Below, one piece after another: positions 1 through 64,000 of a DNA stretch of 64,000 nt (the stretch's first letter is position 1; each line of letters begins with the position of its first letter). The DNA lies in the NCBI RefSeq assembly GCF_001655675.1, contig NZ_LYRP01000001.1, forward strand, positions 744,001 through 808,000. Direction: 5' to 3'. The position numbers and the translations under genes are program-made. The notes below the pieces were generated by a model that saw only the letters and a list, made by a program, of their open reading frames with translations, was not told the DNA's origin and searched no databases. This DNA comes from Mangrovibacter phragmitis (GTDB lineage Bacteria; Pseudomonadota; Gammaproteobacteria; Enterobacterales; Enterobacteriaceae).

Positions 1-7
1 CATAAAA

Positions 8-844
8 ATGAATATACCATCCCTGAAAATCAGTGCCACTGTGGTTGCCAGCGCATTGATATTAGTAACACTGGCAGGCTGCACACCCACAGAAGAAAAA
101 ACGGGCGACAATGCCCAGCCGCAATCTGCGTTAAAAACAGTTCTGCAACGCGGCACTTTGCGAGTGGGCGATTGCCTGAGTTTTGCACCATTCGGGTTCT
201 ACGACAAACAAGGAAACCCGGATGGTTACGATGTTGACCTGGCAAAAGCACTGGCAAAACAGATGGGGGTAAAACTGGAAGTGGTGAATACCACCAGCGC
301 CAACCGCATTCCTAATCTGCAAACCAATAAGGTCGATGTCGTTTTCTGCAATTTCACCCGCAATCTTGAGCGTGCGAAAGAAATCAGTTTCACACAGCCT
401 TATGTTGTTGCCAGCGAGGCCATGCTGGTTCGGAAAAATAGCGGTATTCATTCTGCTCAGGATATGGGTGGAAAAACGATTGCTACCGTTAAAGGCTCAA
501 CAAATGGCGATGAAGTCCGCAACCTGGGTATTAATGTCAAAATTCAGGAGTACGACTCATCACAGGCAGCCATTCTGGCTGTGAAACAAGGCCAGGCCGA
601 CGCCATGATTGAAGATAACAACTTTCTGGCTTATCAGGCGAGCCTCGATCCTACGCTCACGGTAACCAACGAAGCCCTGGTGCCTTTGGAATACAACGCG
701 TTTGGCGTGAAACAAGGCGACCAGGTTTGGGTTAATTATTTAAATGAGTTTCTGTTTGAAATTAATGCCTCCGGCGAAAACAGCAAACTTTATCAAAAAT
801 GGTTTGGCAGCAAACCACGTTACCCTCTGAACCCACAATATTGA
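8..844 (+). CDS. Amino-acid ABC transporter substrate-binding lipoprotein
   Basis: Predicted solute receptor of a polar amino-acid importer (SBP_bac_3 family). The 278-residue product has an N-terminal hydrophobic segment ending in a lipobox (LAGC, Cys at about residue 25), so it is probably anchored to the outer face of the inner membrane. The mature part shows the family pattern: GTLRVG at the start, GYDVDLAKALAKQMG, and a hinge region ending in a WFG motif. It is followed directly by two permeases and an ATPase that complete the transporter. The ligand cannot be read from sequence. The PLP enzyme at the end of the operon suggests an unusual or D-amino acid. The promoter lies outside the window. 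Confidence 0.88.
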   Translation: MNIPSLKISATVVASALILVTLAGCTPTEEKTGDNAQPQSALKTVLQRGTLRVGDCLSFAPFGFYDKQGNPDGYDVDLAKALAKQMGVKLEVVNTTSANRIPNLQTNKVDVVFCNFTRNLERAKEISFTQPYVVASEAMLVRKNSGIHSAQDMGGKTIATVKGSTNGDEVRNLGINVKIQEYDSSQAAILAVKQGQADAMIEDNNFLAYQASLDPTLTVTNEALVPLEYNAFGVKQGDQVWVNYLNEFLFEINASGENSKLYQKWFGSKPRYPLNPQY

Positions 845-888
845 CCTCATGCGGCGCACAACAAGTGCGCCACAGTAAGGAGTGAAGA

Positions 889-1626
889 ATGAGTTATCAA
901 TGGCTGACGTTGTGGCATTACGGGAGTACGTTTCTTTCCGCAGCATGGCTGACATTACAAGTCACCCTGCTGGCTTTTGCGCTATCGCTACTGCTTGGCA
1001 TAGTGGCGGCGCTGGCCAAATCATCAGCATTCGCACCTGTTCGTTGGGTGAGCCACTGTTATGTAGAATTTATTCGTAATACCCCGGTTCTGCTGCAAAT
1101 ATTTATTGTGTTCTTCGGGCTGCCCTCTCTGGGCATCACCATGAGTGCATTCACCGCCGGTGTTCTGGCTCTGGGTATTAACATTGGGGCATATCTGTCT
1201 GAAGTCTTCCGCGCCGGGTTCCAGTCTGTACCCAGGGGGCAACTGGAAGCCGCATGGGTTCTGGGGATCCCCCGGCGGCAAATTTTCCTGAGCGTAGTGC
1301 TGCCCCAGGCACTCAGGGCGGTGTGGCCCGCCATTATCAATAACCTTATTCAGTTGTTGTTAGGCACTTCACTCCTGTCAGCTATTGCCTTGCCGGAACT
1401 GACCGGAACAGCCACTGTAATAAATGCCCGCACCCTGCTCTATGTCCAGACGTTTACCATTGTTGCCGCAATTTATTTGTTACTGAGCAACCTGTTTTCA
1501 TGGGTTGGCAACCAGGTGGGGCGCCATATGTTTAATCCCCCGCTGATGTCTCCGGTAAAAAAGCCCACAGGCAATCTGTTAAAACTAAAGCGCATTAATC
1601 CATTTAAACGGGGGGCAGCATTATGA
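889..1626 (+). CDS. Amino-acid ABC transporter permease (first)
   Basis: Inner-membrane permease of the HisM/HisQ/GlnP type, 245 residues with about five membrane segments. The conserved EFIRNTPVLLQIFIVFFGLP segment is visible, and the cytoplasmic EAA loop reads QLEAAWVLGIPRRQIFLSVV. A Shine-Dalgarno AAGGAG lies just before the ATG, 45 bases after the binding protein gene. It overlaps the next permease gene by four bases (ATGA), which fits translational coupling and heterodimer assembly. The C-terminal tail is basic (LKRINPFKRG) and probably cytoplasmic. Confidence 0.88.
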   Translation: MSYQWLTLWHYGSTFLSAAWLTLQVTLLAFALSLLLGIVAALAKSSAFAPVRWVSHCYVEFIRNTPVLLQIFIVFFGLPSLGITMSAFTAGVLALGINIGAYLSEVFRAGFQSVPRGQLEAAWVLGIPRRQIFLSVVLPQALRAVWPAIINNLIQLLLGTSLLSAIALPELTGTATVINARTLLYVQTFTIVAAIYLLLSNLFSWVGNQVGRHMFNPPLMSPVKKPTGNLLKLKRINPFKRGAAL

Positions 1627-2267
1627 CAGATATTATTCTCAGTGCATTTCCCATGCTGCTGAAAGGGTTAGGTACCACACTTCTGCTCTCTATTGCCGCA
1701 ATAATTGGTAGCACGCTAACAGGCCTGCTTGCCGCTATTTTACGCACCAGCCAGTTGCCGGTTGCGAAACAGATTGCCTTGCTTTACACCGAGCTTTTCC
1801 GTGGTACACCTGTGCTGATTACGCTGATGTTTATCTACTTCGGTGTGGCTTATTTCGGCTATGAGATAAACCTGCTCGCAGCCGGTATTTTAGGGCTCAG
1901 TATTTATACCGGCGCCTATATTGCCGAGATATTCCGGGCAGGGATTGAAGCTGTACCAAAAGGTCAGTGGGAAGTTTCATGGATTCTGGGCTTATCCAAA
2001 CGCCAGACATTCTTCAGCGTCATTCTGCCTCAAACACGGGGAATCGTATTACCACCATTAGTGGGCCAATACCTGTCGTTGATTAAGGATACTTCTATTA
2101 TCAGCATGATAGGTATGTCTGAATTGATGCACCAGGGGCAAGCCATTGTCGACCGCATCGGCCAGCCCGTGGTGATTTACAGTCTGGTTGCCCTGTTCTA
2201 TTTCATTATTTGTTTTCCGTTTTCTTATTGGGTTCAGCATCACCAAACCAGGAGCCAGTTATCATGA
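1623..2267 (+). CDS. Amino-acid ABC transporter permease (second)
   Basis: Second membrane subunit of the same importer, 214 residues. It carries the same landmarks as its partner: [18 protein letters not shown] near residue 60 and the EAA loop [20 protein letters not shown]. The family typically uses two related but different permeases, which fits the tandem arrangement. Start and stop overlap both neighbours by four bases, so the three genes are translationally coupled. Confidence 0.88.
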
Positions 2268-3001
2268 ATAAATCTGCTATCAGCCTGAGCCGCATCACCA
2301 AATCTTTCGGTTCGACACAGGTACTGAAAGAGATAAGCCTCGATGTTATGCCCGGTGAAGTATTGGTGCTGATTGGTGCGTCCGGCTCAGGGAAAAGTAC
2401 GGTATTGCGCATTATGAGTGGCCTTGAACATGCCGACGGCGGTGAGATCTGGGTCAACGATGTTCCCCTTCATGACAGTAAACGTAGCCGTGAGATTTGC
2501 GGACATGTTGGTATGGTTTTCCAACAATTCAATCTGTTTCCACACAAAACCGCATTAGGCAACGTCACACTGGCTCTGATTAAAGCGCAAAAAATGCCTG
2601 AATCTGAAGCAAATAAGCGTGGTATGGCTGCACTGGAGCGTGTTGGCCTTGCTGAACGCGCTAACCATTATCCGGCGCAGTTGTCGGGGGGGCAGCAGCA
2701 ACGTGTCGCCATTGCGCGGGCTCTGGCCGTCGAACCTAAAATCATGTTTTTTGACGAAGCAACATCAGCACTTGACCCTGAACTGGTTGGTGAAGTGATG
2801 GAAGTGATGCGCAGCCTTGCCCGCGATGGAATGACCATGGTTGTCGTCACACATGAGATGGGGTTTGCAAGGAAAACAGCAGACCGGGTGGTATTTATGG
2901 ATCAGGGCATCATTGCCGAGCAAGGTTCACCTGAGCAACTGTTTGTTAATCCGCAGAACCCTCGCACTCAGCAATTTTTATCGCGCGTACTTGAACATTG
3001 A
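2264..3001 (+). CDS. Amino-acid ABC transporter ATP-binding protein
   Basis: Cytoplasmic ATPase that powers the importer, 245 residues. Walker A is GASGSGKST, the Q-loop is [10 protein letters not shown], the signature is [15 protein letters not shown], Walker B is [12 protein letters not shown], and the H-loop is VVTHEMGFA. The start is placed at the ATG at 2264, which overlaps the permease stop (ATGA) and follows GGAG. The open frame continues 54 bases upstream inside the permease gene, but that extension is not family-like. It belongs to the GlnQ/HisP group for polar amino acids. Confidence 0.9.
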
Positions 3002-3015
3002 TTCCGGGAGAAACT

Positions 3016-4287
3016 ATGTCGATTACATTTCCACTACAGGTTGACGGGCAACTGGACCCAATTCAGGAAGTGCCGCACTTCAAATCTGTTGCTGGCGCAG
3101 GTAATACCCCACTGGTTCCCGGCACACAGGTTCTGGATGGCAGCGCCACCTTTTCACCCATGATGGTGATGAAACAAGTCGCGCTGGAGAACAACCTGCA
3201 ACAACTCGCCGCTTTCTGTAAAGAAAATGGCGTATTGCTGGCGGCTCACGGTAAAACATCGATGGCTCCGGCAATTTTACGGCGCGCAATTACTGAAGGT
3301 GGTGCCTGGGGTTTGAGTGCAGCAACCCCCGCTCAGGTGCGTGCATTACGCCAGTTTGGTATCCGTAACGTTTTTCTGGCAAACGAACTGGTTGACCCGG
3401 CAGGCATTCGCTGGATTGGGCAATGGCAGCAGCAACACCCTGATCACAGTTTTCTCTGCTATGTTGACTCATTGCGCGGAGTGCAGTTGCTGGAACAAAA
3501 CCTGGGCACGACGCCAGTTTCCGTGCTACTGGAAATGTCTGTCTCCGGGGGGCGAACTGGTTGCCGCTCTCAACAGGCGGCGCTGGAAATTGCCCGGGCC
3601 ATCCAGTCCAGCCCGGTACTTAACCTGGTTGGTGTGGCGGGATATGAAGGCGCACTGGGAGCCGGGCGTAACGCTGAAGGTATTGCGCAAATACAACAGT
3701 ATTGTGAAATGCTGGTAGATACAGCACGCGTACTGGCGCAATCCCAGTTATTCAGTAGTGATACCATCATTCTGAGTGCCGGTGGCGGCGCCTGGTTTGA
3801 TGTGGTTACCCACTGTTTTAAAAATGCCAGCCTGCCACTGCCTGTGGTGCCATTAATTCGTTCTGGCGCTTACATGGCCCATGATAATGGGCTGTATTCC
3901 CGTATTGCACCTTTCGCACAACCCGGCGCCACCCACCACTTTATGCCCGCGCTGGAAATTTGGGGGCGGGTATTGTCACGCCCGGAGCCTGGTCTGGCAT
4001 TTGTTGATTTTGGCCGCCGGGATGTCCCCTTCGACCAGGATTTACCCAACCCACTATGGTTGCGTGACAGTAACGGCGCAAATCCGCGCAAGGCTGAACA
4101 CCTGCGCATTAGTGAAGTCAACGACCAGCACGCTTACCTCATCCTGCCGGAAGGTGAAGTGTTGCAACCTGGCGACTGGGTGGGTTGTGGAATTTCGCAT
4201 CCCTGCACCGCCTTTGATAAATGGCGTTATCTGCCGATGGTGGATGAAAATTATTGTGTTACCGATACCATAGAAACCGCCTTCTGA
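3016..4287 (+). CDS. D-threonine aldolase / D-serine dehydratase-like PLP enzyme
   Basis: Fold-type III (alanine racemase-like) PLP enzyme, 423 residues, of the group annotated as amino acid deaminase or D-threonine aldolase. The PLP lysine is probably in LLAAHGKTSMAP. The C-terminal barrel carries the HPC metal-binding pair (ISHPCTAFDKW) typical of DSD1-type D-serine dehydratases. It begins 15 bases after the transporter ATPase gene with GGGAG before the ATG, so it is the last gene of that operon. The arrangement suggests import and breakdown of a hydroxy- or D-amino acid. The exact substrate is not determined. Confidence 0.78.
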   Translation: MSITFPLQVDGQLDPIQEVPHFKSVAGAGNTPLVPGTQVLDGSATFSPMMVMKQVALENNLQQLAAFCKENGVLLAAHGKTSMAPAILRRAITEGGAWGLSAATPAQVRALRQFGIRNVFLANELVDPAGIRWIGQWQQQHPDHSFLCYVDSLRGVQLLEQNLGTTPVSVLLEMSVSGGRTGCRSQQAALEIARAIQSSPVLNLVGVAGYEGALGAGRNAEGIAQIQQYCEMLVDTARVLAQSQLFSSDTIILSAGGGAWFDVVTHCFKNASLPLPVVPLIRSGAYMAHDNGLYSRIAPFAQPGATHHFMPALEIWGRVLSRPEPGLAFVDFGRRDVPFDQDLPNPLWLRDSNGANPRKAEHLRISEVNDQHAYLILPEGEVLQPGDWVGCGISHPCTAFDKWRYLPMVDENYCVTDTIETAF

Positions 4288-4307
4288 TGAGGCATGTTCC
4301 CGGTGAA

Positions 4308-4332
4308 GGCCCGGTTTTACCCGGTGCCTTTT
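4308..4332 (+). terminator. Probable rho-independent terminator after the ABC/aldolase operon
   Basis: A GGC-CCGG / CCGG-GCC stem with one bulged T and a TTTTAC loop is followed by TTTT. It lies 20 bases past the aldolase-like stop and before the convergent ACT-domain gene. Confidence 0.55.
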
Positions 4333-4346
4333 ACACCAGTGGCAGT

Positions 4347-4742
4347 TTATGATTTTCCCATGTTTTGCAGAACGCTTAACGCACGCTCCGCATCTTCAGC
4401 AGCAACAAACAGGTGGTCGTGATAAAACCCGGCCACCACATTACAACTTATTTGCTGAGCGGCTAACGCGCGAGAAAACGCAGCCGTCAGCCCAACGGCC
4501 TCCAAAGATGAGTGCACTTCAAGAGTTATCCATGCTGCCACGTAGTCGCACGGGAAGCCGGATTCACGGGCAACATCTTCCGGTAAAACCAGCGTAATGC
4601 CTTCCTGCTCACGCACCACAACCACTGCGTGAGTCGCTAACTGTTCCGGTAATGTATTGGTCGTGCAAAAAACATAACGGCCAGGGTTATGGCGTGGTGA
4701 TGCAGAAGCCAGCAGGCGCTCCAGGTTGGTTTCTCCAGACAT
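4347..4742 (-). CDS. ACT-domain protein (amino-acid-binding fold)
   Basis: Small cytosolic protein of 131 residues resembling the two-ACT-repeat proteins found widely in proteobacteria. The first half has a beta-rich pattern (HAVVVVREQEGITLVLP). The second contains WITLEVHSSLEAVGLTAAFS and ends NVVAGFYHDHLFV, the usual ACT ligand-site region. No catalytic domain is visible, so it is probably a ligand sensor or allosteric protein. It is convergent with the aldolase-like gene and divergent from the amidohydrolase gene. A GGAGAGAC-type ribosome site precedes the start. Confidence 0.68.
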   Translation of the reverse strand: MSGETNLERLLASASPRHNPGRYVFCTTNTLPEQLATHAVVVVREQEGITLVLPEDVARESGFPCDYVAAWITLEVHSSLEAVGLTAAFSRALAAQQISCNVVAGFYHDHLFVAAEDAERALSVLQNMGKS

Positions 4743-5032
4743 TGTCTCTCCTGTTTAATCACTTTTTATTCAGTGACAGTAAACATAAACCGCACGGTAT
4801 GCCACCCGTTAACACAAAAATCACCGTTAACAGTAATCAGCTAAGAAACCGGGTGGGAGGTGAGCCAGGTACCATTGCAACGGGCAGGTTCCCCACTTGC
4901 CTTTTCTGGCAAACGTTTTAATATCGCCCTGTTCACCTGAACCCCTGGATCAGCAGACAGGGCATAACTGAGCTGGCTCACCCTTTGTTTAACAACGCGT
5001 ATTTTGCGCGTGAATACAGACAGGAGCCACTC

Positions 5033-6391
5033 ATGGCCGCTCAACGTATCTGGTTAAAAAACCCGCTGGCAATCGCCCTTCCCACTCACTGTGATGGCCG
5101 CGGAGGTATCGTGGTGGAAGGTAACCTGGTTGATGAAGTCATCCCGGCGGGTGGGCAACCCGCACGCCCTTGCGATGTCGTGTTTGATGCCCGCGAGCAT
5201 GTGGTTCTGCCTGGGTTAATTAATGCCCACCACCACTTTTACCAAACCCTGACCCGCGCCTGGGCACCCGTGGTTAACCAACCCCTGTTTCCCTGGCTGA
5301 AAACGCTGTACCCGGTTTGGGCACGGCTGACACCAGAAGCACTCGCACTGGCAAGCCAGGTGGCAATGGCGGAGTTATTACTTTCCGGTTGTACCACAGT
5401 GAGCGACCACCACTATTTATTCCCCGGTGGGCTGGAATCTGCCATTGATATTCAAATTGAAGCCGTTAACCAGTTGGGTATGCGCGCCTTACTGACGCGA
5501 GGCTCCATGAATCTGGGCGAAGATCAGGGTGGCCTGCCACCGCGCCACACCATTCAGGACAGCGATACCATTCTGGAAGATAGCCTGCGCTTAGTAAAAC
5601 GTTACCACCAGCGTGGGCCAGGTGCCCGTATCCAGATTGGTCTTGCTCCCTGCTCCCCGTTTTCGGTTACCCGTGAATTAATGCAGGAAATTGCCCGCCA
5701 GGCAGAAGTGCTGGATGTACGCCTGCATACCCATCTGGGTGAAACCAACGATGAGACACAATATTGTCTGGCCCATTTTGGGCAACGCTGTGTGGATTAC
5801 CTTGAAGATGTGGGTTGGCTGAGTTCCCGGGTCTGGCTGGCGCACGGCATTCATTTTAATCAGCAAGAAATTGCCCGGCTGGGTGCTGCTCAGGTGGGGA
5901 TTTGCCACTGCCCGGTGTCCAATATGCGCCTGGCCTCAGGGATATGCCCCACCGTGGAACTGGAGCAGGCTGGCTGCCCGGTAGGCCTGGGCGTGGATGG
6001 TTCGGCTTCTAACGATGCGTCCAACCTGATGTCCGAAGCACGCCAGGCATTGTATTTGCAGCGCCTGCGCTATGGTGCCGGGGTTATCACCCCAGAGCGC
6101 GTCATTGGCTGGGCAACAACCGGCTCAGCCCGCTTGCTGGGGCGCACAGATATAGGCGAAATTGCGCCAGGAAAACAGGCAGACCTGGCACTCTTCCGCC
6201 CACAAGGGCTGGCATTCAGCGGCAGCCACTCGCCCCTGGACGCCCTGATATTGTGTGGAGCACAACAGGCAGACCGCGTGATGGTTGCCGGGGAGTGGCG
6301 TGTTACCAATGGCGAAATTATCGGCCTGGATATTCCTGAACTTATCAGTAAACACCAGGCTGCCGCCAGGCAGATAATTCGCCAGATTTAA
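5033..6391 (+). CDS. 8-oxoguanine deaminase-like amidohydrolase
   Basis: Metal-dependent amidohydrolase of 452 residues resembling bacterial 8-oxoguanine deaminases and the chlorohydrolase/cytosine deaminase group. Metal ligands are visible in INAHHHFYQTLTR, LHTHLGET, WLAHGIHF and GLGVDGSASND. The start chosen is the ATG at 5033, seven bases after CAGGAG. The frame stays open upstream without a better ribosome site. The enzyme would hydrolyse an amino group from an oxidised purine or related heterocycle. No purine pathway genes are adjacent, although an NCS1 nucleobase-type permease lies 7 kb away. Substrate is inferred from overall resemblance only. Confidence 0.75.
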   Translation: MAAQRIWLKNPLAIALPTHCDGRGGIVVEGNLVDEVIPAGGQPARPCDVVFDAREHVVLPGLINAHHHFYQTLTRAWAPVVNQPLFPWLKTLYPVWARLTPEALALASQVAMAELLLSGCTTVSDHHYLFPGGLESAIDIQIEAVNQLGMRALLTRGSMNLGEDQGGLPPRHTIQDSDTILEDSLRLVKRYHQRGPGARIQIGLAPCSPFSVTRELMQEIARQAEVLDVRLHTHLGETNDETQYCLAHFGQRCVDYLEDVGWLSSRVWLAHGIHFNQQEIARLGAAQVGICHCPVSNMRLASGICPTVELEQAGCPVGLGVDGSASNDASNLMSEARQALYLQRLRYGAGVITPERVIGWATTGSARLLGRTDIGEIAPGKQADLALFRPQGLAFSGSHSPLDALILCGAQQADRVMVAGEWRVTNGEIIGLDIPELISKHQAAARQIIRQI

Positions 6392-6449
6392 CCCGGTTTG
6401 TTTATTCCCCGGCAATGGTTAACCGGGGAAGCCCGAACGGTTACCCACA

Positions 6450-8000
6450 TTAATGGCTGGCAACGACTGACGCAGCCATTGTTTTATCCAGAGGGCGATA
6501 AAAGTACCAGCCCTGAGAAAAGGCTTTTGGGATCTCACGGGAGATAAAATGCACCTGATAAAGATGTTCCACACCTTCAAAAACAATGTCTTTTTCTATT
6601 TCCCGTAACAGCACAATCAGGTTCATCAGGGTTTTGTTATTGATTGAATCTGTACCGATGGCATCGGTAATAAATTTATCAATTTTAATTTTGTCGTAAT
6701 TGTTGCTGGTGAGCCACGAGATATTGGAATAACCGGTGCCAAAATCATCGATAGCGATATTGAAGCCGCGGTTACGTAATACACGCATGCCCACATCCAC
6801 ATCTTCTGTGGATGCATTAGCACGCTCTGTGATTTCCAGCACGACCTGATGTGGCGACAAGCCAACGACATTCACTAATTCGCTCAGATAATCAATAAAT
6901 GTGACATCGCGAATATCATCCGGAATCACATTAATGCTGACAAACAAGTTATGTTTTTTCAGTGTCTCGCTAATTTCACGCAGTGCCATCTTTGTCACTA
7001 TACGGGTAATTGCCTGCGCCTGCCCGGTCTGCTCTGCAAGGGGAATAAAGATATCCGGCGAAACATCACCCAGCAATGAATCACGCCAGCGAATCAGTGC
7101 CTCAAACCCCACTATTTCCCCGGTTATCGTGCGGACAATCGGCTGGTAGACCAGTGAAAAGTTTTCATTCCGGATGGCTCTCTTCAGCCTGACATCCATA
7201 GACACCCGGCGGCGACGGTAGAAGAACAGCAGATAACTGGCCGCCAGCCCCACACCCAGCCCGGTACTAACCAGTGCCACCAGACCCCATGCAGGTAAAT
7301 CTGTCACATCGTTAAGGACAGCACTGATTCGCACGCACATACTACCTTTGGGCCCACAGCGTTCGATCCCATAGACATGGCGCTTCAGACCCAGCCTGTC
7401 ATACAAGCGACCGACAGGCAGCGTACCAGACTGACGGATGACTTTGCCGGTTTCTTCCTGAACCAGTGAGAGCATCAGGCCATGCTCACGCACATTTCGG
7501 TCCATCGTTTCCATCATCATCGGGGAAACAAACAACACAATGTCACCACGGGTTATCACATCAGTAGCTATTCCCTTGCCCAGCAAAGACGCGTTATTGA
7601 ACATCAACCCAGTGCCAATTTGCGTGACCACCTGGGGAACGGGCACCTGAACAGGCGGAAGCACCGCACCAGACGATGTGCAGGTCATCAAACCATGGTG
7701 CGAGATGCCAATTTCACGAATAAACTCATACTTCCATAAATCATTTTTTAGCTGTCTGACTGTATCCGGGGTACAACTCACATCGCTATATTTGTTATTG
7801 AGATGATTTAACGCACTACGAAATTCTTCCGCCACTTCCGAAACACGGTTAAGAATAATAACCGCACTGTTATCAATGACTCTTTGTTGGAGTACCCGGT
7901 ATCCCCAGGAAACAACACACATAAAAACAACGAACACGCATAATGGGAAAACTGAAAACAGAAACCGTTTTTTTGCCCGCCATTTTCGCGCTTCGGACAT
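6450..8000 (-). CDS. CSS-motif EAL-domain cyclic-di-GMP phosphodiesterase
   Basis: Inner-membrane protein of 516 residues predicted to hydrolyse cyclic di-GMP. An N-terminal membrane segment (about 12-32) precedes a periplasmic domain with cysteines typical of CSS regions (for example MTCTSSG). A second membrane segment follows near residue 245. The cytoplasmic EAL domain has an intact active-site set: GFEALIRWRD, SINVIPDD, EITERA, IAIDDFGTGYSNISW, KIDKFI and FEGVEH. The start is the ATG at 8000, preceded by AAAGGGG; an open extension upstream is rejected. CSS-EAL proteins are usually redox-sensitive through periplasmic disulphides. No GGDEF domain is present. Confidence 0.88.
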   Translation of the reverse strand: MSEARKWRAKKRFLFSVFPLCVFVVFMCVVSWGYRVLQQRVIDNSAVIILNRVSEVAEEFRSALNHLNNKYSDVSCTPDTVRQLKNDLWKYEFIREIGISHHGLMTCTSSGAVLPPVQVPVPQVVTQIGTGLMFNNASLLGKGIATDVITRGDIVLFVSPMMMETMDRNVREHGLMLSLVQEETGKVIRQSGTLPVGRLYDRLGLKRHVYGIERCGPKGSMCVRISAVLNDVTDLPAWGLVALVSTGLGVGLAASYLLFFYRRRRVSMDVRLKRAIRNENFSLVYQPIVRTITGEIVGFEALIRWRDSLLGDVSPDIFIPLAEQTGQAQAITRIVTKMALREISETLKKHNLFVSINVIPDDIRDVTFIDYLSELVNVVGLSPHQVVLEITERANASTEDVDVGMRVLRNRGFNIAIDDFGTGYSNISWLTSNNYDKIKIDKFITDAIGTDSINNKTLMNLIVLLREIEKDIVFEGVEHLYQVHFISREIPKAFSQGWYFYRPLDKTMAASVVASH

Positions 8001-8586
8001 ATCTGTATCCCCTTTAAACAGAGAACTTATTAGTGCGCATCTGAATAATGATGCTTTAACACCCAATAACCAGCCAGGAGTTGTCAAAACACGAAGTTGT
8101 GATTTAACCACACTCAGCAACTTTTTCGAGATTTTTCCGCAAATCAGGCAAACACCACCCGGCATGACACACTCAAGGTAAAACGCCTGCTGGTAAAACG
8201 CTACCACTACGCGGTAAAGGGCGACATCATACAAGCCAGTTGCTGAGTTGAGTAGCCATAATCAATGAAAGGTTTTGGCTTGTTGGCCACCTACGCCTAT
8301 TTTGGCGATTTTCTCCGCATGCAGAAGTGTTTACATTAAAACACGCTGCATTTTTCGGCTCACACGTTATTTTCCTTTGCCATTTTCAGTCTTTAAAAAA
8401 TGCATTAACTCTTACCATTAACGGAAATCCGGCACCTGGCGGGATTTATTCGCTAAAACTGTTTTCTCTCACGTCCAGTCAGGGTAGTCTCATAAGCAAG
8501 CCTTATTTTTTGGCAATAACTTTGTGAGTATTTACGACACCAATCAAAACCTATAACTACAAATGATGTAACAAGACAGGATAACT
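8001..8586. other. Intergenic region between divergent EAL and MHS transporter genes
   Basis: This 586-base stretch should hold promoters for both divergent genes. AGGA before the start at 8587 serves the transporter. I see no convincing gene, strong hairpin or known operator. Confidence 0.5.
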
Positions 8587-9912
8587 ATGGATACAACACT
8601 TGCCTCTTCTGCTTATGAAGAGCATACCGTTGCATTGTCACGCGCAAAACGGGCAGCCTGGGGGAGTTTCGCAGGCGCAGTGGTAGACTGGTATGACTTT
8701 TTACTCTATGGCATTACTGCGGCACTGGTTTTCAACCATGAATTTTTCCCGCAAATAAGCCCGGCGATGGGTACTCTGGCAGCATTTGCCACCTTCGGCG
8801 TGGGCTTTCTGTTTCGCCCGCTGGGCGGTATTATTTTTGGGCATTTTGGCGACTTACTTGGCCGCAAACGCATGCTCATGCTTACCGTCTGGTTGATGGG
8901 CTTGTCAACCGCCTGTATTGGTTTGCTGCCGTCTTTTGGTTCTATCGGTTGGTGGGCTCCTGCCCTGCTGGTATTGCTGCGTGCTATTCAGGGTTTTGCC
9001 GTTGGTGGCGAATGGGGTGGCGCGGCGCTGCTGTCTGTTGAAAACGCACCTGTTGGCAAAAAAGCCTTTTATAGTAGTGGTGTCCAGGTAGGTTATGGCG
9101 TGGGGTTATTGCTCTCTACGGGCCTGGTTTCTCTTATTAGCCACTTCACCAATGACAGTCAGTTCCTTGAATGGGGATGGCGTATTCCGTTCCTGTTCAG
9201 TGTGGTTCTGGTACTGGCCGCGTGGCGTATTCGTAACGACATGGAAGAATCTGTCGAATTTGAAAAACAGGCGGTAACAAAACCGGCCTCTGCCCGCCGC
9301 ACGTTGCCGGTAATAGAAGCGATTCGCCGCCACCCGGGGAGTTTTTTACTGATTATCGCCCTGCGGCTGTGTGAATTGCTGACGATGTATATCGTTACTA
9401 CCTTTGCGCTGAATTACTCCACAGTTAACCTCGGCATGCCCAGGGAGCTGTTCCTGAATGTTGGGTTGTGTGTGGGGGCGATCAGTTGTTTCACCATTCC
9501 ACTGTTCGCCCTGCTGGCCGATAAATATGGACGTAAACGGATTTATATAACCGGGGCACTGATTGGCGCGGCCAGTGCGTTTCCTTTCTTTATGGCTCTG
9601 GAAGCTCATTCGGTTGCTGGCATTATCATTTGCTCCCTGCTGCTGGCAAACCTGGCGCATGATATGGTGGTGTGTGTTCAGCAACCCATTTTTACTGAGC
9701 TGTTTGGCGCCAGCTACCGCTACAGTGGTGCCGGTGTTGGCTACCAGGTTGCCAGTGTGATTGGCGGGGGCTTTACGCCGTTTATTGCTGCGGCCCTGGT
9801 CACCTTCTCACAGGGTGCCTGGCACAGTGTGGCAATTTACCTGATGGCCGGTTGCCTGTTGTCTGCCGTGGTTGCGTTTTTGATGAAAACACCGGCGACC
9901 AATAACGAGTAA
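8587..9912 (+). CDS. MHS-family (MFS) transporter
   Basis: Twelve-helix major facilitator of the metabolite:H+ symporter family, 441 residues. The family fingerprint is present: GAVVDWYDFLLYG near the N-terminus, FRPLGGIIFGHFGDLLGRKR (motif A), and a second motif A, LLADKYGRKR. Members carry shikimate, citrate, proline-betaine, alpha-ketoglutarate and similar solutes. Specificity here is unknown. It stands alone between the EAL gene and the convergent AmiR-type gene. Confidence 0.85.
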   Translation: MDTTLASSAYEEHTVALSRAKRAAWGSFAGAVVDWYDFLLYGITAALVFNHEFFPQISPAMGTLAAFATFGVGFLFRPLGGIIFGHFGDLLGRKRMLMLTVWLMGLSTACIGLLPSFGSIGWWAPALLVLLRAIQGFAVGGEWGGAALLSVENAPVGKKAFYSSGVQVGYGVGLLLSTGLVSLISHFTNDSQFLEWGWRIPFLFSVVLVLAAWRIRNDMEESVEFEKQAVTKPASARRTLPVIEAIRRHPGSFLLIIALRLCELLTMYIVTTFALNYSTVNLGMPRELFLNVGLCVGAISCFTIPLFALLADKYGRKRIYITGALIGAASAFPFFMALEAHSVAGIIICSLLLANLAHDMVVCVQQPIFTELFGASYRYSGAGVGYQVASVIGGGFTPFIAAALVTFSQGAWHSVAIYLMAGCLLSAVVAFLMKTPATNNE

Positions 9913-9969
9913 CATGCCGCCCCAGTCAGGCTCATTGCCCTGGTAACAATGCGATATTTTTAGTCTGAT

Positions 9970-10001
9970 GGCACAGGTTTTTCTTTCGATAAACCTGTGC
10001 C
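9970..10001. terminator. Hairpin between convergent genes
   Basis: An 11-bp perfect stem (GGCACAGGTTT with AAACCTGTGCC, 10-base loop) separates the MHS gene from the AmiR-like gene. It lacks a long T-run on either side but is well placed as a shared terminator. Confidence 0.5.
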
Positions 10002-10008
10002 CGTTCAG

Positions 10009-10605
10009 CTATTTCCCACTCAATGCGCCTAGCTGTATTTCTGACTGGCTAACCAGCTCAATACTGAATTGCTCAACGGTTTTTTGCTGTTCCATTGCCA
10101 GGGTTCTTAACCTGCTGTAAGCCGAGTTTTCATCCAGCGTAAAGTGGCGCATAAGTAACAGTTGTGCAGAAAAGACAAAGCGCCTGGCCTTAAGGCGCTC
10201 TTCCATTTTCTGTACACTGGCTTCAAGCAACTGGCGATGTTGCCAGTTATGCAACGCCAGCGAAACCGCAGTCAGTAGCCCATCGTAACGCACGGGTTTA
10301 CGCATATGCCCGTCAATCCCCTGGGCAATCACCCATTGCAGGCGGGATGGCGTTTCGTTGCCAAGCAGCGCGATTCGGGGCAACACAGGCCAGGGAAAAG
10401 CGTCGCCACCGTTCAAATCCGGGTTATCACTGTCAAAAATCAGCGCATCAACTTGCGCGCTATCGTTGTCAAGGGAAGATGCCACCAACCGCCGGGTTTT
10501 CATACCCAAACGCAGGCACTGTTGCTCAAGGTTCTGTGCTGTTTGCTCATCACACCCCACCAGCCCGAGAGACAACCCACGCACTCGCCAGGTATCTTTT
10601 CTCAT
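10009..10605 (-). CDS. AmiR-like ANTAR-domain antitermination regulator
   Basis: Predicted RNA-binding transcription antiterminator of 198 residues. The N-terminal half is a degenerate receiver-like domain (VDALIFDSDNPD, LPRIALLGN). A coiled-coil linker (ASVQKMEERLKARR) leads into a C-terminal ANTAR helical bundle (LLMRHFTLDENSAYSRLRTL then a conserved AMEQQKTVEQFS). The start overlaps the amiC-like stop by four bases. In the Pseudomonas ami system AmiC binds AmiR and releases it when amide is present. The same pairing plus a terminator in the operon leader suggests the same logic here. Confidence 0.82.
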   Translation of the reverse strand: MRKDTWRVRGLSLGLVGCDEQTAQNLEQQCLRLGMKTRRLVASSLDNDSAQVDALIFDSDNPDLNGGDAFPWPVLPRIALLGNETPSRLQWVIAQGIDGHMRKPVRYDGLLTAVSLALHNWQHRQLLEASVQKMEERLKARRFVFSAQLLLMRHFTLDENSAYSRLRTLAMEQQKTVEQFSIELVSQSEIQLGALSGK

Positions 10606-11798
10606 CCGCCCTCCTGCTCCAGCGGAGACGGGTTCTCCACCAGTTCATTCAGGTCAACCCAGGTTAGCCAGGGGTCGGGTTTCACGGGCTCAGGTGACTG
10701 CCACAAGATCTGAAAACGGCCATCGGCACCGCAGCGTGCAAGGCGGGGCGTTAGCCAGGCATGGTTATTTTCCGGGTCAATTCGTGTACACCCTCCTGGC
10801 CCTTCAATTACGTCCTGATACACAGCCTGGCGTACATCAGCGACATCGGCAGAATGTGCCCGGGCAATGGCCCGCGCCAGAAAATGCCCGCTCAACCAGG
10901 CCGCTTCGGAATCCACGGAAGGCGAGCTGTGCTCACCAAAACGCTCGCGATAACGTTGCAAAAAGCGCTGGTTTTCTTCGCGCTCAATACTCTGGAAATA
11001 AACGGCAGATACCAGGTAGCCCTCCAGTGCGGCGCTGCCCACGATATCCACTTCAGGTTCACAGAGTGTGAGGCTCAGTTTCACGCGTTCCGGAGAACGC
11101 AGCCAGGCATGCTCTGCTGCCGCTGCGTGCCATGCCTGGTAGAAACGGTATGCAGTGACACCCACCAGAGTGACCAGTACCACAGGCGGGCGTTTTTCAA
11201 TGATGTCATCAATCACGGCCTGAACATCGGTTTCACCCAGCGCCAGCAGGCGGCTTGCCAACAGCTCCCCTCCCACTGGCTCTATTGCCTCGCGGGTGAT
11301 ACGGTCAATTTCCCATGACCAGACGTAATTGGAACCAACGTGGTAAATTTGAGGTTCATATTGCTCCAGCACATATTTAATCATGGGGATAACGTGCTGG
11401 TTAGGTGCGGCACCAAGGTACATCACATTGTTGCTGCTTTCGAAACCTTCATAGCGTGCTGAATGCCATAACAACGCATCGGCACTTTCAATCAGTGGCA
11501 GGATCTGCTTGCGTGATGCCGAGGTATAGCAGCCCACAATGTGTTTCACACCATGGCGATGCAATAATTCACGGCAGTATTCCGCGTATTTTTCCAGCGA
11601 ACCGGCCGGGTTAAGCACCACCGGAGCCAGGGTAAAATTGTAGTCAGGCGACGCATTCGCCTCTTCTATTGCCAGCAGAATGCCATTAAGCATCTCACGC
11701 CCGATAACACCGTAATGTCCGGAAAGGGAATAAAGGATCCCTACCGGCACAACGGTTTTTTTCTCTTCTGCCTTCAATGAATCGGGGGTTGAAATCAC
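10602..11798 (-). CDS. AmiC-like cytosolic ligand sensor
   Basis: Periplasmic-binding-protein fold of the Leu/Ile/Val type without a signal peptide, 398 residues, matching AmiC/UrtA-like receptors. The opening VPVGILYSLSGHYGVIGREM and the segment YHVGSNYVWSWEIDR are characteristic. It begins at GTG, five bases after GGAGG. It probably keeps the neighbouring ANTAR protein inactive until ligand binds. Likely ligands are amides, urea-like compounds or the substrate of the double nitrilase. It is the third gene of a four-gene leftward operon. Confidence 0.8.
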   Translation of the reverse strand: MISTPDSLKAEEKKTVVPVGILYSLSGHYGVIGREMLNGILLAIEEANASPDYNFTLAPVVLNPAGSLEKYAEYCRELLHRHGVKHIVGCYTSASRKQILPLIESADALLWHSARYEGFESSNNVMYLGAAPNQHVIPMIKYVLEQYEPQIYHVGSNYVWSWEIDRITREAIEPVGGELLASRLLALGETDVQAVIDDIIEKRPPVVLVTLVGVTAYRFYQAWHAAAAEHAWLRSPERVKLSLTLCEPEVDIVGSAALEGYLVSAVYFQSIEREENQRFLQRYRERFGEHSSPSVDSEAAWLSGHFLARAIARAHSADVADVRQAVYQDVIEGPGGCTRIDPENNHAWLTPRLARCGADGRFQILWQSPEPVKPDPWLTWVDLNELVENPSPLEQEGG

Positions 11799-11858
11799 GA
11801 ATCCTCCGGGTAAAAACAGGCCGGGGCATAGCGCCCAACGGCCCAGGGTAACACCCGC

Positions 11859-13577
11859 TTACAGCGGTTCCTGCCTGGCTTTAATCAGTGGCAGGTAGCC
11901 ATTTGTCTGGCGCATCGCAACCAGGTCCTTGCGCCTTACCACATTGGTGGGGTAAGGCGTATCCAGGTTGCTGGTATCCATAGTTAAGGTTACCAGCCCC
12001 TGCTCATCCAGCAACAGGCTTTCATGGCGCGGGAACGCAAAGGTATCCGGGCCAAAAATACCACTCAGGCCCAGGGATTTACCGGGCTGGTAACTGTTCG
12101 CCCAGGCCAGGTAACAGTTATTTTCCCCGGCACGCACGCGCGGAACCAGCCAGTGATATTTATCGGCACCGCGCGGGATGGGGTAATTGTGTGGTATCTC
12201 TGAACCACCATGAGCGCCCGGCGCGGGCTCGCCCATTGCCGCCGGGCAGGCAAGCAGGTCGCACCCCCGCAGAGCCAGAATACGCCCGGCTTCCGGGAAA
12301 GTAATGTCTTCACCAATCAGTAACCCCATCCTTCCACAGGGGATATCCACCGTCACCCATTTATCACCGGGTATTGCCCAGGTTTTATCTGCTTCGCTGA
12401 GGTGGATTTTGCGGTAAGCACCCAGAATACCCGCCGGGCCAACCGCAACCGCGGTGTTGAAGCATTGCCCGGCATCAGCTTCAACCAACCCGGTAACCAG
12501 TGTCATTTTCAGGCTGACAGCCAGTTGAACCAGTGCTGCCACTTCAGCCCCGTGCAGGTGTAATGCCTGCGCAGGCCCCTGGTATGGTCCCGAGAGTGAA
12601 AACTCAGGGAACACCATGACTTCAGCCCCTTTTTCCTGTGCCGCAGTCGCCAGGTGGCGGATATGCGCCAGGTTATGTTGCACATCATGTTGTGGGGTAA
12701 ACTGCCCGACAGCAATTTCAGAGACTTTCCCGTCCGGCAGTGAAGATCGCTGGTAAAGGTTGAAAAAATCCAGTGGGTTCCAGGTGTAACTGTCATTCAT
12801 CAATTCCAGGTACTTTTCCGGGCGGCGCTGGCAGACACGAGGGGCTTTTTCGCCACGCCCCGGCGTTATCTCACCCAGCACAATACCGTCGCCACTGTCG
12901 GTACAGGCCTGAATACTGCCATCCGGGTTTATCACGCAACTGCCGCCGCTGAACTGCACACCGCGCTCCAGCCCCCAGCGGTTGCTTTCAATCAGGTAGC
13001 AGTCATTTTCCCAGGCCCGGTTAATCCAATACGGTGCCGGTGTCCGTTCCGCCAGCCAGTTGCTGATATGGCAGATAACATCGGCATTCTGCACCCCGGC
13101 CAGGCGGGCTGTTTCAATAAAATGGATATCCATGCAAATCAGCATGGCAATACACCCGACGGGAGTTTCAAATACTGCATGCCCTTTGTCGCCATTTGCC
13201 GCCCACTTCGGCTCAGAAATATACGGGTGAGTTTTACGGTGAGTGCCAATTACGCCGGACGGACCAATTAGCGCCGCCGAGTTGTAGTACAACCCGGTTT
13301 CGACATCCACTTCTGGCATACCCAGCACCAGGTAACAGTCATAACGTGCTGCCAGCGCGGCAAAGCGCCGGGTTGTCTTGCCAGGGATAGTGTCCACATA
13401 AGGCGCAATTTCTTCACGGTTTTGCCAGCAGTAACCACTTACCCCCATCTCTGGCATAACCAGCAGTTTCGCGCCCTGCTCTGCGGCCTGTTCACATAAA
13501 GCCAGCAACGCCTGAATATTTTCTTCCTGGCGAAACATCGTCGGTTCAAACTGAATCGCTGCAACCTTTACTGTCAT
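11859..13577 (-). CDS. Tandem-domain carbon-nitrogen hydrolase (nitrilase superfamily)
   Basis: A 572-residue protein made of two nitrilase-superfamily domains, about twice the usual family length. Domain 1 (about 1-265) has a full Glu-Lys-Cys triad: E43 in MPEMGVSG, K115 in HRKTHPY and C148 in LICMDIHF. Domain 2 (about 284-572) keeps E325 (FPEFSLSG) and K390 (YRKIH). Where the nucleophile should be it reads LLIGEDITFPE, with Gly422 in place of Cys, so it is probably inactive. The reaction is likely amide or nitrile hydrolysis. The start overlaps the permease stop (TAATG). Confidence 0.82.
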   Translation of the reverse strand: MTVKVAAIQFEPTMFRQEENIQALLALCEQAAEQGAKLLVMPEMGVSGYCWQNREEIAPYVDTIPGKTTRRFAALAARYDCYLVLGMPEVDVETGLYYNSAALIGPSGVIGTHRKTHPYISEPKWAANGDKGHAVFETPVGCIAMLICMDIHFIETARLAGVQNADVICHISNWLAERTPAPYWINRAWENDCYLIESNRWGLERGVQFSGGSCVINPDGSIQACTDSGDGIVLGEITPGRGEKAPRVCQRRPEKYLELMNDSYTWNPLDFFNLYQRSSLPDGKVSEIAVGQFTPQHDVQHNLAHIRHLATAAQEKGAEVMVFPEFSLSGPYQGPAQALHLHGAEVAALVQLAVSLKMTLVTGLVEADAGQCFNTAVAVGPAGILGAYRKIHLSEADKTWAIPGDKWVTVDIPCGRMGLLIGEDITFPEAGRILALRGCDLLACPAAMGEPAPGAHGGSEIPHNYPIPRGADKYHWLVPRVRAGENNCYLAWANSYQPGKSLGLSGIFGPDTFAFPRHESLLLDEQGLVTLTMDTSNLDTPYPTNVVRRKDLVAMRQTNGYLPLIKARQEPL

Positions 13578-15064
13578 TAGTTCATCTCCGTAGCAGACTG
13601 TTTATTGGGAGCCGGACACAGGCTGGACTGTGAAGGTGACCAGTTGGTTACGACATCCTGCGGGAATTGTGTGAAGTAGTAGCGGCCACGGGTTGCTACG
13701 CTGAAAACAACATGCAGCACCGGGCCAGCCAGCATGGAGATAAACGAGGCGTAATACATTGGGTAAGCGCCCAGAATACCGGCGGCACCAATTGCCACGG
13801 CAATCAGCAACGCGAACACTCCAGCCGGGTTCCATGAGTGCAGGTACTCTTTGCGGTATTCCACAAAATCAGAGGGAGCAAGGTTCAGTAATTTACGGCA
13901 AACCAGGTAGTCCGCCAGAATAATAAACACCCAGGTATTCGTTAAAATACCGGTAATAGACAAGAAGGTACCGGTATACTGCAGAATATTGCAGATGTAG
14001 AACACCACACCAAGCAACCAGACCAACAGCATCCACCACTGGCGTCCTGGGCGGTAGTTAAATGCCATATCCATGGTATTGGACAGTGCTATTGAACCGG
14101 AATACAGGTTCAGCACGTTAATACGAATTTGCGTAATCACCGCAAACACCACACCAACCAGTGCCAGGATGAACGGGAACACAAATCCCGGGTCCATTGC
14201 GAGCGAGAACGGGTTGGGGTTGTCGATATGCGGCATCAGCGTGTACGCCAGAAACGCACCAAACAGCATCACTACCACTATGGGCAGCAACATCCCCAAC
14301 ATAATGCCCGCGGTGCCTTTATGAGTCACACCAGGCTTTGCAAAGCGTCCATAGTCCGTTGCCATCAACCCCTGGAAAACAATCTGCCCATTCGCCATAT
14401 TCATAACCAGCCACAACGATGTGCTGTTCACTTCACCACTGGCATGCCAGCCTGATGGCCCGACGGCATCGTAATGATGAGTCAACTGGTAGATACAAAA
14501 CCCGAACAGCAGAATAAAAATGGGCACGCCCCAGGTTTGCAAGAACTGCATTGATGACATGCCTTTCCACACAAACCAAATTGCCACCAGGCCTGTGCAG
14601 GCAAAGATCATCACACCAGCCAGTGAATTCACTTCCACCCCGGAGTAATTAGCAATGGCATGGGAAACAATGGTGCCTTCAAACAGGAAGTAGAAAATGA
14701 AGTTGATGGCATAAATGGCCGAGGTAAACGCGGAGCCCATATACCCAAAACCGAGGCCCCGGGTCATAAGATTCAGCGATAACCCTTCTTTGCTCGCCAG
14801 TTTCATGATGCAGGAACCAATAATGGTTGCGAACACCACCATATAACCAATCGGCAGTAACATAGTGGGCCAGCCCACCAGGTTGCCCATATCTGCCCCA
14901 AGGCTGAACCAGAACATAGCAGTTGAGTTACCCAACAACACCAAAATAATGGCAGGTATTGGCCAGCGGTAGTGCTTTGGCACCCGGCCAACGGCGTAAT
15001 CTTCCACCGCTTCGGCTTCAGTAATATCTTGTGGCCCCTGGAACCACTGTTTAAGTTTACTCAT
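13577..15064 (-). CDS. NCS1-family nucleobase/allantoin-type permease
   Basis: Membrane transporter of 495 residues with about twelve helices, from the purine-cytosine permease (NCS1) family. The conserved amphipathic N-terminus (RVPKHYRWPIPAIILVLLGN) and NLMTRGLGFGYMGSAF are visible. The ATG at 15064 is chosen because GGAG lies eight bases upstream; an in-frame GTG nine bases earlier has no ribosome site. It is the first gene of the permease/nitrilase/amiC/amiR operon and presumably imports the compound the hydrolase attacks. Candidates are cyclic ureides, pyrimidines or hydantoin-like compounds, but specificity is unknown. Confidence 0.82.
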   Translation of the reverse strand: MSKLKQWFQGPQDITEAEAVEDYAVGRVPKHYRWPIPAIILVLLGNSTAMFWFSLGADMGNLVGWPTMLLPIGYMVVFATIIGSCIMKLASKEGLSLNLMTRGLGFGYMGSAFTSAIYAINFIFYFLFEGTIVSHAIANYSGVEVNSLAGVMIFACTGLVAIWFVWKGMSSMQFLQTWGVPIFILLFGFCIYQLTHHYDAVGPSGWHASGEVNSTSLWLVMNMANGQIVFQGLMATDYGRFAKPGVTHKGTAGIMLGMLLPIVVVMLFGAFLAYTLMPHIDNPNPFSLAMDPGFVFPFILALVGVVFAVITQIRINVLNLYSGSIALSNTMDMAFNYRPGRQWWMLLVWLLGVVFYICNILQYTGTFLSITGILTNTWVFIILADYLVCRKLLNLAPSDFVEYRKEYLHSWNPAGVFALLIAVAIGAAGILGAYPMYYASFISMLAGPVLHVVFSVATRGRYYFTQFPQDVVTNWSPSQSSLCPAPNKQSATEMN

Positions 15065-15084
15065 ATTTGTCACTCCAAAGGCAT

Positions 15085-15118
15085 AAAAAAGCCCCGCCAG
15101 CTCATTGAGCTGCGGGGC
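15085..15118 (-). terminator. Leader intrinsic terminator ahead of the NCS1/nitrilase operon
   Basis: On the minus strand GCCCCGC, AGCTCAATGAGCT and GGCGGGGC form a strong hairpin followed directly by TTTTTT. The T-run ends 20 bases before the permease start codon, so the terminator sits inside the 5' leader. This is the position expected of an attenuator controlled by the ANTAR protein encoded at the end of the operon. Confidence 0.85.
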
Positions 15119-15127
15119 TTCTTTGCC
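15116..15127 (-). promoter_or_regulatory. Candidate ANTAR hexaloop hairpin P2 overlapping the terminator
   Basis: GGC-AAAGAA-GCC on the minus strand forms a small stem with a six-base loop having A at position 1 and G at position 4, the published ANTAR-target signature. Its 3' arm uses the first three bases of the terminator's 5' arm, so the two structures exclude each other. The stem is only three pairs, hence moderate confidence. Confidence 0.5.
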
Positions 15128-15190
15128 TGAATTCTGTTAGTTTCACTGCGCCTTACAAAGACGCCAGCGTGGAGGTACAACGGCATGAAC

Positions 15191-15202
15191 GGCGACGCTG
15201 CC
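15191..15202 (-). promoter_or_regulatory. Candidate ANTAR hexaloop hairpin P1
   Basis: GGC-AGCGTC-GCC on the minus strand is a second three-pair stem with a hexaloop with A1 and G4. It lies about 65 bases upstream of the P2 candidate, a longer spacing than in most described ANTAR motifs. It may be a chance match. Confidence 0.3.
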
Positions 15203-15395
15203 TGCCAGGCCCAATACGGGGCGAGGCCATGCAACCCGACTAAAGCAAAAGTAATGCCAGTTAACAGGTTTTTTCTTTAGTGATATGTTTCTAAAATCTT
15301 TTTCATAGTTTCGTACATATTCCATTTATTGCCACTACACTACCGGGGTGCACCACTGTAGTGCGTGATGGTGTTATGAAAGTGCAGCGCCACGG

Positions 15396-15769
15396 ACGCC
15401 TCAATAATTTAGAGACCACACTCCACACCCGTCTGTAATATCTCAGCAAAAACATCAAAAAGATGTACCGGACACAGGACTTACAGCCACTCAGCACAAC
15501 ACAAAAAAACCCGCTACTTGCAGCGGGGACAGTTCGCGTAAGACCGGTGAACCGCAGAAAGGAAGACAAGGTTATTCCGCCCGGACGGCGGAATAAGGCG
15601 AACCGAGGCATGGATGCCGAGTCGAGCCGGCCGCAGACTGACTGCCCGGAGGTGAACGCAGTGCGCAGCACCGGTTGCCCGCGAAAAACCGGATTGTTAA
15701 GGGGCGGGCCCCTTAACACGTTCACAGGCTGTGAAGCCACATTGAGCGCATCACTTCAGGTGAACGGAA
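15396..15769. repeat. Module A, copy 1, of a long non-coding repeat family
   Basis: About 374 bases, repeated near-identically at 16184-16557 and 18063-18435 and partly at 17425-17755. It runs from ACGCCTCAA..ATTTAGAG to a terminal GTGAACGGAA. It contains a perfect hairpin TTATTCCGCC-CGGAC-GGCGGAATAA (15572-15596) and a second hairpin GTTAAGGGGC/GCCCCTTAAC (15696-15717). Open frames across it differ between copies and resemble no protein. Confidence 0.85.
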
Positions 15770-15780
15770 ATAACCACCCC

Positions 15781-15903
15781 CGGTGAGCGTACTACACTGC
15801 ACCGCTCGCCCGCGAAAACGGGGATTGCAAAGGGGGCGAGCCCCCTTTAGCCCGTTCACTGACTGTGCAGCCACATTAGCCACTTAACTTCAGGTGAACG
15901 GAA
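15781..15903. repeat. Module C, copy 1 (3' half-variant of module A)
   Basis: A 123-base unit repeated at 18495-18616. It resembles the 3' half of module A copy 3, with the alternative hairpin CAAAGGGGGC/GCCCCCTTTAG. It ends in GTGAACGGAA, shared with the start of module B. Confidence 0.8.
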
Positions 15904-16183
15904 ACAACCACACTGCAAGTGAACGGAACAGTCACCGCAGTAACAGTAATCTGCCAGCACTGCGCAAATTGCGCGCCGTGTCAGCAACACTGCTTTCTCT
16001 CACCCACTTCGCCCGGCGCCCGCAGGGGGCACTGGCCCCCTGCACCCCCTTTTGTGGCCGGCAAAATCGCCGCTGCGCGGACATTCGGCTTACCCCGGCG
16101 GCCTGTTCGGGTACCGCTCCGGGTCGGCTTCCTGCCTCCCGTCGCTCTGCCTGCGTCCTGCAGGCAGCCCCGGCCCGCCAGGC
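15892..16183. repeat. Module B, copy 1 (GC-rich 292-base unit)
   Basis: Repeated at 17771-18062 with the same length and only scattered substitutions. It opens with two GTGAACGGAA-type motifs and then becomes GC-rich with short inverted repeats such as GCAGGGGGC..GCCCCCTGC. In both places module A follows directly, making a 665-666-base B+A composite. Confidence 0.85.
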
Positions 16184-16557
16184 ACGCCTCAACGATTTAG
16201 AGGCCACACCCACACCCGCCTGTCATATCTCAGCAAAAACATCAAAAAGACATACCAGACACAGAACATACAGCCACACCGAGCCACACAAAAAAATAGC
16301 CACTTGCAGCGAGGGCCTGCTCGCGTAAGACCGGTGAACCGCAGAAAGGAAGACAAGGTTATTCCGCCCGGACGGCGGAATAAGGCGAAACGAGGCATGG
16401 ATGCCGAGTCGAGCCGGCCGCAGGCTGACTGCCCGGAGGTGAACGCAGTGCGCAGCACCGGTTGCCCGCGAAAAACCGGATTGTTAAGGGGCGGGCCCCT
16501 TAACACGTTCACAGGCTGTGAAGCCACATTGAGCGCATCACTTCAGGTGAACGGAAC
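16184..16557. repeat. Module A, copy 2
   Basis: Follows module B copy 1 without a gap. It carries the same two hairpins as copy 1. The end is followed by further GTGAACGGAA motifs at 16548, 16581 and 16617 before the toxin-antitoxin genes begin. Confidence 0.85.
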
Positions 16558-16672
16558 ACGCTACACTGACCCCACTGCAAGTGAACGGAACTTTCACCAC
16601 ACTGACACAGTGAAAAGTGAACGGAAAAACCACACAAGGTCAGCGCATCAGCATCAGGTTCACAGCAACCAA

Positions 16673-16972
16673 TCACAGGTGAAAAGCAACCCGTTTACCT
16701 GTCGGCAGCGTCACATCCAGACTTAACTCACCCCCTAACGCCTGCACATAGCGCTTCAGTGTAGAAAGCCGCGGATCATTACCAGCCTGTTCTATTCGGG
16801 CAACCGAAGGTTGTTTTACCCCCATAGCCGCAGCCAGCTCTGTCTGTGAAATATTCAATTCTTCACGCAACATACTAAGCGCAATCTGGATACTGGCCGT
16901 CTCAACCCGCTCAGCTACACGCGCCTGCATTTCAGGGCTTTCTTTAGCCAGGAGTTCTCTGTAAGTCGCCAT
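16673..16972 (-). CDS. Antitoxin, HTH XRE-type (HigA-like)
   Basis: DNA-binding antitoxin of 99 residues. A helix-turn-helix region is clear at about 35-75: LNISQTELAAAMGVKQPSVA followed by RIEQAGNDPRLSTLKRYVQALGG with the usual XRE spacing. It is encoded two bases downstream of the toxin gene, the toxin-first order typical of HigBA. It would neutralise the toxin and repress the promoter through the paired operators near 17334-17377. Its C-terminus runs into the flanking GTGAACGGAA repeat area. Confidence 0.85.
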   Translation of the reverse strand: MATYRELLAKESPEMQARVAERVETASIQIALSMLREELNISQTELAAAMGVKQPSVARIEQAGNDPRLSTLKRYVQALGGELSLDVTLPTGKRVAFHL

Positions 16973-16974
16973 AA

Positions 16975-17325
16975 CTATTTCTCCAGTTTCATAAGATGTT
17001 TGCGGTATTCCGAGTCAGCCAGCCTGATCATGTCCTTATAGAAACGTTGCTCGTTTAACCCTGTTTTATCACCAGCACACAAGACGATTGCCTGCCGGGT
17101 GGGATCAAAAGCAAAAAACGCTCTGACAGGATTACCAGCATGCTGTATACGCAGTTCTTTCATGTTTGCAAAAGAAGAACCTTTTAATGTATCAACATAC
17201 GGCCTGCCCAATTTAGGACCGAATTTCTCCAACACCCCCATAGCGGCATAAACCGACTCTCTGAGAGCATCTTCCTGCCCCAAAAACCACTTATCAAAAC
17301 ACTCCGTTGTTATGATTTCCCACAT
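16975..17325 (-). CDS. Toxin, RelE/HigB (Gp49-like) family
   Basis: Small basic protein of 116 residues matching HigB/phage Gp49-like toxins, which are ribosome-dependent mRNA endonucleases. Family landmarks are FDKWFLGQ near the start, KELRIQ with the GNPVRAFFAFDP strand, VLCAGDKTG and the final helix with YRKHL. It is the first gene of the pair and precedes its antitoxin. The pair sits between two blocks of repeat modules and has lower GC content than its surroundings, which fits insertion into the locus. Confidence 0.87.
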   Translation of the reverse strand: MWEIITTECFDKWFLGQEDALRESVYAAMGVLEKFGPKLGRPYVDTLKGSSFANMKELRIQHAGNPVRAFFAFDPTRQAIVLCAGDKTGLNEQRFYKDMIRLADSEYRKHLMKLEK

Positions 17326-17333
17326 AGTGAACC

Positions 17334-17377
17334 TATAGTGAATTCGCTATAATTGAGACTATAATGAATTCACTATA
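17334..17377 (-). promoter_or_regulatory. Toxin-antitoxin operator/promoter with two near-palindromes
   Basis: Two related 18-base near-palindromes, TATAGTGAATTCGCTATA (17334-17351) and TATAATGAATTCACTATA (17360-17377), lie just upstream of the toxin start, 26 bases apart. They overlap AT-rich promoter-like sequence. They are likely binding sites for the XRE antitoxin. Confidence 0.7.
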
Positions 17378-17424
17378 ATCTCAATAAAACAGCCGTCACA
17401 AATCTGCCCCCTACCAATAAACCC

Positions 17425-17755
17425 GCAGCAAAAAACAAGTAAAGACATACCAGACACAGGACATACAGCCACACCGAACCACACAAAAAGACAGCCACTC
17501 GCAGCGAGGGTATTGTGTCGCGTAAGACCGGTGAACCGCAGAAAGGAAGACAAGGTTATTCCGCCCGGACGGCGGAATAAGGCGAAACGAGGCAGGACGC
17601 CGAGTCGAGCCGGCCGCAGGCTGACTGCCCGGAGGTGAACGCAGTGCGCAGCACCGGTCGCCCGCGAAAACGGGGATTGCAAAGGGGGCGAGCCCCCTTT
17701 AGCCCGTTCACAGGCTGTGTAGCCACATTAGTCACCTCACTTCAGGTGAACGGAA
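17425..17755. repeat. Module A, copy 3 (5'-truncated, variant 3' half)
   Basis: Lacks the first part of module A next to the toxin-antitoxin promoter and carries the module-C type hairpin (GCAAAGGGGGC/GCCCCCTTTAGC) in its 3' half. The truncation suggests a recombination or insertion junction near 17400. Confidence 0.8.
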
Positions 17756-17770
17756 CTTTCACATCAGTCC

Positions 17771-18062
17771 AGGTGAATGGAAACAACCACACTGCAAGTG
17801 AGCGGAACAGTCACCGCAGTAACAGTAATCTGCCAGCACTGAGCAAATTGCGCGCCGTGTCAGCCACACTGCTTTCTCTCACCCGCCGCGCCCGGCGCCC
17901 GCAGGGGGGACTGGCCCCCTGCACCCCCTTTTGTGGCCGGCAAAATCGCCGCTTCGCGGACATTCGGCTTACCCCGGCGGCCTGTTCGGGTACCGCTCCG
18001 AGTCGGCTTCCTGCCTCCCGTCGCTCTGCCTGCGTCCTGCAGGCAGCCCCGGCCCGCCAGGC
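17771..18062. repeat. Module B, copy 2
   Basis: Second 292-base GC-rich unit, nearly identical to 15892-16183 and again followed directly by module A. Confidence 0.85.
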
Positions 18063-18435
18063 ACGCCTCAACGATTTAGAGGCCACACCCCACACCCGCC
18101 TGTCATATCTCAGCAAAAACATCAAAAAGACATACCAGACACAGAACATACAGCCACACCGAACCACACAAAAAAACAGCTACTTGCAGCGAGGGACAGT
18201 TCGCGTAAGACCGGTGAACCGGAGAAAGGAAGACAAGGTTATTCCGCCCGGACGGCGGAATAAGGCGAAACGAGGCAGGACGCCGAGTCGAGCCGGCCGC
18301 AGGCTGACTGCCCGGAGGTGAACGCAGTGCGCAGCACCGGTTGCCCGCGAAAAACCGGATTGTTAAGGGGCGGGCCCCTTAACACGTTCACAGGCTGTGA
18401 AGCCACATTAACCACATCACTGGAAGTGAACGGAA
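18063..18435. repeat. Module A, copy 4
   Basis: Full-length copy with the GTTAAGGGGC/GCCCCTTAAC hairpin version. It is followed by GTGAACGGAA motifs at 18426, 18453 and 18478, about 26 bases apart. Confidence 0.85.
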
Positions 18436-18494
18436 CCTTCACATCAGTCCAGGTGAACGGAAACAGCCGCACTGCAAGTGAACGGAAATCCCCC

Positions 18495-18616
18495 CGGTGA
18501 GCGTACTACACTGCACCGGTCGCCCGCGAAAACGGGGATTGCAAAGGGGGCGAGCCCCTTTAGCCCGTTCACAGGCTGTGCAGCCACATTTACCACGACA
18601 CTAGAAGTGAACGGAA
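18495..18616. repeat. Module C, copy 2
   Basis: Second copy of the 15781-15903 unit. One C is missing from the 3' arm of its hairpin. It ends 34 bases before the EF-G stop codon. Confidence 0.8.
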
Positions 18617-18649
18617 ACAATCACACTTCAGGTGAACCTAAACAACCCC

Positions 18650-20752
18650 TTACTTTTTACCCCGCACCGCCACAACCTCCTGCGCCACATTATCCGGCGC
18701 CTCGGCATAATGGTGAAACTCCATACTGAACGTGGCGCGCCCCTGAGTCATGGAACGCAGAATAGTTGAATAACCGAACATCTCCGATAGCGGCACATCC
18801 GCCCGGACAATGCGGCTCCCAACCAGCTCTTCCATCCCCTGAACCAGGCCGCGACGTGATGACAAATCCCCCATCACATTACCGGCATACTCTTCCGGTG
18901 TTTCCACTTCCACATGCATCACTGGCTCCAGTAACACTGGCGATGCACGGCGGGCGGCTTCGCGAAACGCCATACTACCCGCCATGCGAAATGCCATTTC
19001 CGAGGAGTCCACCTCGTGGTAAGAACCAAAGGTCAGCGTGGCTTTCACATCCACCACCGGGTAACCTGCCACCACACCGGTTGCCAATGCATCACGAATA
19101 CCTTTTTCCACAGAAGGAATGTACTCTTTCGGCACCACGCCGCCTTTGGTGGCATCGGCAAAGGCAAAACCCGCGCCAGGCTCCTGAGGCTCAACGCTGA
19201 TAACTACATGGCCGTACTGCCCTTTACCACCAGACTGGCGAATAAATTTACCTTCCACATCGCTTACCGCTTTACGCAGCGTTTCACGGTAAGTGACCTG
19301 CGGGCGGCCAATTCTGGCTTCCACGCCAAATTCTCGTTTCATGCGGTCGACAATAATATCCAGGTGTAACTCACCCATGCCGGAGATAATCGTCTGGCCA
19401 GATTCTTCATCTGTCCGTAACCGGAATGACGGATCTTCTGCCGCCAGCCGCTGTAACGCCAGGCTCATTTTTTCCTGGTCGTCACGGGTTTTCGGCTCAA
19501 TTGCCAGTGAAATAACCGGTTCCGGGAACACCATGCGCTCCAGAGTAAGTACCGCGGCCGGGTCACACAGTGTTTCCCCGGTGGTGACATCTTTCAGGCC
19601 CACACAGGCAGCAATATCACCGGCATACAGCACATCCACCTCATGGCGGTTATTGGCATGCATTTGCACAACACGGCCAATACGCTCTTTTTTGCCAGTC
19701 CCCGGAATGTACACCTGGTCGCCTTTATGCAGCGTACCGGAATACACCCGGATAAAGGTTAACTGCCCCACATACGGGTCGGTCATCAGCTTAAAGGCCA
19801 GTGCAGAGAATGGCGCATTTTCATCGGCGGCACGGGTTACCGTTTTTTCCTGCTCATCCAGCCCACTCACTGGCGGAATATCCAGCGGCGACGGCATTAA
19901 TGTCACCACTGCATCAAGCAGCAGTTGCACACCTTTATTTTTAAACGCGCTACCACACAATACCGGCTGAATTTCACCGGCAATAGTGCGGGCACGCAGG
20001 CCATCGAAAATAGCCTGTTCAGGTAACTCACCGCTTTCCAGGTAACTGTCCATCAAGGTTTCACTGGCTTCAGCCGCCGCAGCCAACAGGTTTTCCCGCC
20101 ACTCACCGGCTAACGCCTTAAGCTCCTCTGGAATGGGTTCATAACGGAACGTCATCCCCTGGCTTTCTTCATCCCAGTACACTGCGTGCATCTTGATTAA
20201 GTCCACCACGCCGGTGAAGCGCTCTTCACTGCCAATGGGTAACGTAACCGGCACCGGGTTAGCATGCAGGCGGTCTTTCATCATTTGCACTACACGCAGA
20301 AAATCAGCACCCTGGCGGTCCATTTTGTTAACAAACGCAATGCGCGGCACATGGTATTTATTCGCCTGGCGCCACACAGTTTCAGACTGGGGCTGCACCC
20401 CGCCCACGGCGTCATACACCATAACGGCACCATCCAGCACGCGCATGGAACGCTCCACCTCTATGGTGAAATCCACATGGCCTGGGGTGTCGATAATCGT
20501 AATATGGTGTGGCTCGAAATTGTGGTCCATACCCGGCCAAAAGCAGGTAACAGCAGCCGATGTAATGGTGATTCCACGTTCCTGCTCCTGGGCCATCCAG
20601 TCGGTTGTTGCCGCGCCATCATGAACTTCGCCCAGTTTATGGCTCAGGCCAGTGTAAAACAGGATACGTTCCGTGGTAGTGGTTTTACCGGCATCAATAT
20701 GAGCCGAGATACCAATATTGCGATAACGTTCGAGGGGGATGGGTCGGGGCAT
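18650..20752 (-). CDS. Elongation factor G paralogue (stand-alone)
   Basis: Translational GTPase of 700 residues, full length for EF-G. All G motifs are intact: [29 protein letters not shown] and GSAFKN. The domain IV motif GGKGQYGHV is present. It promotes ribosome translocation and possibly recycling. It is not in the usual rpsL-rpsG-fusA-tufA operon, and it differs from the Enterobacterales housekeeping EF-G at many positions recalled from memory. It is therefore probably a second EF-G (fusA2 type), though the rest of the genome is not visible. A good promoter lies upstream. Confidence 0.88.
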
Positions 20753-20784
20753 AATGCGTCCTTAGTCTGTAAGACCAGTTTTTC

Positions 20785-20806
20785 GCGCAGAAACCATTTT
20801 CTGCGC
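20785..20806 (-). promoter_or_regulatory. 5' UTR hairpin of the EF-G gene
   Basis: A 9-bp perfect stem GCGCAGAAA/TTTCTGCGC with a four-base loop lies 33 bases before the EF-G start, within the expected transcript leader. It is not followed by a T-run on the minus strand, so it is more likely an mRNA structure than a terminator. Confidence 0.45.
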
Positions 20807-20853
20807 TTCATCAATGAAACACATCATAGTACAACTGTACGAGTATAATCGAA

Positions 20854-20882
20854 CTATTATTATCATTGTTGTTATTTGTCAA
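20854..20882 (-). promoter_or_regulatory. Sigma-70-like promoter for the EF-G paralogue
   Basis: On the minus strand TTGACA (20882-20877) is followed 17 bases later by TAATAG (20859-20854). A near-palindrome GTACAACTGTAC (20829-20840) lies just downstream and could be an operator. Confidence 0.55.
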
Positions 20883-20974
20883 AACTCACCACCCTGCATA
20901 CATAGCAAGAGACAGGGTGTTCAGGTATATTACGCCCTCGCCGCTCGCGGCGGGTAACAGACCACAGGAAGCCT

Positions 20975-21268
20975 ATGAAGCACCATCCCGAACGAGAACA
21001 AATTCGCCTTGAAAATGTCCTGCTGGCGCTGGGCAACCCTATCCGTCTTGATGTCGTGAAAAGCCTTGCTGAACAGGGTGAACAAGCCTGCGGCACACTG
21101 CGGCGTGATGTGGCGAAATCCACTATGACTCACCACTGGCGCGTACTGCGCGACAGCGGCATTATCTGGCAGCGCCCACAAGGGCGGGAAAATTTGATTT
21201 CATTGCGCCGGGAAGACCTGGATGCGCTGTTTCCCGGCTTACTGGAAACACTACTGAAAATTATTTAA
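20975..21268 (+). CDS. ArsR-type winged-helix regulator
   Basis: Compact DNA-binding protein of 97 residues with the ArsR-family layout: LLALGNPIRLDVVKSLAEQG for the first helices, then STMTHHWRVLRDSGI as recognition helix, then a wing (RPQGRENLISLR). The metal-binding cysteine box ELCVCDL of metal-sensing ArsR proteins is absent; there is only one cysteine (EQACGTL). AGGAAG precedes the start. It is divergent from EF-G and its stop overlaps the convergent fetB stop by eight bases. Its targets are unknown. Confidence 0.75.
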   Translation: MKHHPEREQIRLENVLLALGNPIRLDVVKSLAEQGEQACGTLRRDVAKSTMTHHWRVLRDSGIIWQRPQGRENLISLRREDLDALFPGLLETLLKII

Positions 21269-22052
21269 CTGCAGGTTTTGCCCCCTGAACCCGCACCTGC
21301 AACTGATGGCGTTCATTGTAGAAGCGGCGGTATGCCAGGTACCCGGCAAGAATAGTTGAGAGACTCGCTGTCGATAGCAGCATAAATGTCACCATTATCT
21401 GGTATTTAATTGCTTTTACCGGGTCAATACCGGCGAAAATCAGCCCGGACATCATACCAGGCAAGCTCACCAGCCCCACCGTTTTTGCTGAATCCACCGT
21501 TGGAATCAGCGCGGCACGAATACTGTCGCGAATTAATTGCGCCGAAGCCTGTTTCGGGGTCGCGCCCAGGCTGAGCATTTCCTGGATCCGCTGTTGTTCT
21601 GAAGAGAACCGCTGGCCGAGGTTGTTGTAGCATAACCCCACCGCCACCATCGCGTTACCGGCAATCATCCCGGAAATCGGAATAACCTGCATGGGCACAA
21701 AGGCAATCGACCCGGTAAACACCAGCACACTGAGCGTCAGCACTGCCCCACTGGTAATGGCCACGAACGAAATGACAAAGGCCTTATCAATATATTTACT
21801 GCGCTTTTTGGCATTCCACGCCGCATTCAGGCAGATAAATAACACCATCAGTACCGTCAGCAGTGCGTGGTTGACATCAAATATGTATTTCAGCACATAG
21901 CCAACGGCTACCAGTTGCACAATGGCGCGGGCAATGCTCCACACAATATCCCGCTCCAGCCCCAGCTTTTCTCTGTTACTGATGACTATTGCGACCACCA
22001 CCAGCACCAAAGACAGCGCCAGCGATTCATTGGTGATGTTATGCTGATTCAT
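21261..22052 (-). CDS. fetB: Iron export ABC permease FetB
   Basis: Multi-spanning inner-membrane permease of 263 residues of the FetB (YbbM) family. Motifs include SIARAIVQLVAVGYVLKYIF, VIPISGMIAGNAMVAVGLCY and the coupling segment EMLSLGATPKQA. FetAB exports excess iron and helps resist peroxide stress in E. coli. Its start lies within the 3' end of fetA with a 14-base overlap, so the two subunits are translationally coupled. Confidence 0.9.
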   Translation of the reverse strand: MNQHNITNESLALSLVLVVVAIVISNREKLGLERDIVWSIARAIVQLVAVGYVLKYIFDVNHALLTVLMVLFICLNAAWNAKKRSKYIDKAFVISFVAITSGAVLTLSVLVFTGSIAFVPMQVIPISGMIAGNAMVAVGLCYNNLGQRFSSEQQRIQEMLSLGATPKQASAQLIRDSIRAALIPTVDSAKTVGLVSLPGMMSGLIFAGIDPVKAIKYQIMVTFMLLSTASLSTILAGYLAYRRFYNERHQLQVRVQGAKPAVK

Positions 22053-22719
22053 GGCATCCCTCCTGTTCGCTCTGTTCCTTAAGGCGTGCCGGCAACGTAA
22101 TTACATCGCCCAGTTCACGCAGTTCGCTGGTGTCGTGCGTCACCCATAACACGCCCAGGTGTTGTTCTTTTACCAACCCGGCAATCAGCTTATGTACTGT
22201 TTGTTTGTTCTCTTCATCCAGTGCGCTGGTAATTTCGTCCAGCAGTAATACCTGTGGCAAAAATTGCAGGTTACGAATCAGAGAAACACGCTGCTTTTCC
22301 CCACCAGATAACGACTGTATTGATTTTTCCAGGGTATCTTCCGCCAGGTTTACTGTTGCCAGGTCGGCGCGTAAACGGGCTTTATCCGGCTTTTTCTGGC
22401 GCAAAACCCAGGGAAACGCCAGGTTGTCATACACCGTGTCGCCAAACAGAGCCGGGGTTTGGGTGCAATACCCCACCGCCTGGCGCCAGGCTTCCGGCGT
22501 AAATGCGTCACTGGCGCGCCCGTTCAGTACCAGCGTGCCGCTATCGGGCATGAGTAAGCCACCAATGATTTTCAATAAAGTGCTCTTGCCGCACCCGGAA
22601 GGGCCGGTAATCAGGCGGCATTCACCCGCCTGCACCGCAAGGGAAACGTCGTCCAGAATAGACTGACTACCGGACTGATAACTGACATGCTGCACCGCCA
22701 ATAAAGGAGAAGACGCCAT
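22039..22719 (-). CDS. fetA: Iron export ABC ATPase FetA
   Basis: ABC ATPase of 226 residues of the FetA (YbbL) family, energising FetB. Walker A is GPSGCGKSTLL, the signature is LSGGEKQRVS, Walker B is VLLLDEITSALDEEN and the H-loop is VTHDTSE. It is the first gene of the fetAB pair. The AT-rich 60 bases upstream should hold the promoter; no clear metal-regulator site was recognised. Confidence 0.9.
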   Translation of the reverse strand: MASSPLLAVQHVSYQSGSQSILDDVSLAVQAGECRLITGPSGCGKSTLLKIIGGLLMPDSGTLVLNGRASDAFTPEAWRQAVGYCTQTPALFGDTVYDNLAFPWVLRQKKPDKARLRADLATVNLAEDTLEKSIQSLSGGEKQRVSLIRNLQFLPQVLLLDEITSALDEENKQTVHKLIAGLVKEQHLGVLWVTHDTSELRELGDVITLPARLKEQSEQEGCHESA

Positions 22720-22840
22720 TTTTCACCTGTTTTTACTGATGTTTTTCATCAGTATACCCGTGGTATGAAGCAAAATCTCTGGCGTTATTGAACCCGTTTT
22801 ATGACAAAAGCAGGGGAAATCCTTGCTATAGTTATCGCGC

Positions 22841-22900
22841 GATGGTGGAGTCGCGGGCTTCACTGCCCCACACGCCACCATCAACAGCGCACACTGTTGA
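22841..22900 (+). promoter_or_regulatory. Structured leader (three hairpins) before the GFA-family gene
   Basis: An outer stem GATGGTGG/CCACCATC (22841-22848 with 22875-22882) encloses GGGC-TTCACT-GCCC. A second stem TCAACAG-CGCACA-CTGTTGA (22881-22900) follows, then a weakly T-rich stretch. The two stems share two bases, so they could be alternative structures. It may be a regulatory leader or a small RNA; no known riboswitch class was recognised. Confidence 0.4.
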
Positions 22901-22931
22901 TTTCATTTTAAGAAAGCCGGGAGGATATGCG

Positions 22932-23399
22932 GTGAATAAAGATCTTTTGCCTGCAGAGGGCGAATGCCGGTGCGGTAAAATCGCCATGCGTATTGATGCT
23001 CCGCCGATACTGACTATGGCGTGTCATTGCAGTGGCTGCCAGAAAATGAGCGCCAGCGCTTATTCTCTGACGGCCGCTATTCCACGAGATGCATTCTCTG
23101 TGACCCGTGGGGAGCCTGTTATTGGCGGGCTTCATGGTGAAGACGCGCGGCACTTTTTCTGCCCGTACTGCATGACATGGCTGTTCACCCGGTTAAACGA
23201 CAGTTTGCCTTTTGTGAATGTCCACCCCACTCTGTTTGCCAATCTTGCGTGGTCAACACCTTTCATTGAAACCTGGACCCGCGAAAAACTCCCCTGGGCG
23301 AAGACTCCGGCGGTACACAGCTTCCCGGAGTTTCCACCACCAACCTCATTTAAAGGCCTGCTACAGGCCTACGCGCAACATGTTCAGGCGCAGGCATAA
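22932..23399 (+). CDS. GFA (glutathione-dependent formaldehyde-activating) family protein
   Basis: Zinc-binding protein of 155 residues with the Mss4/GFA fold. Zinc ligands are in CRCGK, the ACHCSGCQK motif and CPYC. The family name comes from Gfa, but most members have no proven function. The start is the GTG at 22932, seven bases after GGGAGG; the frame extends upstream without a better site. The gene stands alone and is convergent with the lyase operon. Confidence 0.78.
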   Translation: MNKDLLPAEGECRCGKIAMRIDAPPILTMACHCSGCQKMSASAYSLTAAIPRDAFSVTRGEPVIGGLHGEDARHFFCPYCMTWLFTRLNDSLPFVNVHPTLFANLAWSTPFIETWTREKLPWAKTPAVHSFPEFPPPTSFKGLLQAYAQHVQAQA

Positions 23400-23418
23400 G
23401 CAATGTGAGTCCGCATGG

Positions 23419-23452
23419 CTGCCGCAGGTGTCTGCGGCAGTATGTTGTTTAT
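23419..23452 (+). terminator. Terminator after the GFA-family gene
   Basis: A 9-bp perfect stem CTGCCGCAG-GTGT-CTGCGGCAG is followed by a T-rich tail (TATGTTGTTTATT). Confidence 0.65.
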
Positions 23453-23509
23453 TGTTCAGCCTGTTGTGCTGGCCGTTATAAGCCAGGTTGGTTGGGTAAT
23501 TTTTTAATA

Positions 23510-25015
23510 TTAACAGGCAATATTTTCGGCGGGAGTATTACGCATTATTTGCACGGTCTTTTTCATTTCTGGCGCCAGCCACCGGTCCTCAACCCAAAAG
23601 GCTACTTCGCGGCGCAGCAGTGTAACGGCCTGAACCGTACCCGGAGCCAGGCGGGAGGTACCAATCAACTCCAGCGCCTGCGCTGCCAGCAAATATTCAA
23701 TGCCCAGAATCTGCCAGGTGTTATCGCACACCTGCAGGAGCTTAAGTGCCGCACTGGTGCCCATACTCAGGTGGTCTTCCTGTAAACCCGAGGTAATGTA
23801 ATTATCCAGCACTGCGGGTTGTGCCAGCCGCCGGTTCTCGCCACACAGAGATGCCGCTACATACTGGGCTATCATCATGCCAGAGTTAACCCCGGGTTTT
23901 GCCACCAGAAAAGGAGGTAGTTCACTAACCAGTGGATTAATCAGCCGGTCAAGGCGGCGCTCTGCCACACTGCCGGTCTCCGCCAGCGCAATTGCCAGCA
24001 AATCTGCAGCCATCGCCACCGATTCACCATGTGGATTTGCCTGAGAAACTACCTGCCAGTTACCTGGTTCGCCCAGCACCAACGGGTTGTCGGTTGCGGC
24101 ATTGAGTTCCTGATTCACCTGAGTTTCCACATGACGCCACTGCGCACGGCAGGCACCATGAATTTGCGGAACAGAGCGCAAACTGAGTGCATCCTGGGTA
24201 CGTACCCCCTGGTTTTCAGCCAGCCAGGCACTTCCATGAAGCATTGCACGTAACCGCTGGCCGGTGGCACTGACATCCGGGCTGGATTTCAGCGCCAGCA
24301 CACGTTCATCGAACGCTGCCAGTTGGCCCTTCAATGCTTCTATGCTCATGGCCCCGGTGACATCGGCCCAGTCCATTAACTGTTTCGCTTCACCCAACGC
24401 CAGGCAACTCAGCCCTGTCATGCAGGGTGTGCCATTCACCAGGCACAGGCCATCTTTCGCCCCCGGGTTCACCGCATCAATACCCTGCTCTGCCAGCGCA
24501 TCGCAGGCCAGCCAGCGTTTCCCTTGCCAGTTCACAAAGCCCATGCCCGTCAGGGCCAGACCAATATGCGCCATATGGGTCAAATACCCGACAGAACCCT
24601 GGGAAGGCACTTCCGGGGTAATGCCCTGATTGATAAATGCCAGCAACGCCCGGACAACATGGGGAGAAATACCGGAATACCCCAGGCTGTAGTTGGCCAC
24701 TGCCGCACACATAATGGCCCGGGTCTGCACCACACTAAGTAACGGCCCGACACCACAAGCGTGGCTCATCAGCGTGTTACGCGACAACTGGCTTAATGCC
24801 TCTGGCGGTAAAATCACATTGCATAACGCTCCCAGCCCGGTATTAATCCCGTAAGCGGGCTGGCCGCTGGCGACAATTTCTTCCACGATTTGCCGGGCAT
24901 TTTGCATGCGCTGCCATGCTGCTTCACTTAACTGCAGTTGCGCACCATGCTGTGCTACGGCAACCACGTCCTGCCAGGTGGCAGGTGTGTCGCCCCACTC
25001 TCTTATTTCACTCAT
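23510..25015 (-). CDS. MIO-less ammonia-lyase homologue (ergothionase-like)
   Basis: Member of the histidine/phenylalanine ammonia-lyase superfamily, 501 residues, full length. Conserved family features are YGINTG (Tyr55), SHACGVG, LVNGT, DNPLV and QEDHLSMGT. The cofactor segment, normally GS(V/L)GASGDLAPL, reads GSVGYLTHM at 140-148: aligned to HutH, exactly the Ala-Ser-Gly that cyclises to MIO is missing. The 9-base in-frame loss sits in an otherwise intact gene. Ergothionase is a known MIO-less member that eliminates trimethylamine. The product is probably a lyase for a histidine betaine, not a histidinase. It is the last gene of a HutC-linked ABC importer operon. Confidence 0.82.
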   Translation of the reverse strand: MSEIREWGDTPATWQDVVAVAQHGAQLQLSEAAWQRMQNARQIVEEIVASGQPAYGINTGLGALCNVILPPEALSQLSRNTLMSHACGVGPLLSVVQTRAIMCAAVANYSLGYSGISPHVVRALLAFINQGITPEVPSQGSVGYLTHMAHIGLALTGMGFVNWQGKRWLACDALAEQGIDAVNPGAKDGLCLVNGTPCMTGLSCLALGEAKQLMDWADVTGAMSIEALKGQLAAFDERVLALKSSPDVSATGQRLRAMLHGSAWLAENQGVRTQDALSLRSVPQIHGACRAQWRHVETQVNQELNAATDNPLVLGEPGNWQVVSQANPHGESVAMAADLLAIALAETGSVAERRLDRLINPLVSELPPFLVAKPGVNSGMMIAQYVAASLCGENRRLAQPAVLDNYITSGLQEDHLSMGTSAALKLLQVCDNTWQILGIEYLLAAQALELIGTSRLAPGTVQAVTLLRREVAFWVEDRWLAPEMKKTVQIMRNTPAENIAC

Positions 25016-25021
25016 TAATCT

Positions 25022-25798
25022 TTACCCCATTCGGGAAATAAACTGGTCAAAACGCGGGCTGGCATGCCGGGTAAACAGCGTATCCGGGTCTCCTTCGCAC
25101 TCAATATTGCCTTCATGCATAAACACCACCCGGTTTGCCACATTGCGCGCGAAGCCCATTTCGTGGGTTACGACCAGCATGGTGCGCCCTTCATCGGCCA
25201 GAGCACGCATGACATTGAGCACTTCGCCCACCAGTTCCGGATCCAGTGCCGAGGTAGGTTCATCAAACAAAATCACTTCCGGATCCATTGCCAGCGCACG
25301 GGCGATGGCCACCCGTTGTTGCTGACCACCAGAGAGTTGTTCCGGGTAGTAATCTTTGCGGGCGTACAGACCCACCTGGTTGAGCAAATGTTCAGCCTGC
25401 GCTTTACACTCTGCCAGCGGGCGTTTCAGCACATAGCGCGGGCCTTCCATGACGTTTTCCAGCACAGTGCGGTGCGACCACAAGTTAAAGCTCTGAAACA
25501 CCATGGCTACCCGGGCACGTAACTGCTCAATTTGGCGACGGCTGGCAGAGTGCCCGTGCCGGTGTGCTTTGGCATCGACAATAATGGTTTCCCCGGCAAC
25601 CTGAATTTCACCGGCATCAGGTACTTCCAGCAAATTAATGCAACGCAAAAAAGTACTTTTACCGGACCCGCTGGCACCCAGAACGGAAATAACATCGCCT
25701 TTGTTGGCAGACAGTGAAATGCTTTTTAAAACAGCATGGTCGCCGAATGACTTGCGGATATTCTGCACAGCCAGTACCGGCTGCTGGATGGCGGTCAT
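25022..25798 (-). CDS. His/Arg/opine-type ABC transporter ATP-binding protein
   Basis: ATPase of 258 residues of the HisP/OccP group. Walker A is [11 protein letters not shown], the signature is [15 protein letters not shown], Walker B is VILFDEPTSALDPE and the H-loop is VVTHEMGFA. The HisP-type insert between Walker A and the Q-loop (AHRHGHSASRRQIEQLRARV) is present. It overlaps the upstream permease gene by four bases and ends six bases before the MIO-less lyase gene, so import and cleavage are co-expressed. Confidence 0.9.
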   Translation of the reverse strand: MTAIQQPVLAVQNIRKSFGDHAVLKSISLSANKGDVISVLGASGSGKSTFLRCINLLEVPDAGEIQVAGETIIVDAKAHRHGHSASRRQIEQLRARVAMVFQSFNLWSHRTVLENVMEGPRYVLKRPLAECKAQAEHLLNQVGLYARKDYYPEQLSGGQQQRVAIARALAMDPEVILFDEPTSALDPELVGEVLNVMRALADEGRTMLVVTHEMGFARNVANRVVFMHEGNIECEGDPDTLFTRHASPRFDQFISRMG

Positions 25799-26550
25799 GA
25801 TTTTTCTCCCTTACTGCTGTTCAGCCCGGCAGGTGCATTGGCCGCAGCCCGCGCCTGAGCCCGACGAAAATTCGGTGTGAGGGCGTTTTCCAGCGCACGC
25901 CAAATTTGCACTATCAGGAAATTCAGAATCAGGTAAATCAACGCAGCACAAACAAACACCTCCATGGTTCGGTAGGTGCGCTGAATTATTTGCTGAGCCA
26001 CGCCAGTGACATCCCACACCGTAACAAGGCTTGCCAGCGCAGTGGATTTCACCAGTAAAATCGCTTCTGTAGACCAGGCAGGTAATGCATAACGCAGCAT
26101 CACTGGCCCAATTACCCGGCGAAATAACAGCCAGCGCGACATGCCACAGGCTTTTCCCGCTTCAACCTGCCCGGGGGGAACTGCCAGCAATGCGCCACGC
26201 AGAATTTCCGCTGTATAAGAGGCGGTACACAATGCCAGCGCCAGCACGGCACAGGTAAAAGGTTCACGCAGAACCGGCCAGACAAAACTGTGGCGTACTG
26301 CGCTGAACTGGCCCAGGCCGTAATAAATAAGAAACAACTGGATGAGCAATGGGGAGCCACGAAACACCAGAATGTACAGCCGGGCGAACCCGCTAAACAG
26401 CCAAAAGCGGCTCATCCGCATGGCAAGCACTACCAGTGCCAGGCAGCCGCCTACTGCCAGTGAACTGAAAAACAACCCCAGGGTGACCGGTAAAGCCCCC
26501 AGCAGTTTCACAAAGGTTTCGCTGAGAAACGCAAAATCAATCATCGCCAC
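25795..26550 (-). CDS. His/Arg-type ABC transporter permease (HisM-like)
   Basis: Inner-membrane permease of 251 residues. The segment LYILVFRGSPLLIQLFLIYYG and the EAA loop GQVEAGKACGMSRWLLFRRV mark it as HisM/OccM type. It is preceded five bases upstream by its partner permease and overlaps the ATPase gene by four bases. The C-terminal tail is rich in Ala and Arg. Confidence 0.88.
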   Translation of the reverse strand: MAMIDFAFLSETFVKLLGALPVTLGLFFSSLAVGGCLALVVLAMRMSRFWLFSGFARLYILVFRGSPLLIQLFLIYYGLGQFSAVRHSFVWPVLREPFTCAVLALALCTASYTAEILRGALLAVPPGQVEAGKACGMSRWLLFRRVIGPVMLRYALPAWSTEAILLVKSTALASLVTVWDVTGVAQQIIQRTYRTMEVFVCAALIYLILNFLIVQIWRALENALTPNFRRAQARAAANAPAGLNSSKGEKS

Positions 26551-26555
26551 TCCCG

Positions 26556-27275
26556 TTAATACTGTGCGGCGCCATGGCCTTGCCAGCCACGCCCCATGCG
26601 CTGTTCAGCCCGTTTAAACGCGCTGTTGGATAACACCGTCAACACCAGGTAACAGCCGCCACCCACCAGGTAGAAAGTGAAATAGTGGTGTGTGGAACCT
26701 GCCGCCACCTGGCTTGCCCGCATCAGCTCAACCACCCCGGTCACTGAAATCAGCGCGGAATCTTTCAGGGTCATTTGCCAAATATTGGACATAGCCGGTA
26801 AGGCATAACGGATAATTTGCGGTGCAACAATGCGGCGGCGAATACACCAGGGCAGCATGCCCATGGCCTGCGCGGCTTCAATATCACCGTGGGACACGGC
26901 GAGGCGCGCAGCACGGAACACTTCCCCCTGATACGAGCCAGAAATCAGGCCAATTGCCAGTGCACCAATCAAAAAAGGCGGAACTTCAATAAAACCGCTG
27001 GCACCAAACAGATGGCCCGCCCAGGTCACAACGCCCGAGCCGCCGAAATAAAACAGGTAGAGAATCAGTAGTTCGGGGATACCACGAAACACCACCGAGT
27101 ACCCTTCTCCGGCGACACGCATTAGCTTAACGGGTGAAAGCTTGGCGGCGGCAACACCACTGCCCACCACCGCACCAACCACCAGCGCTGCCAGCGACAA
27201 CAACAAGGTCGTGCAGGCAGCGCTTACAATCAGCGGCCCCCAACCATTTTCGCCAAAACCTAATAAGGCCATCAT
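26556..27275 (-). CDS. His/Arg-type ABC transporter permease (HisQ-like)
   Basis: Second permease subunit, 239 residues, HisQ/OccQ type: VVFRGIPELLILYLFYFGG and the EAA loop GDIEAAQAMGMLPWCIRRRI. AGAGGGG lies upstream of the tandem ATG codons. It follows the binding-protein gene by 13 bases within the HutC-controlled operon. Confidence 0.88.
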   Translation of the reverse strand: MMALLGFGENGWGPLIVSAACTTLLLSLAALVVGAVVGSGVAAAKLSPVKLMRVAGEGYSVVFRGIPELLILYLFYFGGSGVVTWAGHLFGASGFIEVPPFLIGALAIGLISGSYQGEVFRAARLAVSHGDIEAAQAMGMLPWCIRRRIVAPQIIRYALPAMSNIWQMTLKDSALISVTGVVELMRASQVAAGSTHHYFTFYLVGGGCYLVLTVLSNSAFKRAEQRMGRGWQGHGAAQY

Positions 27276-27288
27276 GTTTGTGCCCCTC

Positions 27289-28143
27289 TTACGGCGTCAC
27301 GTCCGTTTTAAACCATTTCTCACTGAGTTTTTTCACCGTGCCATCAGCAAGCGCGGCTTTGATTGCGGTATCCAGTTTCGCCTTCAGGTCAGTATCGCTT
27401 TTACGCACGCCCATCGCTTCCCCTTCACCCCAAATTGGCCCACCCAGTTTCGGGCCACTGAACGTGAGATCTTTGTTTTCCGGTTTACCCATAATCGAGT
27501 TGGCGAACGTGACATCATCAAACACGGCATCAATACGTTCCGCCTGCAAATCGAGAATGGCGTCTGCTGAACTGTTGTATTCACGTACCGTGGCAATATC
27601 TTTGAAGTATTTGTCGATAAATGGCGTGTAGACCGTACCGGAGGCAATTCCGATGGTTTTGCCTTTCAGGGCCGCACGCAACCTGGCTATGGCCGGGTTA
27701 ATTTCTGCCGGGTTGTCGTGCAGTTTAATCAGTGCATCTGCCCCGGTGGCTTCCGGCAACAGATTCCCTTTCAGGGTAATGAAGCTGGCCGGTGTCTGCG
27801 CGTAAGGCACCGTAAAATCAATGATCTTTTTACGTTCCGGGGTAATAACAATGGAATCCATGATGACATCGGACTTCCCTGCCTGCAGCCCGGCAATCAT
27901 CCCGTCCCAGTTCTGCACGCTCAGTTTGCAGGTCACTTCCATGCGTTTGCATAAATCCGCCATCAGTTCGGGCTCAAAACCGCTGAGCTTCCCGCCCGGC
28001 AACGTCATATTCCAGGGTTCATAACTCCCTTCGGTGGCGACAGTAATCGTTTTCCACTCTTTTGCCATTGCTGGCGTGCCGGAAAGTAGTGCCGCAAGCG
28101 CCGCGCTACTCAGTAGTAAACGGTAAACAGAAAGTACGTTCAT
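27289..28143 (-). CDS. Periplasmic substrate-binding protein of the lyase-linked importer
   Basis: Solute receptor of the SBP_bac_3 family, 284 residues. A classical signal peptide ends at TPAMA before KEWKTITVATEG. The mature part has GFEPELMADLCKRM and QNWDGMIAGLQAGKSDVIM, as in lysine/arginine/ornithine/histidine or opine receptors. The start is the ATG at 28143, seven bases after AGGAG. It is the first gene of the operon and has HutC-type operators 88 and 167 bases upstream. The ligand may be a histidine betaine rather than histidine itself. Confidence 0.87.
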   Translation of the reverse strand: MNVLSVYRLLLSSAALAALLSGTPAMAKEWKTITVATEGSYEPWNMTLPGGKLSGFEPELMADLCKRMEVTCKLSVQNWDGMIAGLQAGKSDVIMDSIVITPERKKIIDFTVPYAQTPASFITLKGNLLPEATGADALIKLHDNPAEINPAIARLRAALKGKTIGIASGTVYTPFIDKYFKDIATVREYNSSADAILDLQAERIDAVFDDVTFANSIMGKPENKDLTFSGPKLGGPIWGEGEAMGVRKSDTDLKAKLDTAIKAALADGTVKKLSEKWFKTDVTP

Positions 28144-28230
28144 CTGATGCTCCTGAAATAACCGGGTCGCTGACGCCGGTAACAACTGAAATGGGCTGGT
28201 GCCTTAATTTCCGGCACAAATGACTAAACA

Positions 28231-28240
28231 TGTATATACA
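28231..28240. promoter_or_regulatory. HutC-type operator upstream of the importer/lyase operon
   Basis: Perfect palindrome TGTATATACA, identical to the sites before hutF, hutC and hutU. Confidence 0.75.
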
Positions 28241-28309
28241 AGAAAAAACACAAAAAAGGCATTAACTCATAACCACTTGGGTTAATGCGCACCTGAGTGT
28301 GTCTTTACT

Positions 28310-28319
28310 TGTACATACA
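28310..28319. promoter_or_regulatory. Second HutC-like operator upstream of the importer/lyase operon
   Basis: TGTACATACA within TTGTACATACAA, one base different from the TGTATATACA consensus. Confidence 0.55.
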
Positions 28320-28484
28320 ACTTAGCAATTGATATGCCACTTCGAAGAAACCATCTTATTTCATTGAAAAACCGCGGGTTCCCAGGTGAAGGTGCACCAC
28401 CGGTTGCCAGTCAACCCGGTAATAACGCACCAAAGAAACGCATCCGCACCATAACAAAGCAGTAAAAATGGCGCACAACAGGGC

Positions 28485-28522
28485 AAAAAAGTGTGCCCCC
28501 ACCATCCAGACTGGTGGTGGGG
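28485..28522 (-). terminator. Terminator after hutIG
   Basis: On the minus strand CCCCACCA and TGGTGGGG form an 8-bp stem followed by a short spacer and TTTTTT, 20 bases past the hutG stop. It separates hutIG from the importer/lyase operon that follows on the same strand. Confidence 0.75.
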
Positions 28523-28541
28523 CGACAAACAACAGGCGGGG

Positions 28542-29351
28542 TTATCTGGCGTGAGATTCTTCCACTGCGCGCGCACTGGTAACCAGAGTTTCAAGCAGGG
28601 ATTTCAGTACTTGCTGAAGTGCGGCCGCACGCTCTTCCTGCCAGGCGAATGGCGGGGTTTCATCCATATAATTACATTGTGCCAGTTCAAGTTGCACGGC
28701 ATGAATATGGTTAGCCGGGTCGCCATAAGCGCGGGTGATATGCCCACCTTTGAAGCGGCCATTGATTACCCAGGTGTAAGCCGACTGGGCTTCACAACAC
28801 GCACGCAGCGCCTCACTGACAGCAGGTGCGCAACTCGCGCCATGGTTGGTGCCAATATTCAAATCCGGCAGCCGCCCGTCGAACAGGCGGGGAATAACCG
28901 AGGCAATAGAATGCGCGTCAAACAACAGCGCATAGCCAAAACGGGCTTTGATAGCAGCCAGCGTATCGGCCAGTTGCTGGTGGTAACTCTGCCACACCTG
29001 CTCCAGGCACCACGCGCGGTGCGCTTTATCTGGCTCCTGCCCCGGGCGAAATACCGGCTCGCCATCGAACAACGTATCCGGGAACAGGCCAGTGGTGGCA
29101 CTCTGGTACAACGGCGTGTCATCAGCCGGGCGATTCAAATCCACCACAAAACGTGAATAATTAGCCTGAAGAATACTGGCCCCCATTGCGCTGGCAAAAG
29201 CATAGAGCGCCGGAATATGCCAGTCGGTATCGGGTAATAACCGGGCACGGTCTGTCAGCCCGGCTTCAACTTCCGGCGTCAGCGACGTACCGGCATGAGG
29301 CATGCTAATCAGCAGCGGAGTGGATCCTTCATGAAATAACCAGGGTGTCAT
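28542..29351 (-). CDS. hutG: N-formylglutamate deformylase HutG
   Basis: Amidohydrolase of 269 residues that releases formate from N-formyl-L-glutamate, the last step of the HutF-type histidine pathway. Family motifs are [16 protein letters not shown] at the start, [26 protein letters not shown] and GGHITRAYG. It overlaps the hutI stop by four bases. With HutF encoded nearby, the route to glutamate passes through formylglutamate. Confidence 0.9.
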
Positions 29352-30556
29352 ACACTTTCTCCACGGTAAACCACCTGGCAGGGTAACTGCCCGCCAAGCC
29401 AGTAAGCCAGTTCAGCGGGTTGCTTAACTGGCCAGTGAACAAAACTCGCCAGTTTCCCGGCTTCCAGAGACCCACACTCATGTTCCCTGCCCAGCGCTTT
29501 TGCCCCCCAAAGAGTAACCCCCGCCAGCGCCTCTTCCGGGGTCATGCGGAATAATGTGCAGGCCATATTCAGTATCAGGCGCAACGACAGCACTGGCGAT
29601 GTGCCAGGGTTTAAATCACTCGCCAGCGCCATTGGTACGCCATGCTTGCGAAATAACTCAACCGGTGGCATTTGGGTTTCACGCAGCATGTAATAAGCGC
29701 CAGGCAACAATACCGCCACAGTGCCACTTTGCGCCATGGCAATGACGTCGTCTTCGGTAGCATATTCCAGGTGATCGGCAGAAATAGCCTGGTAACGGGC
29801 CGCCAGGCTGCTTCCGCCCAGCGAGGAGAGTTGTTCAGCGTGCAATTTAACTGGCAGGTTCAGTTCACGGGCAGTATTAAATACCCGGGTGATTTGTTGC
29901 GGCGAGAATGCCAGATGTTCACAAAAACCATCCACAGCATCCACCAGCCCTTCCCGGTGCGCGGCAGGCAATAAGGTCTGGCAAATGTAATCAATCCAGC
30001 CATCCGCATTGTTCTGGTATTCCGGCGGAACGGCATGAGCAGCAAGAAACGTCGCCTGGATATCGACAGGCTCCAGTTGCGCCAGTTGGCGAATTACCCG
30101 CAACATGCGCAACTCACTGTCACTTTCCAGCCCGTAGCCAGATTTTATCTCCAGTGTGGTAACGCCTTCCTGGCGCAGGCAGCGCAGGCGCTCACGAGCC
30201 GTGGCAAGTAACTCTGCTTCACTGGCCTGGCGCGTGGCGTTCACCGTGGAAATAATCCCCCCACCGCTGGCGGCGATTTCAGCGTAACTGGCACCATTAA
30301 GGCGCATTTCAAACTCACCACTGCGGTCACCACCAAATACCAGGTGAGTATGGCAGTCAACCAGACCGGGGGTAATTATCCCGCCATTCAGCCGTTTAAC
30401 GTGCTGTGGCTGGCAATGGCCTGCGTCCCGTTCTTCGCCCACCCAGACAATACGCTCGCCTGCCACCGCAATCGCCCCTTGCCTGATAAGGTGGTACTTA
30501 CCGTCTTTGAGCGTGACCAGGTCCGCCCCGGTCCACAGCGTTTCGCATTGCAACAT
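29348..30556 (-). CDS. hutI: Imidazolonepropionase HutI
   Basis: Zinc amidohydrolase of 402 residues that opens 4-imidazolone-5-propionate to N-formimino-L-glutamate. Metal and substrate motifs are visible: [41 protein letters not shown] and [10 protein letters not shown]. The ATG at 30556 is chosen because it matches the family start and has GGAGG upstream. It is divergent from hutF across a region with a HutC operator. Confidence 0.92.
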
Positions 30557-30758
30557 TGTCTTGCCGCCTCCAGATGAGTGTGAATGATAGTAGCTCAACA
30601 TAATTCGGGTGCAGGCAAACGGCAAAACAGTGCGTAATCCATGTATAACGAATTAAGGCAGCGCCCGGACGGGCTCCCCGACCGCTGCACAGACTGAACC
30701 GGCTCAAACAACCTGCCTGCAATTAAACTATGAAGGGTATACAGCACAAATTAAAGTA

Positions 30759-30774
30759 TGTATATGTATATACA
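30759..30774. promoter_or_regulatory. HutC-type operator between hutI and hutF
   Basis: TGTATATACA (30765-30774) preceded by an overlapping TGTATATGTA (30759-30768). The position suits repression of hutF and perhaps of divergent hutI. Confidence 0.75.
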
Positions 30775-30797
30775 ACCACAGAGACAGGGGATCAAGC

Positions 30798-32150
30798 ATG
30801 GCAAGTTTTTATGCTGCACGGGCATTGTTGCCCGAGGGCTGGCGAACAGCAGTACGCATTGAGACAGAATCCGGGCGGATAACCGCCGTCACACCAGGCA
30901 GCCACAGTGATGGCGCCACGCCGTTACAGGGGCTGGTAGTACCGGGTATGGCTAACCTGCACTCCCATGCTTTTCAGGCAGCCATGGCCGGGCACGCTGA
31001 GGTGGCGGGTAACCCGCAGGACAGTTTCTGGACCTGGCGCGATGCCATGTATCACCTGGTTGGCCGCCTGACCCCGGAACTGATGGCTGATGTCGCCACC
31101 TGGTTGTATATCGACATGCTGAAAGGAGGTTATACCCAGGTTGCGGAGTTTCATTACCTGCACCACCAGCCTGACGGCACGCCTTACCCACAGGACGACA
31201 TGCTACGGGCACTGATTCAGGCAGCCACCACGGCAGGTATCGGGCAGACTATGCTGCCAGTACTTTACCGCTATGCTGGTTTTGGCGCACAGCCGCCGGT
31301 TGAAGGGCAACGGCGGTTTATTCAGAGCACGGAAAGCTGGCTGGAACAATACCAGCGCCTGTCATCTCTGACTGCGGGCAACCCGCTGCTTAACCAGGGC
31401 GTGTGTTTCCATTCGCTGCGCGCCGTAACCCAACAGGACATGGCGCAGGTTCTGGCCAATACTCCGGCTGATGCCCCCGTGCATATTCATATTGCTGAGC
31501 AGCAAAAAGAAGTCAATGACTGTCTGGCAAGCTATGGTGCGCGCCCGGTCGCCTGGTTACTGGAGAATATGCCGGTAGATAAACGCTGGTGCCTGGTTCA
31601 TGCCACACACCTGGACCAACAGGAAATTACCCGGCTCGCCGCTACAGGTGCTGTTGCCGGGCTTTGCCCCACCACCGAAGCCAACCTGGGCGATGGTATT
31701 TTCCCGGCGACGGACTGGCTGGCAGAACAGGGCCGCTGGGGTATTGGCTCCGACAGCCAGGTTTCACGCAGTGTGCTGGAAGAATTACGCCTGCTGGAAT
31801 ACGGCCAGCGCCTGCGTGACCAGCATCGTAACCGGCTGGCTCAGCCTGGCGCGCCCAGCGTGGGAGACGTGCTTTACACCCAGGCCGCTATGGGTGGCGC
31901 ACAGGCCTGTGGCGTTCAAATGGGCCAACTGGCACCCGGTATGCGCGCCGACTGGCTGTGCCTCAATGCCGACTACTGGCCGCAAAACCGCCCGGACGAC
32001 CAACTGATAAACCGCTGGTTATTTGCCGGGCAACGTAGCGAGATTCGTGATGTCTGGGTAGCCGGGCAGGCCGTAATTCGTAATGGGCAACACCCGCAGG
32101 AAGCCATTTATGCAGCCCGGTTTCGCAACGCACTGGAGGCACTGCAATGA
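30798..32150 (+). CDS. hutF: Formimidoylglutamate deiminase HutF
   Basis: Amidohydrolase-superfamily enzyme of 450 residues that deiminates N-formimino-L-glutamate to N-formylglutamate. Metal motifs are ANLHSHAFQ, VHIHIAEQQKEV, LVHATHLD and GIGSDSQVS. ACAGGGG-type sequence precedes the ATG. It overlaps hutD by four bases. Its presence, rather than HutG-type formimidoylglutamase, shows the five-step pathway. Confidence 0.92.
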   Translation: MASFYAARALLPEGWRTAVRIETESGRITAVTPGSHSDGATPLQGLVVPGMANLHSHAFQAAMAGHAEVAGNPQDSFWTWRDAMYHLVGRLTPELMADVATWLYIDMLKGGYTQVAEFHYLHHQPDGTPYPQDDMLRALIQAATTAGIGQTMLPVLYRYAGFGAQPPVEGQRRFIQSTESWLEQYQRLSSLTAGNPLLNQGVCFHSLRAVTQQDMAQVLANTPADAPVHIHIAEQQKEVNDCLASYGARPVAWLLENMPVDKRWCLVHATHLDQQEITRLAATGAVAGLCPTTEANLGDGIFPATDWLAEQGRWGIGSDSQVSRSVLEELRLLEYGQRLRDQHRNRLAQPGAPSVGDVLYTQAAMGGAQACGVQMGQLAPGMRADWLCLNADYWPQNRPDDQLINRWLFAGQRSEIRDVWVAGQAVIRNGQHPQEAIYAARFRNALEALQ

Positions 32151-32683
32151 TTCAGGTGTGGTCGGTTGAAAACTTACCCGTAACGCGCTGGCGCAATGGT
32201 GGCGGGGAAACCCGAGAAATTATCGCCACCCCAGGTCCTGAAGGGAGCGACTTTTTGTGGCGGGCAAGTATTGCCACACTGGATAAAGACGGGCCATTTT
32301 CCCACTTCAGCGGTATTGACCGGGTAATTACCCTGCTGGAGGGCACGGGTGTGACACTGACAGTGGATGGTAAAGACATTCCCCTGGCGTTACACACTCC
32401 ACTGGCTTTTTCCGGCGACAGCACCTGTACGGCACGCATCACCGGGCAGAGCCAGGATTTTAATATTATGACCCTGCGTGGAGCCTGCAACGCACATGTG
32501 GAAGTGGTAAACAGCGCACAACAGAGCCACAGCGGTGTTTGCCTGGTGCTCAGTGGCGAGTGGCAGTTAAATGGCAGCGAACTGGTTGCCGGAATGGGTG
32601 CGTGGTGGCACAACGAGCACAGCACTATCCGCCCGGTGTCTGCGGGCGGAAAGTTACTGTTTTGCCGTATTGAGGAAGGTTAA
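32147..32683 (+). CDS. hutD: HutD-family protein
   Basis: Cupin-like protein of 178 residues conserved in hut operons. The N-terminal block NLPVTRWRNGGGETREI and WRASIATLDKDGPFSHF are diagnostic. It has no established reaction; it has been proposed in Pseudomonas to moderate hut activity. It is coupled to hutF by a four-base overlap and its stop overlaps the convergent hutC stop by four bases. Confidence 0.88.
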   Translation: MIQVWSVENLPVTRWRNGGGETREIIATPGPEGSDFLWRASIATLDKDGPFSHFSGIDRVITLLEGTGVTLTVDGKDIPLALHTPLAFSGDSTCTARITGQSQDFNIMTLRGACNAHVEVVNSAQQSHSGVCLVLSGEWQLNGSELVAGMGAWWHNEHSTIRPVSAGGKLLFCRIEEG

Positions 32684-33435
32684 CCGTGGCCTTTAAACCG
32701 GCCCAGCAGTTTGTAGCGTGTACCCGGGTACAATAACCGGGCATAAGTGACCACACGGTTATCACTCCAGGTCTGGCGGCGAATCAGCAGGCAGGGTTCC
32801 GCCGCATTCATTTCCAGCAACTCGCGCTGTGCGGTGTCAGGCATTATCGCCTCAACAATATGTTCCCCTGCCGTTAATGGGGCCACCTGCATCAGATAAG
32901 TGTAGGGCGTAAGCGCCATAAAATCTTGCGACAGGTAATCCGGTGCCACCAGTGGGTTGACCAGGCGGTCTTCCATTTGCACCGGAACATCGTTTTCGTA
33001 ATGCACAATTACCGAATGGAAAATCGCCTGGCCGGTTGCCAGGCCCAGGACCGCCGCCTGAGCCGGGTCTGCCTGAATTTCGCTCATGCCAAGCACCCGG
33101 CAACTGTGGCGATGCCCGCGCTGAGTAATTTCTTCGGCAATGTTGTGCACTTCCAGCATGGCAGTGTAGCCTTTCATTTCGGCCACAAATGTCCCCACGC
33201 CCTGCATACGCAGCAGGTAGCCTTCACTGGTCAGTTCACGCAGCGCACGGTTGATGGTCATGCGGCTGACTCCCAGCCGGGCGACCAGTTCACTTTCAGA
33301 AGGCACGCGCTGGCGCGGCTTCCACGCCCCTTCGTTAATCTGGCTGATAATCGCCTGTTTCACGCGCTGATAAATGGGCGCGGGTTGGTCACCCATGGCA
33401 CTGACCAGTTGTGATACGGCGGTTTGCTCTGTCAT
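32680..33435 (-). CDS. hutC: Histidine utilization repressor HutC (GntR family)
   Basis: GntR-type repressor of 251 residues. The winged helix (about 20-85) includes PSESELVARLGVSRMTINRA, and a C-terminal UTRA ligand domain begins near residue 100. In characterised systems urocanate is the inducer. The ATG at 33435 follows AGGGA; the longer frame upstream is unsupported. TGTATATACA occurs in its own promoter and before hutU, hutF and the importer/lyase operon, consistent with autoregulation and a shared regulon. Confidence 0.9.
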   Translation of the reverse strand: MTEQTAVSQLVSAMGDQPAPIYQRVKQAIISQINEGAWKPRQRVPSESELVARLGVSRMTINRALRELTSEGYLLRMQGVGTFVAEMKGYTAMLEVHNIAEEITQRGHRHSCRVLGMSEIQADPAQAAVLGLATGQAIFHSVIVHYENDVPVQMEDRLVNPLVAPDYLSQDFMALTPYTYLMQVAPLTAGEHIVEAIMPDTAQRELLEMNAAEPCLLIRRQTWSDNRVVTYARLLYPGTRYKLLGRFKGHG

Positions 33436-33488
33436 AGCGGTTCCCTGCATTGTCCGGTTGATACGAGTGTAATCCCCTTTATTGAAGA

Positions 33489-33518
33489 TGTATATACATC
33501 CACACAATGTAGGTACAT
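33489..33518. promoter_or_regulatory. HutC operator(s) in the hutC promoter
   Basis: TGTATATACA (33489-33498, extended palindrome GATGTATATACATC) and a weaker TGTAGGTACA (33509-33518) lie 54 bases upstream of the hutC start. Confidence 0.7.
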
Positions 33519-33669
33519 ACCCTTCCTGCCCCGTTACTGTGCAAGTGCGCATCATTGTGGCGCAACCTGACTCGCCACCAGACAGGAGGGAAAGCTGCGG
33601 CCCTTGTCACAAGCTGAACACAGAGAAATAAAAAAGCTGGCGTGGCTTTTGCTAAATACTTTACCAGGA

Positions 33670-33679
33670 TGTATATACA
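33670..33679. promoter_or_regulatory. HutC operator upstream of hutU
   Basis: TGTATATACA followed by a half-site CTATACAT, about 70 bases before the hutU start. Confidence 0.7.
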
Positions 33680-33748
33680 AGACTATACATGGCTAACACC
33701 AAAATTTATCCGCGGCAATTACGCGATACCAAGACAGAGGAAATGAAT

Positions 33749-35443
33749 ATGAGCAAACCCACCAGTCAGTCCGTTGCCCGCCCGGTCCACGCCCCTAAGG
33801 GCACTGAGTTGCATTGCGCTAACTGGCTGATTGAAGCACCGTATCGCATGATTCAGAACAACCTCGACCCGGATGTTGCTGAACGCCCGGATGACCTGGT
33901 GGTGTATGGCGGTATTGGTAAAGCGGCCCGTAACTGGGATTGTTTTGATGAAATTCTTGCCAGCCTGCGCCGCCTGAAAGCAGACGAAACGCTGCTGGTG
34001 CAGTCTGGCAAACCGGTGGGAATCTTTCGCACTCACACCGATGCCCCCCGCGTGCTGATTGCCAACAGTAACCTGGTTCCCCACTGGGCAAACTGGGAAC
34101 ACTTCCAGGAGCTGGATAAAGCCGGGCTGATGATGTACGGCCAAATGACTGCTGGCTCGTGGATTTACATCGGCGCACAGGGCATTGTGCAGGGCACCTA
34201 TGAAACCTTTGCCGAAGCCGCACGCCAGCATTATAACGGCAGCCTGCGCGGTAAATGGATCCTGACGGCGGGCCTTGGCGGCATGGGCGGTGCGCAACCG
34301 CTGGCAGGGGTGATGGCTGGAGCCTGTGTACTGGCTATCGAGTGCCAGGAATCACGTATTGACTTCCGCCTGCGCACCCGTTATGTCGACCATAAAGCCT
34401 ACACGCTGGATGAAGCCCTGAAGTTGATTGAAGACGCCACGGCCAAAGGGGACGCCATCTCGGTTGCGCTGCTGGGTAATGCGGCCGAAATTGTGCCGGA
34501 GCTGGTAAAACGCGCCAAAGCCGGTGGCCCGAAACCGCACATTGTTACCGACCAGACGTCAGCACACGACCCGCTCAATGGCTATTTGCCGGTTGGCTGG
34601 TCCGTTGAAGAGTGGGAAGAATTACGCAAAACTGACCCGAAAAAAGTGATGCAGGCCGCGCGTGCTTCCATGGCAGAACATGTTAAAGCGATGCTCGATT
34701 TCTGGCATATGGGCGTGCCTACGGTGGATTACGGTAATAACATTCGCCAGGTTGCCAAAGACGAAGGGGTGGCAAACGCCTTTGATTTCCCGGGGTTTGT
34801 ACCGGCCTATATTCGCCCGCTGTTCTGTGAAGGCAAGGGGCCTTTCCGCTGGGTGGCACTGTCTGGCGACCCGGAAGATATCTATAAAACCGATGCCAAA
34901 CTGAAAGAACTGTTCCCGGACAACCACGCACTGCACAACTGGCTGGATATGGCTCGTGAGCGTATTGCTTTCCAGGGGCTGCCTTCGCGTATTTGCTGGC
35001 TGGGGCTGGGTGAACGCCATATTGCTGGCCTGGCGTTTAACGAGATGGTGCGTAACGGTGAACTGAAAGCGCCAGTCGTGATTGGCCGTGACCACCTGGA
35101 TTGCGGCTCGGTTGCTTCTCCTAACCGTGAAACAGAATCCATGAAAGATGGTTCAGACGCGGTTTCTGACTGGCCGTTACTCAATGCATTACTCAATACT
35201 GCCGGTGGCGCGACCTGGGTCAGCCTGCATCATGGTGGTGGTGTGGGTATGGGCTTCTCCCAACATGCCGGGGTGGTGATTGTGTGCGATGGTAGCGAAG
35301 CCGCTGATGTGCGCCTGGCACGCGTCTTGTGGAACGACCCGGCAACTGGCGTTATGCGCCATGCTGATGCCGGTTATGAAACAGCTATTGCCTGCGCACA
35401 AGAAAAAGGGCTGGACTTGCCGGGTATTCTGCCAAAAGCGTGA
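33749..35443 (+). CDS. hutU: Urocanate hydratase HutU
   Basis: Urocanase of 564 residues, full length, converting urocanate to imidazolonepropionate with tightly bound NAD+. Highly conserved stretches include [29 protein letters not shown] (NAD site), [26 protein letters not shown] and [15 protein letters not shown]. The start chosen is MSKPTSQ, eight bases after AGAGG; an earlier ATG at 33689 lacks a ribosome site. In most enterobacteria hutH follows hutU, but here hutU is followed directly by a terminator and convergent cobT. Sequence alone cannot exclude thiourocanate as an alternative substrate. Confidence 0.92.
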
Positions 35444-35455
35444 TTCACGCCCGTT

Positions 35456-35482
35456 AAATTGCCCGCTATATGCGGGCAATTT
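35456..35482. terminator. Bidirectional terminator between hutU and cobT
   Basis: An 11-bp perfect stem AAATTGCCCGC-TATAT-GCGGGCAATTT has A/T ends that provide T-runs in both directions. It lies between the convergent hutU and cobT stops. Confidence 0.8.
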
Positions 35483-35491
35483 CCCCCACAG

Positions 35492-36550
35492 TTAATGGCT
35501 TTCCGGCAACACGATATCGCTGCCTGCCAGCGTGCCCATTTCGTTGTATATCGCACAGGCGGCATCCACCAGTTGCATGGCCAGCGCCGCACCACTGCCT
35601 TCACCGAGGCGCATATCCATCACCAGGTATGGGTCCAGCCCCAAATGGCTGAGTGCGACACGCGCGCCACGTTCAGCGGATAAATGCGACGGGATCAGGT
35701 ACGGTTTTACTTCCGGCGCAATACGGCAGGCCGCTAACGCGGAGGCATAAGAAAGAAAGCCATCCAGTACCACTGGCAACCCACAACTTGCCGCACCAAG
35801 CATTACCCCGGCCATGCCGAGCAAGTCAAACCCACCCACTTTGGCAAGCACATCCAGGCCATCCGTTACATCGGGTTGGTTTACGTGAATCGCTTTACGC
35901 ACCACATCCACTTTATGGTGTAACTTCGCCAGCGGGTAGTTCGCGCCCACGCCTACGGTTTCCATTGGGTCTGCACCGGTCAACACGCTGACCACCGCAG
36001 CGGCAGGCGTGGTATTGGCAATACCCAGCTCACCAACACCAAACAGCGTCACGCCATCGGCCGCCAGTTGGCGTGTGAATGCGATACTTTGCTCCAGCAG
36101 GGTTTGCGCCTGCTCACGGGTCATCGCAGGCTCTTTGGCGATATTGCCGCTTCCCCGCGCTACCCGCATATCCACCAGCCCCGGAATCGGCTCGTAATCA
36201 ATACCGGCATCCACAACATGCACCTGTGCGCCAGCCTGGCGCGCCAGCACACATACGCCGGTGTTGTGGCGGGTCATGTTGATAGCCTGAATCCAGGTGA
36301 CCGCTTTGGGTGATACCGCAATGCCTTCTTCATAGACACCGTGGTCTGCACACATTACCACCATCGCTTTACTGCGCGTGTTGATTTCACCTTTTAACCC
36401 CGGGCAACCGGCCAGTTGAACGGCCAGTGCTTCCAGGCGCCCCAGGCTGCCCACCGGCTTGAGCAGGCCATCAATGTAAGCCTGGACTTCATGCTGACGC
36501 GCACTGTCCAGCGCCGGAATGGCCAGACGTATTTCAGGGAGTGTTTGCAT
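35492..36550 (-). CDS. cobT: Nicotinate-nucleotide:dimethylbenzimidazole phosphoribosyltransferase
   Basis: Makes alpha-ribazole phosphate for the lower ligand loop of cobalamin, 352 residues. Landmarks are [47 protein letters not shown] and [13 protein letters not shown] with the catalytic Glu. The ATG at 36550 gives MQTLPEIRL, matching the Salmonella start MQTL; an in-frame GTG ten codons upstream is less likely. It is the last gene of the cobalamin operon. Confidence 0.92.
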
Positions 36551-36584
36551 ATTCTTGTTCTCGATTTGCTCAAAAGACACTGAC

Positions 36585-37325
36585 TTACAGCAACGCCAGC
36601 AGGAAAATCACTTCACCGGCTTCAATTGCCGCCCCCAGGGTATCGCCGGTTTGCCCGCCGAGGGTACGTTTCAGCGCCAGGCCCAGAACATATACCACAA
36701 CGGTCGTGATAAAAAAGGCCACCAGCCCGCGCCAGGAAAGCAGCACAGAAGCTAACACCAGACCGGCCCCTAATGTGACCAGAGTTTGCACCCCATTAAC
36801 CTTACCAATGAATAAGTTACCCAGGCCATTTTCCCGGGCATAACGCTGGCGGAACATCAGCAAAACAACCGCGCTGCGCCCGGCCAGGCAGGCACTGGCA
36901 AGCACGGGCAGTACCGGCTGCCCACGCAAAGCCAGTTCGCTAATCACCAGCACTTTCGCCAGCAAAATAAACACCAGCCCCAGCGCGCCATGAGTGCCCA
37001 GGCGGCTGTCTTTCATGATCTCCAGCATGCGCTCACGGCTACGGGCAGAAAAAACAGCGTCACAGGTATCTGCCAGCCCGTCGAGGTGAAAGCCCCCGGT
37101 AAGCACCGCCAGCGCCAGTACGGCGAAAAATGCTGCCAGCGGAGTGCCACTACCGGGCTGCAATACCAGAAACACCACTCCCGCCAGCGATCCCAGCAGC
37201 AACCCCACGAGAGGAAAAGTTACAATTCCGTTCACATACTGCTTCACGTCCAGGCTCTGATACCAGCGAGCACGCACTGGCAGGCGGCTCATAAATGCGA
37301 GCATCGCCAAATACAACTGAATCAT
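36585..37325 (-). CDS. cobS: Adenosylcobinamide-GDP ribazoletransferase (cobalamin synthase)
   Basis: Polytopic membrane enzyme of 246 residues that joins adenosylcobinamide-GDP to alpha-ribazole(-phosphate). The motif [17 protein letters not shown] with acidic residues is conserved. It overlaps the cobU stop by four bases. The order cobU-cobS-cobT matches Salmonella. Confidence 0.92.
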
Positions 37326-37867
37326 TTAATTTTTACTCCAATCCCTGACACCACCAGCCAGACGCCATCTGCCGCCTGAGCCAGCCGTTGATTAACCCGC
37401 CCTGCGATATCCCGAAAATGCCGGGCCAGGCGGTTTTCCGGCACAATGCCCATACCTACTTCATTCGTCACCAGAAATATCGGTGCCGGGCAGGCTGCAC
37501 AGGCCGCGATAAGCTGGTCGATTTGTTGGTTTACTGCTGCTTCAATAGCGGCATAGTTCCATGTTTCCGGGTCCTGCTCCCCTCCTTCATCAAACATCAA
37601 ATTGGTGACCAGCGTTGTCACACACTCCAGCAAGATGGCTTCACCTGGTGGGTTAGCCGGGGTAATAAAGCGCCCCAGGTCGCGCCAGGCTTCCACCGTG
37701 CGCCAGTGTGCCGGGCGCGAGGCCTTATGGTGTGCCACTCGTTGCGCCATCTCGCCATCAAAAATTTGCGAGGTGGCAATGTACAGCACCCGTGAAGCGG
37801 CCTGGGCTGCCAGCTCTTCTGCCTGGCGGCTTTTGCCACTACGGGCACCGCCGGTTATCAGCATCAT
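37322..37867 (-). CDS. cobU: Bifunctional adenosylcobinamide kinase/guanylyltransferase
   Basis: Phosphorylates adenosylcobinamide and transfers GMP to it, 181 residues. The P-loop is GGARSGKS. The guanylyl-accepting histidine lies in [11 protein letters not shown], and [10 protein letters not shown] and [20 protein letters not shown] are conserved. It overlaps cbiP and cobS by four bases each. Confidence 0.93.
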
Positions 37868-39390
37868 ACGACTGGCTCCTGGTGTTGGTTCATGATGTGG
37901 TAAATTTTTTCGATATCAATGTGCTGGCGCATGGCGGCGGCCAGTTGGTCGAACTGCGCCTGCTTGTGGCGGGCGTAGTCCGGTATTTCACCTGGTAAAG
38001 GTGCCAGGCCCTTACGCTGGCGCAGGTTATCCAGCAACCGGCGGGTAAAGGCGGCGTTATCAAACACACCATGCAGGTAAGTCCCTGCCACGCGCCCGCA
38101 AGCACTGACAGCGCCATCAAGAGCAAGCCCGTGCTCTGCGCCCAGTTGAAAGACAGGCTGAGCCTGGTTACCGCGCTGGCTGGTGCCCATATGGATTTCA
38201 TAGCCACTGACGGGTAAATCGCCGCAACCCGCCAGAATACCGGGCAGCGCCGCCAGGCAATGGCCGCTGGCCTGCACGGTCACTTTGTCATGGGCAAACT
38301 GGGTAGTGATATCCAGCAGCCCTAACCCCGGCTGGCTCCCCAGCCTGGATTCCACCTGGTCAACAATCGTGTTGCCCAACATCTGGTAACCACCACACAC
38401 GCCGATAATCGCACCTCCGGCCTGGTACCAGGCGAGAATGCGTTTCGCCATACTGCTCTGGTGCAGCCATGCCAAATCCCCCAGGGTATTTTTGCTCCCA
38501 GGCAGAATAACTAAATCTGGCCCGCCAAAATCTTCCGGGTCGCGCACATAGCGCACCTGTACATCGGGCTGGAAAGCCAGCGGGTTAAAATCGGTAAAGT
38601 TGGAAATATGCGGCAAATGCACTACCACAATATCCAGTGCCTTATCCTGGCCGACCTGGTATCTGGCACGTTCCAGCACCACGCTATCTTCATCTTCCAG
38701 GTCAATATCCAGCCAGGGCATCACACCAATGACGGGTACACCGGTCAGGGCTTCTATTTGCTCAAGGCCAAGTTGCAACAGCGCAACATCACCACGGAAT
38801 TTATTAATGATGACGCCTTTGACCCGGGCGCGCTCTTCGGGTTGCAACAATGCGAGCGTGCCATAAATCGCGGCGAAAACGCCGCCCCGGTCGATGTCTG
38901 CCACCAGCACCACCGGGCAGCGGGCAATTTCTGCCATGCCCATGTTGACAATATCCCGGTCACGCAGGTTGATTTCAGCCGGGCTGCCCGCACCTTCCAG
39001 CACAATGGCGTCGTATTCTGCCGCCAGGCTGTGCCAGACATCGCTGATTTTCTGGCGCAGACGCGGTTTATACTCGTGGTAAGTTACGGCGTCCATATCC
39101 TGCGCCACCTTGCCCATCAGCACGACCTGGGCTTTGCGGTCACTGGTGGGTTTGAGCAATATGGGGTTCATGCGCACATCTGGCGCAATACCGGCGGCTT
39201 CCGCCTGAAAAATCTGTGCGCGCCCCATCTCTTTGCCGTCTGGCGTAACGCCTGAATTCAGCGCCATGTTTTGTGATTTAAACGGCGCACACGCCAGCCC
39301 GTCCTGCACCAGGATACGGCACAGCCCGGCGACCAGCACACTTTTCCCGACATCTGACGCCGTGCCCTGCAACATAATGGATTTACTCAT
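37864..39390 (-). CDS. cbiP: Adenosylcobyric acid synthase (glutamine-hydrolysing)
   Basis: Amidates four carboxylates of adenosylcobyrinic acid a,c-diamide, 508 residues. The N-terminal ATPase domain has [17 protein letters not shown] and DIDRGGVFA. The C-terminal class I amidotransferase has the nucleophile in [10 protein letters not shown] and the histidine in [14 protein letters not shown] lies seven bases before the start. Confidence 0.93.
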
Positions 39391-39399
39391 GCCATCTCC

Positions 39400-39669
39400 T
39401 TAACCGCCACAGACGGGTGCCGGGTAAAAATCCCCCTGGCGTAATGTCATATCCAGTGCGGTTGTCATTTGCTGGTCACACCGCATCGCCAGGTTGAATA
39501 ACAATGAAACCCCGATTGCCAAAAAACGGCAGACACAAGGGACGTTACGATACCCAAACCGTAATGTCTGCGCACGGTAAATTGCCGCGGGTTCGTTCTG
39601 CAGAATAAAAATACAGCGCCAGGCAAGTGCCGGACCACTAAAAGGCCGCCGTTTTACCTGTTGCTCCAT
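39400..39669 (-). CDS. Small unknown gene between cbiL and cbiP
   Basis: An 89-residue frame that overlaps the cbiL end by 16 bases and stops nine bases before the cbiP start codon; its stop overlaps the cbiP ribosome site. The protein has six cysteines (for example NVPCVCRF and MRCDQ) and one possible membrane segment (FLAIGVSLLFNLAM). I do not recognise a family. It occupies the place where cbiM-N-Q-O lie in Salmonella. It could be a small operon gene or a relic left by loss of the transporter genes. Confidence 0.45.
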   Translation of the reverse strand: MEQQVKRRPFSGPALAWRCIFILQNEPAAIYRAQTLRFGYRNVPCVCRFLAIGVSLLFNLAMRCDQQMTTALDMTLRQGDFYPAPVCGG

Positions 39670-40385
39670 GATTCACTCCTGATATCCCATTGCTTATTGA
39701 CCAGAATGGTCGAAAAGTAGGGAAGCGGTTCATCGTCCGGCACCGCAGACAAATCACGCCAGCTACGCTCACCTGGCAAGGTGGCTTCGGCCATCATCAC
39801 TGCATGGTCAATAACACCGCAGGACTGCAACAGCGCTTTCATTGCCGGAAAACGCCCGTAGACCTTCATCATTACCACGCAATCGTGGTTATTCAGGGTA
39901 GTGCGCAGGTGTTGTTCGCTGTCGGAACAGGCAACAACGGCCAGTGACTGCTGGTCCATTGCCAGCGGCAGCGCGGCGGCAGACGCAATGGCTGAAAACG
40001 AGGTCACGCCCGGAACAATTTCCAGCCAGTCCGGGCGGCCAAGGCGTGCCAGTAACCACACCCAGGTGCTGAACAACATGGCGTCGCCCAGGGTAATAAA
40101 CCCTACTTGTTTGCCCGCCTGCGCTTCGCGAGCCAGCGTGCCAGCCACTTCATCCCAAACCGCTGCTTTGGCATCGTTATCTGCACTCATCGGGAAATGG
40201 CAGGTGTGCACTTCGGTGGTTTCACTCAGCCAGGGGCGCACAATACTTAGCGCCAGGCTGTCTGCGCCTTTACGCCCGGCCGGAGCATACAGGCAATCCA
40301 GCCTGCCAAGAATGCGCGTTGCCCGTACCGTCATCAGGTCGCTGGCACCAGGGCCGGTGCTAATGGCATATAACCGCCCACTCAT
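39654..40385 (-). CDS. cbiL: Cobalt-precorrin-2 C20-methyltransferase
   Basis: SAM-dependent methyltransferase of 243 residues adding the C20 methyl group. Family motifs are STGPGASDLMTVRA, TLGDAMLFSTWVWL and VPGVTSFSA. The start is placed at MSGRLYAIS, overlapping the cbiK stop by four bases (ATGA); the frame extends 46 codons upstream inside cbiK, which is not family-like. Confidence 0.92.
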   Translation of the reverse strand: MSGRLYAISTGPGASDLMTVRATRILGRLDCLYAPAGRKGADSLALSIVRPWLSETTEVHTCHFPMSADNDAKAAVWDEVAGTLAREAQAGKQVGFITLGDAMLFSTWVWLLARLGRPDWLEIVPGVTSFSAIASAAALPLAMDQQSLAVVACSDSEQHLRTTLNNHDCVVMMKVYGRFPAMKALLQSCGVIDHAVMMAEATLPGERSWRDLSAVPDDEPLPYFSTILVNKQWDIRSESWSNR

Positions 40386-41179
40386 GCCGCCACCTCCTGG
40401 GTACCCGCCGCCAGCGCCTGCTGCAAATGGGTAACAAACTGGCTGCGGATCGCCGGGTTTTCCCCCAGCCCTTGCAGGCACACTTGTGCTGGAATGCCTG
40501 CCGCGGCAAAACAACTTTTCCATGAATCGGGTGCATCGGAAGCCATATCGTTAATGGCGTGGTCACCGGCCACCAGCATTAGCGGCATCAGAACCACCCT
40601 GCGTACCCCCTGCTGTTGCATGCTGTGAACCAGTTGCCCCACTTCCGGGTAACTTTCCACCGCGCCAACCCGGGCAGGGAAATGGCAGGCCTGCATCATA
40701 TGATCAAGGCAGGCATAAGCCGCAAACGCATGGTGGCTGGCACCGTGCCCCATAAACACCACTTGTTCGTCGTCCGCTAATGGCGGCATCTGGCTGCGCA
40801 GTGCCGCCATCAGTTGCTGGTAATCTTCAAAGGTGCTGAGCAGTGGCGAGCCAAGCACCAGTCGTGCGAAATGCCCCTGCCACAGAGCGGTATCCCGCAC
40901 CACTTTTTCGTACTCGTCGCCATTAATAATATGCAGCGACTGAATGGCGACATCCTGGTAGCCTTGTTCCGCCAGTTGCTGCAAGGCCTGCGCGGGTGAC
41001 GGTATCACCAGCCCGTCGCGCCTCGCCAGTTTGCGGATAATCATGCCGGAGGTAAAAGCGCGTAACAGCGTGCGGTCCGGGCAACAGGCCGCCAGCGCCT
41101 GTTCACAGGCAACAATATTTTTTTCCAGTGTATCTGGGTAGCTGGTGCCAAAACTCACCACCAGTAATGCTTTTTTCAT
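40382..41179 (-). CDS. cbiK: Sirohydrochlorin cobaltochelatase
   Basis: Inserts Co2+ into sirohydrochlorin at the start of the anaerobic pathway, 265 residues, soluble form without a signal peptide. Metal-handling histidines are in FMGHGASHHAF and LVAGDHAINDM; KKALLVVSFGTSYPDT is the family start. It overlaps cbiJ and cbiL by four bases each. Confidence 0.92.
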   Translation of the reverse strand: MKKALLVVSFGTSYPDTLEKNIVACEQALAACCPDRTLLRAFTSGMIIRKLARRDGLVIPSPAQALQQLAEQGYQDVAIQSLHIINGDEYEKVVRDTALWQGHFARLVLGSPLLSTFEDYQQLMAALRSQMPPLADDEQVVFMGHGASHHAFAAYACLDHMMQACHFPARVGAVESYPEVGQLVHSMQQQGVRRVVLMPLMLVAGDHAINDMASDAPDSWKSCFAAAGIPAQVCLQGLGENPAIRSQFVTHLQQALAAGTQEVAA

Positions 41180-42000
41180 ACTGTTGTTCTCCTGTTACTG
41201 AGCGCACTGGGTTGCGGGTTAACGGGTGATGCCAGCCAGCCCTGCAGCTTGCGGGTAAATGCTTCCGGCCCGTCCAGCACCAGGGCTTCCGGCACCATTT
41301 CCCGTGGCCGCGTCACCACAATGCAGGGAATGGCGGCCTGAAGAGCCGGTACAATTTTGTCGAGGTAGCCGCCCTGAATGCCAGACTCTTTGGTAATTAC
41401 CACATCGGGTGCGCAAAACTGATACAACGCCTGGTTAAAGGCTGCGTCGAACGGGCCTTTCAGGGCAAAAATATTCTCCGGGCCAAGCCCCAGTTGCTCA
41501 CACTGTTCAATGACAGAAGCCACGGGAAGAACACGCACCAGCAGGTGTTTGCCCGGCAACCCTGCCTGCCAGCGGGCCAGGTCTTTACTGCCTGTGGTTA
41601 ACAACACGCGCGGGCCAAGCGCACCGGCAACACCACAGGCTTGTTCAATATTTGCCACCTTGTGTAATAACGGGTGAGAAACGCAATCCAGCTGGCTGGG
41701 GCGGCGATAACGGCTGTAGGCGATACCGGTTTGCTGGCAGGCCAGCCAGGCATTACGGCTGATTTCCTGGGCATAGGGATGGGTGGCATCAACCAGCCAG
41801 TTAACCCTGCGGCTTGCAAGTAATTCAGCCAGTTGCCCGGCATCCAGCCGCCCGCACAACACGGAACCTGCGCGCACCGAAGCCAGCCGGGCTCCGGCCT
41901 CCGTCGCGACAGACAGAGTGTAAGGCACCGCCGCCATTTCCAGTTGCTGGCAAATCGGCGTGGCATCGCTGGTGCCGCCCAGAACCAGGACATGGTTCAC
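41176..42000 (-). CDS. cbiJ: Cobalt-precorrin-6A reductase
   Basis: NADH-dependent reductase of the corrin ring, 274 residues. It begins with a nucleotide-binding-like strand HVLVLGGTSDATPICQQL. Other conserved parts are DATHPYAQEISRNAW, LLTTGSKDL, ALKGPFD and VITKESGIQGG. The GTG at 42000 is chosen because it overlaps the cbiH stop (GTGA) and fits the family N-terminus; an open extension upstream lies inside cbiH. Confidence 0.9.
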   Translation of the reverse strand: MNHVLVLGGTSDATPICQQLEMAAVPYTLSVATEAGARLASVRAGSVLCGRLDAGQLAELLASRRVNWLVDATHPYAQEISRNAWLACQQTGIAYSRYRRPSQLDCVSHPLLHKVANIEQACGVAGALGPRVLLTTGSKDLARWQAGLPGKHLLVRVLPVASVIEQCEQLGLGPENIFALKGPFDAAFNQALYQFCAPDVVITKESGIQGGYLDKIVPALQAAIPCIVVTRPREMVPEALVLDGPEAFTRKLQGWLASPVNPQPSALSNRRTTV

Positions 42001-42722
42001 AGGCGGTAACCCCGCGGGGTTATCATCAGCCCGTCTTTGACATAGGTAGTGGCATTCCCCACCACCACCAGGCTGGTCATATCGACAGGGGCGTAATCCA
42101 TATCCGCAAGGGTTGTCAGCCATTTTTCTTCTTTCTTGCGCCCGGCGGCCTTCACCACCCCAACCGGTGTGGCCGGGTTTTTCACCGTCATCAGCAAATC
42201 AAAGGCGCGCGCCAGGTGGCCCTCACGCCCGCGGCTGCGCGGGTTATAAAAGCAAATCACAAAATCGGCTTCCCCGGCAGCAATAATGCGTTTTTCAATC
42301 ACGGGCCAGGGCGTGAGTAAATCGCTCAGGCTGATATGGCAAAAGTCGTGCATCAGGGGCGCGCCGAGCAACGCAGCCGCCGCAATGCTGGCAGTCATTC
42401 CGGGCACTACCCGCACTTCAATACCGGCCTGTTGCTGGCTCACCAGCTCTAAAATCAGGCCAGCCATTCCGTAAATACCGGCATCACCGCTACTGACCAG
42501 AGCCACATTATGGCCTGCTTTGGCAAGGTCAATTGCCGTTTGGCAGCGCTCGATTTCTTTGCACATACCGGTTTTAATTACCTGTTTATCGCCAGTAAAC
42601 GCTTTCACCAGGTGGGTGTAGGTTTTGTAGCCAACGATAATATCTGCCGCCGCCAGCGCTTCAGTGGCTTCGACGGTCATCATGGCCTGGGAACCCGGCC
42701 CTATTCCGATTACGGTTAACAT
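41997..42722 (-). CDS. cbiH: Cobalt-precorrin-3 C17-methyltransferase (ring contraction)
   Basis: SAM methyltransferase of 241 residues that methylates C17 and drives ring contraction. Motifs include VIGIGPGSQAMMTVEA, LVSSGDAGIYGMAG, VPGMTASIAAAALLGAPL and CFYNPRSRGR. Start and stop overlap neighbours, indicating tight coupling. Confidence 0.93.
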   Translation of the reverse strand: MLTVIGIGPGSQAMMTVEATEALAAADIIVGYKTYTHLVKAFTGDKQVIKTGMCKEIERCQTAIDLAKAGHNVALVSSGDAGIYGMAGLILELVSQQQAGIEVRVVPGMTASIAAAALLGAPLMHDFCHISLSDLLTPWPVIEKRIIAAGEADFVICFYNPRSRGREGHLARAFDLLMTVKNPATPVGVVKAAGRKKEEKWLTTLADMDYAPVDMTSLVVVGNATTYVKDGLMITPRGYRL

Positions 42723-43777
42723 CAGTGTACAACCCCTAAAGTCAGGGTAACGCCTTGTTCACGCAAGGTTTCCCCCAGTAAATGACCACCACTCATCAGC
42801 CAGGCGACCGGGCCGGAAACACTGCCAACGCCCGCGACTTCGCGCACAAACGCCGAAACAGGGAAATGCGCTTCGCCAGGTTGTAGTTCGCTTGCGGAAA
42901 AAATTTCAAACGGCACCTGGTAACATTGCGCAAGTGCCTGCAGGCCGGGTTCGTCCTGTTTCAAATCGATACTGCCAATAGCCCGTAATGCGAGTGAATC
43001 CAGGCGGCGGGCCTGCAACTGTTCAGCCAACAGCTTGTGCAGCACAGTGAAAGGCGTATTCCGGCGGCAACCAATACCCGCGACAATGCGGCGGGGAACC
43101 AGTTTAAAGACCGGGCAGTTAACTTCTGGCAGCCTGGCGCGCAGCGTGACACACACCAGCGCATCGAGCCGGGGTAACGCGCTAAGCTCGGCCACGTTGA
43201 TAAACCCGTCAGTGGTCACCTGGTGCTGTTGGCTGGCAAAGTCATCATCCCACCACAGCCCCACCTGCTGCCCGCTGACCAACATTTGGTTGATGGTTTT
43301 TACTCCATCACGCAGGTTTTCCATCCTGGCGTCCAGTTGGCTTGCCAGGGTATCAAGAGCCGCCAGGCCATTCACATCTGTTGCCGTGGTAATGACCGGG
43401 TCTGCGCCCAGTACACCAGCCAGGTAGCAGGCCAGAGCATTCGCTCCGCCCATATGCCCGGAAAGCAGGCTAATCACATGCTGGCCGCGCTCATCAATCA
43501 CCACGACCGCCGGGTCAGACATTTTGTCTTGCAGCAGTGGCGCTATCATGCGCACCGCAATGCCTGTCGCACCAATAAAAATCAATGCGGAATGCACCGG
43601 GAACGCGTCTTTTACAGTTTGAGCAAAACTGCCCATAAACGGGCGAAACCCTTTTTTCAGTAGCGGCTCACTGGTAAAGCAGGTTACTGGCAATACAGCC
43701 CGCAGCCGTTCTGCCAGTGCCACGCCACCTGGCGTCAGGCAGAACAACACCAGGGATTCAGGCCTGACGGTATTCAT
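42722..43777 (-). CDS. cbiG: Cobalt-precorrin-5A hydrolase
   Basis: Opens the delta-lactone and releases the C20 fragment as acetaldehyde, 351 residues. The N-terminal CbiG domain shows [16 protein letters not shown] and [14 protein letters not shown]. The C-terminal domain has [12 protein letters not shown]. The ATG at 43777 lies within the last 20 bases of cbiF; a slightly longer frame exists but lacks a better ribosome site. Confidence 0.92.
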
Positions 43778-44525
43778 GGCTAAACCCGGCATCATAAAGT
43801 TTGGAGTAATGGTATTCCTCGCCCAGAAACGCCCCCACCAGTATCAGTGCGGTTTTGCGTATTCCGGCGGCCCTCACCTTTTCGCTGATATCCGCCAGCG
43901 TCCCCCGCACTACCCGGCGCTCCGGCCAGGTGGCTTTGTACACCACCGCCACTGGGGTTTGTGGTGGGTAACCGCCTGCTGTCAGGCGTTCTGCCACCCG
44001 GTTAATTCGCTGCACGGACAAAAAAATCGCCATGGATGTCTGGTGCGCGGCAAAACTCTCCAGTTGCTCTTTCTCCGGCACGGGTGTGCGCCCTTCCAGG
44101 CGAGTGATTATCAGGCTCTGGGAAACTTCCGGTACGGTGTATTCCACGCCGAGATCCGCGGCGGCCCCCAAAAAGGCACTGACTCCCGGCACCACTTGCC
44201 AGCTAATGCCCCGCGCAGACAGCATTTCCCCCTGCTCACGCACCGAGCCATAGAGCGATAAATCCCCGGTTTGCAGGCGCACCACACACTTGCCATTGCG
44301 CACACCGTCTGCCATCAGGCCAATAATGGCTTCCAGCGCCAGGCTTGCGCTGTCGTGGCATTGCGCCTGAGGGCACCACTCAAGCAGTTCCGTATTAATT
44401 AACGAACCTGCATAAATGACGATATCGGCCCGCTGTAACAGCCGGTAGCCCTTCAGCGTAATCAGCTCTTTGTCGCCGGGGCCTGCGCCAACAAACCAGA
44501 CGCCCGGAAATACCGGTTCAGCCAT
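43758..44525 (-). CDS. cbiF: Cobalt-precorrin-4 C11-methyltransferase
   Basis: SAM methyltransferase of 255 residues adding the C11 methyl group. Motifs are [39 protein letters not shown] and [15 protein letters not shown]. It overlaps the cbiT stop by eight bases. Confidence 0.93.
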
Positions 44526-45087
44526 GGTTGCCCTCCTTCAGGCAGGAAATCACAAAGGTTGGGTTGTTCGGTTTGAAATAGTGCCCTTCTCCCAGCGCCA
44601 CCATGGATGACGCCTGGAGCTGAACACACTCCAGCGCACAGACGGGCAGGCTGCCAAGCAGTGTGAGCGCCTGCATCAGGTTCTCATGCAGAATAAAAGT
44701 CATGACCAGGCGACCACCGGGAACTAAATGCTCCAGCGACCAGTGCAGCAATGCCGACAGTTGCCCGCCACTGCCGCCAATAAAAATGGCATCGACCTGT
44801 AAATCGCAATTAACCGGGGCCTGTGCTGCTATAACCTGCACATTTTCGCAACCGAAATGGCTGCGGTTGGTGTGTAACAACGCCAGCGCCGCCGCATCCC
44901 GTTCAATAGCAATCACCTGTAGTCCAGGCCAGGTTACCGCGGCTTCCAGCGATACACTGCCGGTGCCTGCGCCCACGTCCATAAAGGTTTCAGCACTGTG
45001 CAGTTGCAGGCGGGAGAGGACCAGCGCCCGCACCGGCTCTTTGGTCATGGGTACGCGCTCACCGCGTAAAAAATGGGCATCATTCAT
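44518..45087 (-). CDS. cbiT: Cobalt-precorrin-6B C15-methyltransferase (decarboxylating subunit)
   Basis: Class I SAM methyltransferase of 189 residues that methylates C15 and decarboxylates the C12 acetate. The SAM site is [16 protein letters not shown], and [10 protein letters not shown] is typical. Encoded separately from CbiE, as in Salmonella, whereas CobL fuses both. Confidence 0.92.
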
Positions 45088-45682
45088 TGAGGATCACCAC
45101 AACATTCATATCAAAGTCTCCGGTTACCACGGATGCGGGCAACCGCCGGATACGCTCATTCTCCAGCGAGAGGTTTTCACCAATGATCATGGTGCGCTGC
45201 CCAGCGCCCCATGCCACCAGGTGCCGGGCGATTTGCGCCGGGCCATTGTTGCGGTCTGTCACCAGGGCCACTTTGTTGTGGCGCAGCAGGTTTTCGTAAT
45301 CCACTTCCCGCCCGTGGCTGCTGGTCAGCCAGATATCGTTCATGTCCACTCCAGCTTTGGCACACAGATACTGCATGGCGCTTACTCCGGGGATCACATC
45401 AATATTTTCACGCCCAAAATGGTCGCACAGGCGTTTACCAATCCCGAACAGCATTGGGTCTCCAGACGCGAGCAGCACGATATCCTGCTGCTGCACGCCT
45501 TCCAGCCACGCCACCAAAGCGGCGATATCTGCCGTGAGCAGGTGTGTTTCGCCTTCAAATGCTTCAAACAATTTGAGATGCCGCCTGCCGCCAACCAGCA
45601 CACCGGCGCAGGCGATGGCCTGGCGAGCCTGTTGTGTCAGCAATGCAAGGTTACCAGGCCCAATGCCCACGACAGTAATCAC
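45080..45682 (-). CDS. cbiE: Cobalt-precorrin-7 C5-methyltransferase
   Basis: SAM methyltransferase of 200 residues adding the C5 methyl group. Motifs are [29 protein letters not shown] and [15 protein letters not shown]. It overlaps cbiD by four bases and cbiT by eight. Confidence 0.92.
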
Positions 45683-46815
45683 TGGAATGCCTCCTGAATC
45701 ACCGCCAGCGGGCGGCTGCAGCCAAGCAGTTGTTGTTCAAATGAGAAAAGAATGGCGTCGCACTGTGGGGGAGATTGTGTGAAGCGCAACATTTCCTGGA
45801 CACGGGCACAAACCCGTTGTGCCAGCTCAGGGTAAATCCGTGCGTAACCCGCGCGGCCAATCAGTGGCAGTGCAGCTTCTGTGGTGTCGCATTCACTGAC
45901 TGCGCGCAACAACGCCAGGGGCGCACCCATCAGCGCCAGGTGGGCGACCAGCACTTCCATGCGGGCATCTGCAATATGGCTGTGAGTATGAAAAATACCG
46001 GCGGCGACTTTAATCAACTTGCCCGGGTGCCCGACCAGCAACACGCGTTTAAACCCCAGCCGCACGGTTTCCTGGACCATATAGCCCACAAAGTTGCTCA
46101 TGGTGACCACCATAGCCGGGTCAAGGTGCAGGCTTTCCCGTACAAAACGCTCACCGTGGTTACCCGGCACCAGAATGACATTTTCCCGGCCTTCCGCGCG
46201 TTTCTGCTCCAGCTCAATCACCAGCGCCCGTTTCCAGCTCTCTTCAGACATTGGCGTCACAATACCCGTCGTGCCGATAATGGAAATGCCCCCCAGAATG
46301 CCGAGCCGGGCATTCATGGTTTTTTTTGCCCGGTCTTCCCCTTCCGGTGCGAAAATTTCGACTTCTGCCCCACGTTGCGGCCCAATCACTTCACGCACCG
46401 CGGCTTCTATGGTTTGCCGGGGCGTGCGGTTAATGGCCGGTTCCCCTGGCGCCAGGCCAGTTCCCGGGCGGGTGACCACGCCGATGCCTGCGCCGCCTTG
46501 CAGCGTGATAGCCCCCGAGTCATTCAGGCGAACCCTGGCAAAAATCAGCATGCCGTGGGTGGCATCGACATCATCGCCCCCGTCTTTACGAATGGCGGCG
46601 GTGGCCTGCTGGCCTTCAATTACCGGTAATTCCACGTTCAAATGCAGGGTGATGCCAGACGGCGTGGTAATAGAAACCTGGTTAATTACCTGCTGGCGCA
46701 ACACCATTAACGCAGCAACCCGGGCGGCGGCGGTTGCGCAGGAGCCGGTGGTATAGCCTTTACGCAAGGCTTTGCCGTTGTGCCAGACGGTACCGGCGAG
46801 GCTGAAATCAGTCAT
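45679..46815 (-). CDS. cbiD: Cobalt-precorrin-5B C1-methyltransferase
   Basis: Methylates C1 of the corrin ring in the anaerobic route, 378 residues. The family opening [20 protein letters not shown] and the segment [18 protein letters not shown] are clear. The ATG at 46815 (MTDFSLAG) overlaps the cbiC stop by eight bases; the frame extends 27 codons upstream within cbiC. Confidence 0.93.
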
Positions 46816-47443
46816 CACCTGCCTCCATGGTGTAAAGCACGGCGTTGACAATAGCCGCAGCCACATTGCTGCCGCCTTTGCGCCCACAGGCAGCAATACC
46901 TGGCAGGCCGCTGTCTGTCAGGGCCTGTTTGGATTCAGCCGCGCCGACAAAACCCACCGGTACGCCAATGACGGCGGCAGGTTGTTCACCACTTTCCAGC
47001 AGGCGGAATAACGCAGTAGGCGCATTGCCAAAAACAAAGATTTTCTCGCCCGGCATAGCCAGAGCGACATCAACCGCCGCCATTGAGCGGGTAATACCTT
47101 TTTGTTTTGCCACTGCCGCCACTTGCGGGTTGCTGATAAAACAGTGGCTGGCAACATGGTGCCGGGCAAGACGGGCCTTGTTGATACCGGCGAGCGCCAT
47201 GGTGGTGTCGGTAAACAGTGTGCAACCACGGCGCAACGCGGCATCCAGCACCGTAATAATGTGTGGTGAAAACCATAAGGTTTCCAGCCAGTCGAAATCT
47301 GCCGTGGTGTGAATCACCCGTTTGATAACCGCTTCCTGGCGTGGGTCACTGCACTGCCAGCCGGGGTGTTCAGCGGCAATTATCTCGCTAATTATCTCGA
47401 AGCTACGGCGTTCAATGAGCAAAGGCTGTTGAATGTAATCCAT
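46808..47443 (-). CDS. cbiC: Cobalt-precorrin-8 methylmutase
   Basis: Moves a methyl group from C11 to C12, giving cobyrinic acid, 211 residues. The catalytic His is probably in [10 protein letters not shown], the [11 protein letters not shown] tail is conserved, and so is the block PPSLAY-like [17 protein letters not shown]. It follows cbiB by 15 bases. Confidence 0.92.
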
Positions 47444-47458
47444 CGGGTTCTCCTGCCA

Positions 47459-48433
47459 TCACACCGTGAGCGTGAAGACGATACGGATAAGGGCAAACAG
47501 CACCAGTGCCAGGCCGGAAGCGACCATCAGCATGCGCACGGACGCCGGAATGTCATCCGCGCTTATTTCGCGCAGGTTATCGCCAATCCAGGGTTTTTCT
47601 ACCCGCTCGCCAAAATAGTTATTTGGCCCGCCAAGGCGCACCCCCAAAGCCCCGGCCACCGCCCCTTCAGACCAGGCGCAATTGGGGCTGCTGTGCTGTT
47701 TTCTGTCGCGCCAGCCAATACGCAACGCGTTGAGGCCGTTGAACTGGCTGAGCCAGGCTGCCGCACTGAGCAACAGCCAGCCAATGCGTGCGGGCAGGTA
47801 ATTGGCTACGTCATCCATACGTGCAGACACCAGGCCGATATCTTTGTAACGCGCGTTTTTGTAACCCACCATGGAATCCAGGGTATTCACGGCCTTGTAC
47901 GCCATTGCCAGCGGCGCGCCGCCCAGCATCAGGAAAAACAGCGGTGCGATAACCCCATCAACACTGTTTTCCGCCACCGTTTCGACCACTGCCCGGGTAA
48001 TTTGAGGTGGCTGGAGTTGAGAGGTATCACGCCCGACTATCCAGCTCAGTTTTTCCCGGCTCAGCGGCAAATCCCCCTTGCGCAGCGCCTGCTCAACTTC
48101 CCCGGCGCTTTCTGCAAGGCAGCGCCCGGCCAGCAGAGTAAAGATCATCCAGGTATTGACCACCCAGCCAAGCAGCGGATGAACACGTTCTGCCAGAGCC
48201 AAAACACCCCAGCTCACACCACCCGTAACCGCAACCACCACCAGCCACATCACACCGCCTCCCCAGCGCAATGCCCGGGGTGAATGGCAAACGCGGCGAA
48301 CAGCGCGCTGCAGCAGGTTTATCAGGTTGCCCATCCAGCGCACCGGGTGAGGCCAGTGCTGCGGGTCACCCAGCCAGTAATCCAGCAGAGCGGCAACACA
48401 CCAGGCGGAAAGCCAGGAAAACAGTGACATCAT
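47459..48433 (-). CDS. cbiB: Adenosylcobinamide-phosphate synthase
   Basis: Polytopic membrane enzyme of 324 residues that attaches (R)-1-aminopropan-2-ol phosphate, made from the PduX product, to adenosylcobyrate. Motifs are DYWLGDPQHWPHPVRWMG and VAENSVDGVIAPLFF. Two adjacent ATG codons overlap the cbiA stop. Confidence 0.92.
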   Translation of the reverse strand: MMSLFSWLSAWCVAALLDYWLGDPQHWPHPVRWMGNLINLLQRAVRRVCHSPRALRWGGGVMWLVVVAVTGGVSWGVLALAERVHPLLGWVVNTWMIFTLLAGRCLAESAGEVEQALRKGDLPLSREKLSWIVGRDTSQLQPPQITRAVVETVAENSVDGVIAPLFFLMLGGAPLAMAYKAVNTLDSMVGYKNARYKDIGLVSARMDDVANYLPARIGWLLLSAAAWLSQFNGLNALRIGWRDRKQHSSPNCAWSEGAVAGALGVRLGGPNNYFGERVEKPWIGDNLREISADDIPASVRMLMVASGLALVLFALIRIVFTLTV

Positions 48434-49812
48434 TGCAGGCTCCTGGCGGTAGTGAACCAGCGGTTAAGCATGGCCGGGCTCTGGGCAAAATGGAGGTGCA
48501 GGTAACTGGCAAAGGTGTTGCCCTGCTGCCAGCCGCCTTCCCACTGGCGCACCACCTGGCCGTCGCGCACTTTGCGGCACTGTTGGCTGGCGGGCAGTGA
48601 AGTGGTGAACTCAGAATAGTGGAATTCATGACCGCGCAGTGTTTCACCTGCCGCGGCGAGCAGAGTGTCGTGGCTGGCAGTTGCTTCGCAATACCCAAAC
48701 CTTTTCAGCTGGTTACCCATGGTACTGTGCCCTGCCAGCACGCCGCACATGGAGTGCGTTTGCCCTTCGGCATCTGCCAGTGAATCCCCCAGGTACATTA
48801 ACCCACCGCACTCGGCATACACCGGCACACCGCGTGCCGAGAATTGTTTAACGGAAGCCCGCATGGCGCCATTCGCCGCCAGTTGGCTGGCAAACATTTC
48901 CGGGTAGCCGCCCCCCAGCCACAGCATGTCGCAGGCTGGCACTTGTGTGTCTGCCAGCGGGCTGAATGGCACCAGCCGGACACCGGCCTGTTCAAGCATG
49001 TCGAGGTTATCCTGGTAGTAAAAATGAAAGGCATCATCCTGCGCGATAGCCATGCTCAGCCCGCCAGCCAGTGCCGGGTTGGGGAGTGGTAGAGTGGCTA
49101 CGGACAGGTTGCGCAGAGGCTGGCAACAGTTGAGCAGCGCCGGGAGATTAACTGTTTTTTCCAGCACGGCAGCCAGTTGCTGCCAGGGTGCCTGGTTAAT
49201 TGCTTTGCCCGTTGCGCCCACTAATCCAAGATGGCGGGATGGCAGGTGGAGTTCAGGCAGTTCAGGGACATAACCCAGCACCGGAACGCGGCAATAGCGG
49301 CCAAGCGCGGCACAGAGTTGGCGGAAGTGATTATCAGTATTGACCCGGTTGATAATGACCCCGGCAATATTGACACCCGGTGCAAAATCGCAAAAGCCAT
49401 TGAGGGTTGCCGCCAGGGAAGTGGATACGCCTTTGCCGTCCATCAGCAGAATGACAGGCACACCCAGCAAACGCGCCATACCGGCGGTTGAGGCGCAAAA
49501 CGGGTCAAGGCCCAGGCCATCGAACAGGCCCATAACCCCTTCAATCACCCCCAGTGAGGTGGTTTCCATAGCCCGGCTGAACAATGCCCGAACGGTATTA
49601 TCCGGCAGCATCCAGTTATCCAGGTTACGTGATTTGCGACCAGCAATAGCGCTATGCCAGGTGGTATCGAGGTAGTCCGGGCCGACTTTGAATGGTTGGG
49701 GAGCAAAGCCTTGTTGCCGCAAAAGTGCCAGCAAGCCAAGGGTTAGAGTGGTTTTACCACAACCGCTTGAAGTGCCTGCCAGAATGAATGCCTGTTTTGC
49801 GCCTGTGGCCAT
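48430..49812 (-). CDS. cbiA: Cobyrinate a,c-diamide synthase
   Basis: Glutamine-dependent amidation of the a and c carboxylates, 460 residues. The ATPase domain begins AFILAGTSSGCGKTTLTLGL; the amidotransferase nucleophile is in YAECGGLMYLG and the His in HEFHYSEF. The ATG at 49812 follows AGGAAG; the longer frame would run into the riboswitch and is rejected. It is the first gene of a 17-gene leftward operon that ends at cobT. Confidence 0.93.
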   Translation of the reverse strand: MATGAKQAFILAGTSSGCGKTTLTLGLLALLRQQGFAPQPFKVGPDYLDTTWHSAIAGRKSRNLDNWMLPDNTVRALFSRAMETTSLGVIEGVMGLFDGLGLDPFCASTAGMARLLGVPVILLMDGKGVSTSLAATLNGFCDFAPGVNIAGVIINRVNTDNHFRQLCAALGRYCRVPVLGYVPELPELHLPSRHLGLVGATGKAINQAPWQQLAAVLEKTVNLPALLNCCQPLRNLSVATLPLPNPALAGGLSMAIAQDDAFHFYYQDNLDMLEQAGVRLVPFSPLADTQVPACDMLWLGGGYPEMFASQLAANGAMRASVKQFSARGVPVYAECGGLMYLGDSLADAEGQTHSMCGVLAGHSTMGNQLKRFGYCEATASHDTLLAAAGETLRGHEFHYSEFTTSLPASQQCRKVRDGQVVRQWEGGWQQGNTFASYLHLHFAQSPAMLNRWFTTARSLQ

Positions 49813-49914
49813 TTTTACTTCCTTTTTGGCGGAAAATGGGCGCAACAAGCCAGGCGCATTCCCTTCAGGGCAATACGAGGCTGCAGACGCCCTTCCCTCC
49901 GAAGGTGTCATTTG

Positions 49915-50067
49915 CATCATCAGGCCGGTCTTCTGGCTTAGCGTCTTTCTTGCCCGCCCTTCCCAATCAGTTGATCAGTGGTATTGCGGGGTCGTCAGCA
50001 TCACAGCAGCGGGGGCTGCGAGGGGTTTGCACCCTCTTCCCTACCTGTCAGGTAAAACCTGATGATG
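49915..50067 (-). promoter_or_regulatory. Cobalamin riboswitch controlling the cbi-cob operon
   Basis: On the minus strand the element starts and ends with a perfect P1 stem (CATCATCAGG at 50067-50058 with CCTGATGATG at 49924-49915). Inside are GGGAAGAGGGTGCAAACCCC, the conserved GCAGCCCCCGCT-like core followed by ACTGTGA-like CTGTGATG, and the B12 box AGCCAGAAGACCGGCC. It ends about 100 bases before the cbiA start, where ligand binding would block expression. Confidence 0.93.
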
Positions 50068-50702
50068 TCGGTTAAACTTTTTCGTGTCGCACTTTTTCTG
50101 TGTACTGCACCCGTTTTATGCACTGGGGTGCAGTGTGCAGGCTCAGCACCATAATGCAACCACACTTCACTCTGGTAAATATCTACCGGGAATGTGCTTT
50201 TTTACTGTCACTGACTATATGCCACTGAAAAAATAACTACTGATGCAGTTTACGGCCGGAATAACAAATAATTGTTGAGCTATAACAAATTATTGCCAGT
50301 TCCGTCAGACATATCTCAATCACAATAAGCACTTAACCAGAAAAACTCTGCCAGGCAGGCAACAAAATATTGCTGCCCGGTAAACTAAACCCTGCGTAGT
50401 CCACTCAGATATTTTCCGGGAAATAATAGGGAAAGTACAATGCCATGCCACCCGCATAAAACGACTATTGTGCCGGGTATTAGCGCTGCATATTTACTGA
50501 ATACCGGTTAATCTGCATCTTTTATTGTGAGTGAGCGAAACATTGTGGTGTAAGCAGATAAGTTTGTCGGCATACTTTGCAAAAAATTGAGTTTGCGAAA
50601 AGCCAACGCGTAGCGCAATGCTGGCTATGCCCCCGTCACTATGGCGCTGCATTTTTGCATGTTCCATACAGTGGCTGGCCGCACCACACCAGGGAGACGA
50701 AA
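50068..50702. other. Divergent intergenic region between riboswitch and pduX
   Basis: Roughly 635 bases that should hold the cbi promoter and the pduX promoter. An 8-bp stem CTGCACCC/GGGTGCAG lies at 50105-50133. I see no gene and no recognisable PocR or Crp/Fnr site. Confidence 0.5.
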
Positions 50703-51566
50703 CTGGCCGAAGCACGCTGCCCTGCCTCTTGCGGGGAACTCCTGCAGGGCTGGATCCTGGGAGGTGAAAAACTGGTGTCCTGCCCGGTAGACTGGTTCAG
50801 TACTGTCTGTGTGACAGACGGTAAGCCCCTGCCTGCTGAACGCCCACTCATGCGTGCCGCGCTGGGTGCTGTGTTGCGTTATGCCGGAGCCCCGCTACAG
50901 CGGGCAAACACGCTGCGCATAACATTCGACTCCACTATTCCGCTGGCAAAAGGCATGGCAAGCAGCACGGCAGATATTGCCGCGACAGCAGTTGCCACCG
51001 CCCGCCACCTGGCAATCCCCCTGCCCGTAGAAGCACTGGCGGCTCTGTGTGTGAGCCTGGAGCCCACCGACAGCACCCTGTTTCCCGGCCTGACCCTGTT
51101 TGACCACCTCACCGGCAAAACTACTGTGCCTTGTGGCGGCTTACCGGGCTGCGAGATCTTACTGCTGGAAAGCCCTGACCAGCTGCGTACGGCAGATTTC
51201 CACCAGCGCGACCTGCGCGCAATTTTGCAGGAAAGCGCCCCGCAACTGAACCGCGCCTGGCACCTGTTGCAGCAGGCCTGCAAAACCAATAACCCCTGGC
51301 TACTGGGCGAGGCCACTACACTGAGCGCAGTTGCCAGTCAGCAATTCCTGGCAAAGCCCGGCTTCGACACACTGCGCAACATTGTGGAAAGCAATAATCT
51401 CTACGGCATCAACGTGGCCCATAGCGGCTCGGTCGTGGGTTTATTACTGGACAGCCACCACCATGATGTAGAAAAAGTCACCTGGCAGATTGCCCACCAT
51501 GCGGCACTGGCTTACCACTGGCCACGGCACTATTTGCTGCGCCTGATTGCAGGCGGCGTGGAGTAG
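50703..51566 (+). CDS. pduX: L-threonine kinase PduX (apparent CTG start)
   Basis: GHMP-family kinase of 287 residues that phosphorylates L-threonine to supply the aminopropanol linker of cobalamin. Conserved parts are ARCPASCGELLQGWILGGEK, the GHMP loop PLAKGMASSTADIAATAV, SLEPTDSTLFPGLTLFDH and NVAHSGSVVG. No ATG exists upstream of these in frame. CTG at 50703, six bases after AGGGAG, gives an N-terminus matching Salmonella PduX (MIAQAQCPASCGEL). The only longer option is a TTG at 50577 without a ribosome site. It is divergent from the cobalamin operon it serves. Confidence 0.85.
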   Translation: MAEARCPASCGELLQGWILGGEKLVSCPVDWFSTVCVTDGKPLPAERPLMRAALGAVLRYAGAPLQRANTLRITFDSTIPLAKGMASSTADIAATAVATARHLAIPLPVEALAALCVSLEPTDSTLFPGLTLFDHLTGKTTVPCGGLPGCEILLLESPDQLRTADFHQRDLRAILQESAPQLNRAWHLLQQACKTNNPWLLGEATTLSAVASQQFLAKPGFDTLRNIVESNNLYGINVAHSGSVVGLLLDSHHHDVEKVTWQIAHHAALAYHWPRHYLLRLIAGGVE

Positions 51567-51624
51567 TGCTGGGAAAGTAGCAGCTGACAATTCGGTTGCC
51601 AGACGCCTTATCCACCCCTATATT

Positions 51625-51658
51625 TATCTATTCAAATATCTATTCATTTATCTATTCA
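51625..51658. repeat. Three 12-base-spaced TATCTATTCA repeats
   Basis: TATCTATTCA occurs at 51625, 51637 and 51649, exactly 12 bases apart with two-base variable spacers. They end just before the yjjJ-like start, so they lie in its promoter or ribosome-binding region. Confidence 0.8.
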
Positions 51659-51662
51659 CTTA

Positions 51663-52979
51663 GTGGTTAACACGATGCCCGTCAGTTCCGAAGAATTACG
51701 CCGGTTGCTCAGCCAGGGGCCAGCAACAACAAGGCAACTTACTGAAAAATTGGGGGTTAGCCAGCCAACCTTGTCCCGCGCGCTAAAAAAGCTGGGTGAC
51801 GAAATCGTGCGCACAGGTGCCGGGCCATCTATTCAAAATACCCTGCGCGATAACCACCGGGGATTCAGTGCCGCCCCTATTTACCGCATTACCGAAGAAG
51901 GCCAGGTAAAAAAGCTGGGTGAACTTATCCCTGTTTACCCGGACGGATTTGTGATGGTGCAAACCAATAACGCCAGCATTCATAGCGATGGTTTACCCTG
52001 GTGGTTGTTCGACATGCGCCCACAGGGGTACCTCGGGCGGGCGCTGGCAACGGTATGGGCTCCCAGGCTCGGTCTGGACACCAACCCGGAACAATGGGCC
52101 GATGCAGATGTTGTGCGGGCGTTACTGATGTACGGGCACGATGCCACAGGCAACCTGCTTATTGGGGAACGGGCCAGAACCCATTTTCTGGAAATGCCCG
52201 CGCCCACGCCGGTTGAACGCGCAACAATGTTCCCGGTACTGGCAAAAGCGGCTGGTGCGGGTGAAACCCCTGGGTCATCTGCCGGAGGTGAGCAACCGAA
52301 GTTCTGTACCTTTACAGAGCGGGGGCATGTGTTAGTGAAGTTCTCGGCACCAGACGACAACCCGGTGAGCGAGCGCTGGCGTGACCTGCTACTGGCTGAA
52401 CACCTGGCGCTGGGCGTGCTGGGTGTGCAAACAGAGGTATTTGATTTTGCCGGGCAGCGGTTTCTGGAGATCCCCCGTTTCGACCGGGTTGGGCAACTGG
52501 GCCGGGTTGGCGTTATTTCACTGCGGGCGCTGGATGCGGAGTTTGTTGGTAAAGCCAGCTCCCCCTGGCCCGTACTGGTCGAAAACCTGGTGAATGCGGG
52601 GTATGTACACCCGGAAGCGCTCCCTGCCACCGCCCGGTTGTGGGCATTCGGCAAGCTGACTGGCAACACAGATATGCATAACGGCAACCTGTCGTTTGTC
52701 AGCAGCCATGGGCGCCCGTATCAACTGGCTCCGGCATACGACGTTCTGCCCATGGGGTTCGCCCCCAAAGCAGGAGGCGCGCTGGCAAACGAACTCAGGC
52801 CGGTGGCACTTTCAGATGTGGTTACTGCCGATACCTGGCGGGAAGCCCTGGCGCTGGCAGAAAAATTTCTGGCCGAAGCCCGTTGTTGCCCGGGCTTTTC
52901 CGCAAACTTTGCCCCCTGCATTGCGGCCTTACACCACCATATTGGTGAAGCAAAGGAGCGCATTGCCCGGCTGGGGTAA
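51663..52979 (+). CDS. yjjJ: HipA-family protein YjjJ (HipH-like)
   Basis: HipA-like kinase-fold protein of 438 residues with an N-terminal winged helix (LTEKLGVSQPTLSRALKKLG), the fusion seen in E. coli YjjJ/HipH, which can act as a toxin without a dedicated antitoxin. The HipA core is recognised by SSAGGEQPKF, the catalytic segment LTGNTDMHNGNLSF and APAYDVLPMGF. Start is uncertain: GTG at 51663 or ATG at 51675; neither has a strong ribosome site. No HipB gene is adjacent. Confidence 0.8.
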   Translation: MVNTMPVSSEELRRLLSQGPATTRQLTEKLGVSQPTLSRALKKLGDEIVRTGAGPSIQNTLRDNHRGFSAAPIYRITEEGQVKKLGELIPVYPDGFVMVQTNNASIHSDGLPWWLFDMRPQGYLGRALATVWAPRLGLDTNPEQWADADVVRALLMYGHDATGNLLIGERARTHFLEMPAPTPVERATMFPVLAKAAGAGETPGSSAGGEQPKFCTFTERGHVLVKFSAPDDNPVSERWRDLLLAEHLALGVLGVQTEVFDFAGQRFLEIPRFDRVGQLGRVGVISLRALDAEFVGKASSPWPVLVENLVNAGYVHPEALPATARLWAFGKLTGNTDMHNGNLSFVSSHGRPYQLAPAYDVLPMGFAPKAGGALANELRPVALSDVVTADTWREALALAEKFLAEARCCPGFSANFAPCIAALHHHIGEAKERIARLG

Positions 52980-53103
52980 ACCGCTGGCTGTGTAAGGTTG
53001 CCCGGCGAGATCTGCCCACCTGAACCAACATGGCGAACGCCCACAGGCAACCCTTACAGCAGCAAATGCCCTGCCCCGGCTGGCAGGGGTTCAGGCTTGT
53101 GTA

Positions 53104-53976
53104 TCAGGCATGTGTTTTTTGCAGAAACGCGTACACTGCGGCCAGGTCCTGCCCGCCATACCCGGCATCAACGGCCTGTTGCCACAAAGACGCAATGTTT
53201 TCCAGCCCCGGCATTGCCACCCCGGGCGCGGCCTGTAGCGCCAGCCGGGCATCTTTCAGCGCCAGGCTGAGCTGCATTTGCGGTGTGTAATCACCACTGG
53301 CAATCATGTTCAACTTCCCTTTGGCATAAGGTGCAGCCAGCGGACCGCCTTCCAGCACCTGCCACAAATCGTCTGTGGAGAACCCCAGTTGTTTTGCCAG
53401 GCTCATGGTATCTGCCAGGCTTTGCATCATGCCTATCAGCCAACTGTTGACCACCAGCTTCATGCGTGAACTGGCTCCGGCTTCGCCCAGCCATTGTTGC
53501 TGCTTACCAATGGCAGCAAATACCTGCTCTGCCGCCTGTGCCTTACTGCGATCACCACTTGCCATCACCAAAATTTGGGCGTTCTCCGCCGGGGCTTTAG
53601 TGCCAGACACCGGCGCATCCACAAACACCACATCCGGCCTTACCCGAGCTAACTGGTAAATCAGCTTTTCGGTTGCCGCCACACCAATCGTGCCCATCTG
53701 GCACAATACCGCGCCGGGTTTCATGGCAGAAAATACAGGTTCCAGCACATTGTGCGTTGTGTCGCCATCAGTTAATACACTCAGCACGACATCTGCGCCT
53801 TCTGCCGCCTGCTGCGCCGTGTTGCACAGCACCAACCCGGTATTCACCAAATCTTCGCCACGGCTGGGTGAACGGTTCCAGCCACGCACGGTGAAGCCAT
53901 TTTTTAACAAATTTGCGGCAAAAGCATGCCCCATAGCCCCAAGGCCGATAACAGTTACCACTGGCAATTGCGCCAT
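53104..53976 (-). CDS. 3-hydroxyisobutyrate dehydrogenase-family oxidoreductase
   Basis: NAD(P)-dependent beta-hydroxyacid dehydrogenase or imine-reductase-like protein of 290 residues. The Rossmann motif VIGLGAMGHAFAANLLKNG opens the protein. The substrate loop is FVDAPVSGTKAPAENAQI and the catalytic lysine is in SSRMKLVVNSWLIG. GGAGG precedes the start. It is monocistronic and its substrate is unknown. Confidence 0.8.
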   Translation of the reverse strand: MAQLPVVTVIGLGAMGHAFAANLLKNGFTVRGWNRSPSRGEDLVNTGLVLCNTAQQAAEGADVVLSVLTDGDTTHNVLEPVFSAMKPGAVLCQMGTIGVAATEKLIYQLARVRPDVVFVDAPVSGTKAPAENAQILVMASGDRSKAQAAEQVFAAIGKQQQWLGEAGASSRMKLVVNSWLIGMMQSLADTMSLAKQLGFSTDDLWQVLEGGPLAAPYAKGKLNMIASGDYTPQMQLSLALKDARLALQAAPGVAMPGLENIASLWQQAVDAGYGGQDLAAVYAFLQKTHA

Positions 53977-54331
53977 AATTCCTCCTCTCCGCCTCTGTAC
54001 CAGAACCGGGATAGCTGAAGATTAATGATTGGGTTATCTACTGCCCGGTATCATACGAAATAATGGGCAAGCAAAGGCCAAAAACATGAATTTCAATAAA
54101 AAATAAAATACAGCAATATTTGCTGATATATAAAAACATGCCTGGGGGCTGTGCAAAGAAACAGACAGACAGACTGGCTATTTACCTGCTGAATAGCGGA
54201 GGGAGAAAAGCGGGTTAATACGGAAAGATGGCTAAATATTTTCTGTGTGCATACCGGTGCCAGATACACATCACTCTGGTTGTTCAAAGGCCCGACATGT
54301 TGCTTGCCGGGCCTTTGGGGTAAGACAAGAA
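53977..54331. other. Intergenic stretch, with a hairpin at 54285-54317
   Basis: AT-rich region upstream of the dehydrogenase gene. A 10-bp perfect stem CAAAGGCCCG/CGGGCCTTTG (54285-54317) lies just past the chemoreceptor stop and probably ends that transcript. Nothing coding is seen. Confidence 0.55.
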
Positions 54332-56344
54332 TCAGTGTTTGTTAGCTGAGGTTATTCTGGCTACCGAATTACCCGGCAAACCGGAAACCGGCAAGGATGC
54401 CAGTGAGCCAGGTTCACTCTCTTGTTCAGCAAAATGGTCTACTGCGTTTCTGAGGACCGCAGCCTGGTTTTCCAGCGACTGAGCCAGCGTTGAGATCTGC
54501 TGAACCAGTTGATAGTTTTGCTGCGTAACGCCATCCATTTCATTAACAGCGATAGTGACCTGACTTATTCCTTTGGCCTGCTCATCAGATGCGTTCGCAA
54601 TTTCATCGATAATATTCTGCACCGATTTCACGGCAGAGGTAATGCTCTGCATGGTTTCACCAGCCTTACCTGCCAGCGTTACCCCATTTCCCACGCGCTC
54701 AGTGGATTCCTGAATCAGCGAAGCAATATCTTTTACTGCACTGGCGCTGCGCTGGGCAAGGCTGCGCACCTCTGAAGCCACAACCGCAAACCCCCGGCCT
54801 TGTTCACCGGCTCTGGCCGCTTCCACAGCCGCATTCAGGGCAAGGATATTGGTCTGGAATGCAATACTGTTAATGATATTAGTAATTTCACTAATTTTCC
54901 GGGAGCTTTCGTCAATCTGGTTCATAGTGTGAATAATTTCACCAACCAGCGCTTCACCCTTAGAGGCGATATCGTTGGCATTATTGGTGAGCAATGTCGC
55001 CTGATGAGTATTATTCGCGTTATGTTTCACTGTAGCCGTGATCTGCTCCATGCTGGCTGCTGTTTGTTCTAATGCCGAGGCCTGTTCTTCGGTACGTGAA
55101 GCCAGATTAATATTGCCACTGGAAATCTCGTGGGCACCATCATGAACGGCATTACTGGCCTCTTTGATATTAGCGACAACGCCTTTCAGCCTGGCTTGCA
55201 TGGTATTAAGTGCAAAGAACAGGCTGCCTGTGTCCTTACTGTTCACAGAAATGCGGTTGCGTAAATTTCCGTCGGCGACTGACAAAGCAATAGCGGCTGC
55301 TTCTGCCGGTTCCCCACCCAAAGGTTTGAGCACTTTCCGGCTGAAAATCATCCCCAGCACCGCACTGACCACAACAATACTGATAACCATTAAGATCAGC
55401 GCCTGGATCAGTTGACTGTGCGCTGCGGCCATGACACTACTGACCGGAGCAACAATGCCCAACGACCAGTGTTCGTTGCTGTTACCTATTTTAACGGGGG
55501 CCCAGACAACATACGCATCCTCTTTCAAAAAGCTGTCGTAACGCTCGGACAGTACGGATGAAAAGGTGTCGCTCTTTTCAGGCCAGTCTTTACCTGCCAG
55601 TGCCTTGTCAGGGCTGGCTACCACCTTATTTTTGCTGGAAACCAGCACCGCATAACCCACACCATGCCAGGGCTTGATTTTATTGACTTCGGCCTGGAGC
55701 GAGGCCAGTGAGATATCAGAGGTGACCACGCCCCACAGTTTGCCATCTAATTGTATGGGAGACGCCACAGAAGTGAGCATTGTTGGTACGCCGTTATATG
55801 CATAGTTATAAGGCTCAATCAACGTATCTTTGCGGCTCGCCTGAGGAACCAGGTAATAATCCCCTTGCCCCGGTGTAAGGTAGGAGAGTAGCGGACTCAT
55901 GTGATATTTTCCCTGCCCCGCATGTTCCACAAACCAGGCAAACCGGCCTTCTGGCGGCTGCCCCGGTTTTCCGGCAAATTCCGCATCTTTTCCATCAAAT
56001 GCATTGCGTTCAAAAATAACTGAAATTGATAAATAGTCCGGGTTATCTCTAAGGGCATATTCCATTATTTTACTTGCAGTATCACGGTCTTTAACACCGG
56101 CGACAGACAACCCAACCAGAGATACTCCCAGGTTATGTGCCACATCCCGGTCGTAACTGAGTTTTTGCTGTATTTTCCCCGCCTGGTTACTGGCAATCTC
56201 GGTTAAATAACTGACCGCTAACTTCTTTTGCTCACGGCTTGATTGCCAGCTAAGCACACCAATAGTCACTGCAAAGCCAAGTATGATAACCAATGACCCA
56301 CTCAGGATCATGAGCGCACGCGTACTCATTTTATTTTTTTTCAT
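54332..56344 (-). CDS. Methyl-accepting chemotaxis protein with dCache sensor
   Basis: Chemoreceptor of 670 residues. A membrane segment at about 10-32 is followed by a large periplasmic dCache-like domain (about 35-330, with WGVVTSDISLASLQ), a second membrane segment (LIQALILMVISIVVVSAVLG), HAMP and a cytoplasmic signalling rod. The kinase-control tip IAFQTNILALNAAVEAARAG is intact. The C-terminus lacks the NWETF-like pentapeptide, so adaptation probably depends on other receptors. The start at 56344 follows AGGAG. The ligand is unknown; dCache domains often bind amino acids or amines. Confidence 0.88.
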   Translation of the reverse strand: MKKNKMSTRALMILSGSLVIILGFAVTIGVLSWQSSREQKKLAVSYLTEIASNQAGKIQQKLSYDRDVAHNLGVSLVGLSVAGVKDRDTASKIMEYALRDNPDYLSISVIFERNAFDGKDAEFAGKPGQPPEGRFAWFVEHAGQGKYHMSPLLSYLTPGQGDYYLVPQASRKDTLIEPYNYAYNGVPTMLTSVASPIQLDGKLWGVVTSDISLASLQAEVNKIKPWHGVGYAVLVSSKNKVVASPDKALAGKDWPEKSDTFSSVLSERYDSFLKEDAYVVWAPVKIGNSNEHWSLGIVAPVSSVMAAAHSQLIQALILMVISIVVVSAVLGMIFSRKVLKPLGGEPAEAAAIALSVADGNLRNRISVNSKDTGSLFFALNTMQARLKGVVANIKEASNAVHDGAHEISSGNINLASRTEEQASALEQTAASMEQITATVKHNANNTHQATLLTNNANDIASKGEALVGEIIHTMNQIDESSRKISEITNIINSIAFQTNILALNAAVEAARAGEQGRGFAVVASEVRSLAQRSASAVKDIASLIQESTERVGNGVTLAGKAGETMQSITSAVKSVQNIIDEIANASDEQAKGISQVTIAVNEMDGVTQQNYQLVQQISTLAQSLENQAAVLRNAVDHFAEQESEPGSLASLPVSGLPGNSVARITSANKH

Positions 56345-56564
56345 TGCACAGTACTCCTGGTCACTGATGGAGAAAACACATACCCGCAGACAGGTGTAAT
56401 GTTTATCGTCCTTTTTTCTCCCGACTTTAAATAAAACCAGAGGAACTGTGGCGTGGCTGCAGGTGTTCTCATGGCAGTCATTATTTTTATTCCGCCAGAG
56501 ACAATCACTATGCAAATGTTTTGTAGGGCATGCAGGCACATGCCAAAAATGGTTTTAGCGAATA

Positions 56565-57311
56565 TTAACGGCAGAACATGGCTAACGCCCCTGCCAGTGC
56601 ACCCGGGTTTTCCCAGGACATACAATGCCCGCACTGTGGTAACACTACGGTTGGAATACCGGCATCCTGGAGCGTAGTGAAATCATTATCTGGCAAAGAG
56701 TGCTCGCCAAAAACCAGTTGTTTCGCCACAGGTAACGCCATAAAGCGTGTAAGCCAGTTACTGCCACTGACCAGGCTGGACGCACCACGCCAGACAGCCC
56801 ATGGCGCATTTACCGCAAGGCTGCCTGCCCAGGGGCTGTTTTCCTGCTCCACCATCTGCTGCCATGCAGTACTTACAAACTCGCTTTCGCTGTAATGGCA
56901 AATTTGCTGGCTGGAGAAGCCACCACCGGGGTGAAAATTGGGTTCAGACACCACCAGGCCGAGCAGGCATTCCCCCAGCTGTTCTGCGGCTTCAATACTG
57001 ATACTGCCCCCCATGCTGTGCCCGTACACATAGCACCGGGTTAACCCCAAATGCACAACCAGTTCCACCACTACTTTTGCCTGGTCACTAATGGAGTAAC
57101 TGTAACCCTGTGGTTTTTCGCTGTAACCGCAGCCGGGTAAATCCAGCAGAATGGCGCGCTTGCCGGTAAACATTGGGTCTGCCACCACACGCGGGTATTC
57201 ATAAGATGATGCGCAGCCCAGGCCATGCACAAAGACCACAGGCACACCGCTGCCTGGCAAATCCTGAAAGCGTACATAGCAGCGCGCTGTAGGAGAATAG
57301 AAACCTTGCAT
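56565..57311 (-). CDS. Alpha/beta hydrolase
   Basis: Alpha/beta-hydrolase fold protein of 248 residues. The oxyanion strand is VVFVHGLGCASSYEYPRVV, the nucleophile elbow is YGHSMGGSIS, and the catalytic His is likely in LPQCGHCMSWENP; an Asp in SLPDNDFT may be the acid. No signal peptide. Substrate unknown; esterases, thioesterases and C-C hydrolases share this pattern. Confidence 0.78.
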   Translation of the reverse strand: MQGFYSPTARCYVRFQDLPGSGVPVVFVHGLGCASSYEYPRVVADPMFTGKRAILLDLPGCGYSEKPQGYSYSISDQAKVVVELVVHLGLTRCYVYGHSMGGSISIEAAEQLGECLLGLVVSEPNFHPGGGFSSQQICHYSESEFVSTAWQQMVEQENSPWAGSLAVNAPWAVWRGASSLVSGSNWLTRFMALPVAKQLVFGEHSLPDNDFTTLQDAGIPTVVLPQCGHCMSWENPGALAGALAMFCR

Positions 57312-57380
57312 GTTGTTAACTTCCTTTATTACGGGCTATTTTTACACCGGGCCACGGTGAAACAGAATTGAGTGAATAAC

Positions 57381-57410
57381 AAAACAGCGGGCCGTAAAAA
57401 CATGCCCGCT
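57381..57410 (-). terminator. Terminator after the unknown 57.4-57.9 kb gene
   Basis: On the minus strand a 7-bp stem AGCGGGC/GCCCGCT is followed by GTTTTGTTATT, 11 bases past the stop codon. Confidence 0.65.
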
Positions 57411-57420
57411 GCCAGTTTGA

Positions 57421-57936
57421 TTAAGCCAGGGCCGGTTCAGTGCTGCGTAATTCCTCCACTAACAGCGCCACCAGTTCATAAAGCAACCCCACCAGCCCGG
57501 AGACATGCTCGTCAGTGCTCTCACGCGGTAGTAACAGTAACTGGCTGGCAAGTGTTGCGCAGTAGTGGCACAAGCTCACCGTTTCTGGCTGCCAGCCAGG
57601 TTCAGGCAACACAAGTACTGAGTCACCAATGGGTATAGCAGTGGTTGATGCCATAGCCGGATCACTGCCTGCGTTTTGTTGGGTTTTATCCGTTTCATAC
57701 TCACCTTCAGTGGTATTGCATGATGCAGACATACTCACCAGTAGCTGATAATGCAGGGTATCAAGGTAAGCCAGCAAGCCACGCAGAACCGAGTGAGCAG
57801 CCAAAAGGCTTTCGCTGTCCAACAGAATTTCACTGAGCAGTTCACAGCGCTCAGCCAGCGCCAAAGAACCTGGTGTGCCGTGGTTGAGTTCGGTATAAAG
57901 AGGAAGGTCATAAAGCGGAGTTTGTAGTTCGTCCAT
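57421..57936 (-). CDS. Unknown acidic protein
   Basis: A 171-residue acidic, leucine-rich protein beginning MDELQTPLYDLPLY, with AGGGAA before the ATG. The N-terminal third (residues about 20-65) looks helical (LAERCELLSEILLDSESLLA), a polar linker follows, and the C-terminal third again is helical (LYELVALLVEELR). The overall pattern resembles short DUF-type proteins of enterobacteria, but I cannot name a family. Its own terminator follows. Confidence 0.55.
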   Translation of the reverse strand: MDELQTPLYDLPLYTELNHGTPGSLALAERCELLSEILLDSESLLAAHSVLRGLLAYLDTLHYQLLVSMSASCNTTEGEYETDKTQQNAGSDPAMASTTAIPIGDSVLVLPEPGWQPETVSLCHYCATLASQLLLLPRESTDEHVSGLVGLLYELVALLVEELRSTEPALA

Positions 57937-58701
57937 TGCGTATTCCCTGATGAGGCGGTGATATCTTCCTTGCTGTTGGCCTGTTGCATTAAAGCTGACC
58001 AGACGATACAAGGCCTGTTAGTTGGGCGCTGTATTCGGGCAATTTATACACGAACAGACAACACCCCGTGATTTACACCTTGTATTTTCAGGACGCCAAT
58101 CCTGGCAATGCGTTACATTGCCCGGATATAATACTGGACAAAAAAACAGCCTGACAGTACCAAAAGCAGAAAATGCGGCAGAGTACGCAAAGAAAAATCT
58201 AACATTGCAAAAATTTTCAGACTGATTAGCGTAGTGGCACAATTACCTCATTGTTTTCATTAAGTTGGCCCCAGCAGTACAGGTTACGCAGTTCCCTATT
58301 TGCATCGGGAACTTCATTATCCATTAATTACTTCTCTATTATTCATTTTGTTTACACTGGCCCGCTTAATAGAATTACCCACCAGTTATCAATGGAGAAC
58401 GGAAGTGGAATGAATGGCATGGACTTAATTGCACGCAGCCAAAGCAAAAATATGGCAAAAAATGATTTAAATCAAAGATGGCTTATTTTTTTAAAATGGA
58501 GTATTTCATAATGTAACTCAATAAATGTAGCCCTCCTTAATTCATTATAAACACAATATTAAAAATGAATAATTTCAACTAATTAAAGCAATTATTTTTT
58601 TCCAAAAAAATTGCCACTTAAATAAACACAGTCTATCTATTGATAGAGGATACCTTTTTGATGTTTTTTTATACATTACACAGTGCATATAGTGGAGTGA
58701 G
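57937..58701. other. AT-rich non-coding region at the left edge of the acquired block
   Basis: Composition drops in GC from about 58 kb on. Short frames exist, but none has a supporting ribosome site or recognisable product. No tRNA gene, integrase or clear attachment repeat is visible. Confidence 0.5.
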
Positions 58702-59172
58702 ATGATGATACTAACAAAAAAATTAAAACAGCATGCTAAATATGAATTTGAATTCGCAGGCTTCTGTATGGATCTGAGCTCCTGGTGTTTCAATAACAAT
58801 ATAATCGAATCTGGAAATTCGTTAAGAATGATTACTCAGTCCTCCATTTCATCAATGATGAACATTTACAACAAACTGGCAGAAAAAGGTGTTTCCTGTG
58901 ATTTCTATAGCAATGAAACACTACATCAAAGAAATATAAAATCACCCGGTTATTTAATGGAGAAAATATTAACACACCATAACATCAGAATCATTAACAT
59001 TGAATCCATCCTGAATTCAGCATTAAAAATAGCCAACCTGCCTGTTATAAACATATGCCAAAATATAAAAATCACACATCAAAATGATGGTTTGCACATG
59101 CTGAATATCATTGAAAGGATGGCCTGTGAGAATGTGTTGTTAAAGGAAGTGGAAGGGTGCAGAGGAGTTTGA
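58702..59172 (+). CDS. Orphan hypothetical protein (AT-rich)
   Basis: A 156-residue protein with no recognised domain, beginning at tandem ATG codons seven and four bases after GGAG. It has scattered cysteines (GFCMDLSSWCFNNN, INICQNIK) and is rich in Ile and Asn, unlike genes to the left. It is predicted soluble and mostly helical. Its AT-rich codon use and lack of partners suggest horizontal transfer. Confidence 0.5.
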   Translation: MMILTKKLKQHAKYEFEFAGFCMDLSSWCFNNNIIESGNSLRMITQSSISSMMNIYNKLAEKGVSCDFYSNETLHQRNIKSPGYLMEKILTHHNIRIINIESILNSALKIANLPVINICQNIKITHQNDGLHMLNIIERMACENVLLKEVEGCRGV

Positions 59173-60168
59173 GGGACAAGAAACTGCGGGTTGGTGTTAT
59201 GTTCAACCTCGGTTACAGCTTGACCTCAGGTATCCGCTAACACTCTTCCATGATGATGTCTATCTGTGCCCTGGCACCATTGACTGTAATCTGCTGATGA
59301 ATGCTGTTTACAGAATAATCAGTAAAATCCCATGCACGTACAGCAGTGAAAAATTATCAAAGCGGGGTATAACGGTCTCTTTTGGATGAAGAATTAAGGT
59401 ATGCCTTAGTGAAGCGTAATACCGACGGCTACTGTAGAAAAATTTTATTCAGCGCAACTTGATTATCATTGCCAATTTTTTATGCGGAGTCGGCCTTTCG
59501 CATAGGTCATGATGATATTTTCAGCCTACAGATTGATTGAAAGCTTCATATACTCCCGCCTTTCAATGCTCAATTTTGAGGTTAATCCTTGTTTAGTAAT
59601 TCACCTCAATCTTGTTGTCTGTGGTTTATATTACTGAGAGGACATTTTGCAATTTACACCCACTCAGGTTCTCCACCGTTACCCTGGGTGGAATTGTTAC
59701 GTGTTAAGATTTAAAATTCTAAAAAGACAACATTTAAAAATATTTCACCTACAGAATAAAATCCTTAGAAAACCCCAAAAGCATTATTATCAAGACACAT
59801 TACGTGGAAGAATAAGTTTTATCCAAACTTCACAATCATCGTTATCCGTTTTAAAAGGTCAGTACGCATTTTGAGGCAACGATTAATAACCTTGTTTACC
59901 AACATAACAACCCGGTAAAAACACACAAGCACATAACATATAACCGTTTGATTTTATTGACAAAAAAAATAAAATACTTTTTTTCTTCACATTTAATATA
60001 AATGTTGATTTAATTATAGAATCACATGAAAAAACCGTATAAGGAAGCATAGATTTTAGCAAACTCAGGAATAAATACTAGAATTTTTATGTGCGGTTTC
60101 TATTTTTACCTGATGAATATTTCTATCTTTTTTTAATCTTAACTGTGGTTTTGAAAATTGAGTCACGT
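59173..60168. other. Non-coding AT-rich stretch
   Basis: Nearly 1 kb without a convincing gene. A 75-codon frame at 59647-59874 lacks a ribosome site and family features. The region may be decayed DNA or a promoter region for the acyltransferase genes. Confidence 0.5.
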
Positions 60169-61254
60169 ATGCATAATAAAATTATTTCAATACATCAACT
60201 TAGAGGCTTTGCTGTTATTTTTGTGATATTGTTTCATTTTAGAAGCTACTTAAATGAAGTTTATACACAAAAGGATTTAGGAAACATTTTGTTCGGTTCC
60301 GGAGCTTTCGGAGTAGATCTTTTTTTCATGATAAGTGGTTTTATAATAGTAGCATCAACAGAGAAAAGGATCACCGCTGCTCAGTTTATTATCAGGCGTT
60401 TTTTTAGAGTATATCCAACATTCATATTCGTATTTATAATTGGAATATTATCGGCATATAACTCTGAGCCATTAGAAAAACTGTTGCGCAGCCTTTTGCT
60501 AATACACAAGGACTACTCAAAACCATCACCCGGATTTGGTTATAATACACTAGGTCCAGCATGGACGCTAACTTATGAGCTTTATTTCTATTTTATCTTT
60601 TCAATTTCATTGATAGTAAGTAGAGAAAATCGAGTACTGATTTCGAGCATATTGATCACACTACCGTTGGTAATTATTCAGTTATATGTAACAGGGAGTA
60701 TTACCTTAGCAGGTACAGGTGCTATTCAAATCCCATCAGAAACAACACTCTATGGAGTCATCAGGTTCATAAGTTCACCGATATTGATAGAATTTGTAAT
60801 AGGAATGTTCTTGTACACTTTATATCACAAAGTGGAGCATATGAGAAATAGTTACTCCGGAATTATATTATTCCTGTGCATCGGTATCTTTTTCACTTTC
60901 TATTTCACTCCAAGAGATTATGATATCGCAAATTTTGGAATGGATGGTTATGGCTTTTGGTCTCTATTTTTGATGATTGGATTTTTACAGTATGAAAAAT
61001 CAACGCATTTTAGCGGATTAGAATCACTGAATTTCCTTGGTGATATATCATATTCTCTTTATATATCACATTATCTAATAATTAACATTCTTAATCACTA
61101 TCATCCTGATTTTTGGATAAATTTAACAGGGTTGTCAAAAATCATATTTATAGTAACATTCTGTATCTCTGTAGCCTGTATAATCCATTATTTTATCGAA
61201 AAACCCAGTATTCGCATTGGGAAAATGCTAGAGTTTAAATTAAAAAATAACTAA
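60169..61254 (+). CDS. Acyltransferase 3 family membrane protein (first)
   Basis: Polytopic membrane protein of 361 residues resembling O-acetyltransferases of LPS or exopolysaccharide. The N-terminal family signature is IHQLRGFAVIFVILFHF, with the proposed catalytic His, then GAFGVDLFFMISGFII. The second block is FIIRRFFRVYPTFIF with conserved Arg residues, and LGPAWTLTYELYFY follows. The start is placed at MHNKIISI, which gives the normal family N-terminus; a longer frame begins 26 codons earlier. Codon use is AT-rich. Confidence 0.82.
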   Translation: MHNKIISIHQLRGFAVIFVILFHFRSYLNEVYTQKDLGNILFGSGAFGVDLFFMISGFIIVASTEKRITAAQFIIRRFFRVYPTFIFVFIIGILSAYNSEPLEKLLRSLLLIHKDYSKPSPGFGYNTLGPAWTLTYELYFYFIFSISLIVSRENRVLISSILITLPLVIIQLYVTGSITLAGTGAIQIPSETTLYGVIRFISSPILIEFVIGMFLYTLYHKVEHMRNSYSGIILFLCIGIFFTFYFTPRDYDIANFGMDGYGFWSLFLMIGFLQYEKSTHFSGLESLNFLGDISYSLYISHYLIINILNHYHPDFWINLTGLSKIIFIVTFCISVACIIHYFIEKPSIRIGKMLEFKLKNN

Positions 61255-61334
61255 ATAACTCATAATAATTTGAAGTACTTTATTCTTAGCGCATTGAATA
61301 TTATATAACATTGTAAATTGTGAATGATTAGGAA

Positions 61335-62288
61335 ATGAAAATGAAAGACAACTCAATTACTATAGCGAAAGGGATCGGAATAACATTAGTTGTAATTGCT
61401 CATATAATGGAAGGCTATATTGGTTCTGCAATTTTCACATTTCATATGCCATTCTTCTTCATTCTTTCCGGTATGCTTTATAAGCCTGAGGAGGATATAT
61501 CTTTTATTAGAAAGAAAACAAAGAGACTTTTATTTCCATACCTATTCTATAGTGCAATATTTATCATATTAGGCATTCAAGATATCCTCACTACAGATAA
61601 AAATACATATTTTTTGATAAAAGAACTGTTGATAAAAAACCTACTGGGCGGCCCATACATTGGTGGTTGGCAAAGTGTATTCTGGTTTATAAGTGTATTA
61701 TATCTTAGTCTGGTCATTTATAACTTCATAAGCAACAAACTTCGCAACATCACCATATTTAACCTCATGTTGTTTATGATTATATCTGCATATATATATA
61801 GTTTATTGCCTCATCCAAAAATTCCTTTTGATATTGATGCATGCCTATTTGCCATCCCATTAATCTATATAGGCGATAAATATAGAGAAAATATTAAATC
61901 TCTAAATTTTAATATGTGTTTGCTGATATTGACCTCTTATATCCTAGTAAATTATTTTATGCCAAAAAACCTGCAAATGGATATGAAATATATTCACTTC
62001 GGGATTCCATTTTTTTCGATTATTTCATCTGTTTGTGCAACAAATATAATTATAAATATTTCAAAGAAAATAACATCTAAAGATTATTTTTTCATTATGC
62101 TTGGTGAATGTTCCATGATGGTAATGTATATACACCAATACATACGTTTATATATCTTTGTTCCAATAATCAGTGAAAAATGGATTATCTTAATTCTAAC
62201 AATGTCAATATGCTCATTATTATGTTTAGTACACAGATGGATGTATACAAGAAACATTGGTATGAGTTTTTTAAAATTAGTGAATTAA
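61335..62288 (+). CDS. Acyltransferase 3 family membrane protein (second)
   Basis: Ten-helix membrane protein of 317 residues of the same superfamily but a different branch: ITIAKGIGITLVVIAHIMEG with the catalytic-type His, FHMPFFFILSGMLYKPEED, and FIRKKTKRLLFPYLFYS. It follows the first acyltransferase by 80 bases. The sequence suggests acetylation or similar decoration of a surface sugar. Confidence 0.8.
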   Translation: MKMKDNSITIAKGIGITLVVIAHIMEGYIGSAIFTFHMPFFFILSGMLYKPEEDISFIRKKTKRLLFPYLFYSAIFIILGIQDILTTDKNTYFLIKELLIKNLLGGPYIGGWQSVFWFISVLYLSLVIYNFISNKLRNITIFNLMLFMIISAYIYSLLPHPKIPFDIDACLFAIPLIYIGDKYRENIKSLNFNMCLLILTSYILVNYFMPKNLQMDMKYIHFGIPFFSIISSVCATNIIINISKKITSKDYFFIMLGECSMMVMYIHQYIRLYIFVPIISEKWIILILTMSICSLLCLVHRWMYTRNIGMSFLKLVN

Positions 62289-62567
62289 CACCTTCATCAA
62301 GGTATAAATGAAAAACTAACCATTGCAGTCTATATCATACAGGCCGATCTAATGTCAAAGTAGTGTTCCCTTTTTTGGGGGGCACTCAAATGTAATAATA
62401 CTTAATAAGTAAAACTAGCAAATTTCATCTTCAAAGATAGCGTTACTTATAATTAGAATACGATGGTACAATACTAATTGGTTGTCATCTGCTATAGCAA
62501 CCATTTGATTTCAATGAATAGGATCTATAATATATTGCATTAACCTTGTAAAAGTTGGTATTAACAG

Positions 62568-63539
62568 ATGCGCAATAACTCTTTGGATGCAACAAAGCTA
62601 CTGGCTTGTTTTTCAATTATGATTGTTCATGTTGGTTATTATCCAGAACTTGCCCCTCCATATGGAGATCTATTTAGAGTTTCTTCCCGTTGGGCTCTAC
62701 CGTTTTTCTTCCTTTCCTCGGGTTATTTGATGGGGATTCATAAAACCATTGATGTAAGTAAGCGATTAAATAAACTGGTATCAATTCTTTTTTATTCATC
62801 CATTCTTTACATACCCATAGTATATAGAATGGTTGGGGGTGATCTACAAAGACTCATTGGTAAGGTCATATCAAATGACACACTTCATGGTGGTACATTT
62901 TTCCATTTATGGTTTATCAATGCATTGATCATGGGTGTTATACTAACAAACTATATGATTAAGAATGTTAATTATAAGTTATCAATGACATTTGTAGTTA
63001 TAATATTACTCGGATGCTGGATTGGCGACATAATAAAATCCTTAGATGTTAAGCTCTATATTTTCTATGCCTTCAGATCGCTAATATCATTCTCACTTGT
63101 GTATATTGGATATATGATTGCATCGAAAAATTTATTCATAACGATTAGCAATAAAGTTATCATAGGAACTATTGTCGGCGGTATCATATTGATGTTAGCT
63201 GAAGTTTACATGCTACATATAATTTTTAATACTGATATGTCGGAACGACAATTCCCAATATTTTGCATTCCCGTATGCATTGCCATTTTGCTGTTATGTA
63301 TAAAGACCAATCTTAAAGAAAATATCATATCCAACTTTGGAAGAGATTATTCACTTGGCATATATCTAATACACCCATTTGTTCTATATCACGTAACACA
63401 TAATATCGGCGGTTTGTTCGAATCAAATTCATTAGTGAAACTCTTTACTGCATTTATACTATCAATATTAGCGCTGTCAATAATCAAAAAATTCGTACCC
63501 ATCGTATATAACAAACTGAATGGGATTGGTATCAAATAG
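62568..63539 (+). CDS. Acyltransferase 3 family membrane protein (third)
   Basis: Membrane protein of 323 residues with the compact family pattern: NSLDATKLLACFSIMIVHVG, RWALPFFFLSSGYLMG, FHLWFINALIMGV and a C-terminal YSLGIYLIHPFVLYHV. It differs from its two neighbours, so the three are not a recent tandem duplication. A 279-base AT-rich spacer precedes it. Confidence 0.8.
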   Translation: MRNNSLDATKLLACFSIMIVHVGYYPELAPPYGDLFRVSSRWALPFFFLSSGYLMGIHKTIDVSKRLNKLVSILFYSSILYIPIVYRMVGGDLQRLIGKVISNDTLHGGTFFHLWFINALIMGVILTNYMIKNVNYKLSMTFVVIILLGCWIGDIIKSLDVKLYIFYAFRSLISFSLVYIGYMIASKNLFITISNKVIIGTIVGGIILMLAEVYMLHIIFNTDMSERQFPIFCIPVCIAILLLCIKTNLKENIISNFGRDYSLGIYLIHPFVLYHVTHNIGGLFESNSLVKLFTAFILSILALSIIKKFVPIVYNKLNGIGIK

Positions 63540-63611
63540 AGTAATGTTTGTGGGGCTGCATATAAAAAGTGATAATATGTAGTGCCAGACTAACTCATAT
63601 TAAATATACAG

Positions 63612-63633
63612 GCCCTCACTATCCAGCGAGGGC
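63612..63633. terminator. Terminator between convergent genes
   Basis: GCCCTC and GAGGGC form a stem around a ten-base loop between the third acyltransferase and the leftward partial gene. Confidence 0.5.
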
Positions 63634-63659
63634 TTGCATCAGTAGTTCAAAAAACTGAG

Positions 63660-64000
63660 TTAGTCTACAGGCATTCCAAACTTTTTATTAAGTTCAATAT
63701 CTGGTTTAATCGTTATACCTATATTTCTTGGAATAACACCATTTGATTTCAATGTCTGAGAGATTGCTTTTCCCCTTGTAATAGGGAAAGGCCAATTATC
63801 AATGTTATCTCCTTTAGGTACGTGCAGCACCATGTTACGTTCGTTTGCATTTACTGCACTAACAACCTGATCAATCATATATTGGCTAACAGCATTAGCT
63901 ACTTCATATGGTACATTCCCATTATGAGATTCACGCAATGAAGGTCCCTGGTCGGTTGTTTTGTTGACAAGGAAAAATACGATAACAGGTGCTATAAAAA
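63660..64000 (-). CDS. C-terminal part of a membrane protein (gene runs off the window)
   Basis: The frame is open to the window edge. Its first visible residues form a membrane segment (FIAPVIVFFLVNK) followed by a soluble C-terminal domain of about 95 residues (for example VLHVPKGDNIDNWPFPITRG). This layout, many helices then an extracytoplasmic tail, fits a polytopic glycosyltransferase or related surface-glycan protein, in keeping with the neighbouring acyltransferases. I cannot assign a family firmly. The true start lies beyond 64000. Confidence 0.5.
   Translation of the reverse strand, partial: FIAPVIVFFLVNKTTDQGPSLRESHNGNVPYEVANAVSQYMIDQVVSAVNANERNMVLHVPKGDNIDNWPFPITRGKAISQTLKSNGVIPRNIGITIKPDIELNKKFGMPVD

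Follow-up and report, generated by a model that had tools for sequence, protein, structure and literature searches.

A histidase-like lyase without the MIO-forming triad beside the hut genes of Mangrovibacter phragmitis: a candidate hercynine trimethylamine lyase

The lyase operon and the adjoining hut genes

The window considered here is a stretch of 64,000 nucleotides from Mangrovibacter phragmitis (contig NZ_LYRP01000001.1, positions 744,001 to 808,000), and feature coordinates refer to positions within it. The genes discussed below are listed with the matches on which each assignment rests.

23510..25015, minus strand: MIO-less HAL-family lyase, 501 aa (Pfam Lyase_aromatic, 526 bits; under both NCBIfam histidase cut-offs)
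24572..24598, minus strand: codons of GSVGYLTHM (residues 140-148), which replaces the MIO segment, GSVGASGDLAPL (coordinates counted by hand from the ORF start)
25022..25798, minus strand: ABC transporter ATPase, HisP-like, separated by 6 bp from the downstream lyase gene (profile matches)
25795..26550, minus strand: ABC permease, ArtM/HisM-like, with a 4-bp overlap with the ATPase gene (profile matches)
26556..27275, minus strand: ABC permease, HisQ-like (profile matches)
27289..28185, minus strand: periplasmic binding protein, listed with a TTG start at 28185, the likelier start being the ATG at 28143 (Pfam; structure matches)
28542..29351, minus strand: hutG, N-formylglutamate deformylase (368 bits, cut-off 279)
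29348..30625, minus strand: hutI, imidazolonepropionase (498 bits, cut-off 298)
30798..32150, plus strand: hutF, formimidoylglutamate deiminase (TIGR02022, 626 bits, cut-off 413)
32147..32683, plus strand: hutD (Pfam HutD, 138 bits)
32680..33555, minus strand: hutC, GntR-family histidine-utilization repressor, likelier start at the ATG at 33435 (TIGR02018, 309 bits, cut-off 220; NF011575, 333 bits, below its cut-off of 424)
33689..35443, plus strand: hutU, urocanate hydratase (hutU model, 966 bits, cut-off 375)

The binding protein, two permeases, ATPase, and lyase are encoded by a five-gene operon with the lyase gene last and gaps of 13, 5, −4, and 6 bp. This operon adjoins the hutG-I-F-D-C-U genes. 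The closest solved relatives of the binding protein are the octopine-binding and nopaline-binding proteins (209 and 206 bits, respectively), with 106.5 bits for the histidine-binding protein. Opine-binding proteins hold N-alpha-substituted amino acids.

A separate canonical histidase is encoded in the same genome, ~182 kb from the lyase gene and ~172 kb from hutU. Judged by eye, this hutH (in the stretch L033:5950-11708) has a taurine/nitrate-type ABC transporter on one side and an iron-containing alcohol dehydrogenase-like gene on the other. A dehydrogenase of this kind, together with an ABC transporter, hisC, and an alpha-hydroxy acid oxidase, is also encoded in a hut cluster with a canonical hutH on an E. 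coli plasmid.

Cofactor loop and active site

The lyase ORF has an ATG start and encodes a complete HAL/PAL-family protein of 501 aa. As the original prediction had read, the MIO-forming Ala-Ser-Gly triad is absent and residues 140-148 are GSVGYLTHM. The accompanying statement that exactly three residues are lost in frame holds for the net change: the loop GSVG-Y-LTHM is 3 alignment columns shorter than the histidase loop GSVG-ASGD-LAPL, and the frame is kept. What is replaced, however, are the 4 residues A-S-G-D, and their place is taken by a single Tyr (Tyr144). Likewise, the rest of the active-site framework had been described as kept, which is true for Y55, SHACGVG, N194-G-T, and Q412-E-D-H-L-S-M-G, but not for Tyr280 and Phe329 of P. 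putida HutH, which according to the alignment are replaced by Leu277 and Pro328. Both positions are named mutated sites of P. putida histidase in the structure matches. The histidase active-site set itself (Y55, H85, N194, R280, and E413) is complete; its P. putida HutH equivalents, which we take to be Tyr53, His83, Asn195, Arg283, and Glu414, bind the imidazole and the carboxylate and take the proton.

According to the two NCBIfam histidase models, the lyase scores 520.6 bits (cut-off 524) and 502.2 bits (cut-off 539.15), while the relative from P. simiae (L088) lies narrowly above both cut-offs. Since the latter also belongs to the MIO-less type, these cut-offs cannot separate MIO-less lyases from canonical ones. 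In direct comparison, the window lyase matches histidases better than ergothionase (315 vs 208 bits). The AlphaFold monomer has an overall pLDDT of 87.4, with weak values for residues 141-150 (mean 71) and for the Glu413 loop (53-56). The nearest fold to this model is P. putida histidase (TM 0.90, 37% identity), and ergothionase reaches TM 0.88.

Three other explanations were discarded. Against a frameshift or pseudogene speak the open frame and a dN/dS of ~0.05 in comparison with Mangrovibacter plantisponsor (dN 0.0098, dS 0.204). Against a recent duplicate of the genome's own histidase speak ~40% identity and a separate clade. As for a phylogenetic position among MIO-containing lyases with the triad shifted elsewhere in the protein, which the original prediction had named as an outcome that would speak against it, the trees do not show it: they place the lyase in a separate clade.

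Relatives of the lyase

Relatives were obtained by scanning genome contigs with a ten-sequence clade alignment; at least 586 were confirmed, and the best 80 of them, representing 79 distinct proteins, were kept and read. Neither of the two scan patterns contained the loop. The kept loci comprise M. plantisponsor, 22 loci from Pantoea, Erwinia, Enterobacter, Raoultella, Dickeya, and Prodigiosinella, and 57 from Pseudomonas. Among the best 80 of at least 586, the closest relative is that of M. plantisponsor (98%).

The loop GSVGYL[TS]H is found in all 80 kept relatives (72 with GSVGYLTH and 8 with GSVGYLSH), and ASG in none. Tyr55, His85, Tyr144, Asn194, Arg280, Pro328, and Glu413 are each present in 80 of 80, and Leu277 in 78, the other 2 having Met. 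Canonical HutH matches occur in 69 of the 80 loci, and those 58 with open frames of at least 300 aa were read: all of them have GASGD, with Ala, Tyr, and Phe at the positions of residues 144, 277, and 328, respectively.

Among 246 genomes sampled from the organism's own family, the clade is present in 18 (813-886 bits, the next best match having 477), each with the loop GSVGYL[TS]HMA. All 18 carriers also have a canonical-type histidase match, in which the triad was read for 12 (in G187 from a gene in pieces), the remaining 6 being assigned by score only. In G187 (L136) the MIO-less gene is intact, and a sequencing error might be behind the fragmented canonical hutH.

More distant lyases with a Tyr loop come from plasmids of Rhizobium, Burkholderia, Aminobacter, Aureimonas, Priestia, Klebsiella, and a deltaproteobacterium. 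The Rhizobium/Burkholderia branch has different residues at 325-329, and a single substrate for the whole family is therefore not assured. A second type of MIO-less lyase, with the loop GSVGYLIATA, is encoded on a Klebsiella pneumoniae plasmid (L053:6968-8500). Near DNA matches to it come from 203 plasmid records, 191 of them of Klebsiella, and from 2 of the 5426 E. coli genomes searched; in 163 of the plasmid records the match spans at least 80% of the query, and the loop was read in L053 only. The cassette of the window, when searched against E. coli genomes, gave no match.

In the trees, the clade of the window lyase has support of 96/98 and joins the Rhizobium/Burkholderia branch with 100/100. 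Ergothionase forms a long branch of unsure position. The branches are long, and the AU test rejects neither a single clade formed by all MIO-less rows (p-AU 0.372) nor one formed by the Tyr-loop rows alone (p-AU 0.266), so neither one MIO loss nor several can be taken as established, and with these values the claim of an independent second loss was dropped. A relative of ergothionase was also seen on pSymA of Sinorhizobium meliloti (L052:4908-6545, 302 bits to 6s7j); its N-terminus resembles a signal peptide by eye, and the protein is perhaps periplasmic.

Genomic context in other lineages

At least one hut gene besides the lyase gene is found in 77 of the 80 kept loci, and all four transporter genes stand beside the lyase gene in 23 of 23 enteric loci. 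A third genome of the genus (G002) has hut genes and lacks the cassette, in whose place a remnant (L041:8300-8610) codes for lyase residues 477-500 with 88% identity; given this 3' remnant, the cassette was probably lost there. In one enteric genome (G202), an additional copy of hutU adjoins the cassette. Plasmids of Burkholderia and Rhizobium etli have the same cassette beside a hutC. The Aureimonas hut cluster runs hutC, hutF, lyase, hutI, hutG, hutU, hutD, the MIO-less gene being the sole lyase gene in the stretch seen. In Rhizobium sp. K1/93 (L046:10478-11632), an amino-acid oxidase gene annotated as N-methyl-tryptophan oxidase (solA) directly follows the MIO-less lyase gene.

As for Pseudomonas, the order in P. 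simiae (L088) is hutU, purine-type permease, OpuAC-class ABC transporter, MIO-less lyase, canonical HutH, hutI, and hutG. In 57 of 57 Pseudomonas loci, a HutX-like binding-protein gene precedes the lyase gene at a distance of no more than 4 kb, with a similar permease in 47. The canonical HutH gene comes directly after the MIO-less gene in 55 of these loci, and elsewhere in the locus in the other two (L086 and L132). HutX of P. simiae belongs to the OpuAC, glycine-betaine class, as does the binding protein encoded on a Klebsiella plasmid; HutXWV-type transporters also carry histidine. The class of transporter varies from lineage to lineage and does not determine the substrate.

The hutH1 gene of P. 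fluorescens SBW25 was reportedly called nonfunctional in a 2007 paper on this strain. Published work places it after hutXWV and before the canonical hutH, and describes it as dispensable for growth on histidine. Dispensability on histidine says nothing of the role of hutH1.

Operator-like sites

The following sites resemble HutC-type operators; none of them is assigned to a strand.

28231..28240: HutC-type palindrome TGTATATACA, upstream of the binding-protein gene by 45 bp (listed TTG start) or 87 bp (ATG)
28308..28321: weaker second operator-like site with 2 mismatches to CTTGTATATACAAG
30765..30774: TGTATATACA between hutI and hutF
33489..33498: TGTATATACA within the listed frame of hutC and 53 bp upstream of its likelier start
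33670..33679: TGTATATACA upstream of hutU

The palindrome TGTATATACA, which we take to be the core of the HutC operator, is present in 5 copies in the window, where 0.05 would be expected, and 4 of the 5 are in the hut cluster. The fifth, at 62125, lies inside what by eye is an acyltransferase-like ORF and is taken as a chance occurrence. A further copy stands just before the distant canonical hutH. In 24 of 26 cassettes (25 distinct, as L035 and L055 are from the same genome), the palindrome precedes the extrapolated start of the binding-protein gene by at most 200 bp; in the remaining 2 it overlaps the start (L061) or lies at most 14 bp inside it (L036). Three of those 24 loci (L079, L083, and L100) show no other hut gene. 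The proposed placement of the lyase in the Hut regulon is thus backed by operator-like palindromes upstream of the operon, and these sites support the assignment of the lyase operon to the HutC regulon, with a putative operator at its promoter.

Proposed function and alternatives

It seems rather probable that the lyase is a MIO-less trimethylamine lyase for hercynine (N-alpha-trimethyl-L-histidine) that yields urocanate, is served by its own transporter, is controlled by HutC, and relies on the hut genes for the way to glutamate. MIO activates a primary amine leaving group. The residues for imidazole and carboxylate are invariant and the amine side is changed, which suggests a histidine substrate modified at its alpha nitrogen. 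The opine-binder-like binding protein of the window and the glycine-betaine-class partners in P. simiae and on the Klebsiella plasmid also count in favor of this reading. A histidine with a quaternary amine, suggested in the original prediction as the likely substrate, is accordingly supported by both the sequence and its context.

Under the hercynine reading, the ABC transporter of the operon would import hercynine, and the histidase framework (Tyr55, His85, Asn194, Arg280, and Glu413) would bind its imidazole and carboxylate and abstract the beta proton. The quaternary ammonium would leave without covalent activation, so that MIO would be unneeded; Tyr144 at the MIO position may hold the trimethylammonium by a cation-pi contact, and Leu277 and Pro328 would make room for it. 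Trimethylamine would thereby be expelled, the resulting urocanate would be taken to glutamate by HutU, HutI, HutF, and HutG, and repression by HutC would cover both the operon and the hut genes.

An unlikely alternative is that the lyase cleaves a histidine with a different N-alpha substitution (dimethylhistidine or an opine, e.g., histopine) into urocanate and an amine or amino acid. This would agree with the imidazole and carboxylate anchors being kept while the amine side is altered, and with a binding protein nearest to octopine- and nopaline-binding proteins; the neighbors in P. simiae and on the Klebsiella plasmid, however, are betaine-type transporters, and by general chemistry such amines leave poorly without activation.

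It is quite unlikely that the lyase is an ergothionase, which would release trimethylamine from ergothioneine (or its sulfonate) and leave thiourocanate or a relative. Ergothionase is the characterized MIO-less relative (6s7j, 208 bits, TM-score 0.88), and a MIO loss common to all MIO-less rows, with the p-AU given above, would suit such an identity. The 6s7j loop, however, has Glu with one column lost, as against Tyr with three, and Asn194 and Gln412 correspond to Ser and Ile there. With the loops different, histidases scoring higher, and ergothionase on its own long branch of unsure position, a close kinship to ergothionase finds no support, and the lyase does not qualify as an ergothionase orthologue. 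Moreover, the adjoining HutU is a urocanate hydratase that fails both the thiourocanate hydratase model (684 bits, cut-off 930) and the S-methyl thiourocanate hydratase model (693 bits, cut-off 880). No thiourocanate hydratase over the curated cut-off was found in the 18 carrier genomes (own plus 17), nor in 14 control genomes, so that this search is without a positive control. Together, the identity of HutU and the lack of such a hydratase over the cut-off favor hercynine over ergothioneine, and an equal standing of the two as candidates is not supported.

It is hardly likely that the lyase is a catalytically inactive paralogue of histidase with a regulatory or stabilizing effect on HutH, e.g., in mixed tetramers. 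The absent cofactor, the dispensability of hutH1 on histidine, and the position directly before canonical HutH in 55/57 Pseudomonas loci are what such a role would predict. In contrast, the carboxylate-binding and proton-taking residues are invariant in 80/80 relatives, the gene is under strong purifying selection, and the enteric lyase travels with its own transporter and can be far from HutH, as with the ~182 kb in the M. phragmitis genome. An active L-histidine ammonia-lyase with MIO unneeded or formed elsewhere is highly improbable: the nearest solved fold is a histidase (TM 0.90, 37% identity) and plasmid records name relatives hutH, but ASGD is absent in 80/80 kept relatives, Tyr280 and Phe329 are replaced, canonical HutH is present besides, and hutH1 is not required on histidine.

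Extended to the family, the hercynine reading would imply that lyases filed as histidine ammonia-lyase (hutH1 of fluorescent pseudomonads, the enteric cassette, and Klebsiella plasmids) are histidine-betaine trimethylamine lyases with Tyr replacing MIO, a generalization whose chances we put at about even. If it is true, the hut pathway has a second, betaine entry in many proteobacteria, a common annotation is corrected while a classic catabolic pathway gains an entry, and the dispensable hutH1 of Pseudomonas, the 'second histidase', gains a function. A quaternary leaving group would then allow the HAL scaffold to dispense with the cofactor that defines it. Soil, plant, and gut bacteria would release trimethylamine from fungal hercynine, unseen by surveys of cutC, carnitine enzymes, and ergothionase. 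According to a recent ergothionase survey, one Burkholderia sequence served as the query, and poorly annotated or divergent homologues are not accounted for (PMC13405746). The literature on hercynine breakdown, thiourocanate, and hutH1, in which subscription journals (work on ergothioneine breakdown included) were thinly covered, yielded no report of a hercynine lyase or of the activity of a clade member.

Comparison with known systems

With HutH (EC 4.3.1.3; P. putida, PDB 1b8f and 1eb4) the window lyase shares the fold (TM 0.90), the length, the imidazole and carboxylate residues, and the hut context. In contrast to HutH, it is without Ala-Ser-Gly and hence without MIO, and it has Tyr for ASGD, Leu for Tyr280, and Pro for Phe329.

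The ergothionase of T. denticola (PDB 6s7j and 6s7q) is likewise a HAL fold without MIO, with matching Tyr, His, Leu (for Tyr280), Arg, and Glu. Ergothionase is stated to release trimethylamine and to lack MIO (PMC13405746); both enzymes would expel a tertiary amine, if the substrate proposed for the window lyase is right. Identity between the two is, however, 28-29%, and no thiourocanate hydratase partner over the cut-off was found for the window lyase (by the search without a positive control). Furthermore, the 6s7j loop has lost one column and has Glu (E142), whereas that of the window lyase has lost three and has Tyr; 6s7j also has Ser (S194) for Asn194 and Ile (I410) for Gln412.

The Klebsiella plasmid type shares the Tyr at the MIO position and the Leu for Tyr280, and is encoded beside hutU, hutD, hutC, hutF, and an OpuAC transporter. 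Its identity to the window lyase is, however, ~41%, with Gly for Asn194 and Gly for Phe329, and judging by these residues it possibly acts on another substrate. As for HutH1 of SBW25, its place matches that of the MIO-less gene in 55 of the 57 Pseudomonas loci, P. simiae L088 among them, and the likeness is one of position. In Pseudomonas the lyase is accompanied by an OpuAC-type transporter, whereas in the window it is accompanied by a transporter of the opine/histidine type.
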